Under the pieces are notes generated by a model. That model worked only from the letters and a program-made list of their open reading frames with translations, ran no database searches and had not been told where the DNA came from. This document shows, in pieces, positions 1-64,000 of a stretch of DNA of 64,000 bases. Numbering within the stretch: the stretch's first letter is position 1; every line of letters begins with the position of its first letter. This DNA is from Polytrichum commune (taxonomy: Eukaryota; Streptophyta; Polytrichopsida; Polytrichales; Polytrichaceae), in assembly GCA_950295325.1 (NCBI GenBank), contig OX485805.1:28323501-28387500 (forward strand), in the 5' to 3' direction. A program made the translations under genes and the position numbers.

Positions 1-947
1 CCCCCCCCCTTTTGAAACCGCACGTTGCATGTATGTTGTTGTAGCTAGTTAACACAGATGGGCCTCGGGTGGTTTTAAAGAGGAATTTTGTATCTGGCTC
101 GAGCGGAATATTCCCCCGGCCTCGGGGCCGGAGCCACAACCTCCTCCTCATCATTTGAGGGGCTCCAATAATGTGAGGGAAGCCATGAAAGCCTCATCCC
201 TTGTTCCCCCACCCGCCCCCTTCTCCGCTAGCCGTTGATTTCATGGCTTTTGATGAATGAAAGCGTGCATGGGGCCCGCCCTAGATGAAAAAAAGATGTA
301 TATATATATAAAAAGATAAACATATATACGAATATATCTGTCAGTACAGCGCCGTAGAATCATCACCTCCCACTCAAAACAAACCATTTATGTGTGAGAT
401 CCTTTCTCAAGCATCCAGTGTAATGAGGGGCCGGGTAGGGGGGGGGGGGGGGGGGGCACAATTCTCATTCTTTCTCGCTTCTTTAATTGCGCCTTCATGA
501 GCACTCTATATGGGAGGCTGGCCAATGCATGATGCCCTCGCCCATGTTCATGGCAAACTCCTACCGTGGACTACGTGTTGAATTTTACTCACACGGATTC
601 CGTCGGCTTCAATTAAAGCCGGCCTCACAGTTTCCGGGGAGGTTTTCGGGCACAAATCGGTCGATTATATCCCGCTTTGGTTGCTTGGTTGGTTGGTTAC
701 ATGTTGCCATCTTTTAGGGTTGGTTTTTTTTTCTTTATTGAGTCGGGGGCCGTGTTGTATAAATTCCTCTAAGTTTCCGGAAGCCTCGGACGTCAACGGG
801 TCGTTTCCCGGACTTCTCGAACCGGGTTCATCTATAACCGACTACACTAAATTTGATTGTCCGACTAGTGTGGGTTACCATTTGGAGTTACGCATCGCTA
901 TGACATTTTACCGAGAGTATATCACTTTTGACCCGAAGGAAAATAAG
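1..947. other. Gene-free left edge
   Basis: No recognisable gene. The stretch starts with a C-run, has a TA-rich microsatellite near 298-320 and a long G-run near 436-456. Positions 490-950 are richer in CpG than most of the window but hold only short open frames without recognisable domains. Positions 868-930 resemble the interior of the CTACACTAAAT-type MITEs found elsewhere in the window, so part of it is probably transposon-derived. Confidence 0.4.
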
Positions 948-1318
948 CTACACTAAATATGATGTTTAGTGTCATATGGTATTTGGATGTCACTCTGGTG
1001 ACGTTCCGGATGACACTTCTTATGAATACTGTCGTGGATGATGGATGCGCTCATCCGTTGGCCAAAACCCTACCTTCTCTTGTCAGCAGCTTGTGATGAA
1101 ATAGTGTCATGGATGAGTGAAATTTGGATGGAAAAATCACTTGGTAAGTGATAGTAATGGCAATGCTGTAAATCGATAATCCTTCAAATTTTGCTTACAA
1201 GGAATGGCAAATAAGGTTGGGTTAACAATTAGTGTTGGTGTCACTATACCACGGTTTACAATTAGTGTTGAGCAAGACAATGATAAACTGGTGACATTAA
1301 ATATCATATTTATTGTAG
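948..1318. repeat. MITE, CTACACTAAAT family, copy 1
   Basis: The left end reads CTACACTAAATATGATGTTT and the right end reads, in reverse complement, CTACAATAAATATGATATTT, so this is a terminal inverted repeat of about 30 bp enclosing ~370 bp without coding capacity. Related copies lie at 35854-36076, 36180-36372, 41132-41342 and 62387-62733. The superfamily is not decided; CACT-like ends hint at CACTA-derived elements, but I see no clear target duplication. Confidence 0.6.
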
Positions 1319-4015
1319 TTCATGTGCACATTGAAGAATATGATATAACCTAGCTGGTAAAAAAATGATAATAAGTCAGTGAAGAGTTATAGCAACACAT
1401 AACTCTGAATGGTAACCTACACTTCGAGGGCAATTTAGTGTAGCAGCTGGTTCTCCCTGTTCATTGGGGCCTTGGCATGAACGTTTGACCATGTGTAAGT
1501 ATTTGGCACATGTAGGCTATTAGGTCCTTATCAAAATGGACCCAACCCTATTTTTCCAAAGGTGAAGAAGGCCTTAAGATTGTGAAAAATCTTAAGATAG
1601 AAGTCGAATACGCTCTCGTCATATCTCATAGATGAAATCGCTAGAAACACTCTCAGAAATCATCAGAATTGGATGAAATCATCATTTTGGGATGATTGTG
1701 TTAATGTTTGGATGGAACTTTGTAATATCATCCATATGTGGTTTCATATCTACAATGATTGTCACCATTTCCGTGTTCTTGAAAATTTGAAGAAAAAGAA
1801 GCTGCTAGGATATGTCAAAAAGAACACATTTCGTGTCCAAATGGGTGATTGGACACAAAACATGATTTTTTGATGACTTATATAGAAATGGTATGTGTCA
1901 AATGCATTGTGTCAAAGAAATTTTCTTTTCCTTCTAGTGTGATTAGGGGGGTCATGATATCCATGTTGGTGGGTCCATCTCCAAATTATATGTTCCACCT
2001 ATAGTCATCAAATCACAATTTTTGGGATTTGATCCTTGTATATGTTCAGCAACAAAAAAAAAACTACATTTACATGACCAATATGCATACCACAAAACTC
2101 TCCACTGAAATGTGCAATTGGTAGGGACCACACTGAGTTTGAGCATCCCATAAAAGTTTCAACTTTAAAGAAAGCGTGGTGACTAATATTCATAGTTCTA
2201 AAGTGGGTGCATGACATTTTTCATGCCCCTCAACATGTTTTGTTTATGAACTTGTAGGGGTTTCCATATAAAGTGCAAAATAACCTACAATAGCAAAAGG
2301 TGGATGAGGCAACCGCCAGTTATTTATAATAACCAACCTACTTTGCCAATTGAGTCAACACAAACGGTCCAATCTAGTTAGTAGCCCATTACGTGGAGTC
2401 CGGGCCAATTATTGGTGGTCATTGATTCGTAGGCCTCTCCTCTTGAGCCACGTGGGGAATATTCTTGATGCCTTTGCATCTAGACTTGCTTTTACCAGTG
2501 ACCAACACGCATGTGTCAGAGTAATTGGGTTGTGTGAATAATCCAACCCCATGCTATTTTACCAACCATGCTAATGAATTGAGCCAATGACATGTGCTGT
2601 GTTGCAAGGGATGTACCATTTGTCCTTCAACTTGACCCAATCAATTTCAATGGTTGAATATGGGTGTAAGAACTACCCAAAGAAAGTTAGCCAAGATAAA
2701 CTTCAGGTCATTCTTGAGCTCATGGAATGACAACTAGGGATTTTGTAATATTATGTGAAGTATGCAATTCAAATCCCTACAAAGATACAATAGATATCAT
2801 GAGATGGTTTTTTTCTCCACTATAGATTTATTCAATTTGAAGTCATTCCTAGACCCATGAACAACAATCGAGGGCTTAATAATGCCATGTGAAGTATGCA
2901 CGGCAAGTCCCTACTAAATAAGTTGAAATCATGGCATGGGTATTAATGGCACTATAATTGTATGCAACACATGTAGAGACCAGTCACAATCTCAATGTGG
3001 CAACCATATTAAATGCTTCACAAATGATTCCATATTATGTATTCTTAAGTTCTCTATGCATTTTGTACAAATAATAGTTATAACAACATAATTGTGGCCC
3101 TCCAAGTCATCACATGCCTGGCCTCCCATCTTTGTCCTTAACATTACTTGGCCCAACTCTCTTTAAGCCATGCACAAGAGACAAGGTGTCAAGCACCTGA
3201 CTATGCCACAATGCAGCCCGTATCTTGAATTACTGAGCACCCGAACCTAAGCTCTTCCACCCGCCCCCGTCCACTTGCCAATGTGCCTGCCATGCATGCA
3301 TTTGATGTCCGTCCCCTCCTCGTTGCCCCCTTTAGCCACATCATTTATAATGTAGCTCACGACTCTACCCCTGTAAGATTGGCCCGGGTAGGTCATTTAG
3401 TGCACTTTAAAAACGAAGTGTGGCCTTATATAGGGAGGATTAAATTCATTTGGAAAAAAACTTATAAAAGATCTCCACATAATTTGGGGACTGTTAAAAG
3501 TGTATAAATCCATTACAAGTAAGGTAGATATATAGCCTTTAAATGTAAACAACTCAATTTTTTAAACTAGTAATAGAGGAGTTCAAGATAAGAACTTATG
3601 TCGAGTAGGCTTAGTTTTGCACAAATGCTTCACATCATATGCCCAAAAATGATGGAAATTCCCAATTCTCCTTATTGATCGTCTTCCTCATCCTATAACC
3701 TGGATTCGTGTTTGCCAACACCTAGGGTTTCGATTCTACTTTGTCGAGATTGATGTTTATTAGGTTTTTGTTTAGGATTTACAAAACAAGAGAAGCAAAG
3801 AGCAATATATAGGTTTTGCAATGGTATATATAAATCATGCCTTTTTGTTGCAATGTTTTTTTGCAACACTTTGCCAATGTGTATACTTTGAATTGTTATT
3901 TTTTGCATTATAAGGAATACAAACTATCAAAAAATGCAACAACATTGGCAATATGAGCAATGATAAGATGGAATAAAATAAGTCATTTTAGAGAATTAAG
4001 TAATTATAAGGAGCC
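1319..4015. other. Intergenic, no gene recognised
   Basis: AT-rich sequence with only short random-looking frames. A diverged two-copy tandem duplication of about 130 bp lies at roughly 2705-2960; both halves share a block around 'atgtgaagtatgca'. Nothing else is supportable. Confidence 0.4.
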
Positions 4016-5241
4016 CTAAACCACATGTGGTCCACAAAATTTCTATAAAGTGACGTACCCGAGAACATCAAATCACCTCCCTTGCCACCATGCAGGCTAT
4101 CATCTGCCCAAGGCCATCATACCCCACATGACATCATCACTTAATCCCCCCCCCAATGCACCATGCCCCTATGGTGCCTCCACCATCCCATCGCATGTAG
4201 TTGGCGACGTATATTTTAAATTTGTGAAAGGTTGCGGTGGCAAATTCTTAGCATGCACCAACTTATGCTTATAGACACCCAACTAACACCTTGGTCATCG
4301 CTTGGTGCATGTAGTTCACTTGAATTGGATGCTACAGACACGCACTTCATGCCCCGATCACACCAAAATTTCCATCCGGTTCCAGCCGTGAAATTGCTGG
4401 GGATTATGTTGAAAAATAGATGTTGGCCCACCACTTTTCACACTATTATAGCTGGAGATGCCAATGGATAGTGTCAGAATTGGTTGGTGTGATTAACCCC
4501 TCAGTATGGGGACATTCTTTTATACTTCTTTGGAGTGGTATTTTGGGAGATCATGCGTGTTTGCAATGGAATGGGTGTAGATTGAAGATGTTCCTTCACC
4601 CAAGTTCCATCCCTCCAACGAAATCATGTCTCAATGTGGTGATGTAGTCCGTGATTCTTATGAGGCATCTTGTACACAAGGCGGATTTGCAACATCTTCG
4701 CGAAGGTGTGCAACACCCTCCCAATGGGCCTTTTATGCATGGCGATTTACAACGGTTATGCCACAAAGTGTGTGAAAAGTAGAAGAAGCAACGGTAGGGT
4801 CCGAGTGACCACGAAAGTTGCTCACATACCGTGGGGAAGAGTCGATAAATTTTTGCAAGGTGAGGAGTCCAGAACCGATGCTCCTTGCAAGTTAATTTGT
4901 CAAGGGACTCCAAAGAATCACGAGGGTAAACCTCGTGTTCCCCCTTTGGAACAACTATTCCATCCTCATGAGGGAACCTAATTTCATTGTTTCACGCTTC
5001 AATCCATTCCATATTCTTAGCTTATGAACCAAAAGACAATGTAACTTGCATCGTTTGTCTTGCACCAGTTGGCCCCATTTCATGCTTCAAACTCCTTCTT
5101 CTCCTCAAACACTTCAAGTATCCTAATACTATTTTGTACTCAAATAATGATCGAAACTTATCTAAAATGGAGTTACATAGGGGACACTCCAACACAACGT
5201 GTGTCTTGTTTTTAGCTACATTATGAGGTCGGAAGTGACAT
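4016..5241. other. Unrecognised region with overlapping open frames
   Basis: Longer-than-average open frames occur on both strands (plus 4232-4471, 4420-4647, 4670-4981; minus 4596-4913), but they overlap, switch frame and show no domain I know. The pattern fits a decayed mobile-element coding region rather than a live gene. No function is proposed. Confidence 0.25.
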
Positions 5242-5249
5242 AATCTATA

Positions 5250-5493
5250 CTCGGGGGGTTCACTCCCTCTTATATTTTGCATACACGTGCGTTCGGGACC
5301 TATTTATTGGGGGGGTTATTTACCTTGCAGAAAAGATTATAAGGTGATGGTATTTTACATGTAAACATGTTTCATTATTTTAAAATCCCCTATTTTACAT
5401 GTACATTTTTATAAATTTTATTTACAATGAATATATTGGACCCTATTTTTTATCGCACGTTGTTCTATGATTTTCACCAGTGAACCCTCCAAA
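5250..5493. mobile_element. hAT-like non-autonomous element A (244 bp)
   Basis: The element starts CTCGGGGGGTTCACT and ends AGTGAACCCTCCAAA, and is flanked by the 8-bp direct repeat AATCTATA (5242-5249 and 5494-5501). Subterminal 'cacgtgcg' and 'tatcgcacgt' motifs lie inside either end, as in the other copies of this family. It has no coding capacity. An 8-bp duplication with short G-rich inverted ends fits the hAT superfamily; that assignment is an inference. Confidence 0.75.
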
Positions 5494-5501
5494 AATCTAT
5501 A

Positions 5502-6204
5502 ATCTGTAGAGATTATAATAATCGAACACCGTCCAATTTCAATGGCAAGTCTATGATTTGAGGTACGGTATGTATGGGACAACGATCATTTTCACATGTT
5601 TGTTCTCACAATCCTTGACATGATAGTTCCCCCATGTCTTCACACCCTTGGCCGCTTCACATTGCTCATTCACACGCATTTTCATATGCCCGGATGATGA
5701 TTGTAGCAAGAACAAATCATTTCTACTGACTATGTCCTTACCCACCCGCACATACACTAGCAACCATGAAATCATGGCATTCCAATTTCAGCTTCGAGAG
5801 CAAGAATTTACCCACTAAATCGTTGACCAACAATGTGCATTCATGGTGATCCAGTCCACACAAAAGAAAACCATGCAATCCCTTAGCTTGCCATGTGGCC
5901 TATCCACATTGCATAGGAGGTCAACAATATTGTAAGAAAGAGACAACATTTTCTTGTCAATTACATTGCATGCAAGGTGAACATTACGTCAAACATTGTA
6001 CACGTGTTGGAGATGATAGGGAAAGTCATTACCAAAGCTATTGCACTACATTTTACAAGGTCATCGTCCTCCACATTCGTAGGTTAATTATGTGCATGTC
6101 TTGATGCATGCGATTGACGAGGAGTGCCATTTTATGTGTTGGAGAATTTGATTGGGTGTTGAGATTCATGGTAGGCGAAACTACTTTGAAAAGAGAGAGG
6201 ACAT
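5502..6204. other. Intergenic, no gene recognised
   Basis: Only short open frames (for example minus 5551-5775 and plus 5895-6104) without recognisable domains. I see nothing further in it. Confidence 0.4.
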
Positions 6205-6460
6205 TGTTATTGAAGCACAATAAAACTAGAGATCAGATTGCACAAACAGATACACATACACAAAGGCATATGAACAATGTTTGGAGTGAGATGGGTATCT
6301 TCACTTCTTGCGTTGTCCTTTGGTTTGTATAATGCATATGAGATGTTTAAACTCCCACTTCTCACAAATCATATAGGTTTATTCAAACCTTGTTCATTCT
6401 TATACTCCTAACAATCACAATCCTCTGACTATGAGCATCCTAGTACTCTAACCTTCAACA
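6205..6460. repeat. LTR-like direct repeat, left copy
   Basis: About 256 bp, similar over its length to 10797-11070 in the same orientation, sharing blocks such as 'cacatacacaaaggcatatg' and 'cttatac...taacaatcacaatcct'. Ends are TG...CA with a short inverted repeat (TGTT...AACA). I could not match a 5-bp target duplication, as expected for an old insertion. Confidence 0.45.
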
Positions 6461-6963
6461 CTCCTACTTTGCGAGTAGTCAAAGGTTTGTCATTTCATTG
6501 CCCTTGATAATGATCGTTGCCTCTCATTTGCTAATACCGTATTTTTGAATGACATGGTTTTATACAACTTCAAATAGTCATTCAAATATGTCCCATTCGC
6601 GTTTTCTACATCCTGTTTGTACAATATGTGGTTCTTTCACCATCCTCCAAGTAGCCAATGCTTCCTTGAGGGGTATCTTCTCTCTTCTAAAGGTTTTCCC
6701 TCTCCATCAACACCTTAACTTGGATGCATTCCTACATTACTATTGTTGTGTGGCGGAGGTGTTGAAGAACACCCTGTGCTTGGTGGTCCTCTTCTTTCTT
6801 CTCGAAATGCAACTAGGTAATCTTCCACTTGCTCCATACGTTCCTCAATATCTTCACCAAATTGAAATGAAAATTAATTGGAAGATTTGTCCATCCCAAC
6901 TACTATGAGAGCCTCATTTCTTCCATTTAGACACATTTCCAAATCACTCTCAATACTCGTACA

Positions 6964-7305
6964 CTCGGGGGGGGGGGGGGGGTAGTCATTGGTTGGAGTA
7001 GCAATATACGTGCAAACAAATGATAGGGTATTTTAAAAACATGGGGACAAAAATTTATAAATAGACTTAAGAGTAATATAGGGTATCAAATATGGCACTG
7101 GACATCTTTAAAGTACTATAGGGTATGGAATAATAGGTAATTTGGAATTATAAGTAATGCAAGCCATTTTTCTATTAACCCAAAGTAGAAAATTTTATAA
7201 TGCTAGCATGTGAAAAAAAATAAAATTGAAAGTAATACCCCCCCTGTAAAATAGTGGTTGTTCACACCTATATCCTTAGCTTTTTAACACACTGCCCCCC
7301 CCGAG
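6964..7305. mobile_element. hAT-like non-autonomous element F (342 bp)
   Basis: Starts CTCGGGGGG (extended into a long G-run) and ends CCCCCCCCGAG. The flanks are CTCGTACA (6956-6963) and CTCGTACT (7306-7313), an 8-bp duplication with one mismatch. It is AT-rich inside with no coding capacity and lies within the decayed Copia element. Confidence 0.65.
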
Positions 7306-7378
7306 CTCGTACTATCACCTATAAACGTAATATCTCTCATATGGCCAAAACATGTCTGAATGTGCTATCTCCAAAGGC

Positions 7379-8494
7379 TTATTTGTTCATTTTTTTTCCC
7401 ATTGTTTGAAAATGCCCATCATGTTTTGAAGTGCATGAATACGATTTACATTCAAATGTCCAAACCAACGATGCCCAAGCCCACACACACCGCATTTCTT
7501 CAATGATTGTGTGGAAATAGCCGCATCCGCTCCAAGTACTTTGGGCTAGTTCATTTGGTACAAACTGCATGTACCTATAATCATACGGACCTCTCACATT
7601 ACATATATTTAGGTTTAATTGTACCCATTTGACAAAAGCTTGATTACTGAGAGAAAATTTGTTTGCAACGTAGACACATGGAGGATATTCTTGATACAAA
7701 TTTTCAAGATCTTGTTTCTTACTAGTGCTTCAACAACAATGAAATCCATTCTAAATGCTTCCACAATGCTATCATCATCCAAATAGACATTACATAAAGC
7801 AAATATCTCATATGTGTTAAATGCCGCCCTATATGAAGTTATGTGTTTTGTTGCTCCCGAATATATGATCCACTTGAACAAATGTGATCTATATTGCATT
7901 CCAAATGCAAAATCATCATCCTCTTTGGTGTTGTTTGCATTCTCTCATCCCTTGTTCTTTGCTTTATAGCAAAAATGCGCAATGTAGCTTAGTTTGCCAC
8001 AATAGTAACATGTCTTGACATCTTTACCCCAAGATGGATTGGCCCCTTTGCCTTGATGCAATATTATGCGGTACCATCCCCTTGGGTTCCTTCTTCTTCG
8101 ACATTTTTTTCATCAAACATGGCATCATGTATTCCATAGTCAGCTCTTTCATTTAAGGTGGTGATCAAGTGTTTGTATGAGGGTAGTAAGCTCGTGAGAA
8201 AAATCATGACAACATCTTCATTTTTCATGGGTACCTCTAAGCGAGCGACATGATTTGTAAGTGTCTTTACCTTGTTGATGTGGTTTGCTAAGTTATCACC
8301 TTCTTGCAACTTGCACGTGAAGAACTTTTAACAAATGAAAAGAATGTTGGACAAATTCCTCGTCTCATGGATGTTGCAAAAGATCTTTTATGTCTCCACA
8401 AGTCCTTTACAACTCCTAATGTGCGTAAGTAGATTGTCCGCCAAGTTGAGCATAATGATGGACATTGTTTTTTTGACAAGCTTTCGGTATTCAT
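7379..8494 (-). pseudogene. Copia gag-protease-pre-integrase remnant
   Basis: Minus-strand frames read, in order, a Copia Gag segment (UBN2 type; about 8064-8494, broken by a frameshift near 8300, with 'NHINKVKTLTNHVARLEVP'), a zinc knuckle near 7970-8020 ('CYYCGKLSYIAHFC'), an aspartic protease start ('WIIYSGATKHITS', near 7815-7875), and a shifted GAG-pre-integrase stretch near 7380-7620. The protease catalytic Asp of the usual DSG triad is Tyr, and the zinc-knuckle His is also Tyr. Frameshifts and stops separate the pieces. The remnant stops just before the hAT-like insertion at 8608. It is clearly non-functional. Confidence 0.75.
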
Positions 8495-8607
8495 TCTTTA
8501 CTTTGGCATCAACGTTGGAAGATGGAGTTGCCTCAAATTTATCCACAATGCCCTAAAGGTCCACGGAAGCCAACCCCATCTCCAATTTGAACTTCCAAAG
8601 ATTGAAG

Positions 8608-9953
8608 CACGGGGGAATCACACCCTCTTACATTTTGTAACCACGTGCGATATTGGGGTATTTAATGGGGGGGTATTTATGCACCTCTCGGTATTTTTCC
8701 CCTCCCTATTTGTAGATATAAAGTTGCTTTGACATATTTTTAAGCACCCTATGTTTAATTGTAATTTTTTGGAGAGACCAATTTTTAGCATCATATTTTT
8801 TTTATAAATTGTACAGGTACCAAATAATGAACAAAATACTATAGCATTGCAAAATCGACTATGTGAGCAACAAACGTTCCATACCATCCATCTTGTCATT
8901 TAATCGGTTTCAATTAGTTATACCAATGCTAAAGCATTCAAAGTACCATTCAAAACACAATCAATAACACTTGGAGTTTAGTTAAAAGATTACCAATGAA
9001 CATGGACATGACAAAATGTACAAACTAACATAGACAAGTTGTAAACACGGATAGAACAAAACAAGAAATATAATCAATTGTCATAAGACATGAAAATTTT
9101 GCGTAATTATCTACTCCAAAATAAAAGATTGCATTCAATTGAAAAAACTAAATACACAAATTGAAAACATTTACTTAAATTGTGTTCACAAACATATTCA
9201 ACCTTGTACCAAATATTTACAATGTGAAGGGTTAGGATATAACTATGCACCCTCCAATACATATCAAGGTACATATCAATATCCTCTCTTATGTCATCAT
9301 AAGACAAAATTTTTAGAGAGGTTTAACACCAATGATGACAAAGAACTAAAACTAATTGTTGGCATGAGGCGGACATACCTCACTAGAACGGAGCAAGATG
9401 AATCTTTGGCGCTTGTGACACACCATGTGTGAATGCTGTGAATGCTATGGAGCAAAGAAGAAAGCTCCAAAAAATGTGTCTTACCTACCGCCTTTGTACC
9501 ACGCTTCACCAATGCAAGACCTCATGCCCAAATGCTTCACTACCTTCACACCACTATGCTTGTCCAAACCCTAAGCAAACCCAAGGGCCGTTGAGAAGTC
9601 ACAACATTCCTTCCCCCAAAAAAATCCACAACGTTTCCCTCCAAACTAACGCGTTTCATTCAAATTTGGACAGAATTACACAATTCTTCATCCAAGTAGT
9701 CTAACCCATAATTATTCTATTGATTCTACTACACACATTTGGGGGGATCCAATATCTATAATCCTATTTTTTCTACTGATTACTAAAATGGAGGAATTAT
9801 TTACCGCCTTATTTTACATATAAACATGTAGGGGACATATTTCCAAAGTTATGATAGATCTAATGAATGTATAAATTTTACCCTCAACGAATTAAATTGA
9901 CCCTATTTTTTATCTCACGTGGTTTCTAAAATTCCGATAGTCACCTCCCCGTG
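8608..9953. mobile_element. hAT-like element B, longest copy (1346 bp)
   Basis: Starts CACGGGGGAATCACACC and ends CACCTCCCCGTG. It is flanked by the perfect 8-bp repeat GATTGAAG (8600-8607 and 9954-9961). Near the left end is CCACGTGCGATA and near the right end the inverted TATCTCACGTGG. Open frames inside are short and I recognise no transposase. A shorter copy in the opposite orientation (61194-62040) shares both ends and part of the middle. It is inserted next to the gag remnant of the Copia element. Confidence 0.75.
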
Positions 9954-10059
9954 GATTGAAGTTCTTATCATTAAATTTGTCAATGGCTTTAGCACCCTTA
10001 CCCTCAAGTGATGCCATATTACGCTTAAAGATTGGGGATATAATCTCTAATCACTCAAA

Positions 10060-10605
10060 TCAACGCTTTCTTAGTGATTATATGCACTTCATGACTTGAC
10101 AAACCTCAATCAAACCCTCTTCAACTAAATGATCCGCTCTTGGACTCAAATGTACCCTTGCACTTCAATCCACCTAAATCAAGTTTTTTGTTTTATAATA
10201 TATCCGTCAACCTCAATGTTACTCAAATTAGACCCTTTTGCTTTCAAATATGTCTTTGCACACTCCATTTACTTAAGTCAATTTTTTTAAAACTATGACG
10301 AGCCCTCTTACTTTAAAAATGCCCTTGAACTCCAAATCCATTCAAATAAATTCTTTGGTTTCAAATGAGTCTTTGCACTCTTGATCCACTTAAGTCATAT
10401 TTTTAAAGCTCCAATGAGCCCTCTTTCTCTCATATCTACCTTTACACCCTAAATCCACTCAAATCTAGCCCTCTTGAATTCAAATGTGCATTTGCCTCTT
10501 CAAACCACTCAAATAAGGCCCACTAGAACTCAAACATGCATTGCCTCCTCAAATGACTCAGATCAGGCCCTCTAGGACTCAAATGTGCATTTGCACTCTC
10601 AAATC
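10060..10605. repeat. Degenerate minisatellite, ~60-70 bp period
   Basis: Phrases of the type 'ccactcaaatc...gccctctt...ctcaaatgtgcatttgcac' recur about eight times with substitutions and small indels, best preserved at 10440-10605. It has no coding potential and lies inside the presumed Copia element. Confidence 0.55.
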
Positions 10606-10796
10606 ATACAACTCAAATGCTTCGATTACCACACCTCGAAGCCTCCAAGTACCAACCAATGCCCCAAATGTGCTCCAATGTACCTCCAACATGAAGCACC
10701 CCAAAAACTTCTTTGAGCACTAAAACCTCTCAAGATCCACTTTCTAACCAACTAGAAATCAAATCTCTAATCCTAGAACTTGTGTGAGTGGACTCA

Positions 10797-11070
10797 TAAC
10801 CTATTAAAGCACAATAGAACTAGAGATTAGATTGCACAAGCAAATACACATACACAAAGGCATATGAACAATACTTGCAGTGAGATGGTTACCCTCATCC
10901 CTTGCCTTGCCCTATATTGCACTATTCCTCTTTGCTTCATATAATGCATATGTATATCTCAACTCCCACTTCCCACAAACCATATGGGGTTATTCAAACC
11001 CTACTCATTCTTATACCTTTAACAATCACAATCCTATGACTACGAACAACCTAATGCTCTACCGTTAACA
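10797..11070. repeat. LTR-like direct repeat, right copy
   Basis: Direct-orientation partner of 6205-6460. For the minus-strand element this would be the 5' LTR. The right end reads CCGTTAACA; the left end is less well preserved. The proposed primer-binding remnant lies immediately inside at about 10780-10796. Confidence 0.45.
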
Positions 11071-11126
11071 ATTGTTTAGTTAGAGGTGTGGCCCTCCTCT
11101 TCTTGGTAGTGGCTGCCTATTGTGAC

Positions 11127-11535
11127 CACGGGGGGTGCACTTCATTGTCAAGTTGAACACCACGTGCGATAAAACAAAATCTACTTTTTACATAAAGCAT
11201 CACCAAAATGGTTCAAAAGTTTATGATTTTTTTTTCAAGAGTAGATATACATAGTATCTAATACATAGTAAAAATTGGTAACCAAATTTGATGATTTGTT
11301 TTTTTTATAAAACATACCGTTTCTAACTAGAATGACGCAACATTGAACTAAACAAATTACTACAAAAATGAAGATGACTAAAAATTTCAAAAAAATATAC
11401 AAAAGATATTATCAATGGTTATGTGTATGTAGAAAAAATATCATAATTTTAAAAATTATCTATGGCATGTAATATACGGTAGCAAACTTTTATCGCACTT
11501 GGTTATGAAATGTAAGGGGGTGTGATCCCCCCGTG
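11127..11535. mobile_element. hAT-like non-autonomous element C (409 bp)
   Basis: Starts CACGGGGGGTGCAC and ends GTGATCCCCCCGTG, with a perfect 8-bp duplication ATTGTGAC (11119-11126 and 11536-11543). The subterminal CCACGTGCGATAAAA is mirrored by TTTATCGCACTTGG at the other end. The interior is AT-rich and non-coding. Confidence 0.8.
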
Positions 11536-11543
11536 ATTGTGAC

Positions 11544-14352
11544 CTTGTTGACTATGTGCTAACCATTACTAGAGCATGTATAGTATGCTAAGACTATCTT
11601 GGCGTCCCTATGTGCACCCAACTAGCCTCAACGAGGCTGAAAATTGGTCACCAAATGAAGCAAGTGGCTAAATAAGGCACTTTTATTTAGAACATTGCTA
11701 ACATATGCCTTGCACCACAATGTGCCCCTTGTTGATAATAAGACAATTTGGCCATCCCTTCCTATCCATCTTCACTCTACATGTTGCTCTCACAACCAAC
11801 TTCTAGCAAACCCGAAATCAATTTGGATGTAAAAAAAATATCATACTTCAAAATGTGTCGTTTGATCTCCAAATCATGTGACAAATTCATCATTACCTTG
11901 TAACCAGAAAAACCACATCCTATGTGCCATAAATATTGGCATCATTCTCACAATAAGCTCATATTTTCTGGCAAATTTGGCCTCAATATTCCACGAGCAT
12001 CATTTCTTAACAAAGTATTTTGTTCTTTATTCTTCACACATAGCTTTGCATTGGAGCAATTATCGATTTAACCCATTGTAATATCATCCACAACGAGATT
12101 TTTGATCTAGAGCCCAAAATGCATGGTATAGTTCATTGTAGGCATTGATGTGCCACCAAGGCTTTGCAAGTTTGTTATAATCATGGTCAATTTTTTCTAG
12201 GATGACCTTTCTATTGTCAACCAAATGGATGCACTAGAAACTCTCTATAATTCTAGCTCTACTCATAGCACCAAAAAATTCAGATGATATATGAAAATGC
12301 ATGTATATATGGAGTACACTAGAAGGAAACTTGTCCATTACAACCGCTTGTTGTGACTTGGCCGTTTCGGCCCATGGCAAGAAAAGCATAAATAATCATT
12401 GCGGTTGTTAACCAAAGGTTTTTGGCTACGATTTTTGGACAATGAGTAATCAAAAGCATCTGGTTTCCAAACAAAATGATTTATTTATGCATTGAGTTGC
12501 AACGCAGTAAACAATTTTTCTTCTAGCGTAGTGGACTCTTCGGTTTGAAAGCCTCTCTAGTCTTGTGAATATCAAAGTTAAGAAAATCCCACAAAGGTCA
12601 CAAGTAGTCAACTATTAGCAACTCTTCCTTCTACTCACTCTCCCCCCATTCTCATTTTGTCGACATGCATACAAGTTTGACAACAAAAGAATCTTCGAAG
12701 ACGATTTGGTTCTACTTTATATCCTTTGACCAAGAATTCGGCGATGCCAACATACTTGACCAACTTTGTGTCCAATTTACCTCTTTATGGATGCGCTAAG
12801 AATTTGTAAGAATTTGTGTATGTTTTTGAGCACGTCAACTTCTATGTGCCCTTCGGGACCTTTTTGTATGGAACATTAAACTCCCTCAAAACTTGCACAA
12901 AAACAAGTAAATTTTCAGCAATTTTCCTCCCATACAAATGTATCAAAATCATCTATCACCTCCAAAAGCTTGATAAAAAAAATAGTGTGTATGGGTGTCC
13001 TATTATACCCATGAAATGCTCATATGTCAAGAGACATTTGATAGTTTGATGACTCAATAAGCTAATATTTTGCTTAAAACTCTACACCAATCTACAATAT
13101 CTGTGGTTTTTTAATGTTTTTAATTTTTTTTTAATTTTATCAATCTTATCAAGTTCTCATTGAAAAAATTAATCTTTTAAAAAAAACCCCAAAAAAGATT
13201 TATGATTTTATGGTAAACTTTCAAAAACAATTTCACTTCTAGTTCATAATAGGACCCCCAAAAGGATGATCGGTTTATTTAATTGTATGGAAATAACTTT
13301 TTTGGTGCCTCACAACTTCTTATTCTAAATGGTTCTTAAGAAACCTCTAGGAATATTATTTTATAGCACTAAATCCAACGTACATCTTAGAAATTTCTTT
13401 ACCCCTCATGTCCTTATAAGCATCTAGGACTTTAATCTTAAAAGACCAAGGGGTTCTATATATAGCCAATTTCAACGAGCCTCGCCAAAAATTTGAAATC
13501 TATGTAATAGATTCGCGAATGTCAATGTGAAGGTTGAAATATGCACATATGTAGATCTGATGATCAAATTATAAAGAAAATGGTTGTGTCCAAAGGCACC
13601 CAACAATAATTATGAGCCCTAGTCTTTAACAACATGGAAGTATTCAACCGTTTTGAAAACTACCCTTTAGAAATTAGTTAATTTTAGATGGGATCATTTA
13701 TGAAAATATCAACTAAACGAAGAAGAAAACATGTGTCTCAAATACAAGTTTCTATGCATGTTGAGCCCAAATTAATTGGACCATTCGTACGCTGAGGGAT
13801 TCAGGATTGAATATGAACTTTGATAGAGAAAGAGAGATGCCCTTCTTTGTTTGTGATTGATTCATCCCAATTTCAACTAAATAAAGTACGTCGAGGTCTT
13901 TGATGATTATTTTGGATATGAATAGTAATGGGTAGGTGTCACGAAACTTTGAGCATTGAAGTGCTCAAAGACTCTCTTATACTTAGTCGCTTGTACCTTA
14001 TTGGTTGGACCCGTTCAAGAGCCACACGGGATTGAGCCAAAAGGAACCTATATATTACTATGAGACTTCCCTAACCTTTTCAAGTGCAAAAATCTCGTGG
14101 ACAAAGAGTCCACTTGCGTGCCTTTGGTGTTCTACCCCACAAAGCCAATGATGGTGCTTAGTGGCCATTTGTTAGTTTCAATTTGGATTTAGTGGAGAGA
14201 TATTGTTTGAAGATGTTTTCTCGTGATCGACGATAGATTTTGATAAGTGGGATAATCAGGCTTTGGTGGGAGTTTAGGTGTGATTCTTGAAAGGCTTTCA
14301 GAAGAATAAAGAAGGTAAAGTATTGGATAAAGTTTGGGCCAATACTTGTTAG
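11544..14352. other. Intergenic, no gene recognised
   Basis: AT-rich, with only short frames. About 13380-13740 is similar, in the same orientation, to about 15590-15940 (shared phrases around 'gttctatatata...gatgatcaaa...aaaggcacc'), so both are pieces of one dispersed repeat of unknown class. Confidence 0.35.
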
Positions 14353-14380
14353 TTTAGGGTTTAGGGTTTAGGGTTTAGGG
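14353..14380 (+). repeat. Interstitial telomeric repeat (TTTAGGG)4
   Basis: Four perfect head-to-tail TTTAGGG units, the canonical plant telomere sequence. It is too short to be a telomere and is flanked by ordinary sequence on both sides, so it is an interstitial array. Confidence 0.9.
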
Positions 14381-14464
14381 TTGTTGACATGTCATTATGT
14401 GATACATGGTTGACGGATATATCCCTTGGAGAATATTGTGATGACAAGGCACGATATTAAGAGC

Positions 14465-14810
14465 CCTAGGCCACATCACATCTTCATTCGGTTGGGCCCC
14501 GCCCTCCCATGCCTCCTTGATTGTCCGGTCTTCCTGCCCGCACTTGTGTGGGAACTCTTCCATGTTGGGAACCAGTGTGATATTACGCGGTCACTTAAGC
14601 CATTAAGCTCCTTTGGCACGTGAAGGAACTTCATTTATTAACTTGGGAATAATGAAAGTGATGTGAACTTGAATATTTGTAATTTTGACCGGGTATTGTC
14701 ACATTGGTTCCCAACGAGGAAGAGTTTCCACGCAGGTGCGGGCAGGAAGACCGGGCAGTGAAGGAGGCGTGAGAGGGCAGGACCCAACCGAATGAAGATG
14801 TGATCTAGCC
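14465..14810. repeat. Inverted pair of a dispersed repeat
   Basis: The arms at 14465-14594 and 14687-14810 are inverted copies: the left begins 'ctaggccacatcacatcttc' and the right ends 'gaagatgtgatctagcc'. The left copy extends to about 14668. A third copy in the orientation of the right arm lies at 49438-49655, upstream of the kinase gene. Open frames over this segment come from the palindrome and do not look like a gene. Probably a MITE family of undetermined class. Confidence 0.6.
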
Positions 14811-16673
14811 AGTGCCTAATAAAACAAGTTAAAGAATTCCATGATTTCCCTAAAGGTTCATATGTATGAGAATCTCCTCTATGATATTCCAAACAAACCC
14901 TGTAGAAGTCCATGAATTGTAATAACGTGTTCAATGTGATTAGGCACAATATGAACAATACAATTTTCATAGAACTAGGTTATAAGTAAATCTAGACTTA
15001 TGCGTGTTTTAGACATAATGAAATTGTATACATGCATTTTTATCAGCGGACCTTATGAATAGGGTCTAGATGTAGACCCCATCACTTATTATAGCGCGTT
15101 TTAGTTGCATGCACACTATGTTATTTGTAAAAACACACACATCTGATGTGATTGTTTGACCACATTGTTTCTTAAAGTATGTATTATAAAGATTTATGTC
15201 ATATTCTTCATATCTCTATTCACAATTTTTTTTTTTTAAAAATTTCATGTCTTGACAATACAAGCGAATATCCTTACATGTGTAATTATTATTGGACAAG
15301 TCTCTTGTCCATATTAACTTGAATCCTAATTAAAGGATGTTTACTTTGTTAACCAAAAATCCTATATTGAGTGCAAGTTATTGCACTAGGTTTGAAATAT
15401 CCCAAGCTTTATCATTACTTGTGCTTGGTATTAGCACATTTTTGCTTGAGACCATGTCCATGATGTTTTCCTATCATAAAATGTTGTGAATTTTGTAAGA
15501 GCTCTTTTTAGGTAGTCACTCTTCATAGACCCTTCAAGCTTCTCTATGGTTTTGCAATCTATCAAGCAATGCTCAAGAGTCTTTAGAAGTCATGGCATTC
15601 CTTTTCATAGTTTAATCCTTAAAGGACATGGGGTCCCAATATACAACCATATACACAACTTATACAGACTTCACTAAGTTCATAAATCATAAATTTTAAA
15701 ATTTATGTGTTTGAAACCTTATTATATACATTTTTAATGTCTAGGAAAAGTAAAAATATACTCATACTAGACATTGATGATCAAAGTACAACTTATGTAT
15801 TTGCATCAAAGGGCACCTAGGCTACGTATTTGAACTTATTCAAGAAACATCAACATGTTTAATTAATTCAAATAATGCATTGAAGAATAAGTGGACTTTA
15901 GATAGGGCTACTTTTGACATGATTAACTAAAAATGAAAGTATGCAGTTCAAATACGTTAATTTTTGCTTGCAGAGGTCCAATCTAGGCCTCTTACATGCT
16001 TAAGGGTTATGACCATACCCCAATACTTGATTATTATATTCATGTTTTTCTTGTTGGACACCTTGAACCCAAGCATGGTTTATTGTTTCTCCAAGCCAGG
16101 TGGTGTAGTCAAGGATGTTATCACTAGTATTCTATTAAGGATCTCTTCAATATGGTTCTTTGAGACTTGACTGACTTGGATCAATGGATTTGAGATGATG
16201 CACTTCCTCCTCTACAACTCTTAATGGAATTTATTCTTTATGAATCACCATGCCAAGCAAGAGGCCCAGATGACGATGTGATGTGGCAATCTAGAATATT
16301 CTCTAAGGAAGAGATGATTCCTCAGGTAATCGGGGGCAACAAAGGGGTTAAAGGTTCCATCTATGAACACTAAGTATCTATTCAAACCTTCACCTTGTAT
16401 TGGATGATATTGATATTGATCTTGGGCTCAAATTCTATCTAACACAATATATTACAAAGTAAAGGCTTCAAATATGGGTCATATATATGTGATAACAATG
16501 ACCTATCAAACTCGACGTTGTCATTGTCATCATATCCATCACTGTCTAGTCCAATTAAGGCTAAAGAACAGTTTCCTATAGTATAATTATCAAGAATTCA
16601 TAATGCTCCACGTTAGCAAACCAGCTAACTAGCTGGTCATCTTGAAAGAAGGGGGATTAATTAATTAATTTAA

Positions 16674-16718
<45 letters not shown>

Positions 16719-18416
16719 AAATAGAATTGAAATGAATGAAGAGGTTGGCTAAAAGGTTGGCTTAAGTAGTCGTCTAGATTACTGTGGTCAACCAAATTGT
16801 TCAAATTGAATTTTTAGGTCAACTAATCACATCTGCAATGATTCTCAATGTAACCTCAATTGGGTGATCTCCCAGCTGACTTTCCAAAACGAAATAAGGA
16901 ATTTTTTTTTGGAAAAACATAATTGATCGTTCATTTCAGAAAATGAACAAACTCTGCCATATGGGTCTCGTCACACATGATAGTTGTCCAGTCCATCAAA
17001 TTGGACAGGGGAATTGACAACAAAGTTGACTATCCCGTCCAATGGGACAACCTTGATTAGATTTCAACTCACTTGGCTTCCAAATCGACTTAAAAAGCTC
17101 AATCCAACAAGATGATAGACACGTAAGTGTGATGTTGTAATTGCCAAAGTGTCCATAATATGTTCCATTACCGTTTGTCCCTAGGAAACCACTCGACTCC
17201 ACAAAATGAAGAGGAAAGTAAGCAACATGAATTCCTTCAAATTCCTTGGATAAATAATGGACACCATCTATTCCAAATTGGCAAATCATTTGTGGATGTT
17301 GTTTGCAAAGCATTGTACTTGTAATTTCCCAAAGTGAGCGGAGGGATCACATCTTCGCAGGAAATTACTCTAGTCGGGCACCTTATGTCATCAACCCTCA
17401 CCCCCCCCTTCCTTTTCGGCATAAAGAAGAAAATAAAATATCCCTAACTCCATGTGTTTTTACACTAACGTGAATGAGAGCATGTTAGTCATATCTTACT
17501 CTAAGATTTTTCCTTGATACATGATATAATGTACTACATTCCTTTCAGAAGGTGGGCTAGTCTATTGGGTTGACGGGGGTGAAGTTCCTACAGTTAGTTT
17601 TGGAGTAGCACTAAGTGTCCCAAGTTTAGTTTGGCGGTATCACTAAGGTTATTTTGGAGCATAGTTGGCTTGTGTTTTTATCTAGTGTTTTGTAGTTGTT
17701 AAGGATTAGGTTTGTGAGATATTTTATGGAGGTTTGGTGGATGCCTTTCATGATTTTCCCACTATCAATGAAGGGTCTTCTAGCCTTCTAATAGAGTAGT
17801 TAATATGTATCGCCTCCTTGTAATTATGGAAACTTGAGTGGGGGGTTTGCTTTCCGCCCATTCTTCTCTTAGTTTGTGTATTGGGGGTGGGGGGGTTGGT
17901 TGTTGCATGAAGATTGAAGTTGTGGACTTGTATCTATTTCTCTATTTTGGTAGAGTGTGCACAATGGGTTTGTCAAGATTCTATATCAAGGACTCGAGAT
18001 GTTTGAGCATTAGAGATCCACTTGTTGTTCAATAAGGAGTTTGAAAATTTATTGTAAATTTGGTCATTCTTAAGCCACTTTCCTAGATATTGGAATTTCA
18101 TTATTTCTCTGATTGAGTTGTCGTGGTGTGCTTTCTTAAGGAAAGTTTGTAGGTTCCTTGCTACTTTAGGGAGGTCGTTGACAAACAATAGGTTACCAAA
18201 CTTAAGCTAGGGGGTAAGGTTTCTTGCTCATAGGTGTTGTAACCATCCACCATCTTAGTAGCTTGGGGCACACCTCAAACAAAACGTGCTTTAAATGTAA
18301 CATTCAAGTTTAATATGACAGACAAGCATCATCGCATCAATGAAGATTGAAGTCCTCTAGAGTAGGCATTTGAACTTCAAAATACAAAACTCTCACTCTC
18401 ACATGTATCTAAACTA
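14811..18416. other. Intergenic, dispersed repeats only
   Basis: Contains the second copy of the 13.4-kb dispersed repeat (about 15590-15940) and an AAC microsatellite. Two overlapping minus-strand frames at 16996-17422 are moderately long but show no domain I recognise and are offset by a frameshift. Nothing else is supportable. Confidence 0.35.
16675..16716. repeat. (AAC)14 microsatellite
   Basis: Fourteen uninterrupted AAC units in an AT-rich intergenic stretch. Confidence 0.95.
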
Positions 18417-18552
18417 CAATGACTCCAAAAACCGAGTCTATGCAAGGAACTTGAAACTTCAAATGACGATGCCGGAAACAAGAGTGATCGAAAGCAAAAG
18501 CTATAAGAACAAAAATTGTAGAGTATAAAGTTCTACACACCACTATAATGAT

Positions 18553-18786
18553 CTCGGGGAGGACACTTAGGAAAATTAGTAAACATGGTGCGTTAAAATA
18601 TAGGGTGTATTTTATTCATGAGCAATAAAATTTAGAAAAAAATTAGATGTAATATAGGATGCTTAAAATCCAAGTAAGGAATAATTAGAGAATATACCTC
18701 AAATATTCCAATTATGTGAGAGCCTCATTTAAATACCCCTTTAACGCATGTGTTCACACAAAGTATAGTGAAGTGTCCCCCCCGAG
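18553..18786. mobile_element. hAT-like non-autonomous element D (234 bp)
   Basis: Starts CTCGGGGAGGACAC and ends GTGTCCCCCCCGAG, with a perfect 8-bp duplication ATAATGAT (18545-18552 and 18787-18794). It is inserted in the left arm of the Tc1-like element and has no coding capacity. Confidence 0.8.
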
Positions 18787-19700
18787 ATAATGATATAATC
18801 ATGATTTCAATTACAACAAAGTAGATAAAGATGTTGAAGAAAAGTATGTACATAGACTCGGTTTTTGCACTACAGTGTAGAAGACACTTAAAAATTTGTC
18901 CATCGCCCTTTTGCAGCTAAAACAATTGCAATTCAATCATGCATGCTAGCATACAATCGTCTACATTCCTCTAGACTGATAGAGTCGCAAACTTCTTGCA
19001 CTCGAACCCATAATTGAAGAATACCATTGGGAGGACGACAATATGAGTTCAATCGCTGTTTCAATATAGCCCATATGTACTCAATAGGATTTAAATCAGG
19101 GGATTGTGCAGGCCACTCTAAAACAAAAAATGGTTTCTTCCCAAACCATTCTCGAACAATCTTGGTTGTATGCACGACAACATTGTCTTGTTGAAAAATG
19201 ATTTCTTCAAGATTGAACCCAAATGCATGCAGTGTACTACACAAATCTTGCTCTAAAATTGCAATGTAGCCTCTAGCATTCAAGTGCCCTTGTATATTAT
19301 GCAATGACCCCAATCCTCTACAAGTTAAACAACGCCAAAGCATTATAGAGCCTCCATCATGCTTCAAAGTTTGGTTCAGAGCACGCACATGGATGTTTTC
19401 TTTGTCCTCTATCCAACACCAAGTCCTCCCATCCGAATTGAAACGATATATATTAGTTTCATCACTAAACACCACCCGATCCCAATCACTCACAGTCCAA
19501 TCATTGTGCATTTGAGCAAAGCGAAATCTTTCTTTGATGTTCTTCCGACTCAAAGCATGCTTCTTAACCTTTGTAAAAGAAGACAATCCTTGTTCTTTGA
19601 ACGCATTCCTCAAGGTATTGTCGCACGTCTTTACACCCACCTCTCTTCGAAGCACTTTTGATGCCTATGTTGTAATTTCTAAACCGCCAACAATAACTAG

Positions 19701-20846
19701 CTCTAGAAGAATCCTTGTCCATTCCGACCATGCTATCAATGACTATTTGTCCTAAACAACTTATTAAATGACTACGGCGCAAACCGGGTTCACATGTGCT
19801 GACGTGTCTAACATGGTTGTCATTTTTAAGTCATTCAATTGACTCATTGATGAACTATGTTGAAGACCTCACAACATAGTCATTTTCTGTCCAGCGTTCA
19901 TCATCCACTCCATCCACTCGTGTATGACTTGGATATGGGATCATGACCTAGTTATTCATAAGTCATTCTTTTGTTGTCATTCACCGACGATGTCTAAACT
20001 ATCACTTTATATTAACATTCATTTTTTACGTGGCATTTAGGGCTATTGAATGATGTGGAAAATAGGAAATCTTATATGAGCAACGTGGACAGTAACAATG
20101 ACGTGTCATAATAATGACTGTTGTGACAACGTCAATGACTCTCAGAGGTTTAGGGTGATGAGATGGCATAGACTCCTCCACTCTATACCCAATACTAGTT
20201 GTTTCCGTCTCGTTTTCATGTTGTTCTTGTATATGTGGCATGAAGTTTTTTACATACTATGACAAGTCATTATTAAACATGCTACCAGATTGCAAAATAC
20301 TTTTATTTTAAGTGTGGATTAATTCCTTCCTACTATGCCAACGACCTCCAAATGGCACGAAACTTTTTGAGCATACTACTAGTAAAAATACGAATATCCT
20401 ATAAGGAAAAATATTTGACGTGCCTCATTAATTGGGCTACTCTTGAATTAGGATTATGGATCAATTTATTTAGGGTTTAATTAGGGTGGACTTAGGGAGG
20501 GTGTGAATATCATTTGTAGCATTTGATATCGTGTATGTTTTAATCATTCATACACACATGGCGTGGTGTGTAGAACATCAATAACCTTCATGGGTCAAGG
20601 GTGAGCGTAAAGATTGCTTCTGCATAACAATTTAGTATCCCAACCGAATTGAAGATTAACTCATTAGTCTTATATTCCATGCCACGTAATCAATGTTATC
20701 ACTAGGAATAGTGTTATCGCAATAACGTCATAATATTGACATATTTGACTCATAGTGTAGTCATACACGGCTACTGCAATTTCTAAGTCATTGTTGAGGA
20801 TGATAGCACAAAAACTACTGTAGCCCATACAAAATATAATGTCAAC
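19701..20846. repeat. CACTA left subterminal region
   Basis: Non-coding, between the left end and the stop of the TNP2 gene. TGACTA/TAGTCA motifs recur in both orientations (for example near 19738, 19766, 19880, 20748 and 20758) together with 'gacgtgtc' motifs. In CACTA elements such subterminal repeats are binding sites for the TNPA-type protein; that role is inferred here. Confidence 0.6.
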
Positions 20847-23800
20847 TTAAAACTTTGCGACTGCCAGCAAATTATCTTTGTCTGATAATTCAATGGCACC
20901 TACTAGAGAGACAGTTTTTGGAGGGGGGGGCACATGAACTGCAGCACTCATGCGTTGCTCTTCTAAACTAGTTGTTATGAAAACATCAGATGTGTCTTGT
21001 TCTTCCCTCCTTGAACGTGCTTCCGCTCGCAATACTACCTTCCAACCGGGTTTTCTGAGATCATTGGAGAAAAATACTTGTGTGGCTTGACTTGGGAAAA
21101 TGAACGGGTCCGACATCTTGGGTTCTTTGTGCCGAGAATTCACCACCATAAACCCCGCATCGTCCCGTACATAAGTTGGATTTCCACGATTATCTTCTCT
21201 TTTCAACCAATCGCACCGAAAAAGAATCACCGGAGTTCGCAATGGACCATAATCCAACTTCAATATATCTTGTAGCACTCCCACATAGTTTAGGGATACC
21301 TCTGATTGAGAGTCAAATGTTGGTACTTCAAATATAGAAGCAATTCCACTGTCGTATGTTTGCAACAATGCGGACTGTGAATCTTCCACTCGAAAGTGGT
21401 ACCCGAATGCACGCATCCTCGTGTAACGTGTTGCTTTTTGGGATGGCCTACTACACAACAAAATTCTATCCATGTCGTCCCCGTTGTTGGGATCGTGTGG
21501 ATGGGTGTGCACTGCTTTCCTAACCCAAACATCAAATGGTTCCATGTTGCGATTTGCATCATGTGCATCCCTCCATTGCCTAAACACAACATGGATTCAT
21601 TAGTATGCGACTTGCGGAGCAATCACACAAGTGTAATATAAAATTGTCATATTACAGTCATTGAACCTCCATTAGTGCATGCCCACGATGATGTAGTCCT
21701 ACTATAGTCATATTTCAGTGAAAACTAACTACAGAGTGACTACGCAGCATCATACTCACCGATGCCAGGGTTCCAAGAGTGAGATGTTTGTTAAAACATA
21801 TTGATGAGCAAGTTCTCTCAAAGGAGGAGTCATGACATAACTGGACCCTGCCCCCTCCAGAACCTCCTCTGCATCTCCATATTCTTCATCTGCGTCCCAA
21901 ACTCGTCTATCTACAACCTCAAACCTCTGCAAGTATTCTGTGATGAACCCAAGGCATTCATCCTTCACGTAACCCTCTGCCATGGAGGCCTCTGGTCTCG
22001 CCGTGTTGCGCACATACTGTTTCAATGTTTTCATGTACCTCTCAACAGGGTACATCCATCTTGTAGAAACAGGTCCATACAAATCCAGCTCCTCCACAAG
22101 GTGATACACCAAGTGTGTCATAATATCAAAAAACGATGGGGGAAAATGCATCTCTAAGAGTGCCATGCTCCGAGCAACGTCAAGACGAAGACCCTCAAAC
22201 TCAATTGGATTCCACACTTTGCTGCAAATTCTCCGAAAGACCTTCGAGATCCTCATCACTGCCAATCTAGGGCCTGGTTTCAACAAACCCCTTAAGCCTA
22301 GCGGCAATATTTGCTGCATGAGTACATGGTAATCATGCGACTTCAGTCCCCCAAAGTTCTTCTTCCGTATGTATTGACCTATGTTGGATATGTGGCCTGA
22401 AGGTGTTTTCAAAGACTCAATGGTGCGGGCAAATATGTCAAACTCCTCGCTGGTCAGTACATAAGGGGCTGCTGGTTTTAACATTTTTCCAGAGTTTTTT
22501 GGGTTCATGGTTAGCCAAAGGTGTTTCCTAATTCCCCTACGTTGTAGATCACGTCTAACTTTCACAGTGTCCTTATGCCCCGTTATGGTCTTCAATATGT
22601 TCTTTGAGAGATTTTGTTCGCAATGCATAACATCCAGTGTGTATCGAATAAGAAGGTCCTGTTTCATAACAACGAATCAAACATTAAAGTACCATATTAA
22701 TGCAATTGCAAGAAGCAACATACTCTCTTCATGTGCAGTTCCAGATTAGTCATTTTGTTGCCTACGTGTACAATATGATAGTCATTGCATAGTCATCTGG
22801 GGTTTTAGCTGGACTTAAATATAGTCATTCCACAGTCAGGAACACTCATTGTGAGATTACATCATTGCAGAGTACAACGTAAGCAACAGATGTTTGATGT
22901 GGACTCTGAACCTGCAACATTCTATGACAAAATGGATTCGAGTGGTTCTCTGTTCTCAAATTGCTAGCCTGCTGGGTTAGGGTGCAGAAAATTCAAATGG
23001 ACTGTGAATAAAAAAATACCTTCCAGTATGGCAAATCATACATAATGCTTCTCCGTTTCACTCCATGTATTTTTGATGGATCTCCATCACTGCCATCTCT
23101 GTTCCCATTTGCAAGCCACTCTTGGTATTGCAGACCCCTTAGTTCTTGCTCTTCTGCAGTGACGACTCTAGGAGGACCTCGTTCTTCCGTGCGGCCGTTA
23201 AAGTGATCTTTCATTCTACATGATTTCCATGGGTCACCCTGTGGAAGCCATCTTCGTGTGTCCGTATACGTCTGTTTCCCAAGCTCAATGGAATGTTCAC
23301 CCCTAAAATCAGGCCCACAAACTGGGCATGCAACGTAGCCTTGGTGCGCAACACCTGCCACTGTTCCATACCCTGGAAAGTCGTGGATTGTCCACAATAG
23401 GATTGCTCTCAAATTGAACGTCCGAAACCCGACCTCTTTCGAGATGTCATAGGCTAACACCCCTCTCCATAACTGTTGCAATTCTTCAACTAATGGGGCC
23501 AAATACACGTCAAAAAATTGTGCAGTAACAGATTGTTTCCCTGGAATAAGCAAGACTAGCATGATAAAGAATTTCTTGGTTGTCAACCAAGGTGGTATGT
23601 TGTAGTTAAGCAACATCAGTGGCCATGTCGACCAAGTAGAGCGTTGAAGCTTGAAAGGATTAACACCATCAGCAGCAAGTCCCATGTGTACATTTCGGGC
23701 GTCATGGCCAAAAGTGGGATCTACATTATCGTGCACATGGTGCCAAGCCTTGGAGTCACATGGATGTCTAACCATGCCATCTGAGCTCCTATTTTTTGAA

Positions 23801-24804
23801 TGCCATGTCATGAGTTCGGATATTGCGGGTGTTCGAAACATGCGTTTTAGTCTAGGAATCAATGGGAAATGTCTAAGGACTTTCCACGGTCTTTTATGTT
23901 GTGCCACGTCTTTATACCGTGGAGCATTGCACTTAGGACAATTTACAGCATTTTCAAGTGGCCCTCTAAACAACACACATCCTCCTACACAAGCGTGAAT
24001 TGTGTTATAATTTAGCCCCAACCGCCGAATCAGTGATTTTGCCGCATGATAATTCTTGGGTAGTCTATTCTCACCGGGAAGAAGGTGTAGGCGGAAAAGA
24101 GCGAATACTTGATCGGCAAACTTGTTGCTAACTCCGTGGATTGTGCATAGGGTCATGATCAAGATCGTTGCTGCTAATACAGAAGACTTTGCGCCATCGT
24201 ACAGTTCATGAATTGCCTCCTCTAAATCATGTGGGGCATCGTCTTTGTCATCCGCATTGCCTACGTCTGCCATGGGTTCTTCATCCTCTTCATCACCCGA
24301 GTCACATCCACCATCTTGGAGACCATCAACCACATTAAATGCGTCCATAACGATGTCCTGCAATGTTTCTTCCAATGGGTCATCTTGCTGGTCTATTTCT
24401 TGGAATACATCCTCCACCATTGAGCGCACTTCGAGGCCTACATCCATCCTCCCATCTTCATGTGTTCTAGGCGCAGTCTTGAACTCACTTTCCCATTCCT
24501 CATCGGATGAATCCCTGTCACCTGGGCCTCTCCATAGTCTAAAAGCAGGTTCTCTGCCATAAAGGATGAGGTGCTCCTTCACCTTTTCCAATGAGCACTG
24601 GACACGGCCCTTGCACTTGGAGCATGGACACCGTATGCGTTTCAAATTGTAGAATACTGCCCTCTGCTGCTCCCTCTTCCATAGCCTATCATCTCTCAAT
24701 TGTTGCCGTCTCTTGTCGCCAACGGGTAATCTCCTTTGCTCCATTCTAAGTTGTTGAGCACGTCCATAATTTTCATTACCAGCCAACACATGCATGGTTA
24801 GCAT
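20847..24804 (-). CDS. CACTA TNP2-type transposase, 3 exons, intact
   Basis: Exons are 24804-23020, 22658-21760 and 21579-20847, all with GT-AG borders and matching phase. They encode 1138 residues without a stop. The order is: a Cys-rich Transpos_assoc-like N-terminus ('CPCSKCKGR', residue ~59), an acidic stretch (~95-200), the Transposase_21 (TNP2) domain ('LLPGENRLPKNYHAAKSL' ~241, 'ADGVNPF' ~378, 'DFPGYG' ~478, 'ACPVCG' ~495), a DUF4218 region in exon 2 and a DUF4216 region in exon 3 ('DYGPLRTPVILFRCDWLK'). In CACTA elements this protein catalyses excision and integration. It is transcribed away from the TNPA-type gene, with about 1.3 kb between the two start codons. The lack of stops suggests recent activity. 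The start is the first ATG; the exon junctions are inferred from conservation and splice consensus. Confidence 0.88.
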
Positions 24805-26133
24805 GGTGTATGTAAGGGCACTGAATTGACCGAAAATATGCTAATGTAAATTGGTACCTACCTCAGTGCACGTGGACGGTGACGGTACAAGCAAGGCATT
24901 TTGTAGATATATACAAATTCAAGCTCTTTTCGTCTCTCTCTCTTTAATTCAACTAGACAGTTTCATAAATTCAGCAAAATTGAAAATAAGTGACACCAAG
25001 AGACTTACAAATGACAATAAAAATGATGGGGCTTTTTAGTGTCTCACTGTGATATAGTATTATATAATCATGCGCATTTTTGAACTCAAGATGGCTTGGA
25101 GTACATGGCTAATCTGTACATCCAAATTCACACCATGATTTATATGAATATGCAAGTTATGAAGTTGACGGAGTCTTGTCTCTTAGGCCTACACCTATGA
25201 TCGGGGAGAACCGGCAGTTAGTTACGGATGGACCAGTTACGTTTGAGAAACAACCGGTTGAAATTCAAGATTGCGGGAAAATTAGCGATCATTTTAGAGG
25301 AATTTACTAAAACTTCCCCAAGTACTTATAAGAAGGAAGCTGGTGGCCACGCGCACACTGCAGTATGCTTTTGCTGTGCTCTACCTCTGCACAGCGTAGC
25401 TGTCTCATTTCTGCTTGGACATCTTCTACCCCGGCTTCAATGTTCTATGCTTCGCTATTCTTGTTTGAATGTTTTCTTGGGCGCAGTTTGGCCATTTGGA
25501 AAGGGGTGTCCTGTGACATTTTGATTAAGTTGTGCAGTACTAATGTAGTTGCAAATTTGTCATTCCTGCCTTGATATGTAGTTGGAGTTTAGTCATTTTG
25601 TATTTCTTGCGGAACAGAATTATAGTGATTCCCTAGTCAGTTTGTAGTCGTTCTATAGTCGTGTTACAGACATTCTATAATCATGCTATAGTCATTCCAT
25701 AGTCATTATATACTCGTTCTATAGTCATTTTGTACTCCTAAACGTATATGCTAGGGTTTTTTAGTGCCGTTGAAACTTACCCTATATGCAGAATGCTACA
25801 ACGTAGTTTAGGTACGCCTCACATTGATGCGACATAAACAACGACTCTGAGAGCCAGAGCATTCAGCTATGAATTGCGCAAGTTTCGGCGTGTATTGGGT
25901 TTAGGGAGCCGCAATGGTAGGTTGAGAAACTACTGTATGGTGTTGGGGAGGAGAGAGTGGAGGAATTGGGTGAGGGCCGAGGGGAGTAGACGAGGGAGGT
26001 GCGAGGTAATTAGGTTGATTTGTGCCGCGGTAAAAACGCAGAGAGTGAAAACTGTTTGAATAGATAGAAAGGGTGAAAGGCTGAGAGGGTAGCAGTTTAG
26101 GGGTGAGGGTAGTGTGAGTTAGTGTTTGCATAC
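24805..26133. promoter_or_regulatory. Divergent intergenic region of the CACTA element
   Basis: Head-to-head spacer between the TNP2-type start (24804) and the TNPA-type start (26134), so it should contain both promoters. A cluster of 'tatagtcatt'-type motifs at about 25590-25740 is the reverse complement of the TGACTA motifs found subterminally. No single promoter element can be fixed. A plus-strand open frame at 25874-26059 is probably leader sequence. Confidence 0.45.
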
Positions 26134-29069
26134 ATGGGTGGTTCTGCAGATGTTGTGGAGCACAGCTTGAACTCTGTGCAGTCCCCTTTAAAACCTCGCA
26201 ACAATGAAGGATCAAAAAGAGGGGAGAGTAGTCATACCTTTGCCGTAGAGGGAGGTGAAGCCGCACTCAAAGGGGACTACGAGCTCGCCCGCGATAGACG
26301 GGTAGCCGCGTTGCAGGAGTACCTCAAGCCAGTGAAGACTGCGGCCACAGCACTGTAAGCATCTCCAACACTTGTCTCTTGTGCTATTCTTGATTCTTGT
26401 CGTATTCGCTGGTGTGCGTGGGCTACTATAGTGTAGTCAATGTGTATGTAAGTGTGTATGTAACTTAAGTGTGTATGTAATTGTGCACAGAAGTGTGTAT
26501 ACTTCCTGTGCACTTAGGGTGAGCAGCTAGTCTTGCATGTGTAATGATGCTTCTCCGAGGTTTATGTGCACTCACACTTGTAATTAGGTTTAATTTTCAA
26601 ATATGCGCGGAGCAGCTGCATTTAGCATAGTAATTTTTTAGTGATCGCAAGAGCCTAGGTTTAGGTGCGATTAACGGGGGGGTGAACACGTGGACGGTGG
26701 AGATTTCGTCTCTCTCCCAGACGTCCACGAGTGTGCAGAACACACGCCCGTCTGTGGCCCTCCCACTTCTCTTGCTGCACGTACCTCCTCGCTGTGGGAG
26801 CGTGCTTTCCTCAGGCACGTGAATCCATGGCTTAGGGTTTAGTGCTAGCTGAAGATAGTTTAGGGTTTAGTGCTAGCTGAAGGTGGGTTGGTTGTGAAGC
26901 AGGCGTGATTTGTGCACCACACCAAACCCCCGAGTACGCCGTGAATCCGCATCGAACCCATTGATGCCCCCGCGCAGGAGCAACAGAGCTTGCGTTGCAA
27001 AGAAGGGTACAGAGGGTGGCCCTTCTTAAATGCCGCGCGCCGAGGAAGCAGACGAGTCTAAGACGGAGGATGAGTACATCCCAGGTAACTCTCCCACTTT
27101 TTCTCCATTGCTCGAATTTGGATTTGGGTGGGTTCCATGTTGAAGGGTTTTGTTGGGCATGTAATCTTGCTTGAATCCTTGTATGCTTGGGCACTGACTT
27201 GCTTTATATTGCTCACTGACTTGTTTTTTTCCATAGCCTACTCACTGGATGTGCATACTTGTCTAGGGTTTAGTCACAAGTCTAGGGTGAGAGCTTCTCG
27301 ATTATAGTTTGGGATTTCATTCCCGTCTGACTCAAACTTCCTTCGAAAATCCGTCGCTTTCTTCAAGAAATAATCATTTTAAATTGCGACGGCCTTTGCC
27401 CACCTCTTGACCTTCAGCCATAGTGTAAAGCGCCCCTGATGGATGTGATCCATGTGTAGAATAATAAAAAGGTAGAGCATAGTCCCAAACTTGCCTTTTC
27501 GCGCATCTGAATACCTCACAAGTTTTGTTAGGTGATCATAGCTTGAATAGTTCAACTAGGAGGCTGAAAGATATTGCCGTTTCTTCAATTTGTGCACTTG
27601 GACAAGCACATCTACGTTAGGTTAGGTGGTTATGGAAAGACATCTCCCTCGTTTCTGGCTTTCTTTTTTTAAAGAATTTTCTGGAAGTGGGTCTTCAGGA
27701 GGCTAGCTAGTGGCGCTTGTTGCAAGTCACAGTGCAGTTGGACTTGTGATTCTTGAAGATTTCACAATGTAGGGAGTTTCCAGCTTCGACCACGCCTCGC
27801 ACCTGTAAATGTATTGAGTTGAAAGCAAAGTGCTTGTAATGTTGTGAGCAATTCTGCTAAGTCACAATTGACGTTGGATTTCTAGTAACCTCTGATCAAG
27901 CTCTTACAATTTACACACCTTGAACTTTCCGAGTTATATCTGAATTTTGCAACCAGGTAGGGCGAATTCAAAAGCTTGGCACCCCTGGGATCCACATCCT
28001 TCTTGCCGGCCACCATTCGGCGGTAGGATGGGGGACCGCATGTATTTTATCAGTTCACAACCCTAGAAAAAGCTGGGTTAGATTTTCCTCATAGCTAGCT
28101 TTTTAAGCTATTTCCTAACGACTAAGCTTTTTCCCTTATGACGAGTACTCTATTCCTTCGTTCTCACAAGTCTCATGCGAGAGCCCATGTCTTTATTGTT
28201 GTCTTATGTGCATGTGATCAGCATGTAGGGCCCAAATATGATGTTTTATGTTTCGATGTGAAATCACACTTTCGGGTCCTTTCAGGTAGGAGATTCCCTG
28301 TTGAATCACAAGTCTTGAAACTCCACAGTCTTGAAATTGCCTGCAGGCTTGAACTTCAACCGGTTCTGCCACATGTGAGCAGATGATGCATAGGGGTTAC
28401 AAATCAGCTTTCCTTGTTGTAAAGTTCGAATGGGCTTAGAGTTTTCTACATCAAGAATTCCTGGATCCCTGTTTTACTATTAAGTTCATAGAAGACACGT
28501 CTGCACCTCTGTGCTGGTACTGTAGTCGATAAACAGGTTGGACACTTTGGTCTTGAAATGCTAATTTCGTGAAGATTCTCTCATAGAAAGTGACATGTTG
28601 TGCTTTGCTCAAAATCTGAATAAATATGTACCCCTAAAAACTAAAATCTAATGATCCAATTAGTGCTAACCTGAATAGATCTAAAGTGTATTTAGGAAGC
28701 TAGCTGTGTGTTGTTGACATCATCACATGTTGCTTCTATTAGTATTTGAAACATGCCACATAGGGAGATACTTCTCAAATGCAACTGAGGGCCTAGTTTC
28801 GTTCCTTGAAGTAGATTAGCGCTTGTATGAATTAGGAATGTTGCTTGTTATTAAAGTGAAGATTCTTGTGGTCTGGTTCCTCGCATTCCTTCGCTGCATT
28901 GTGAAAATCTAACTTGCTGGAAATTGCAGACTGCTCTGAGGACTCTGAGTCTGTACACGAAGACGCTCATGCTCTGGCTGGTGAAAGTGCTACAAAGCGA
29001 AAACGAGCCCGAAAAATTTTTAGGTCTCCAGATAAAAAGGTACGTGTTAAGGGATTGCCTAAAAATCTT

Positions 29070-29190
29070 GCAGTGATTTTGCAGTTGGTTTGCAGTTGGT
29101 TTGCAGTTGGTTTGCAGTTAGTTTGTAGTCAATCGGCAGTAATTTTAAAGTTAATTTGCAGTCAGGGTGCAATAATTTTGCAGTTAGTAA
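29070..29190 (+). repeat. Short tandem repeat in TNPA intron 3
   Basis: A 12-bp unit 'tttgcagttggt' is repeated about four times, then decays into 'gcagtaattt'-type variants. It lies directly after the splice donor of exon 3 (29039). Confidence 0.85.
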
Positions 29191-30289
29191 TTCATCAATT
29201 GTGTGTCATTTGCTAAGTGTATAAACATATATATTAGCTTCAACCATTATATACACCATTATACACCCATAACTAATCCTTTGATGTGGTGTGTGTTAGG
29301 TTGCAGCACAACAAGTTCACCACTCCACAGCACCATCAACACAGAATCAATGGCCCCCCAATTGGCACCAACCACCGTGGATGCAACAGCCACATGGGTC
29401 CACTCATCACTGCTACCAACCATACCCTACCCATCCGGGGCCATGTTGCCAACCATACCCCAACCACTGGATTCCCCCGCCAGCACCTGCGGAAGAACAC
29501 CATCAAAATCAGTCTAAGGTAAAGGCAGAGAGTGAAGCAAGAGCGACACGGAGAGCCAGTAGGAAGGAGGCAGAAACAAATGTGGATTTGAGGCGTTCTG
29601 GAGGCCAAAAACCGTATACACTGAGAGTGAAAGTCGGTGGCGGCATAGATGGCGGTTGTGAAGGAAAAAATGCCTTTGATGAGGCGCTCCGCAGTCTAGT
29701 TCCTCGAATTTTGGATGTAAGCGTACTAAAGTGGAAGTTCCAGCATCCTAGCTCTGTGGAGAAGCTGAGGTCTGCCATAGACAATGAGTTTGAGTATGTG
29801 GGACATAGGCTTTCAGATATGGGCTTCAAAGATGCAGTCAAAAGACAGATGAAAACAGAGAGGGCCAAAATGAAAGGATGGTATATGTCTGGCAAAAAAG
29901 AATGCCCAGTTTTCATTGAACCAGATCAATGGGCACAGCTATGTAAATATTGGTCGGCGCCCGAGACAGAACAAAAGGCGCAGATGATGGCGAAAGCAAG
30001 GCAGCAAGTGAAGAACACCTCGAATGTGGGGAGGACTGGAAGGGCTGGAAAAGAGGCACAATTGGTAAGTAACCTAACAACTCCATAGCTTGCAATTCTC
30101 TTTGTACATTTATTAAATCCCATTTGAGCTGACGGTGCTAAGGTGCATTGCTATGACAGCGGAGGAAGAGGCAAAGGAGCCCAGGGATTACTGAAATCGC
30201 GGAAGATCTCCAAGAGTCTGAGCAGACTGGAGCTTGTACATCTGTAAGTATTGAGACACACATGCCTAAGTATTTTGGGTGTCTTGGGG

Positions 30290-30855
30290 TTATGTTCATT
30301 TCTTGCAAGGGTTATATATGCCAGTTCATTTCTTGCTCGGGTAAATGTAGTCAGTTCATTGATTGCAAGGGTCATTCCCATGTGTTCATTTATTGTCAGG
30401 ATTATATATGTCTGGGTTGCAGCATCAGTCATTCATAATTCCATGACTGCCACTGTGAACTGACGCTGAACTTGTGGGTATATTGCTTTCATTCTTGAAT
30501 TGAGTCAATTTCTGTTAGTCTGCAGTAAGTGAGTGGTCATATAGGTGGGTTAATATAGTCAGTAGATTTCTTGCAAGCCTTATATATGTCAGTTCATTTC
30601 TTTGCTTGGGTTAATGTAGCCACATTCATTTTATGCAAGGGTCATTTCTTATGTTCATTTATTGCACAGATGACATTTGTCTTAGTCGCAGTATCACTCA
30701 TTCCTAATTTACAGACTGCCATTGTGAACTTCTGGGTGCAGGCTAGGTTTTTCAATTGAGCTGATGTAGTATATTGCTTTCATTCTTGAATTGAGTCAAT
30801 TTCTGTTAGTCTGCAGTAAGTGAGTGGTCATATAGTTGGGTTAATCTAGTCAGTT
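30290..30855 (+). repeat. ~290-bp tandem duplication in TNPA intron 5
   Basis: Two successive units, with the block 'tattgctttcattcttgaat' and about 60 following bases nearly identical at 30480 and 30771. Within each unit 'cagttcatttcttgc...ggtta' is itself repeated. It contributes to the unusual length of the ~1-kb intron and has no coding role. Confidence 0.8.
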
Positions 30856-32035
30856 CATAGTCATAATGTTGGGTTAATGTAGTCAGTTCACAGCCATATT
30901 GCTGTAATCTTGTAGTAATTTCACAGTCATATATGTTGGGTTAATGTGGTAAGTTTTAGTCATATTGCTGTAATTTTGTAGTAATGTCACATTCATATAA
31001 GTTGAGTTTACCTTACGTCACATGCTAGGTTAATGCTGCAAGAGCAGTCAACTCAAATGTATTAACATACTAATGCATCCACCTGAATCCATGGTTGTCA
31101 GTATGTAGGCTGAGATGTAGCAGCATTCTGCCCTATGGTTGTGTTTATGCTGGATCTTAGCTGCATTCATGTGCAATTCTTCAACATCCAGCATATTTAT
31201 TTTGAACCCCTCTAAATCATGTATGGTGGGTATGTGCACAGCAAGGGGTTTCCGGGAGGCTGTCAACACGGATGAGCATGGTTGAGAGCACGCAAAACAA
31301 GTTCAAGCAGCAGTTATCCGACCTCGTGCACACGTCTCAACAAAACACCGTCGTCCTCAATAACCTTTCATCAATGTTCGCCATCATGATGGAGAAAATA
31401 GGAAACCCAGTGACTGGATGCGACCCGAAGTCACCTACACCCCAAAACACTAACTCCCATATGCCTAGTTCAGAACCGATTTTGAATTCATGGGATGGTA
31501 GTCCAGGTGACACCACCCTAAACCCAATGTCCAAGGTGATTGAATCTGAGGCTCCCACTAATGTGCCTAAGTTGAATAGGGAGGGTGTGATGGGTGGTGG
31601 TAGGAGTGCGGAGGTTGCTAGCGAGGTAGGCGCTAGCAAGGTAGTGGGATTAGAGGCACTTGAGACTCTTGCAGGTGCAATCATGGAAGGTGAAGCTGCA
31701 GCGGTTGGGGAGCCCACTCCCATCCAAGCTAATGGGAAGGAAGGCCTTGATGTTTGTGCAAAGATTGCAGGGAGTGATACGCTCATAGAGGGACGTGGTG
31801 ATGGTGAGACTATGATTGCATTGGCCGTGGAGGGTGGGAGTGGAGGGTCAGCCAATGGAGAAGGTAGGTGCGTAGTAAGTGAGAATGTGGAAATGGCTCC
31901 GCCATTGTCACCTCGGAAAAAAGTTACTCCCACTAAACCAAGGCGGAAAATAAGCCAAATTCCCCTAACAGAGTAGGTGGTAGTGGCAGTCAATCGGCTC
32001 ATCCAACAGATCAGGTGAGCAGTGACATTGAGAGA

Positions 32036-32749
32036 ATGGGTACCAACTTTCCAGTTAAGTTATTGATTTTTAATGTCCATGGCACGCTTTTAGATTGCAG
32101 TCTTTTGACGGAGCCAAATCCTAACACGTCAATCCGTGTGACTACGCGGTCCTTGACACGACGGATGGTGTTTAGGCCATGGCTTGTTGAATTCATAGAC
32201 AAATGCTTTAGAAATTTTAGAGTTGCTTTTTGGGGAATCAAGAGCACATCAAACATGGAAGATGTTGTGGCTTCGATGTTGCGGAAGTTTAATGGCTTGG
32301 GTAGCCACAAACCTGTGTTCATATGGTCAGCAAAGGAATGTGAGGAAGTTAGTGAGAATGTTGGGGCGTCAAGGTGGAAGAAACCATTGTCCAAAGTGTG
32401 GGAGATGTGGCCAGAATGGAATGAGGGCAATACAGTGATCATCGACCACCACCGAGCTATGGTGGAGTGCAATCCAGTTGCGAACATCATTATCCCGCCT
32501 CCATTCTATGTGGAAGACATCACAAAGCTTGCAGATGATAACAATTACCTGAGATTTGGTTTGTGGCCTCTTTTGAAAGGCCTAGTTGATAGTCTTGATG
32601 TTCACAAACATGGCAGTGTGTTGCCTAATTCGAAGCAGGCAATTGGGGATCATTCGCAAAATGTACAAGCGGGTGGGAGGACAACGAGGAGCTCAAAGCT
32701 GAAACTTGCAGACACATCCTTGTCGGGGCATCCTCCGTTGTCAGGTTAG
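32036..32749 (+). CDS. NIF/FCP1-like HAD phosphatase domain frame inside CACTA
   Basis: An open frame from ATG 32036 to TAG 32747-32749 (237 residues). It begins with a HAD/NLI-interacting-factor-like core ('VKLLIFNVHGTLLDC', 'FRPWLVEFIDKCFRNFRVAFW', 'KPLSKVWEMWPEWNEGNT', 'IIPPPFY') and continues through a Leu-rich C-terminal helix region. Active members of this plant family use DxDx in motif I and a D-D pair near the 'LLIDDS' motif; here these are NVHG and IDHH, so the catalytic aspartates are lost. The frame is +2 relative to the upstream coil of exon 6. It can join exon 7 in frame if the acceptor at 'acaag' (ending 32856) is used instead of the one ten bases upstream. A captured host gene fragment is the likeliest origin; phosphatase activity is unlikely. 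Confidence 0.65.
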   Translation: MGTNFPVKLLIFNVHGTLLDCSLLTEPNPNTSIRVTTRSLTRRMVFRPWLVEFIDKCFRNFRVAFWGIKSTSNMEDVVASMLRKFNGLGSHKPVFIWSAKECEEVSENVGASRWKKPLSKVWEMWPEWNEGNTVIIDHHRAMVECNPVANIIIPPPFYVEDITKLADDNNYLRFGLWPLLKGLVDSLDVHKHGSVLPNSKQAIGDHSQNVQAGGRTTRSSKLKLADTSLSGHPPLSG

Positions 32750-33529
32750 GGGAGTTGTGAACTACTGGTTCACACTTTGCAATGTCCCCTTGCCTATGTT
32801 CACATTGAATTCACTAATGGGCTTTATATATTGGATTTGAGCGCAGGCAAAACAAGGGAAGGAGCGTCGAACAAGGACGGTGAAAGCACTTGACAACGCG
32901 TTGATTGAAGGACCAAATGTGCATCGGGTAAGTACTTAACTCCAACTTGATTGATTTATAGGTTCCGAAGGTTGAATTTATTTTTGTTGCATAATTTGCA
33001 AGTCCCTTGACATGTTGCGTGTTGCGGATGTTGGGCTGGGGCAGTTTACTATTGGCCAAGTTGTGCACTTGATGAATTTCAAGAGTCTGCGGCAAGTAGT
33101 GGCATTAGGAACTGTTAGTGGTGTGGGGGGGGTAGATAAATTTCATTTCAAACCAATTCCCCACTCGTTCTACAAGGTTGATGTTACACAAGTACAAGTA
33201 GGTGATGCCCCTCTCATGCATCCACATCCAGAAGGGGATCAAATAGTTGTTGCTGATGTGATAGGAGGCAGTGTGATATGGAGCCAGAAGCATATGAAGG
33301 CTTAGTAAATGTTTCAGCATAGCAAACATGTATAGAAGGTACTAGACTGAAGGGGCTAGGGTTGCCAGAGGATACTGAATGGAGCAACATAGTGTTACAG
33401 AAACCAATGTTACAGTGCACATTCCTTAGGCAATTTTGATAAGTCAGGTGGCACTTGTTGTAAGTGTCCAACCACGCTTTATTGCACATATAACACTAAA
33501 AGCGGATACCTGAATGTATGACTCAATTT

Positions 33530-33970
33530 TTGAAGCAATGTAATCATACATGACAACCTCTATAACTATATTCGATGCATGACTATTCTATGACTGTATT
33601 CAATGTATGTGTATGGAATGTAGGACTACTCTATGACTATATCCAATGTATGACTACTCGAGTGTATGACTACTATATGACTGCATTCAATGATTACTAT
33701 ATGACTATACCCAAAAACCAATTTATGACTATCAATGACTACTCTATGACTAAGTAATGGCCACTCTATGACCAACAACGACTACTCTTTTACTATAAGT
33801 ATAAACCACTCTATGACTAACAATGACTACTGTATGATTACTGTATGATTACTGTATGACTACTTCATGACTACTGTTTGACTACTGTATGACTACATGT
33901 GTGACTAATGAAAGAGTACAATATGACTATAATGAATGACTAGTGTATGACTACTACGAAGTCCACCTGG
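33530..33970 (+). repeat. CACTA right subterminal array of TATGACTA motifs
   Basis: More than twenty TGACTA-type hexamers (mostly 'tatgactac') at 8-20-bp spacing in one orientation, starting after the TNPA-type stop. This is a typical subterminal repetitive region and a candidate binding array for the element's TNPA-type protein. Confidence 0.85.
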
Positions 33971-34340
33971 CACTATTGGCAGCTACGTGGCAGCATCTCC
34001 AAGTGGGACATGGCCATATCACCAAAGATGATGTGGCATGCAATTCACGGCATGCTGCCACGTGTATGCTACGTGGCAAATAAATACTTGTATCCAACTA
34101 GAGAATGACTACACATTTTCACACGTGGCATTATGCGAATGTTACGGTTTTGCCACATGTAAATATGACATAATGACACGTGGATGAAGCTCACATAGCC
34201 CCATGTTAATGCCACATCCTCGAAGGCCCTGCCACATAGATGGTGACAAGGATGCCATCATGGCGGCCTAGTCAGCAAGTGGCTACCACGTCGGAGCCAC
34301 GTGGCTAATGAGCTTCATCCGTGCTCTATTTGGATGAAGT
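33960..34340. repeat. Cluster of CACGTGG-type motifs in CACTA right end
   Basis: 'gctacgtggc', 'gccacgtg', 'acacgtggc', 'gacacgtgg', 'gccacgtggc' and 'gccacat' variants recur about a dozen times in both orientations, between the TGACTA array and the right terminus. They are either a second subterminal binding motif or remnants of an older repeat; they coincide with the plant G-box core CACGTG. Confidence 0.55.
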
Positions 34341-35035
34341 TGACGTGGAGTCCATGTCATGTCCACAATCACTATATGTCCGTTACAACTTGTCCATAAT
34401 AACTAAAAAATTTACAGTCATTCTTGTCCTTTATTACTTGTTTTAGAGTATTAAACACAGTTGTTTATTGCTGAAATTCTTCTAGTGTAGCCGTGAAGCA
34501 TAATGCTTCTCCCACTCTGCTAGGACCTTAGGACGACCTCCTTTAGACAATGCTACACTCGTAGGAAGCCTCTTTCTCACTCTATTAACTGTAGATTGTG
34601 CCAAACCCACACTCTTTGCAATCTCTCTACTACTCCCCTTCTCTATCAAGGCTACAATATTTTTCTCTTTCTCTTGTGAAATAGGTCTCATCTTTCTATA
34701 CAACCTCCACAAAGCCACAAGAAGTATTCAACAAGATACACGCGAAACCCTCAAATTTTCTTTGACTCAAAACGATGAAGAAACAAGAAAATGAGAGCTC
34801 TCAAAGAAGGTAGCAAGCAACGCCTCAAAAACTAAGTGTATGCGATGTCGATGTCTCTCTTCCTCTCACCGAAACCCTAGTGAAGATGATGACATCACCA
34901 TGCCATCATTTGAAAGTCAACTTCTAGTTCTTTTACAATTACATTTTACATTTTCTAAATATATCATTATCTTTTTATGAAATGCCCTTGAAAAACCTTG
35001 TTTGATGCATAGACTTGGTTTTTGGAGTCACTGTA

Positions 35036-35853
35036 ATTAGGCATATAAAAACCTCAATTTCTAAAATACGGGGCCCTCATGAATCCCATCATTCAAATGT
35101 TGGAAAGTAAGATTCTCATTGGTTGTCCCTTAGGATTGCAACAATATGATCTTCTGATTTATTGTATTGAAAAGAGTTTTTTTCCCAACATCTTCATTCT
35201 AAAGTTGGCATCCACGTACAAGTGACCGCTCATTCAAAAAGTATTTGATGATAGTGAGCTCAATTGCCCCCAACATGAAAGGCGGTATGGAAGTCCCAAG
35301 TTCATTGGAATACACCCCATGACAACCAAAGGCTAACCTTTCATGGGGTTGTTCTCATGCCCCAAAATCAGGGTCTGCTTATGCTGAAGTCCCCCTTAAA
35401 TTGGGCTAAGTTGTTCCCTTATTCTTGTAATCTTGAAGTCTAGTTGATGAAAAATCTCGGTTGGAGTTGCCACATGCCTCCATTGCAAACCTCCAATCTA
35501 CAATGTGGCCCACGTAGGGAGATATTCACCAAAGACAAGTGGCTTATATAAGTATATTTTTTCCTTGCGTACGGCCACTACATGGCTCAACATTGTTATG
35601 TGCATTTTTACATTGGCTAATGCTTTTTTTATTATATAAACTTACATAGATACATGGAGAGCATGTGCGTTGGGGTCCATGAATCTCTCTCATGTATTGG
35701 GGCCTCTAGTGGATCGAGGAGACTTATTTTGTTGTGCCATGCATATTATTATGGATCAAAGTTTTCATGAGGATGCCAAGGAATTTGACTCAAGCCGGGG
35801 CTATCGTAGTAACTTCAAGTGCGGAGGATTTACACCTAAGCTTAGAGGGTGAC
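35036..35853. other. Intergenic, no gene recognised
   Basis: No gene-like frame. One short plus frame (35670-35852) has no recognisable domain. Confidence 0.4.
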
Positions 35854-36076
35854 TACACTAAACATGGTATTCAATGTCACTTACTAATTGGATTTACATG
35901 GTGCTAAATCTTTTGACTGCTATCAATGTAATTTTTTACCAAGTAAAGTGTTTAATTTTCTATAGTGTCCGAACAACCAATTTAACGTCTATTGGTAAAT
36001 ACGAGATATACGGTAAACAAATATAGCATCGTGTAATTTCAGATAGTAAGTGACACTAAATAGCATATTTAGTGTA
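35854..36076. repeat. MITE, CTACACTAAAT family, copy 2
   Basis: The left end 'tacactaaacatggtattca' and the right end, in reverse complement 'tacactaaatatgct', bound ~223 bp. The inner parts of the inverted repeats ('gtcacttactaattgga' and its partner) match those of 41132-41342. The interior 'accaagtaaagtg...atagtgtccgaacaac' is also shared. Confidence 0.65.
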
Positions 36077-36179
36077 CTACACGGATTTGTCCTATCATTG
36101 TGGGTTGTCATGTGGAGTTCACGTTGCTATTAATCTTGCCAAGTGCATTATTTCTCATTCCTTGATGTGTGTACTGCAT

Positions 36180-36372
36180 TGGTTATCCTAATTAGTCTGT
36201 GTTACTATCTGGAGTTACGCAACACTATAATTGTTTAAAGAGAATATAATATTTTACCAAGCAAAGTTATCTATGTTCTTTAATGTCCAAAACAACCTAT
36301 TGAACCTTTGTGAATAAAAATAAGAATTGCATAACTCCGGGTAGTAACACACACTAATTGAGATAATCAGTG
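36180..36372. repeat. MITE, related copy 3 (diverged)
   Basis: Inverted ends: left 'ctaattagtctgtgttacta', right (reverse complement) 'tcaattagtgtgtgttacta', both continuing into a 'ggagtta' block. Interior sequence is shared with the neighbouring copy at 35854-36076, though the termini have diverged. Confidence 0.55.
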
Positions 36373-37600
36373 TAGCTATTAACGCGACATGGATAAAAAT
36401 GTGTGTGGGGGGGGGGCTGATGAGGCATGTGATGAAAGTATCTAATACTAAATTTAGCATTTTTAAAGTCCCATGACTAGAGATGGACAACGGTAGTTCA
36501 AACCTAATAAATCTAAGGCCATGTTAAATTTCCTGGTTATTGCACCTCCCTTAACCGTTGGCTATGAAAAAATCTTGAATATCAATTCTTGCCAGTTGTT
36601 GTTATAGAACCGTTTATACCAGTGATTTGGTTCATAACATTATTGAGTTGCATGGTTGTGTTTCATTCTATATTTAGCAATTGATATGGGCCTCCACTAT
36701 CTTATCTTCATGGAAAGATATTTTAAAAATAGGACGAAGAAGATGCCAGTATGAATAATGAATAATGCCGATTTGAATAGTAAGAATATTGTGAATAGAG
36801 TTGGTGTTTTTCAATGATAGTTCTTTTTTATTAATAGTAAGTTTTGGGAATAATATTGGGATGAACAATGTATCCCACAAATATTCCTGGGGTGAACAAT
36901 GAGCCCTGCGCATAGTGCCAGGAGTATAACTCCACCCAAATTTCCAAGTCCCGCATGAATGTATGAATAGTAAACAAATATTCCTAGTTTGTTCAAGGGC
37001 CCATGAAACACAATTGGCATATTCCAGGGTCATGGAACCGACCCACATGATTGAATAATGTCATGTTGCAACCAACACTTATAATGAAAATATAATCACA
37101 AGTTATTAATCTGATTTCCAAAGCTCCAAAGGAGTCATGTTGGGTGTCATTTTTGAAGTGAAAAAAACCACTTACATCATTGGGACTACCTATTATGAGT
37201 GAAAATTTCACATACCTATTCAACAACGTCGATGCATTTTCATTGAAATGTGACGATCTCATCTCATTTGGGGGAGTAATAGGCCATTTCATTTATGAAA
37301 AAAAAATCAAAAAATGAAGTTTTCTCGGTGAATATTTTGTCTCAAAATTGGAGGTAGAAATTTGACTACTTTTGACCTCTCAAAACACACACACACACAC
37401 GGCATCAACATGTGTACTCTCCACCCGAACTGGACCAATCAAAAACAACTAAATAAAAGAAAAATGAACGTATAGACTCGCCACTTCACACCCATGGCAA
37501 TTATAACACAAGGACCCGTGGCCTCAATGCATTTGAAGTAGATAGCTTAACCACCTTAAACCCACATAAAGAAAAAGAAGAAGAAGAAGTAGAAAAATAA
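36373..37600. other. Intergenic, no gene recognised
   Basis: Several minus-strand frames (for example 36674-37048 and 36993-37292) overlap each other without a recognisable domain. A short CA-run lies near 37387-37400. No feature is supportable. Confidence 0.35.
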
Positions 37601-39470
37601 AATAGTGTAGTGTCACTCGTAACGGACTCGTGTTTCGCGTTCGGAGCTTCCACCCTCGGTTACGTCAATGGTGGGAATCATCAAACAAGTAACGTACATC
37701 CATGACCTTTTTTACAACGTAGACGTGGATTATATTTCCCAACTTACCGAACAGCCATGAATGACCGACTTCCATGCTCTCTCACCCCATACACACATAT
37801 ATATACATATTTAGATACATAGTAGTAAGCATGGGTGACTGTGCGAGCGAGTGGGGCCCCAATTACTCGCACATTTTGTTGCCATCCCAGGAAACAGTTT
37901 CAATCATGCAGATTTGCTTCTTAAGAAGCCGAATCTGTCGCCATTGGCTTCCGAGTTAAGTTCCGGCCGACCCACATATGCCTGCCTTCCCAATGCAAGG
38001 AACCCTAGCCAGCCTGCTCCTCTTCGCCTTCTCGCTTTCTAGGCTTTCTAGCTTTAGTTCTAGGCTTGCTAGCTAGCTAGCTCGGTAGCTAGTGTGGTCT
38101 GCCGTGTCGGGATGAGGCTTCGCGCGTCGCCAATCAATGCGCCTGTCGCCGGTATCTTTCCCGAAAGGGCCCGGGAATAGCGTAGAGTATCTGGGTCATG
38201 TTTCCGGCCCCAAATACAATACGAATAAACACCCAATGTGCATATTCGCTGCTTATTGTAGGGGACAGAGGGCATCAAACCCTCGTGCATGCTGCTGTCC
38301 CGGCCTTCCGCTCACTCTTTCTTCCTTCCTTCTTCACCCACCTCTCCTCCAATATGTTATACACGGCAGTAAGTAATCCATCGCTCGCGACGAGGGAGGG
38401 AGGGAATACTACACAAAATATGATGATATTTAGTGTTGTTACCACCCTACCATGTTCAACATTAATTTTCAATTCTTTGACAATAGTGTTATACATAAAT
38501 GTGCCGCTACCTTCCCTACCGCCACCTCCCTCATTATATCCTTATTTTTCGTATCCTTACTAACACTAAATTCAAACATGTAACTTCCACATATTACCAT
38601 AGTTGATGTTTAGTGCTTGTGTTTACATTTAATGTTACTTACTTTCATAGGGTTATTGATATTTAGTGTATGCGTTCGGACTTGGAAGCTTGCATACAGT
38701 AAGGTAGCATTGTTGCAGCAGGCAGTGTCTGGCGAGGTTTCTGAGCATAATCGGTCGAACATCTCAGTGTTTCCCGAGTCCAACCAGTCGCTTGCATGTT
38801 GTGCGATCTTTCGGTTTACGAAGTTGGGGTATATTCTGTAGATTCCTCTAAAAATGGTGGGTAGCTTTCCCTGGAGTCTTTTGATGGACTTTCAACCGGT
38901 TGCTTTTCGAACTCGACTGGTGCATCTGTAACTAGCGGTCGATCGATTCTTCCCTGTTCTTTGACGATCGTCGGCTTTCTTTTTTACCTTATTTTAGTGT
39001 GGTTTTTGTTGTTGTTTTTGTTTCTTCATGTTTATGCGCCAAAGGAGAGTCCTGTATGCATGCTGTGTAGTGTACCATATATAGAGCCTCACATAGGGTA
39101 CAACAAATTACGTACATGTAAGGTAGACGTGCCTTGGAAGTGGACACCTTTTCTCGAACCGGAGCCTTCTTGTGGGGAGTTCCTGAGCACTTAGATTTTC
39201 AACGTACTTGTGAGTGTGTGTGGAGGAGATGGCGAAACCCCGATACCAATTCGGAATTCGTGGGAATTGGTTGCCAATTTTTATACACAAGATTCTTATG
39301 CCCATAAATTAGTCCATGTGTCTTTTCCCCTTCTGCCGTCGTGGAAAGTGCTTGTGTTGCTTAAAGTACACACCCTGCCATGTCCATGTGGTGAGCTACA
39401 TGTCGTGTATTCTAGGCGTCCGGTCACCCCAAATAGACCACCTGGGAAACTTCTCAGGTAGGTGAATGAC
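37601..39470. other. GC-richer stretch without recognised gene
   Basis: Noticeably richer in CpG than its surroundings, especially 37840-38180 and 38680-39450, with short uninterrupted frames on both strands (for example plus 38198-38563 and 39210-39461). I find no conserved domain and no convincing exon chain. Fragments of the CTACACTAAAT-type MITE occur near 38405-38440. It could be a promoter and exons of an unrecognised gene, a non-coding RNA, or an old gene fragment. Confidence 0.3.
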
Positions 39471-41131
39471 TTTGGTGGCTACATCCGTTTTTAATTCGTA
39501 TACACACGTTCATGATATCAGTTGCATGGTAGAGCTAATTTGGTAGAATTCTAGGTTGAATATGATTTTTGAAAGTGAGTGACCGCTTAATGATGTTGAC
39601 CGCCACAAAGCAACCTCGAAGAATATGATTCATGATTGGAGGTGTTGGATTAAGATATATGTACCTTATGAAACATGTGGAGCCATTGTGGGCACTTCCA
39701 ACTCCGCATGCAATTTGGTTGACAATTCATATCAAAATTTGATCCGTTTGGTTGGCGGATGAGAGCATGGTCATTAGATGTCCCTTCCCATTAACACCAA
39801 ACATGTTAGACATTGTATCATTAATGACGTCCATGCCGCTTTGTGGTGGAGATGCCCTTACTCTCCTTGGTGGTTGTTGAAGATGCAACCCTCGAGTGCA
39901 TGCCTCCGAGTGGGTGTATGTTTACAACACCTATTAAAGGAGAGGGCAAATTAGGGAAGGGAAGGATGAAAAATGTGATTATTAATGTAGAGCACATGCA
40001 TTCCTATTTTAGAAAATTCAACCCTTAATTGGAGAATAAAGACCCAAAATTTGCCTAATGAACTTAGAATGAGATGAATCAACAACCAACCACAAGGGGT
40101 GGGGGGGGCACTATTCTCCCCTTGGTGGGAGTTAGGAAAGCAAACCACCTCTAGACACTTTCATCATAACAACCAACCACTCGTGAGACCACACAATGTC
40201 AAAAATTTGTTTCACCTATTTATATATTTGGACAATGCAATGAAGAATTCCCAGGTGGCAACATTATGTTCCTCTTGTTGATGTAAGGTAGATGCGACTA
40301 ATTCAGCTATTCTAATCATGTCATGTGTCATTGTGTAAACTTATGTGTAATCATGTCAGCCAACTTAAACGGGGATGTCATTCTTTCAATGACAAATAAA
40401 ACATCGCTTAAAACGAGAAATAATCAAACTTATCAAAAAATAATTATTATAATTTTAGAATAATATTTTTAAAAAAATAGGGTTTATCTCTCTGACACGG
40501 TCACCCTTATTTTTGGCTAAGAAAGCCTATTTGGGTTCTCTTGCCCCAAAATTCAGGTGACAACCAAACATTATCCATTTCTGGACATGTAGGATTCCTT
40601 CTTAATTCCATGTCACTTCCTCATCCATTTTCAAACATGCTTACCCACGGTCACTTCTACTTTGGGTGAGTTTGTGTGAAATGAAGTGGGACCACCACTC
40701 ATTTCTCAACCAATGAGAGACTTTAGAAAGTGGTGGTCATGGCCATTGGTCACTACACTGCTTATGGTATTTAATGCCACGCACACTACTGGGGAACAAT
40801 CTAAACTAGATGAGTAGAGGTCTCAAAGTGTCACGTCTGCTAATTGTCAACATGATACTATTTGTTAACATAAAATATCTTCTGAGGTGAGAAACTATCT
40901 ACATTATGAAATATTTAGTAGGTTATTGGGATACTTGAGATGATAGTTTTGTGTATGAGTATGCAAAGGGAAAATATTATCAAGCATACTAATTGCAAGC
41001 GTCATGTGTTTACATTGTATAATGCAAGAGGGAGATATTCTTGAGCATACTATTGCCAAGTGTCAATTGTGTGCACTTTTAGCCAATTTGTAGACCATTA
41101 TGTAACATAGGTAAATTAAACCTCAAACCAC
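39471..41131. other. Intergenic, dispersed repeats
   Basis: About 39640-39750 is an inverted copy of about 51280-51400 (shared 'ggaagtgccca...catat' phrases), and a related phrase lies at about 63860-63905, so this is another dispersed repeat. No gene is recognised. Confidence 0.4.
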
Positions 41132-41342
41132 TACACTAATTATGGTGTTTAGTGTCACTTACTATTTGGAGTTACGATGTGCTACAACTGATATTGTAGG
41201 TTTTTCCCAAGTAAAAATGTTAATATTCTATAGTGTCCAAACAACATATTGACTTTTGTCAGTAAGATGAGATCTATATTAAATAGCTATAACATTGCGT
41301 AATTCCAAATAGTAAGTGACACTTAATACCATAAAAGGTGTA
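41132..41342. repeat. MITE, CTACACTAAAT family, copy 4
   Basis: The inverted repeats are about 45 bp with some mismatches: left 'tacactaattatggtgttta', right (reverse complement) 'tacaccttttatggtattaa', both continuing into 'gtgtcacttactatttgga'. The interior 'atagtgtccaaacaac' is shared with 35854-36076. Confidence 0.7.
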
Positions 41343-44300
41343 TTGAACATACCCATGCCAAGATATGAATAAGCGCACTTGAATGCCAAGGGTCATGAGG
41401 TGACACTAATGGTGAAGTTGTTGATCATTAGTGTAACCTAACATACGTCTCAAAATAGGGTGACACTATTATGCATGTGACACTAAATACCATAAACAAT
41501 GCAATGCAAACCAACCATGATGAAATCGACACAACAATGATGCTCGTGCTATAAATTTGGAAGAGTTGTTGCACCACCTTGTACAAACATGGTCTTAGCA
41601 TTGATGCGCTTCCACAAGATGACTATAGAATCTATGAATTTGGATCTAGAATTATTTTTTTGGTCATAGTACATCAAATAGCCATCGGGTGGAAGAGAAC
41701 CACCATAAATCTTAAAAATCAAGTGGACAATCCACCAAAATGTGAGGAAAAGGTAAAGGTGAACAAGGGGGTGAGTGGAAGAATACTCATAATGCAAGCT
41801 AACATGCAAGCTATTCGTACGGCAAAGAAAGTGATCACTATGATTCTCATCTTATGTGGTGGCACCCATGTACTTAGTAAGGAGAGTGCGATCCTCCTTT
41901 ATTAACATTATTATCAAAAGTTTTTTTTAGTACCCCTTCATGAGAAAGGGAGAGAGTCTAATTGTTAAATGGCACTTTGATTGTGGGCACCCACAATACT
42001 TGTGTCATTACTCATGTGGGGTTCACACACATTCAAAAAAACCATTTTCAAAATGAAGTTTGATGGGCCAAGGTTAAAAAAAAAAAATTGGCCTTGACAT
42101 GTGCCTAGCTGGAGATTGGTTTTCATGTTGATCCCTCATTTTTTTGGGTAGCAATGTCGATTTTCACTCTAGTCTAAGACATAGGTTTTGTAGAGTATTA
42201 AACTATTGTTTTCAATCAAAGTTAGAAACATACATTTCTACCCCCAAAAAAGAGACCAACTTTGAAACCAAGTACCCTAATGTTTGGCACATGACAAGGC
42301 CAAAACTCTTCTACCTTGGTCCACCAATATCTCTTTCAAATACACACGGTTTTGAATAACATTTGGCTTGTAAAACTCGCACAAACAATGTATTGAGAGG
42401 TCTAGATTTGCAATGACAATTGAACAAAGACAATTATGCAAAACGGTCTTTGCTACTAGTGCCCCCTCCTCAAATGTGGACACCAATCTTCTTGTTCAAT
42501 CACATCATTTCCCATGTATCTTCCACACCTTAGCATCAAGAGGGAGTTGTTGCATGAGTGTAGCTTTCATTAATCCAACATAGTTTGTAGACTAGAGGTT
42601 GCTATCCTAAGTTTATTCAACATTGACATCGGATTCAAAGACCCTAAATTAGTTCAATGAAATTAGTCCAATAAAATCCAAGAAGCCAAAAGGCTTATGG
42701 GACTAAATGTACATCAAGATGGTTTCAAACCAACTAACTCCCTAGAATAGGGGAGTGCAGTAACCTTTGTGAGGTAGAGGCTAATGTCAACTTGCTAGTC
42801 CAATCGAAAGAAATACTTGAGGCTCCCTAGTACTACATATCTCCAATGAAGCACTTTCAAGCTTATATAACCACAAATCTATAGAGCCAAGGTTTTCTTT
42901 TTATTACATGGATGGGACGTGAGGTCACTCATATGCAACAATCCGCCCTCGCCCACATGAGGTTCTTCCCAATCTCATGCCATGATTGTAACTTGTCTTC
43001 ACGGCACATGTGTCCAATGAAAGGATGGGACGTTATAGTCACCCATTCACGCCCACATATTTGCCTCACTTTTCTTCCACAAAGGGGTGCAGCAATATAG
43101 GACAGGTATAGGACAATTCCATAAAGCCCTATGTTATATCTATTCCATATTGCCTCGCACTTTTCTTCCACAAACGGACTTTATCATGATTCATACACCA
43201 TCCTTTGTTGGATATCATGATAGGTATCGTCCAAAAGTCTCAAGCTCAAAAGGACAACGACAAATGTGGGCATGTGAAAGATGATCCGATCGAACAAAAG
43301 AATCTCCTCATATACCGGAACAAAGCAGGAGAAAGGTGACCCCTCCCAAGTCAGGACCAGATGGGGAAAGCTATGACTTTTGTGTGAATAGCCCCTCCTG
43401 GCTTACTACATGTCTTTCACTACCAATGCAAACGAATTGTCAGGGTTTGACAGAAACATGAGTGGACAAGTTATTATATGAAAATCCACAGGGTATTTCA
43501 TGTCCGTTGTACCTCTAAAAATAGCTCATCTCCCAACTTTCAACATCCTACAGATATATCCCAATTTTATCCTCAAAACTTGTCTTGAGAATACCACAAC
43601 CAACATTGAGTGGATTGCACTCAAAACAACCCATTCATAGGCTTGGGAAGTTGGGGGATAATGTAAAGACCATCCCACTTCTAAAGACCAAGCCAGGCAC
43701 AATGGATCTCTTAAATACATGATCTCAGTTAACAGCAGTGTAACAATTCTAATCTCCTCCATCTGTAAGTATAATGTTGTGCTTGAAAATGTCAAGCATA
43801 CTTGGAAAATGTACATCAACAACCATGTTGGTACAAGGATGCTGAATAATACCATCAGCACTTGCAACCACACTAGACTCGAAGGGCCATTTACCCACAA
43901 CTAAACGAGTGTTTATGGTTCAGGCCCACCTTCAACCACAAACTACAACTTTGTTGTAGTCTACACACAAGTATAGTTGTAGTTCAAGAGTAGATTTGAG
44001 CATTGTGGAGGAGGCACACTATATATGGATCTAAAGTAAGGTTTGTCTAAGAGTAATTGCCTCCTACAAACCCTTTCCCATGGTTTGGCCTCTCCTGGTG
44101 CCATGTAGTAACTACAAACAAAATAGAACCCAAAAAAAGCATACTACAACCATCTCAACCCCCCCTCACCTACACCTTGTATTGTAGTTGATGGAAGAGT
44201 AGTTGCACCTTGCCCGCCACCTTATCTCTCAAAAATAGAGCTAAGCAACTATGATTTCGATTGTGTATAAACAGGCCTTGAAGGGATAGGAGGCCTAGGT

Positions 44301-44380
44301 TCTTGTTTTTCGTTCTTTCTTTTCTTACCACCTTAAATTGTGTTCATAATGGTTGAGGGCTGCTGTTAATCAAATTAATT
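41343..44380. other. Intergenic, no gene recognised
   Basis: Short frames only. A minus-strand stretch at 43520-43910 stays fairly open in two frames and has a peptide-like flavour, but I could not assign it to any family and it has stops. Downstream of the kinase stop (44381) no poly(A) signal can be fixed with confidence. Confidence 0.35.
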
Positions 44381-47300
44381 CTACAGGGCTCGTGGATCTA
44401 CCTTCTCTAAGCTCACTCCATGCGGATCTTCCTGGACAGATAAACTTAAGACTCCCCTCCTAGTCCACTCCAACTCCACGGTCTCTCTCACAGTGGCCCC
44501 CAGCACTATTGCAAATACTGCATCAAATCCTCCTGCACCAGGAACTCCAGCTAGAAGGACTCCATCCATGTTCATTGTTGCATCTAACAGTGCAGTCTGG
44601 GTTGGAGGCTCAATCTAGAATCACAAAAACAACCACAAGCAACTCATTAAGGTAAGTAAGCTTAAAACAGACACTACTAGCTCTGAACCCACTTCTCCTA
44701 AGATATTGAACATGCAATTAATACAAGATGATTAGCCAACCCAAATCGAGGCCATGGCTATATTCCTCATAATTTTTGCAGCTCACATAAGTATAATGTT
44801 CAATGTCAATGTGAAGATACTTTTTCTGATTAAAATGAACCCCCCTTGAATCACCTCATCTTTGCAGTCATGCGAAGCAAGAGTGGAAACTTACACAACT
44901 TTCACAGCTGCATTCCATGGAGGGAAAATAAACTGATGACAGCATTCAGTTTTACTACTGAGAAACACATAAAAGTGAGAGAGCCACTGAAACAATGTGC
45001 ATCAATGCAATCCAGGAGTTTATGAACCAGAACTTACAGGTACTCTTGCTGCTTCTCCCACATGCCTGAGCAGTGACCGAACCTGAACAAAGGCCTCCCT
45101 TGTTTCGAGGAGAGCCTTCACAACCTCCAATTTCTCTGCATTTTCATCAGACAAACCCTTCCACTGCCACAGTAACACAACACATGCACAAATTAATAAC
45201 CAGACTTTAAAATGCACTTTACCAAATATTTGACTCACCTAGTAGTGTAATAAAATGTATGGCAAGCAACCCCACATCAACTATTCATGGTTTTTCTGAA
45301 GAATCCTCCCAAACACTAATATATGATCAAGTAGGACACAATTAATCAGCTGCAAAACAATCGGTTCTACTAAGTATAGCAATCAGAGGCTATTTATGCA
45401 GCACTGAAGAAATCATGATAGTGCAAAATACAACCATGTGCAAAATACACGTCATGATGCTGCAAAAACCAAGTGCAACATATTTGTGGCCATTCAACGA
45501 TGATGTCTACCTTGTCAAAAGAGCATGCACTGCATGCTTGCAGAACGCTGTCGTAGGCATCTCGTGCCGAAGCAGCTTCTTTAAGGTGCAGAAGACCCTT
45601 CTCTACACCATAGTTTGCCTCTGCTAGTGCATCCCAAACAGGCTTGGCTTTCTCAGGGTCCTGCTTTCGCCAAGCCTGTACTGCCCCTACCATTGAAGGA
45701 GTATGTGAACCTCCAAAACCTGGTTCTCCGACAACCTGAATGTGGAGAGGAAACATTCATTTCAGACTCAATACATGGGACATCAGACCACAAAATGAAA
45801 AAAACAGTACAATCCTAAAGGACAAGAGAGTAAAAGTGACTTGGAAGCAAATTACACAGCTCATAGAAGCAAACGGATATCCAGGCAAGGGTGTGTACCC
45901 TATGTGCTGGTCAGATTGGACATAGATAATTTTTCTTTGTCAAATTTGTTGACACATGTCATCATGTGATTAGATGGGGCCTTTAAAAGATGACGTGGAA
46001 TTGACTTTAGGCAAAGACATACCCAATCAGACCTGTACGTACAGTATGCAAGAGAACACTTACCAACACAAGCCCAGGAGGGAGTGCATAGGCCAGTCTT
46101 TCACCATCCCAACTTTCTGCCACGACTTGCTTCATCACTTCCAGAGGTGAGACAAGTTTGCCACTCGCCTGCAAGTTCACCAGTATGAACAAATTTGATA
46201 AACACACCACCCCACCAGTTTGGCAAATCAAGCACTCCAATGAAAATAAGACATAACCTTAAGTTAGAAAGTACCTGAGCAGATGAGAGCACAGAAGGGG
46301 AGAATCTGACATATCGCTGGCTACCAAAAACAGCACAGCTCACATCAAACCCACTGCCAATCTTTCCCTGTGCTGCACAGTGTGCTGCTTGGGCTACACA
46401 ATGTACAAGCTCCATATCTGAATCCACGTCCTCTTTTTCAGCTCCATGCAATGGGAGGTCAACTGACCCAAGATACTGGAGAAGACCTGCAACTACTGCA
46501 GTAGTCATAGCTGCTGATGAACCCAATCCAGTTTTTGCAACTTCAGGTAAGGCTATTTCATGTTCCCCTGGCTGAATGTTACTAGAGATGGGTGAGAAAG
46601 AAGGTAGGGAGGCTAGACTTGATGGCGTAACTGTCAATCCACATGCTTCAAGCTGCATACAAACAGAGAAACAGTGAACTATTTTGGTCAATATGAGTGC
46701 TACACAGAAAACAATAATATACGATTCCACATCCTAAGATATTTATCCATGGGACAAAATATGCAACAAAATCTCATGCAAGTTATCACACCTCCATATA
46801 ATCAGAGGACAATAGAGTTATCCTCTAACTCTACATGTTGTTTTGCATACAGCACCTTCCATGTTTGGTAAGTTTTTGGTGGGTGCTTGGAGGTAATGTC
46901 GATGTTTGAACGAAGAACATTCTATATTGTTCATTGAGAGTCAGACTCAATTTGGCATGCTAATAGGTGCTAAAATATGCTTGGCCCTCAATAAAATGAT
47001 ATAGGTTGCTCTTCATTCAATTTCAAGCACTACCTCCAAGCATGCACCACAAGTGGCAAGAAAATATTGATATTGTATGCAAAACAACCAATAAAAAATC
47101 ATAGGCAACCAACTACTACAAAAAAGTCCCATTGAGTTGAAGAACTTAAATAATCCAAGGCAGGAGTTTCCAGATGACAATGTGTGCAAAGGGTAGTCCA
47201 TCCTCCTTAAATGAACCAGAGTGTGACATACAGGATGAAGAGAGCATCAAGAAGCAACACATCATACCTGCTTTCGAAAGGAATAGAAGTCATTGCTGCC

Positions 47301-49156
47301 CAGGATTGTAATTTCCAGACCTACAGATATAACCGGTTTTAAGATATGAAACTCCAGACGGGATATCAGTATGCAGGTGCTAATGGATCTAAAGAATACA
47401 CCATTGTGGATATGAATCATCATGCCAAATCTGGGCACAAAAAAGTTGTCACAAGTACCTCGGATCAACTGTTGTTGGTATAAATCTCGTGCGTCACTGG
47501 AGGCATCTACAAGTCCAGCTTTGACAGCTGCTACAGCAAGCTGCACCGCTTGTTCCACAAAGGCACTGCCACCATCACTGCACAGTGGCCCCAAACAAGT
47601 ATATTTCATCTTTCTTTGTGAATTCCTTATAAAGGACCCTGTCATCAATCAGAGCGAATTGTTTACAACATACAATACAGCAATTACAAAAAAAAATTAA
47701 GAAAAGGGATTTGACAAGTGGATGTTCTGCCACTTGCAAAGCCTTGTACTCATTTTTTTGCATGAAATTCCTAGTCATGAAAATTTGGAACCCAGCCAGT
47801 ATTAGGCAGAGGCAAAGAAGTGGCATGGAATAAAACAAGGTCTCAACATGACAACAGCTGGAACAGAAGTGACATCCAAACCTTGAAACCCTCCGCAGGC
47901 TCAGATCACGGTGTGAAAGTTTGTACTCGGTCTCTTTTCCAAGCTGGGGTGATATTACCTTCACATCTGTCCATGCCTACACAGATGCAAGCCGTTCTAT
48001 GTTACTTATATGAAATACGAAATGCACTTCGAAAGTCGTAGGGTGTTGGTTCACCTTTGATACCTCTTCAACAAGAAATGTATAAATTTACCATATTTGA
48101 AATAATTATTGACAATGCAGCAGATGCCAAGACTCTTATGCCAAGGAAGTTCCAGCCAAAGGTATTGGCTGCATAATTCCAGGATGCAATCTTGCTCAAA
48201 ATCTACAAAAAAAATATCCAACCATTTCAAGAGATTCATAATCAGTGCGCAATTGGCCACTAGGTATGAAACTACCCGAACGACAGAAGATCACCACTGA
48301 AAGAGAAAAGGTGGAACTGAGCAACCGTCCTCTCTCATACATTTGGCTCACAAAAAAAAAATTGTTGGAACTGGACATTCTGATGGCAATCCTAGCTCCA
48401 AAAAGCAATGAGCCATCCTTGGAATATAGTGGCACAGATAACCTCTCTCATACAATTGGCTCACGATTTTTTTTGGAACAGGGCATTCTCCAATTGCAAA
48501 CCTAGCGCCAAAAATCCCCGAGCCATCCTTGAAAAAACGAGGAATAAACAGCCTATCTGATGCAATTGGCTCACGAATGCATACATTTTTGGAACATGAC
48601 ATTCTCCAATTGCAAACCTTGCTCCAAAAATCCCCGAGCCATCCTTGTAAAAACGAGGCACAGATAACTTCTCTGATGCAATTGGCTTGAGCCTTTCCTT
48701 TTTCTTTTTCTTTTTCTTATTTGGAACATCTGATTGCACACCTAGCTCCAACAATACCCCGGCCATTCACAGATAACACCTCTGATACAATTGGCTCACG
48801 CATGCGTATGTTTTTTGGAATAGAGCATCATCCTCCGATTGCAACCCTAGCTCCCAGCAGCCACCCTTGAACAGATGAGGCACAGATTAAAGTAAAGAAA
48901 AGCGTACCCAGGACCAGCTGTCAGGCGCCAGATCGACATGGATGGGCTTGACGACGGCGTAGAAGCGAGCCGATGTCGATAGCACCAAGCCTGCATTGGG
49001 CTGCTCCAGTATGAGGTAGGCCCCTGTGATCAACACCTTCCCCGGAGCCGAAACCACCCTGCACATCACAATAGTTCAGAAACAACAACTTGATGCGACG
49101 ACATTGTTAGGATAGGACTTTATCGAATTGCATACTTACACGGCCTCGTCGTCCAT
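44381..49156 (-). CDS. PMK: Phosphomevalonate kinase (EC 2.7.4.2), 10 exons
   Basis: Phosphorylates mevalonate-5-phosphate to the diphosphate with ATP, in the cytosolic/peroxisomal mevalonate route to isoprenoids. Exons: 49156-49140, 49058-48908, 47976-47882, 47577-47459, 47320-47268, 46652-46275, 46168-46064, 45735-45511, 45163-45038 and 44614-44381. All borders are GT-AG with consistent phase, giving 500 residues, close to the plant family length. GHMP-kinase motifs are intact: 'SAPGKVLITGAY' (~9-20), 'AKTGLGSSAAMT' (~184-195, ATP loop) and 'LLAGVPGAGGFDA' (~443-455). The start is the first ATG after an in-frame upstream stop, and only 17 coding bases precede intron 1. Intron 2 (931 bp) carries a minisatellite and intron 5 a MITE. 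The enzyme is well conserved throughout, so I regard it as functional. Confidence 0.96.
46805..47135. repeat. MITE in PMK intron 5
   Basis: Inverted repeats of about 50 bp: left 'ttgttttgcatac' with 'gtgcttggaggta' further in, right the reverse complement ('tacctccaagcatgcacc' and 'gtatgcaaaacaa'). The copy at 57171-57525 in intron 5 of the transporter gene is similar along its whole length and in the same top-strand orientation. It is non-coding. Confidence 0.8.
48329..48889. repeat. Minisatellite in PMK intron 2, 5 x ~111 bp
   Basis: Units start at 48329, 48442, 48552, 48668 and 48779. Each contains 'cctctctgatacaattggct', a variable T-rich/GGAACA segment, 'ccaattgcaaacctagctcc' and 'ccgagccatccttg'. 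Unit lengths are 110-116 bp. The array ends about 20 bases before the splice donor of exon 2 (48907). Confidence 0.9.
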
Positions 49157-49437
49157 GGCCGCAGATGATCCTTCGCTTGGTCTGATTCTCGTGGCCACCA
49201 CTTGAAACCCTAGACCCTTCCTCCTCCTCCTCCCTTCAAGAGTCCTCTACAACAAAAAAAACAACAACAATGCTGGGGAAGCTGAGATCAAGGACAGAGA
49301 AGACTCGGAAGAAGAATGAATGCATCTAGTTCGTGGCTTCACATGTGATTTACGGAAGCTTATGTCGATGCCATCTCAAGAATGAATAATGTTGTCGATG
49401 CTTCCCTTTGAATCTACCTACCAATTTGACTGCACTA

Positions 49438-49655
49438 CGCTATGACATCACTTTCATTATTATTCCCGAGCTAATTGATGAAGTCCCTTCACATGCCAAA
49501 AAGAAGCTTAATTGCTTAAGTGACCAGGTATTATCACATTGGTTCCCAACCGGAAAGAGTTCCCACACATGTGCGGGCAAGAAGACCAAGCAATGAAGGA
49601 GCCCTGAGGGGGGTGGGATCCAGCTAAATGAAGATGTGATCTAGCCCGGGGCCTC
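49438..49655. repeat. Dispersed repeat upstream of PMK
   Basis: Third copy of the repeat found as an inverted pair at 14465-14810. Shared blocks run from 'atcactttcatt' through 'cttaagtgacc', 'cacattggttcccaac', 'gtgcgggca' to 'gaagatgtgatctagcc'. It begins 282 bp upstream of the kinase start codon, so it sits in the likely promoter region. Confidence 0.65.
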
Positions 49656-49762
49656 CAAAATGACACGTGTTACGATGACATTGGACAATGTGTTATGTAG
49701 ATATAGATATGGATGTGGATATATAAATATGCATAAATGTGTATATATGTATATCATTGGAG

Positions 49763-50996
49763 GTTCAACATAGGGGGATGTTTATTTCTCCCCTATGAGT
49801 TTTTAGGGGCCAATGGATAGGGGCTAGGACAACCCAAAAAAACATTGCTCTTGCATTTCTGAAGGCCACTTGTCCACAAACCCATATTGAGTACACTTCA
49901 CCTTCAAGATCCGAAATCCTATATATATATATGCACCTCCACTTAGTAAATAAGCAATTGATTGGGATTTCATTTCTGAAGTGAAATCAGCAACAAAACA
50001 TGCAAGTAACTTGGAAGTCAAAAATGCTACAAAATCCTCATTAATGCTAGGTTATAATTTTTGTGACTTACCATTTGAAGGGGTCTTTGTCATTCTAACA
50101 TGAATCTTAAATCAATATTTTGATTTTAGTGTGTATAGTTTATAGTAGTTTGGGTAATGCCTTCTACTTTCACAAGTATTCTTACACATTCAAAATAATT
50201 AAGCATGATTAAATGTAATCAATCATATAGAGCCTAATTGACCTTGATGAACCTAATTAGGCCTAATTAATTCTAAAATACACGTACTTAAATAATGATG
50301 ATTCAATTCAGAGATGAGATTTGATGTTCTTAATTACACTTGTTTAGGCTTCATTACTTGTAATTAGGTTAGATGTGCTTAAATATGTATGAACACCTGT
50401 AGAAACTTGGGCCTTGCGCTTAATTACATTTAATTATGGGTTTTTACACTTGATTGCATTTAATCAGACTTAATTAGTTTGAATGTGGATGCATACTTGT
50501 GAAAGTAGAAGGCATTACCTGAACTATTATCAAATATACATATTAAAATCAACACATTCATTTGAGTTTCATTTTAGAATGACAAAGACCCCTCAAAATG
50601 GTAAGTCATCAAATTTATAACCTCAATACTAATGAGGATTTTGTAATGTTTTTTAATTACATTCTTTATGGACGATTTAACTTCGGAAATGAAATCTCAA
50701 TCAATTGTTTATTTACTAAGTGGAAGTGTGCTTGCGCACACACACACATATGTAGGATTTTGGACCCTTGAAGATGAAGTGCACTTAGTATGGGATTTGT
50801 GGACAAGCAGTCTTCAAGAATGCAAGGGCATTGTTTTTTTTTGAAATCATGCGGCAACAATTTTTGGTCGGGTTCATAAAATCTTTACTTCTTTTTTCTT
50901 TCTTCTTTTATTGGGGGGGGGGGGAGGGTTGTCCCAATCCATATCCACCTCCCCCTAAAACCTCGTAGGGGGCACATTTAATGTCCCTTGTTCAGC
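49763..50996. mobile_element. Foldback element with long inverted repeats (~1.2 kb)
   Basis: The left arm (49763 to about 50190) and right arm (about 50450-50996) are inverted copies with indels. Matching blocks include 'gaatgcaagggcattg' with its partner, 'cacttagtaaataa' with 'ttatttactaagtg', 'gacaaagacccct' with 'aggggtctttgtc', and 'taatgccttctactttcaca' with its complement. The loop (50200-50440) is rich in TAATTA. Terminal sequences are GTTCAACA on the left and GCTGAACA on the right (reverse complement). It has no coding capacity and I could not find a secure target duplication. Class unknown; MULE-like is possible. Confidence 0.7.
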
Positions 50997-53689
50997 ATTT
51001 GCATGTTTGGATGGCCTAACTTATGTGACCACTTGTAGAGAAAGAAATTTTTTTTTTGTACTTCTTATGTATTTGAATCTCAACACTTTTAGCATGTGAG
51101 TCATTGGCAATTGTCATGTGTCATTGGAAGAAATATAAAAATCTATCACAGTGGTAGATTTGGAGATTATTCAATGACGTAGGGCAATTTCTAGTGACGA
51201 AAGTCAATTAATGAGGACTCGTATGCTTAGATTGCACCTTTGATTTTGAAAAATCATATTGACAATATGCATTACTCACAATTGCCAACCAGTTGACACA
51301 AACCATGGTTCATTCCAACATTGAAAATTGCAAATGGAGTTGGAAGTGCCCACGTAAGGGCCACATATCTTAACCCTTGACAACCTGGAGCATATTATGG
51401 TTTCATTAGATTATCTAAAAAGTAGGCTTTCTAGAGCTTAATTTTAATGTAATTTTATAAAAAGTTGTTGCTAATGATTATAAGATCACATCGATATGGT
51501 AGTAGTATTTAATCATTTCATGATGTGTTTACAACCAATTTAGAATTGATAAAATTCAATAAATTATGATAAAGACATGCAATAAAATTATAGTCTAAAC
51601 CTTTGAGATTATCTTAAGAATATATACTCACTTTGAGGTAAGGGAAAAAAAGACATCAAAAATTTGGCATTTTTCAATCAAAATGATACGAAGTTACTAT
51701 ATCTAATAACTTATCAACAAATGGAAGAAAAAAAAAAGGGACTACAGTACTCTCAACGTCCAGAGGTAAAGTTAGTTCATTCTTGACTTTGAAAATCTAT
51801 TGTGAACAACCATCTTTTCATGTTGGAATGAGATCACCATCATTGACAAGAAAATTCCACAAGGAACACAAGGACACCTATTGTGACCTTCCTAGCACCT
51901 TCCTTTTGGATGAATTTGCCTTCAAAGTGTCATTCATAATCCCAAAACGGGCCTCTCATGAAGTTAAGGGTTTAGTTCTCATCAACAACACCAAAGGTTT
52001 TTATACAATGCACATATACACATGTTTTAACTATATAATTCTTGAGTGCGTAATACACATCTTCGAGTTTCATTCAACGCATATAGTTGAAGTGGGTTTG
52101 AAATAGGGTCCAAGACCAAAGAAACTTTGGAAACCGAGCAATCTTATTGTTTGAGGGAAACAAATTGAATCGAAAGAGTCTACGTTGAGGAAAGAGTCCC
52201 AAGTATGGAAACATGATATGGGGCTGATATCGCACCACTTTCTTGCCAAAGTTGGACGATTTGGACTCAAGAAAATACTACACCCAATTTGAGAAACCAA
52301 ACGTCATGCAGAGATCCAATCTTTAGCCCAAAAGTAAGATCTATGGAGAAGTGTCTTAGTCCCCAAGTTTCTTGGGACCCAAACCATGATGTACACCGTA
52401 TACCACCACCCTTACAAGCAATGAAATGAATGGTTGAGTGGCATGACAACTTTTGTTTCCAAAAAAAACTAAAAAAATTTAAAAATTCATACTTGCTCAA
52501 GATCAATATAAAAAACCAAGTGTCAAAACAATTGAATAATGAGTTGCCTCACTCTGATATGACACAATGAAAGTCAAGAAAATGGATACACCTGATATGG
52601 ACAATGAACCTATACAGACTTCTAACACATGCTAGATGCACGTCTAGGTCTAAAAACCCCACCTCTAACAAGCATTTCGTGATTCTAATTGTTTACCTCA
52701 TACCTCACCATTTTATAGGTTGCTACAAAAAGGAATTGGTGTTCAAAATTCGAAGAAGTGTTCTCTAAGTGGTGATGAAAGCTAGAAAGCAATTTGTCAC
52801 CTACCAACTTTCATCATTGTAAGGTTTACAAGGGAAGTAGCTAACCCCATTTGTTTGGTAATTTCTAAAAATAGACAACACATATGATATATTTTGAAAT
52901 AATGAGATCGTAAGAGACATCCCCAAAATTTGGATGTAATTGTCCATACTTAGATGAGAACATGTAATATCAGCCACATGTGGCTTCATCGCTTTGGTGA
53001 TTGTTGCCATTTGGGCTTTTCTTGAAATCTTGAAAAAAAATTGGTTACAAGGGAGGCGCCCAATGCTCCACACTCTAAATTAGAATCTCAAGGTATGAGA
53101 CATTTGGACTGCAATCTACAAGTACGTACCTAAGTGATGTTACTTAGTGGAGTCCACCCTCCAAAAGGAAGGAAATAAACCGACCTTGAAGTTTGGTAAA
53201 CATCACGAGGTGATTCAATAGTGTGTGTCTCCCGCGATTAGCTGCCTGGGGGAAGGGAACGTTGACGGAACTTCATTTGGGACAACAACAACTGGCAACA
53301 ACCTAAGGAGCTTGTAAAAAGAAGACAATGTCAATGTGCGTGAAGGGTCGATTGTGTGGGCCCATGCCATTTATCAATTGAAAGAAACATGTGTCAGGCA
53401 ACAAGATCATATGGAAGTGAAAATAGAAGGCGATCACCTTGTTAGTTGTGGGTATATAAAGGCTGGTGTCCTTGTAATTAGTACACTCATTGTTCTAAGA
53501 GTTTCAAGTATAGAAAAATTCTACAAAAAAATGCCTTCTAATTATTTTGTTTCTTTATGTAAATAAAATTGCCTATATCTTCTTGAAATGTTGTTGTGAT
53601 ATTGCTTGTTATTTAATAGAACTGCAAATAAGAAGAATGGGCTCCCATTCACGTCAGTTTAGGAAACGCCCATGTTATTTATATTCTTA
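50997..53689. other. Intergenic, no gene recognised
   Basis: Contains one arm of a dispersed repeat (about 51280-51400, inverted relative to 39640-39750). The plus frame at 51783-52106 is the longest but shows no recognisable domain. Nothing else is supportable. Confidence 0.35.
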
Positions 53690-53703
53690 TTTATATATAT
53701 ATT

Positions 53704-53710
53704 TATATAA
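53704..53710 (+). promoter_or_regulatory. Candidate TATA box of the transporter gene
   Basis: TATATAA within a TA-rich stretch about 340 bp upstream of the chosen ATG (54051). The following sequence becomes GC-rich with CGT triplet runs, as expected of a 5' leader. The surrounding TA-repeat makes the assignment uncertain. Confidence 0.35.
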
Positions 53711-54050
53711 GAGGATTCCGTAATAACATAAACATTTTAAGCGTTCCGGTGTTCTTGGTCCCTCCTGGCATATCAGAGAGCGCCACGTGTACAGCAGTGG
53801 GAAGATACACACTCTCGTCGCCGTCGTCGTCGTCGGAGCAGCAGCTCAAGGCTCCCACGAGCCTCTTCCTCATGTTCGCACTGCGCTCTGTAGGACCACC
53901 ACCTCATTGTGCCCAATTTTATCAACGAGATACAGCAATTCGGTACTGGCTTCCTCGGAGGCAATGTGGGCACAATTCATCGCAATGGGCGCCTGACTCT
54001 GAAGCTTTTCGTCGCCAGCCGTAGACAGACGAGAGTGATTGGCGAGAGGG

Positions 54051-57000
54051 ATGAGGGTGGCCAGCAGCAGCGCGGCTTCGGAGGGCGTGAAGGAGAGGCG
54101 ATGGGAGGAGCGGGAGCCGTTGCTGCAGCAAGATGAGGAGGCGCTGGACGTGGAGGGAGCCGGTGGCGGTGGTGGTGGGAAGAAGAAGCCCCCACCACCA
54201 CCACTACCACCAATTAATCCGTTGCGAGTGCGCGCTTTCTTCGTCGCTGCGGTCCTCACTGTCTTCACGAGCTCCCTGGTACCATCCATCACCTCCCGTG
54301 CCTCTATTTGGCCTTTCCAGATTGCAATCAATCATGCAGGGGTTTGGGTTGAGGAAGACATGCCAATGCCAGTTCCACTCCTCCCGTGTGAAGGGATAGG
54401 CTTGTGGTGCATTTGTGTAGGTCCAATTGGTGTGAGGTTAGGGAGGAAATCGCAGGGATTGGGGGTTCAGCTGGTGCGGATTGAAGCCCGGCAACTGCAT
54501 ATACACTGGGTTTTTCTATGCCGATACCTGTGGTGTTGGGAACCGTAACCCTATCGTTTGTCCTCATTGTCTTCACGAGCTCCCTGGTACCATCCCCTGC
54601 CTCTTTCAGCCTTTAGGAACATGATCAACTCCTATGCAGGGGTTTGGGTCCGGGAAGACATGCCAACTTCACTCCTCCTGTGAAGAGATAGGCTTGTAGT
54701 GCATTTGTGTAGGTCCAATTGGTGTGAGGTTGTAGTGAGGAAAACGCAGGGGTTGGGATTCAGCTAGTGCGGATTGAAGCCCGGCAACTGCATATACACT
54801 GGGTTTTTCTATACCAATGCATGTGGTGTTGGGAACCATAACCCTATCTATTGTCCTCATTGTCTTCACGAGCTCCCTGGTACCATCCCCTGCCTCCTCC
54901 ACCTTTCAAAAATGTGATCAACTACTACACAGGGGGTTGGGTCGACGAGGACCTGCCAATTTCAATTTCACTACTCCCGTTCGAGGGATAGACATAGATT
55001 GCAATTGTGGAGGCCCACTTGACTGAGGTTTAGGATTGAAGCTTGGTCAACTGCTTGAAAACTGGGTTTGTCTATGCCAATGCTTTTGGGGTTGGGAACC
55101 AACTCGCATTGTTTAACCCTATCTTGTGTCCTCATTGTCTTCACGAGCTCCCTGGTACCATCCTCTGCCTCTTTCACCCTTTGGAATGCGGTCAACTATT
55201 CCGCAGGGATTTGGATCGAGGAAGGCATGTCAATTGCACTCCCGTTCGAAGGGATATGCTTGTGGTGCATTTGTGGTGGAAGTCCAATTGGTGTGAGGTT
55301 TAGTGAGAAAAGACAGGGTTTGGGGTTCAGCTGGTGCGGATTGAAGCCTTGCTATGCGAATGCTTTTGGGGTTGGGAACCAACCTGCATAACCCAACCCT
55401 TTTCTTGATCTTCTGACCTTTACCCTGGATTCCCACTCTTGTACGGAATTGTTATCCCTTGTTAGATAGGTGTGCCAAAAAGTGACGTCCATGCTAGTGC
55501 AACGAATGTGAGCATGTCAGCCAACGTTTACCTCTTTTTTAGGGGCTAACTCTGTAATCTGCAAGTCGAGAAATTTTGTGGGTTACAAGCTCACACGACA
55601 TTGTGCGCAGTATTTCATGTTAAGGTTCAAAATCAATCTCTCTACTTGTGCACAATGCTCAAGTGATTCTGTATAGGTGACTGAACCTCCTGAAATTGTG
55701 ACAGGGTATACTGACAACGCTATCACAAACCGGTGGAGGGTACAAGTATGACTACGCGACAGTTCCGTTCTTATCCGAGTTTTTGAAGGTGAATATATTG
55801 TTCACAAATGAATCGACTGGTGTCTTTGGGTAGATGTGAAATTGCAACCTCTGGCATTGGGTGAATTCTGCAAGGAAGGTTTGAATATAAACCAGAAGTC
55901 CCAGTAAAAGTCCCAGTAGTTGTTTAAAGAGACATGCAGAAAACTAGCAATTGGGTTTCTTGGCAGCAACTATTTGCAAATATTAAATTGATTGGAATGA
56001 TCTGCATGTAATATACGTAGTGATTCACAATCTAAAATTGCACACAGTGCAAGTGACAAGTTGACTTCCATTCTTCTATATTTCTGAGATTGATTGGATA
56101 TTATTGATGTTGTGTGCAGTTCATGATGTGTGCATATCTTCTGTGGAGGGAGTATAAGTCACCAAAGCCACCCTCTATTACAACAAACTGGAAAAGTATA
56201 TGCTTGTATCCCATTCCGTCTTTGATTTATCTTGTGCACAACAATGTGCAATTCGCAACTTTGACATATGTGGATACTTCCACATATCAAATAATGGGTA
56301 ACCTGAAGATCGTCACGACTGGTATTCTGTTCAGGTGAGCTCATCATATTGGTAAGCTCAATTTTTCCAATTGTCTTTGTCCAGATCAGACTGTGACTTA
56401 ATCTTGTGTTGAATGACCTCAAAGCCTATTTTAAAATCATTACTCTGGGGATCTCATTTTTTACTTGTGTTGCACATAGCACTACGTTCAAAAGTCAATC
56501 TTGTTTTAAATTTGAAACCTGCACCTGTGTAAGTCAAGGCAAACAGGGTGCCTGTAATTGAACACCCAACGCTTGTGTGTTTACAGGGCATTCTTGAAAA
56601 AGAAATTATCAATGCTTCAATGGATGGCAATAGTGCTTCTGGCTGTTGGTACAACAGTTAGTCAGGTGAGACTTCCTTTCTCTACACATAGGTGTATTCT
56701 ATTCAACTGAGAATGGTGGTACCTATACTTTTCTATTTTCTTACACTTGTAGTACGTTATAAGTGTAGGCACTTTGCTTGCCTAAACAAACTTTACTTTC
56801 ATGTTACATCATCTTTATTACAGGTCCAACCATCCACAGTGTCACATCCAGCACCATCACTCAAGGAAATAATTAGTTTGTGACGAAATTGATAAGCTAT
56901 AAGATTCTTTTACCTGATTATGTGAATTTCCTCTGCAGGTCAAAGGTTGTGGGGAAACTGATTGTGGAAGCCTGCTGTCCGCACCATTAGAGGGGTACCT

Positions 57001-59005
57001 CCTAGGTATACTGTCCGCATGCCTCTCAGCTTTGGCTGGAGTTTACACTGAATATCTCATGAAGAAGAACCAGGACTCACTCTACTGGCAAAACATGCAA
57101 CTATATGCGTAATTCCTTCCTAAACCAGAACTATGAGAATGCTGATTTATATGTCCAAATTGCATTTGTGAAGGACAATAGAGTTATCCTCTAACTCAAC
57201 ATGACTTTTGGTTGTTTTGCATTCAACACCTTCCATGTTTAGTAAGTTTACAGTGCATCCTTGGAGGTATTTTGGAGGTTTGAACAAAGAGCATTCTAAA
57301 TCAACTCATTGAGGGTCAAACTCACTTTGGCATGCCCAAGAATTTGTTAAATGAGTTTGATTCTCATTGAACTGAATTAGGTTGCTCATCATTCAAAATC
57401 AAACATTACCTCCAAGCATGCACCACAAGTGGAAAGAAAGTACTAATATTGTATGCAAAACAATCAATGAAATATCAGAAGGGACCAAAATCCGATGAAA
57501 AGTCCCAATGAATGGAAGGTAACTATATTAGTCATGATCTTTTGGGAATTTCTTTGGTCTTTTTAGTTAGTCAGCCATTTCACAAAATATGATGGCCGAA
57601 GCTTTGGGGAAGTTCTCTCTCTCAAACTTACAGTATGAACTTGATCCTTTTTACAGATTTGGAGTGCTTTTCAACATGGCACGCTTGACTGTAGACGATG
57701 TAAGGGTGAGCTTTGCAAAAGGCCCATGGTGGTTACGGCTGTTCAGTGGTTATGATCTCGTGACCTGGCTGGTGGTTTTAAACCTTGGCTGCACTGGTCT
57801 CCTTGTGTCGTGGGTGATGAAGTATGCCGACAACATAGTCAAGGTACAGTTCCACTCTTTTCTGAATGTCATGCTCAGGGCCACTTTATACACCAGAGCT
57901 TGAGGGCCCATGACCATTCAAATTTAAGATCTCTCATTGGTGGAAAATGCCAAGATCTGTCTCACTTCATTTTACACTAGAGCTTAAGGTTCTGAAGAGA
58001 CCAAGGAAGTTTGAATGGATGAAAAATCTACATGGCGTGCAAATAATGTTTCAATGTCTACCAGATTTTGCGTCCAGCCCAGCTTGAAGAGGTGGGCCTA
58101 ACATAAAACTGGGAGACCATGACAGTTCAAAATCTCAAAACCCTTGAGAAGGATGAGTATTGATGGTATTGAAATAGCATTCAGTTGAGAGCTCAGTTGC
58201 ATATGTCTTTACACAATACTTGAAGGCCCGTTACCACACAAAATTCAATATCAATTTTCCATGGTACAGCCTTTGGATGAGTTTCAAGGCCCCTCACAAT
58301 ATCAGTCACAGATGTTGGCCATGGTGTAAAGTGGTGCTCAGTGTCTCGGTTATCTGACTCTGATTCTGTCAAGTTGAAGAGTGTGAGTTCATTGATATTA
58401 TATTTGATGGAGGCACAATAGATGTATGAGTTGTATGCTAATTTTATATATTTGATAGGCGAAATCACTCAACGATCAATGTCATATCCATGATTTTACA
58501 TTAAACTTATGCTGGAAAGTTGACTTTAAATTGGCCTGCCGATTGTAATAATTGTTATTTTTTGAGGCAGACTTATTTTAAGGAAGGCTAAGTGACTGTT
58601 GTTCTTTGCCAGGTCTATGCCACATCCATGGCTATGCTACTGACCATGGTAATTTCCATCCAGTTGTTTGAATTCAGACCAACTTTGCAGGTATGCAACA
58701 CCTGCTAATTCCTCATTCCAGTCCTTCCAATACAATTTGAAAATGTGTACAACAAATTTTTTGATGATGTGATCTTGAAATTCAGTAAATTTATTTGCCT
58801 TCTAACAAACTGGGCTCAATTGTTGTGTTTATGATGGATTATATGGCAGTTATTTCTGGGGATCTTGATTTGCTGCATGTCTCTTCAATTGTATTACACC
58901 CCTGTGGAGTCACTTGTGGATCAAGGTTCACCTCCTTCAACAAAATCCGCAGAGTCTCTTGTCTCCGAATCCAATGGCAAGAGGAAAGGCTCATCATCTC
59001 AATAG
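54051..59005 (+). CDS. Golgi nucleotide-sugar transporter, CMP-sialate transporter-like
   Basis: Exons: 54051-54278, 55705-55788, 56120-56334, 56587-56665, 56939-57108, 57657-57843, 58613-58690 and 58850-59005, all GT-AG and phase-consistent, encoding 398 residues. The protein follows plant members of the SLC35A/Nuc_sug_transp family closely: 'GILTTLSQTGGGYKYDYATV', 'HNNVQFATLTYVDTSTYQIM' and 'NLKIVTTGILFR' (substrate-pocket region), 'YTEYLMKKNQDSLYWQN', and 'GLLVSWVMKYADNIVKVYAT'. Such proteins have about ten membrane helices and exchange a nucleotide sugar for a nucleoside monophosphate across the Golgi membrane; the substrate cannot be told from sequence. The N-terminus has about 60 extra residues (charged, then poly-Gly and poly-Pro) before the first helix 'RAFFVAAVLTVFTSSL'. 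Three tandem copies of the end of exon 1 lie in intron 1, and intron 5 holds a MITE. Confidence 0.95.
54518..54586 (+). other. Candidate alternative first coding exon (copy 2)
   Basis: ATG 54518 opens 23 codons ending in '...VFTSSL' at the same CTG|GTACC donor and phase as exon 1. Splicing to 55705 would give a transporter lacking the long N-terminal extension but keeping a complete first helix. Expression is unproven. Confidence 0.35.
54817..54879 (+). other. Candidate alternative first coding exon (copy 3)
   Basis: ATG 54817 opens 21 codons in phase 0 to the repeated donor, encoding a hydrophobic segment ending 'VLIVFTSSL'. It has the same logic as the copy at 54518 and would yield an N-terminus of about the length seen in other plant family members. 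Confidence 0.35.
55074..55154 (+). other. Candidate alternative first coding exon (copy 4)
   Basis: ATG 55074 opens 27 codons in phase 0 to the repeated donor, ending 'CVLIVFTSSL'. It is the copy nearest the shared acceptor at 55705. Confidence 0.33.
57171..57525. repeat. MITE in transporter intron 5
   Basis: Second copy of the element at 46805-47135, sharing 'ggacaatagagttatcctct', 'caccttccatgttt', 'acctccaagcatgcaccaca' and 'ttgtatgcaaaaca'. The inner inverted repeats span 57210-57465. Confidence 0.8.
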
Positions 59006-59314
59006 CAGAGAAAATACAGAGTTGATGACTCTGACATGTACTATCACGTGATCATACAATTTTCTAGTAAAGGTTTATGGCAGGAATTTTTTACTCACTT
59101 TTGTATGCCACAGTTTGTGTGCGTCATCATACATCTGAAAGAAACGTTGTCTTTGTTGTCATTGTGTCCATTAGATAGACTTATGCCCAACAGATGTTGA
59201 CATATGTTTCTTTCAGATGTTGTCAATGTGTCCATATGTTTAATAGACTTATGTCTAATTGTTGAAATTTTGTAAACCATGAAGGATTATGTACCTGGAT
59301 GGAAATTATTGAAC

Positions 59315-59551
59315 TACACTGACATGTGCAATTAGGTTGCCTTCGCAAATAGGTACCTTTTTACCCTTGAAAATTGCATTTGGTCAGAATCAAATCACAA
59401 AAGAGTTATAACTTTGTTTACACATCTATATAGCAACCACAGTCAAAAATTAATTTATGTGTTTTGTTGCTGTGGTAATAGATATTCAGAATATTGTGGA
59501 ATGTCAACAAATTGGTGTGGGACAACCTAATTGCACATGTCAGGTAGTGTA
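59315..59551. repeat. MITE, TGACATGTGCAATTAGG family, copy 1
   Basis: Near-perfect inverted ends: 'tgacatgtgcaattaggttg' on the left, mirrored by 'caacctaattgcacatgtca' on the right, each bordered by TACACT/AGTGTA. About 237 bp, non-coding, 310 bp downstream of the transporter stop codon. Confidence 0.8.
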
Positions 59552-60840
59552 CCTTTGGCTTATGAACAAAGGAATTTCAGTTATCCCAAACTTTCAAGTC
59601 TCAGATATTGTTATCCCTCTTTAATATGACAGGCTTGGTTGTGCAAGAAGTGTTGTTTTATTTGAATGCCGTACTCTTGATAATATGACATTTTGGCCTC
59701 AAATGTCATATTTTTGAGGTTTTTCAAGAAAATGGTGTATTTCAATGTAAACTGTACATGTTTTGGACTAAGTTCAATTTTGGTCCAATACAATATTTAG
59801 TCCAATACAATATTTAGTGCAGTACCTGAAATGGAGAGTTGTTCAGGTTGTTGGTGCCATAGATACATGGCCACACTTACTTTCTACATGCTCAAAATCC
59901 CCACATAAAAGGATTGCATATAGCACGCCATAATAAAGCAGTACACCAAATCACACATACACTACAATCAAATAAACATACGAGATACTACACACTCATA
60001 AACGCGGGTCCCAAGACACCTCCAAAATCACGTAGTGTGGTCATGGACCTTCAAGTGTAGTGTGCAGTCATATGTGACTGGGCACTCAACCAAATGCTAT
60101 TTCAATGAATTTCTATTCATGTGGGTCCTCACACATGATAAAATAGAATAAACCAACGGTTGTAAGCGTTTGTAGTGCCATGGTCTCCCAGTTTTGTGTT
60201 AGGCCTACCTCCAAGAGGCAGTTTTTGAAAATAATCCAAGTGACCATGAAACATGATCCATTTGATGCCATGTAGGAACCCATGTAGACTTTACATCCAT
60301 CTTGCATGCACATACTCTGTTGGTCCTTCAAGCGTAGTGTGAAGCGAACTTGGACCGGCTCCGCCTTCTCCACCAATGAAAGTGCTTGAAGTGTATTGGT
60401 AACGGGCTCTCGGTCTCGTGTGTGAAGTGGCACTAGTATTACCAAGTAGATGTGGCCCCTGGGAATATGATTAGGGGATGTTGGGAGCTCAGTTTGAATG
60501 TGAATCTCCATGGACATGTTTTTGCATCCCATGGCTATATTCTTAGGGCCCACAAATTTGAACATACAATGCTTGGTAATGTTATTGTATTCATGCACTT
60601 CACCCATGAAAGACCTCACTACTTTACCTTATGATAAATTGTGGGTCATTGTTTAGTGTTATGGGATGTCAAAATTTAGATAATAGCATAATTTTCTACA
60701 AAGTAAGTTATTTTTGTTCCTTTAAGATGCACACCGCTTATTTGTGTTGTGTTAGTACAAGTAGATATCCTTACTAAGAATTTACAACACCGAGTAACTA
60801 TAAATTAATACACAAAGTATCTATCATAATTAATGTTATA
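59552..60840. other. Intergenic with dispersed repeats
   Basis: The minus frame at 60113-60619 (168 residues) is the longest here but has no recognisable domain. Parts of 60000-60230 resemble, in inverted orientation, parts of the transporter intron at about 57890-58340 (shared 'aactgggagaccatg'/'catggtctcccagtt'). I treat it as a repeat rather than a gene. Confidence 0.35.
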
Positions 60841-61058
60841 TGATCAATTGTGCAATGAGGTTATCTTCACAAATAGGTTGTCTCTTTACCCATGCAAATT
60901 ACCTCGAGTCAAAATCACATCACAAATTTGTATATTTTGTATTTTTCATTTTTTTAGCATTCATATTATAATAAAATCATGTTATGTGTTACAATTGTGA
61001 CAATATGGTGTGTCCAATAAATTAGCATGTGGCAACCTAATTGCACATGTTAGGGTAG
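60841..61058. repeat. MITE, TGACATGTGCAATTAGG family, copy 2
   Basis: Left end 'tcaattgtgcaatgaggtta', right end 'ggcaacctaattgcacatgt'. The interior shares 'cttcacaaataggt' and 'tttaccc' with the copy at 59315. More diverged than copy 1. Confidence 0.7.
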
Positions 61059-61193
61059 TCAAGGTGAGGATTATTTTTCTCTTATAATCATAGTATTCAT
61101 TGAGTGCATTCATGAAGCTCATGAGATGATTGTAAGTAGGTGACCGTATGTGTACGATGTATAGATGATTTACCTTCAACTTTGTAGAAAGGT

Positions 61194-62040
61194 CTCAGGG
61201 AGTTGACTATCAGAATTTTAGAAAATCATGTGAGATAAAAAAAAAATTCCAATTTCATACGTTTAGGGTAAATTTTATAATTCCGTTAGATCTATCATAC
61301 CATTGGAAATATGTCCCCTACATGATTATATGTAAAATAAGGTGCTGGATAATTCCTTCGTTTTAGTAATCAGTAGGAAAAAAAGAGTCATAGATATAGG
61401 ATCCCCCTAAAAGTGCGTAGTAGGATTAGTAGAATAATTATGGGTTTGACTACTTGGATGAAGCGTGTAGTTTATGTCCAAATTTGTTTCAAGCGCATTA
61501 GTATGGAGGGAAATGTTGTGGGATTTTTGTGGGGGAAGGAATGTGTTGGCACTCCTCAATAGCCGTTGGGTTTTGCAATGGCGTTGAACATGTGGGACCT
61601 TGTTGAATGCTTGTCTATTTCAGCTTGTATATTTTGTTATCTCCATGTTTATTGGAAACCCTTTAACTAGTATCCAAATGCAATTGGTTGTGTTTTGAAT
61701 GATACTTTGAATGGTTTAGGAATTGGTATTATTAATTGAAACCAAAAGAATGACAATTTCAATGGTATTGAATGTTTGTTGCTCATATAGTCACTTTCGC
61801 AATGCTATAGTATTATGTCCACTGTTTGGTACTTGTACAATTTATAAAAAAATATTGTGCCAAAAATTAGCCTCTCTAAACAATTACAAATAAATACAGG
61901 GTGTTAAATTTTACGTTAAATTAGCTTTTAATCTACAAATAAGGAGGGAAAAAATATTGAGAGGTGCATAAATATCCCCCCATTAAATACCCCATTATCA
62001 CACGTGGTTACGAAACGTAAAGGGGTGTGATCGCCATGAG
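61194..62040. mobile_element. hAT-like element E, 847 bp, inverted relative to B
   Basis: Starts CTCAGGGAGTTGACTATC and ends GGGTGTGATCGCCATGAG, with a perfect 8-bp duplication AGAAAGGT (61186-61193 and 62041-62048). Reversed, it matches both ends and much of the middle of element B (8608-9953) but lacks about 500 bp of the interior, so it is a shortened relative. Subterminal 'atgtgagataaa' and 'tatcacacgtgg' match the family pattern. Confidence 0.8.
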
Positions 62041-62386
62041 AGAAAGGTGCAATGAAATTTGCTCCCATGAACTTGTAATTGATTATTATTCTCTACCGTG
62101 TCAAACATAGCTTGACATTTAGGGTGTCACATAGACCCCTAATTATGTAAATTATTGAACCTATAATGGTGTCTATACTTCATCCTTAACTACAAGCCAT
62201 GTCATGTAATAATACTCAAGGACATGTGTCCAATTGAGATGAATGACCAACATGCATGCTTTAAGTGGTCACTCGTCTTAATTGGAACCCATATGGCAAG
62301 GTGTAACAAACGGACATCATAATGAACATGTATTGCTACGAGATTGGACGATGTGTTCAGATTATATCAACCATCTCATGTTCAGT

Positions 62387-62733
62387 GCACTAAATATTGT
62401 ATTTAGTATCACCAATTTTGTTTGTCTTGCTCAATACTAAATGTAAACATAACATTATTTGTCATTCCTTGTAGATATTTTTAAGCATGACATATATACA
62501 ATGTTGCAATTATTTTCATTTACTACGTGATTTCTAATCCAAATTTCAATTGTTTATCTCAATTCTTCATTACAAGAATGCTAAGATGCAAGATATACAA
62601 ATTTTTTTTTGCTTCCAACAATAATAAGTCATCCATGACAATATTTATAAAACTCATTCTTGAGAAGTGTCATTAGAAAACTTACCAAGATGACATAAAA
62701 TACCATATGACACTAAATACAATATTTAGTATA
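62387..62733. repeat. MITE, CTACACTAAAT family, copy 5
   Basis: Left 'cactaaatattgtatttagt', right (reverse complement) 'tactaaatattgtatttagt', then 'gtcat'/'atcac'. About 347 bp, AT-rich interior, non-coding. Confidence 0.65.
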
Positions 62734-64000
62734 GTAAAACACATTTGGGAAGTCCATTGTGTGTAAGAGAGAGATCTTTACATGGATGTTTTATGGCTTT
62801 TGTATCTCAACACTTTGAAGTTTTAAAGGTGAGAGTACTTTGCTCGATGGGCCCATGTTTAGGTTGGGAAATATGCCATCATAGTTTGATGAATATGATC
62901 CCACCACTCAACCTTCTAAGCTATGAGAAGTAGGCACATGTCCACACTACACGAAATGCTCCCACTTTAGATCTTGCTAGTAATCGGTCCATGCATTGGT
63001 GGAAAAAGATTGGTTTGCAAGTGTTGTATCTTGCATTCTCATGGTCCGCTTTAGCAACATTATGTCCAATTCTAGAATTTGAGTAATAATATGCGTTATT
63101 CACAATTTTTCGATTAGATGAGACAATTTTCAATCCAATTGAACAACCAAAATCATATTCAAAGTAACCCTCTTTTATTTTATTTTTCATATCCTTGAAA
63201 TAGCCATAATGGCGCTCACCGACAAAGTGAATGAACCCATTCCATCCAACATATAGATGAAATCTCAAATTTATCTTCATTATGTCTCATAATAACATGT
63301 TGTAGATATTTCATTTAGTCAAAATAAAATATAGTGAAAATCATCAATTACAAATAGTGGATTGAGAGTGGAGTTTACAACTAAATCAATAAGACATCTT
63401 TAAGAGCTTGGATATTTGAGGTTGAAACACGTGAAACAATAATGAGTTTTATAGGCAACTCTATTTTTGTACACATAGTTGCCTCTCCCATGCTAGGACC
63501 TATAAATTAGCACAAGTTCAAAGATTATGTATTTTATATTTATTTTATTTATTCCCGCCCCCCCTACCTATACTTAATCTCACCGATGTTAGTCTCAAGT
63601 TTGGTAGTTTTCCCTTGGGAACATGTAAGTTGAGCCTGAAAACTTTTTGGGAGCCATGAGGAAATTACAAGGCTGGTGGGCTTGGCATATTAATTTCGAA
63701 GTGATTTATTGAAATATCATAGAGTTTTCGGCCAACATAGAAAAAGTAAAAGTGCACCTCCAAGAAATGGATGGTTTCTCACATCCTTTTAAGAAAATTT
63801 GTATTCTTTTGAAAATTTTAGGTTGTCAACTCATGATTTTTTGCCAAACAAATTTATACTACAATGAAGTTGTAAGTGCCCACATTAGGCCGCATACCTT
63901 ACCATACCTTACCTTACCTTCCATTAAAGTACTAGACAACCCTAATCCAGTTACTTATCTCAATCGGATGCCTAATTTTTAATAGTATGTGGTTAGGTGT
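62734..64000. other. Gene-free right edge
   Basis: Only short frames (for example minus 62921-63280) without a recognisable domain. A short ACCTT-type run lies near 63898-63930, next to a fragment of the dispersed repeat also seen near 39.7 and 51.3 kb. Confidence 0.4.

Follow-up and report, generated by a model that had tools for sequence, protein, structure and literature searches.

Tandem copies of an exon tail and its 5' splice site in the first intron of a nucleotide-sugar transporter gene of Polytrichum commune: conservation suggests that the splice site, rather than proposed new protein starts, has been kept

The Gr39a gene of Drosophila has tandem first exons ahead of its shared exons, and each of them combines its own ATG with a same-phase donor (PMC2204066). 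In potato, a tandem duplication spanning the boundary between an exon and an intron gave an RdRp gene a new intron (PMC4974935) and, in the oyster, the alternative oxidase gene carries a duplicated alternative exon 10 (PMC5589949).

The locus presented here lies in a 64,000-nt stretch of Polytrichum commune DNA, referred to below as the window, and recalls each of these systems in part. As in Gr39a, it displays several tandem 5' units with their own in-frame ATG and same-phase donor. In Gr39a, however, large exons are duplicated and the gene shows purifying selection, whereas only 26–27 nt of exon are duplicated here, the rest of each "exon" being intron, and the exons are candidate ones. The Gr39a type would call for purifying selection over the whole exon, start included; at the present locus only a 37-nt tail is invariant. 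Since the start-bearing part is not conserved, the locus is not classed with the Gr39a type, although it may nonetheless work like first exons of that type. With the potato RdRp case, the locus shares a tandem duplication that crosses an exon-intron boundary, splice signals included, in a plant; there, however, a new intron was detected, whereas the copies here are placed inside an existing intron, for which four donors compete in principle. As for the oyster alternative oxidase, tandem copies of a gene part likewise offer alternative splice partners, but that case concerns a last exon with both forms expressed, in contrast to a partial first exon known from sequence alone. Among the results listed by a literature search of incomplete journal coverage, no publication dealt with this locus or with arrays of first exons in a transporter from a moss.

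The gene concerned (54051-59005, forward strand) encodes a nucleotide-sugar transporter of 398 aa in eight exons, every intron of the gene model being GT-AG, and acceptor 55705 is consistent with this complete model. Its product matches the Pfam family Nuc_sug_transp (PF04142) over residues 64-362 with 193.9 bits, vs. a curated cut-off of 27, and its residues 63-372 align with residues 4-313 of the CMP-sialic acid transporter 1 (6i1r, which we take to be maize CST) with 479.5 bits. The alignment begins only at residue 63, which agrees with the N-terminal extension of about 60 residues recognised in the original prediction. This tail, encoded by exon 1 ahead of the first helix, includes the string EREPLL and a Gly/Pro/Lys-rich stretch. 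Maize CST has a short N-terminus, so the fold needs no extension, whereas the main product here has those ~60 additional residues. The coordinates of the gene and of the array found in its intron 1 are collected in Table 1.

Table 1. Features of the transporter gene and of the intron 1 array, numbered from the first nucleotide of the window; the slash marks the exon-intron boundary
Feature	Position	Strand	Remarks
Exon 1	54051..54278	+	coding, 76 aa; ends in first helix ...FFVAAVLTVFTSSL; donor CTG/GTACCATC
Copy 1, block	54253..54287	+	exon 1 tail and 9 intron bases
Intron 1	54279..55704	+	contains the array of ~293-nt units
Copy 2, ATG-open stretch	54518..54586	+	23 codons, MPIPVVLGTVTLSFVLIVFTSSL, to donor 54586
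Copy 2, block	54559..54595	+	donor 54586
Copy 3, ATG-open stretch	54817..54879	+	21 codons, MHVVLGTITLSIVLIVFTSSL, to donor 54879
Copy 3, block	54852..54888	+	donor 54879
Copy 4, ATG-open stretch	55074..55154	+	27 codons, MPMLLGLGTNSHCLTLSCVLIVFTSSL, second ATG 55080, to donor 55154
Copy 4, block	55127..55163	+	donor 55154
Last-unit tail	55354..55394	+	ATG-bearing intron stretch; no exon tail or donor behind
Exon 2	55705..55788	+	first shared exon (GILTTLSQ...); gene model
Exons 3-8	56120-56334, 56587-56665, 56939-57108, 57657-57843, 58613-58690, 58850-59005	+	Nuc_sug_transp; stop in the last

A paralogue, the single one found (contig C7, 36748500-36754500, exon 1 around 1118-1338), likewise has an extended N-terminus. 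Acidic dileucine-like strings, a pattern with a sorting role, are present in both tails at a similar position by eye (EREPLL here, DQEALL in the paralogue); apart from this string, the two tails differ much. Intron 5 of the gene contains a MITE-like inverted repeat (57208-57467), whose 75-nt arms are 73% complementary, with 89% for the outer 19-nt arms.

The array is made of four tandem units in register, of ~293 nt each and with spacings of 308, 293 and 275 nt, and the tandem duplication announced in the original prediction is thereby confirmed, as is the shared donor, which is identical and in phase 0 in all four units. Each unit comprises the last 26–27 nt of exon 1 (GTCCTCA...CTG), the donor and about 250–280 nt of intron 1; the duplicated segment starts at exon 1 position 54253 and continues past the exon-intron boundary. 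Exon 1 supplies only the last nine or so codons of each "spare exon", the ATG and the earlier codons being copied intron. In the tail of the last unit, two ATGs (55354 and 55360) are found at the same place as in the copies, with neither exon tail nor donor behind them, so that both the ATG and the frame are of intron origin. All the intronic copies have in common the ATT base described below and an 11-column length difference vis-à-vis unit 1, and copy 4 shows a 12-nt in-frame length difference. The GC content of the units is 47–52%, vs. 36–39% in the four later introns measured. The exon-1 frame stays open for 89 codons into intron 1 (54279-54545) and that of copy 4 for 78 codons beyond its donor (55155-55388).

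A 62-residue piece of the PsaD protein from the same genome has 8htu, a moss photosystem I, as its best match after a chain containing three PsaD-like repeats, with 52 of 57 residues identical, which makes a moss the likeliest source. In the assembly (408 Mb, 64 contigs), a 1,521-nt query had no match other than at this locus, with a tool that skips very common words, and a 35-nt pattern searched with up to three mismatches had exactly four hits, all at the array, very common words being skipped here too. A dispersed repeat was rejected, since both the query and the pattern match this locus only. Intron 1 of the paralogue (about 0.57 kb) is devoid of such an array, and the best later match of the paralogue's own exon tail reaches 18 of 37 positions in the stretch scanned. 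An intronic RNA gene, such as a snoRNA, was also considered as the origin of the repeat and rejected, no Rfam family reaching its gathering score in the window. Between 53500 and 56200, 13 weak Rfam matches were obtained, all below the gathering score and nine of them on the coding stretch 54154-54221; the weak match of the array itself is to the mir-305 family (18.4 bits vs. 66). A tRNA search returned none.

Concerning the open frames, an in-frame ATG followed by an open frame up to the donor is indeed present in each intronic copy, as originally reported, and in the exon-1 phase copies 2, 3 and 4 are open over 34, 34 and 32 codons before the donor. The accompanying claim, that chance can hardly account for such open frames, fails: the neighbouring frame of the same three copies, which has no ATG and is unusable, is open over 48, 37 and 38 codons, and drift keeps ATG-open frames in a sizeable share of simulations. 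In the latter, all three copies were ATG-open in 8.5–30% of 20,000 trials across nine settings, which started from each copy in turn with a branch divergence of 0.08, 0.11 or 0.14, some indels and the 26-nt exon tail fixed. The copies descend from one unit, so their open frames are not independent, and these frames are not beyond chance. The start-codon context is poor in every copy, base -3 being T or C and base +4 C, whereas exon 1 has G at -3. The position of the ATG also shifts among copies. Between copies 2 and 3, the first 14 codons differ by seven single-base changes, five of which alter an amino acid and one of which removes an ATG, vs. no difference at all in the last nine codons. Over the three copies, the 40 columns preceding the invariant block have a tree length of 0.30, vs. 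0.37 for the whole left side. The start-bearing part of the copies is thus drifting at nearly the background pace, and only the 37-nt tail is invariant.

This 37-nt block is a non-chance signal that the first reading of the sequence had missed and is stronger than the open frames. It begins at the exon-derived edge, ends at intron base +9 (TGTCC...CATCC) and shows no difference across copies 2, 3 and 4, the next-longest three-way invariant run outside it being 10 nt (three such runs). The exon 1 block differs from those of all the copies at a single base, ACT (Thr) vs. ATT (Ile). In contrast, the DNA flanking the block differs by 9–27% between copies, and the pairwise divergences of the copies outside the block are 13.7, 23.9 and 26.1%. 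At the JC tree length of 0.38, the block should show 14.1 changes, vs. 0 seen (P = 8e-7), a test that rests on three related copies in one genome. As the array is patchy, the test was redone with flanks only, under seven flank choices, giving 9.1 to 17.1 expected changes and P values from 1.1e-4 to 3.7e-8. When the columns of the three rows were permuted, the block being included in the null, such a run came up in 7 of 20,000 cases; with four rows, in which 34 of the 35 positions are invariant, the observed level was attained in 20, 2 and 18 of 200,000 permutations, one figure for each of three alignment settings. Nor can the invariance of the block be put down to base composition, with which an entirely invariant 35-mer would have a chance of 1.4e-8 (34/35 were seen). 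The invariance of the exon tail and donor is therefore more than chance.

In the nine codons of the block, 7.3 nonsynonymous and 2.9 synonymous changes are expected and 0 of either kind was seen (P = 0.054 for the synonymous ones), while intron bases +1 to +9, for which 3.4 changes are expected, show none (P = 0.033). Since these intron bases are also unchanged, protein constraint alone would not account for the block, and conservation of the exon tail with its donor is explained by a function in splicing no less well than by a new protein start. The splice site is not cleanly delimited by the block: in the alignment, base +10 on the right is variable and is followed by bases +11 to +17, alike in the three copies, and on the left a 10-nt run without variation, TAACCCTATC, comes after three variable bases. 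No conserved promoter stands out in the array, where three-way invariant runs outside the block do not exceed 10 nt.

As a whole, the pattern suggests retention of the splice site rather than of the proposed new protein starts, and the interpretation that we tentatively and narrowly favour over coding first exons is that the intronic copies are retained 5' splice-site modules. A segment made up of the last 26–27 nt of exon 1 and the adjoining intron sequence would have been duplicated in tandem and would then have grown to four units, whose intronic copies would no longer be held as whole units, the module of exon tail and 5' splice site still being held, probably through recognition by the splicing machinery. 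We infer that the copies may provide intron 1 with competing or alternative 5' splice sites. A pre-mRNA transcribed from the main promoter would yield the full 398-aa transporter when spliced at donor 54278, whereas splicing at a copy donor would retain intron sequence; as the exon-1 frame read through into intron 1 meets a TAA at 54546, such a message should be unproductive. An RNA begun inside the array and spliced from a copy donor would instead encode a transporter devoid of the N-terminal tail. The possibility that coding exon 1 simply extends to the later donors, with added lengths of 308, 601 and 876 nt (2, 1 and 0 modulo 3), is ruled out by the stop at 54546 in the exon-1 frame. That the donor matches the consensus poorly counts against splice modules. 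Its pairing with U1 is estimated at -4.1 kcal/mol, vs. -6.8 to -11.2 for five of the gene's six other donors and -1.7 for the remaining one; with a donor that is weak vis-à-vis U1, the exonic flanks may matter, which speaks for the module.

The array being patchy, short-tract exchange, or uneven alignment quality, is a live alternative to selection on a splice module. The partial exon-intron duplication may have been left as a neutral relic, in which the most similar stretch of the copies stays alike through gene conversion over short tracts or through unequal exchange, an explanation that we consider possible though doubtful. Local exchange or uneven alignment does occur in the array: an identical run of 46 nt, with no splice block in it, is common to intron parts I1 and I2 (reached in 13 of 5,000 permutations), whose divergence is 36% in the first third and 8% in the rest, and the longest identical run was reached in fewer than 5% of the permutations for four of the six intron-part pairs (of 5,000: 118 for I3-I4, 166 for I1-I4 and 238 for I2-I3, besides I1-I2, vs. 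692 for I2-I4 and 4,617 for I1-I3). The ATT base and the 11-column difference, shared by the copies, make them one family that could be homogenised among its own members; the invariance also spills slightly past both edges of the block, and the array is confined to one locus and absent from intron 1 of the paralogue. The block, however, is alike in all three copies, while the other long runs are only pairwise. Conversion tracts usually take their flanks along, yet the 37 ungapped columns to the right of the block differ by 22–27%. Moreover, exon 1 still differs from all the copies at one base, a site that exchange between exon and copies has not levelled.

That the copies are alternative coding first exons, as originally proposed, appears unlikely to us. 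RNAs would in that case start within the array, be translated from the ATG of a copy and be spliced from its donor to exon 2, giving a complete first helix without the ~60-residue tail carrying EREPLL. A copy joined to 55705 would indeed yield a transporter with a short N-terminus, the form known from maize CST, and a hydrophobic first helix, as had been foreseen, the best 19-residue hydropathy of the junction peptides being 2.07–2.28, like that of exon 1 (2.01). All three copies have an in-frame ATG with an open frame, each retaining at least one of two neighbouring ATGs, and the nonsynonymous sites of the last nine codons are unchanged. Against this stand the outcome of the drift simulation and the longer opening of another frame, the near-background variation ahead of the block, the changes between copies 2 and 3 with the loss of an ATG, the poor start contexts, and the unit behind the last copy, which retains both ATGs with no donor following. 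Hydrophobicity, too, comes partly for free: when 844 stop-free 14-codon intron windows were joined to VLIVF, 20% reached 1.6, vs. 2.27, 2.39 and 1.54 for copies 2, 3 and 4 and 1.66 for exon 1 on the same measure, so that the hydrophobic look stands out in two copies but not in the third. Of the spare first exons of the original prediction, the duplication, donor, phase and frames hold; the chance argument falls and the start part is drifting, the exon tail with its donor being the conserved part. Far less probable is a block that serves, in the copies, as an acceptor-donor pair made of a TAAC, a pyrimidine-rich stretch, an AG, 7 nt (CTCCCTG) and the donor; likewise very improbable is a reduced output through the frameshift that one or two included 7-nt micro-exons would cause. 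In all three copies, 32 nt do separate a TAAC from the end of the AG, the stretch being 76% pyrimidine with no earlier AG, the left-edge run TAACCCTATC is among the 10-nt three-way invariant ones, and exon 1 itself has no TAAC. The acceptor would, however, be GAG, a disfavoured form; 10-nt invariant runs are not unusual in this array, where three are present, and a 7-nt exon with a weak donor would be hard to define.

Elsewhere in the window, a second tandem array (48329-48690), with about three copies of units of about 110–116 nt, is located upstream of a GHMP-kinase-like stretch (46104-46733, reverse strand), presumably a phosphomevalonate kinase. Also present are a Tc1/mariner-type transposase (18936-19664, reverse strand) with HTH_Tnp_Tc3_2 and DDE_3, open in one frame over 243 aa, a CACTA-type element (21759-24840, reverse strand) with Transposase_21, Transpos_assoc and DUF4218 stretches, and a Transposase_24 match below the cut-off (29300-30085, forward strand). 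An interstitial repeat of the plant telomere type (GTTTAGG, 4.4 times) is found at 14352-14382, and a long open frame contains an NLI-interacting-factor-like phosphatase domain (NIF; 31937-32746, forward strand; 43.2 bits vs. a cut-off of 21.8).

Returning to the retained splice-site modules, the locus could, in a rather speculative extension that we hold to be improbable, form a bank of four competing 5' ends derived from one exon tail, one of them giving the form with the sorting tail and three giving tail-less or unproductive forms, with selection guarding the splice module while the start part drifts. If the copied donors are used, the locus would be a readable example of a partial exon duplication taking on, ahead of any maturation of coding sequence, the role of alternative 5' exon or splice regulator, and would show which piece selection grips first. 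If they are not, it would be a clean case of misleading open frames together with a 37-nt island kept alike by exchange.
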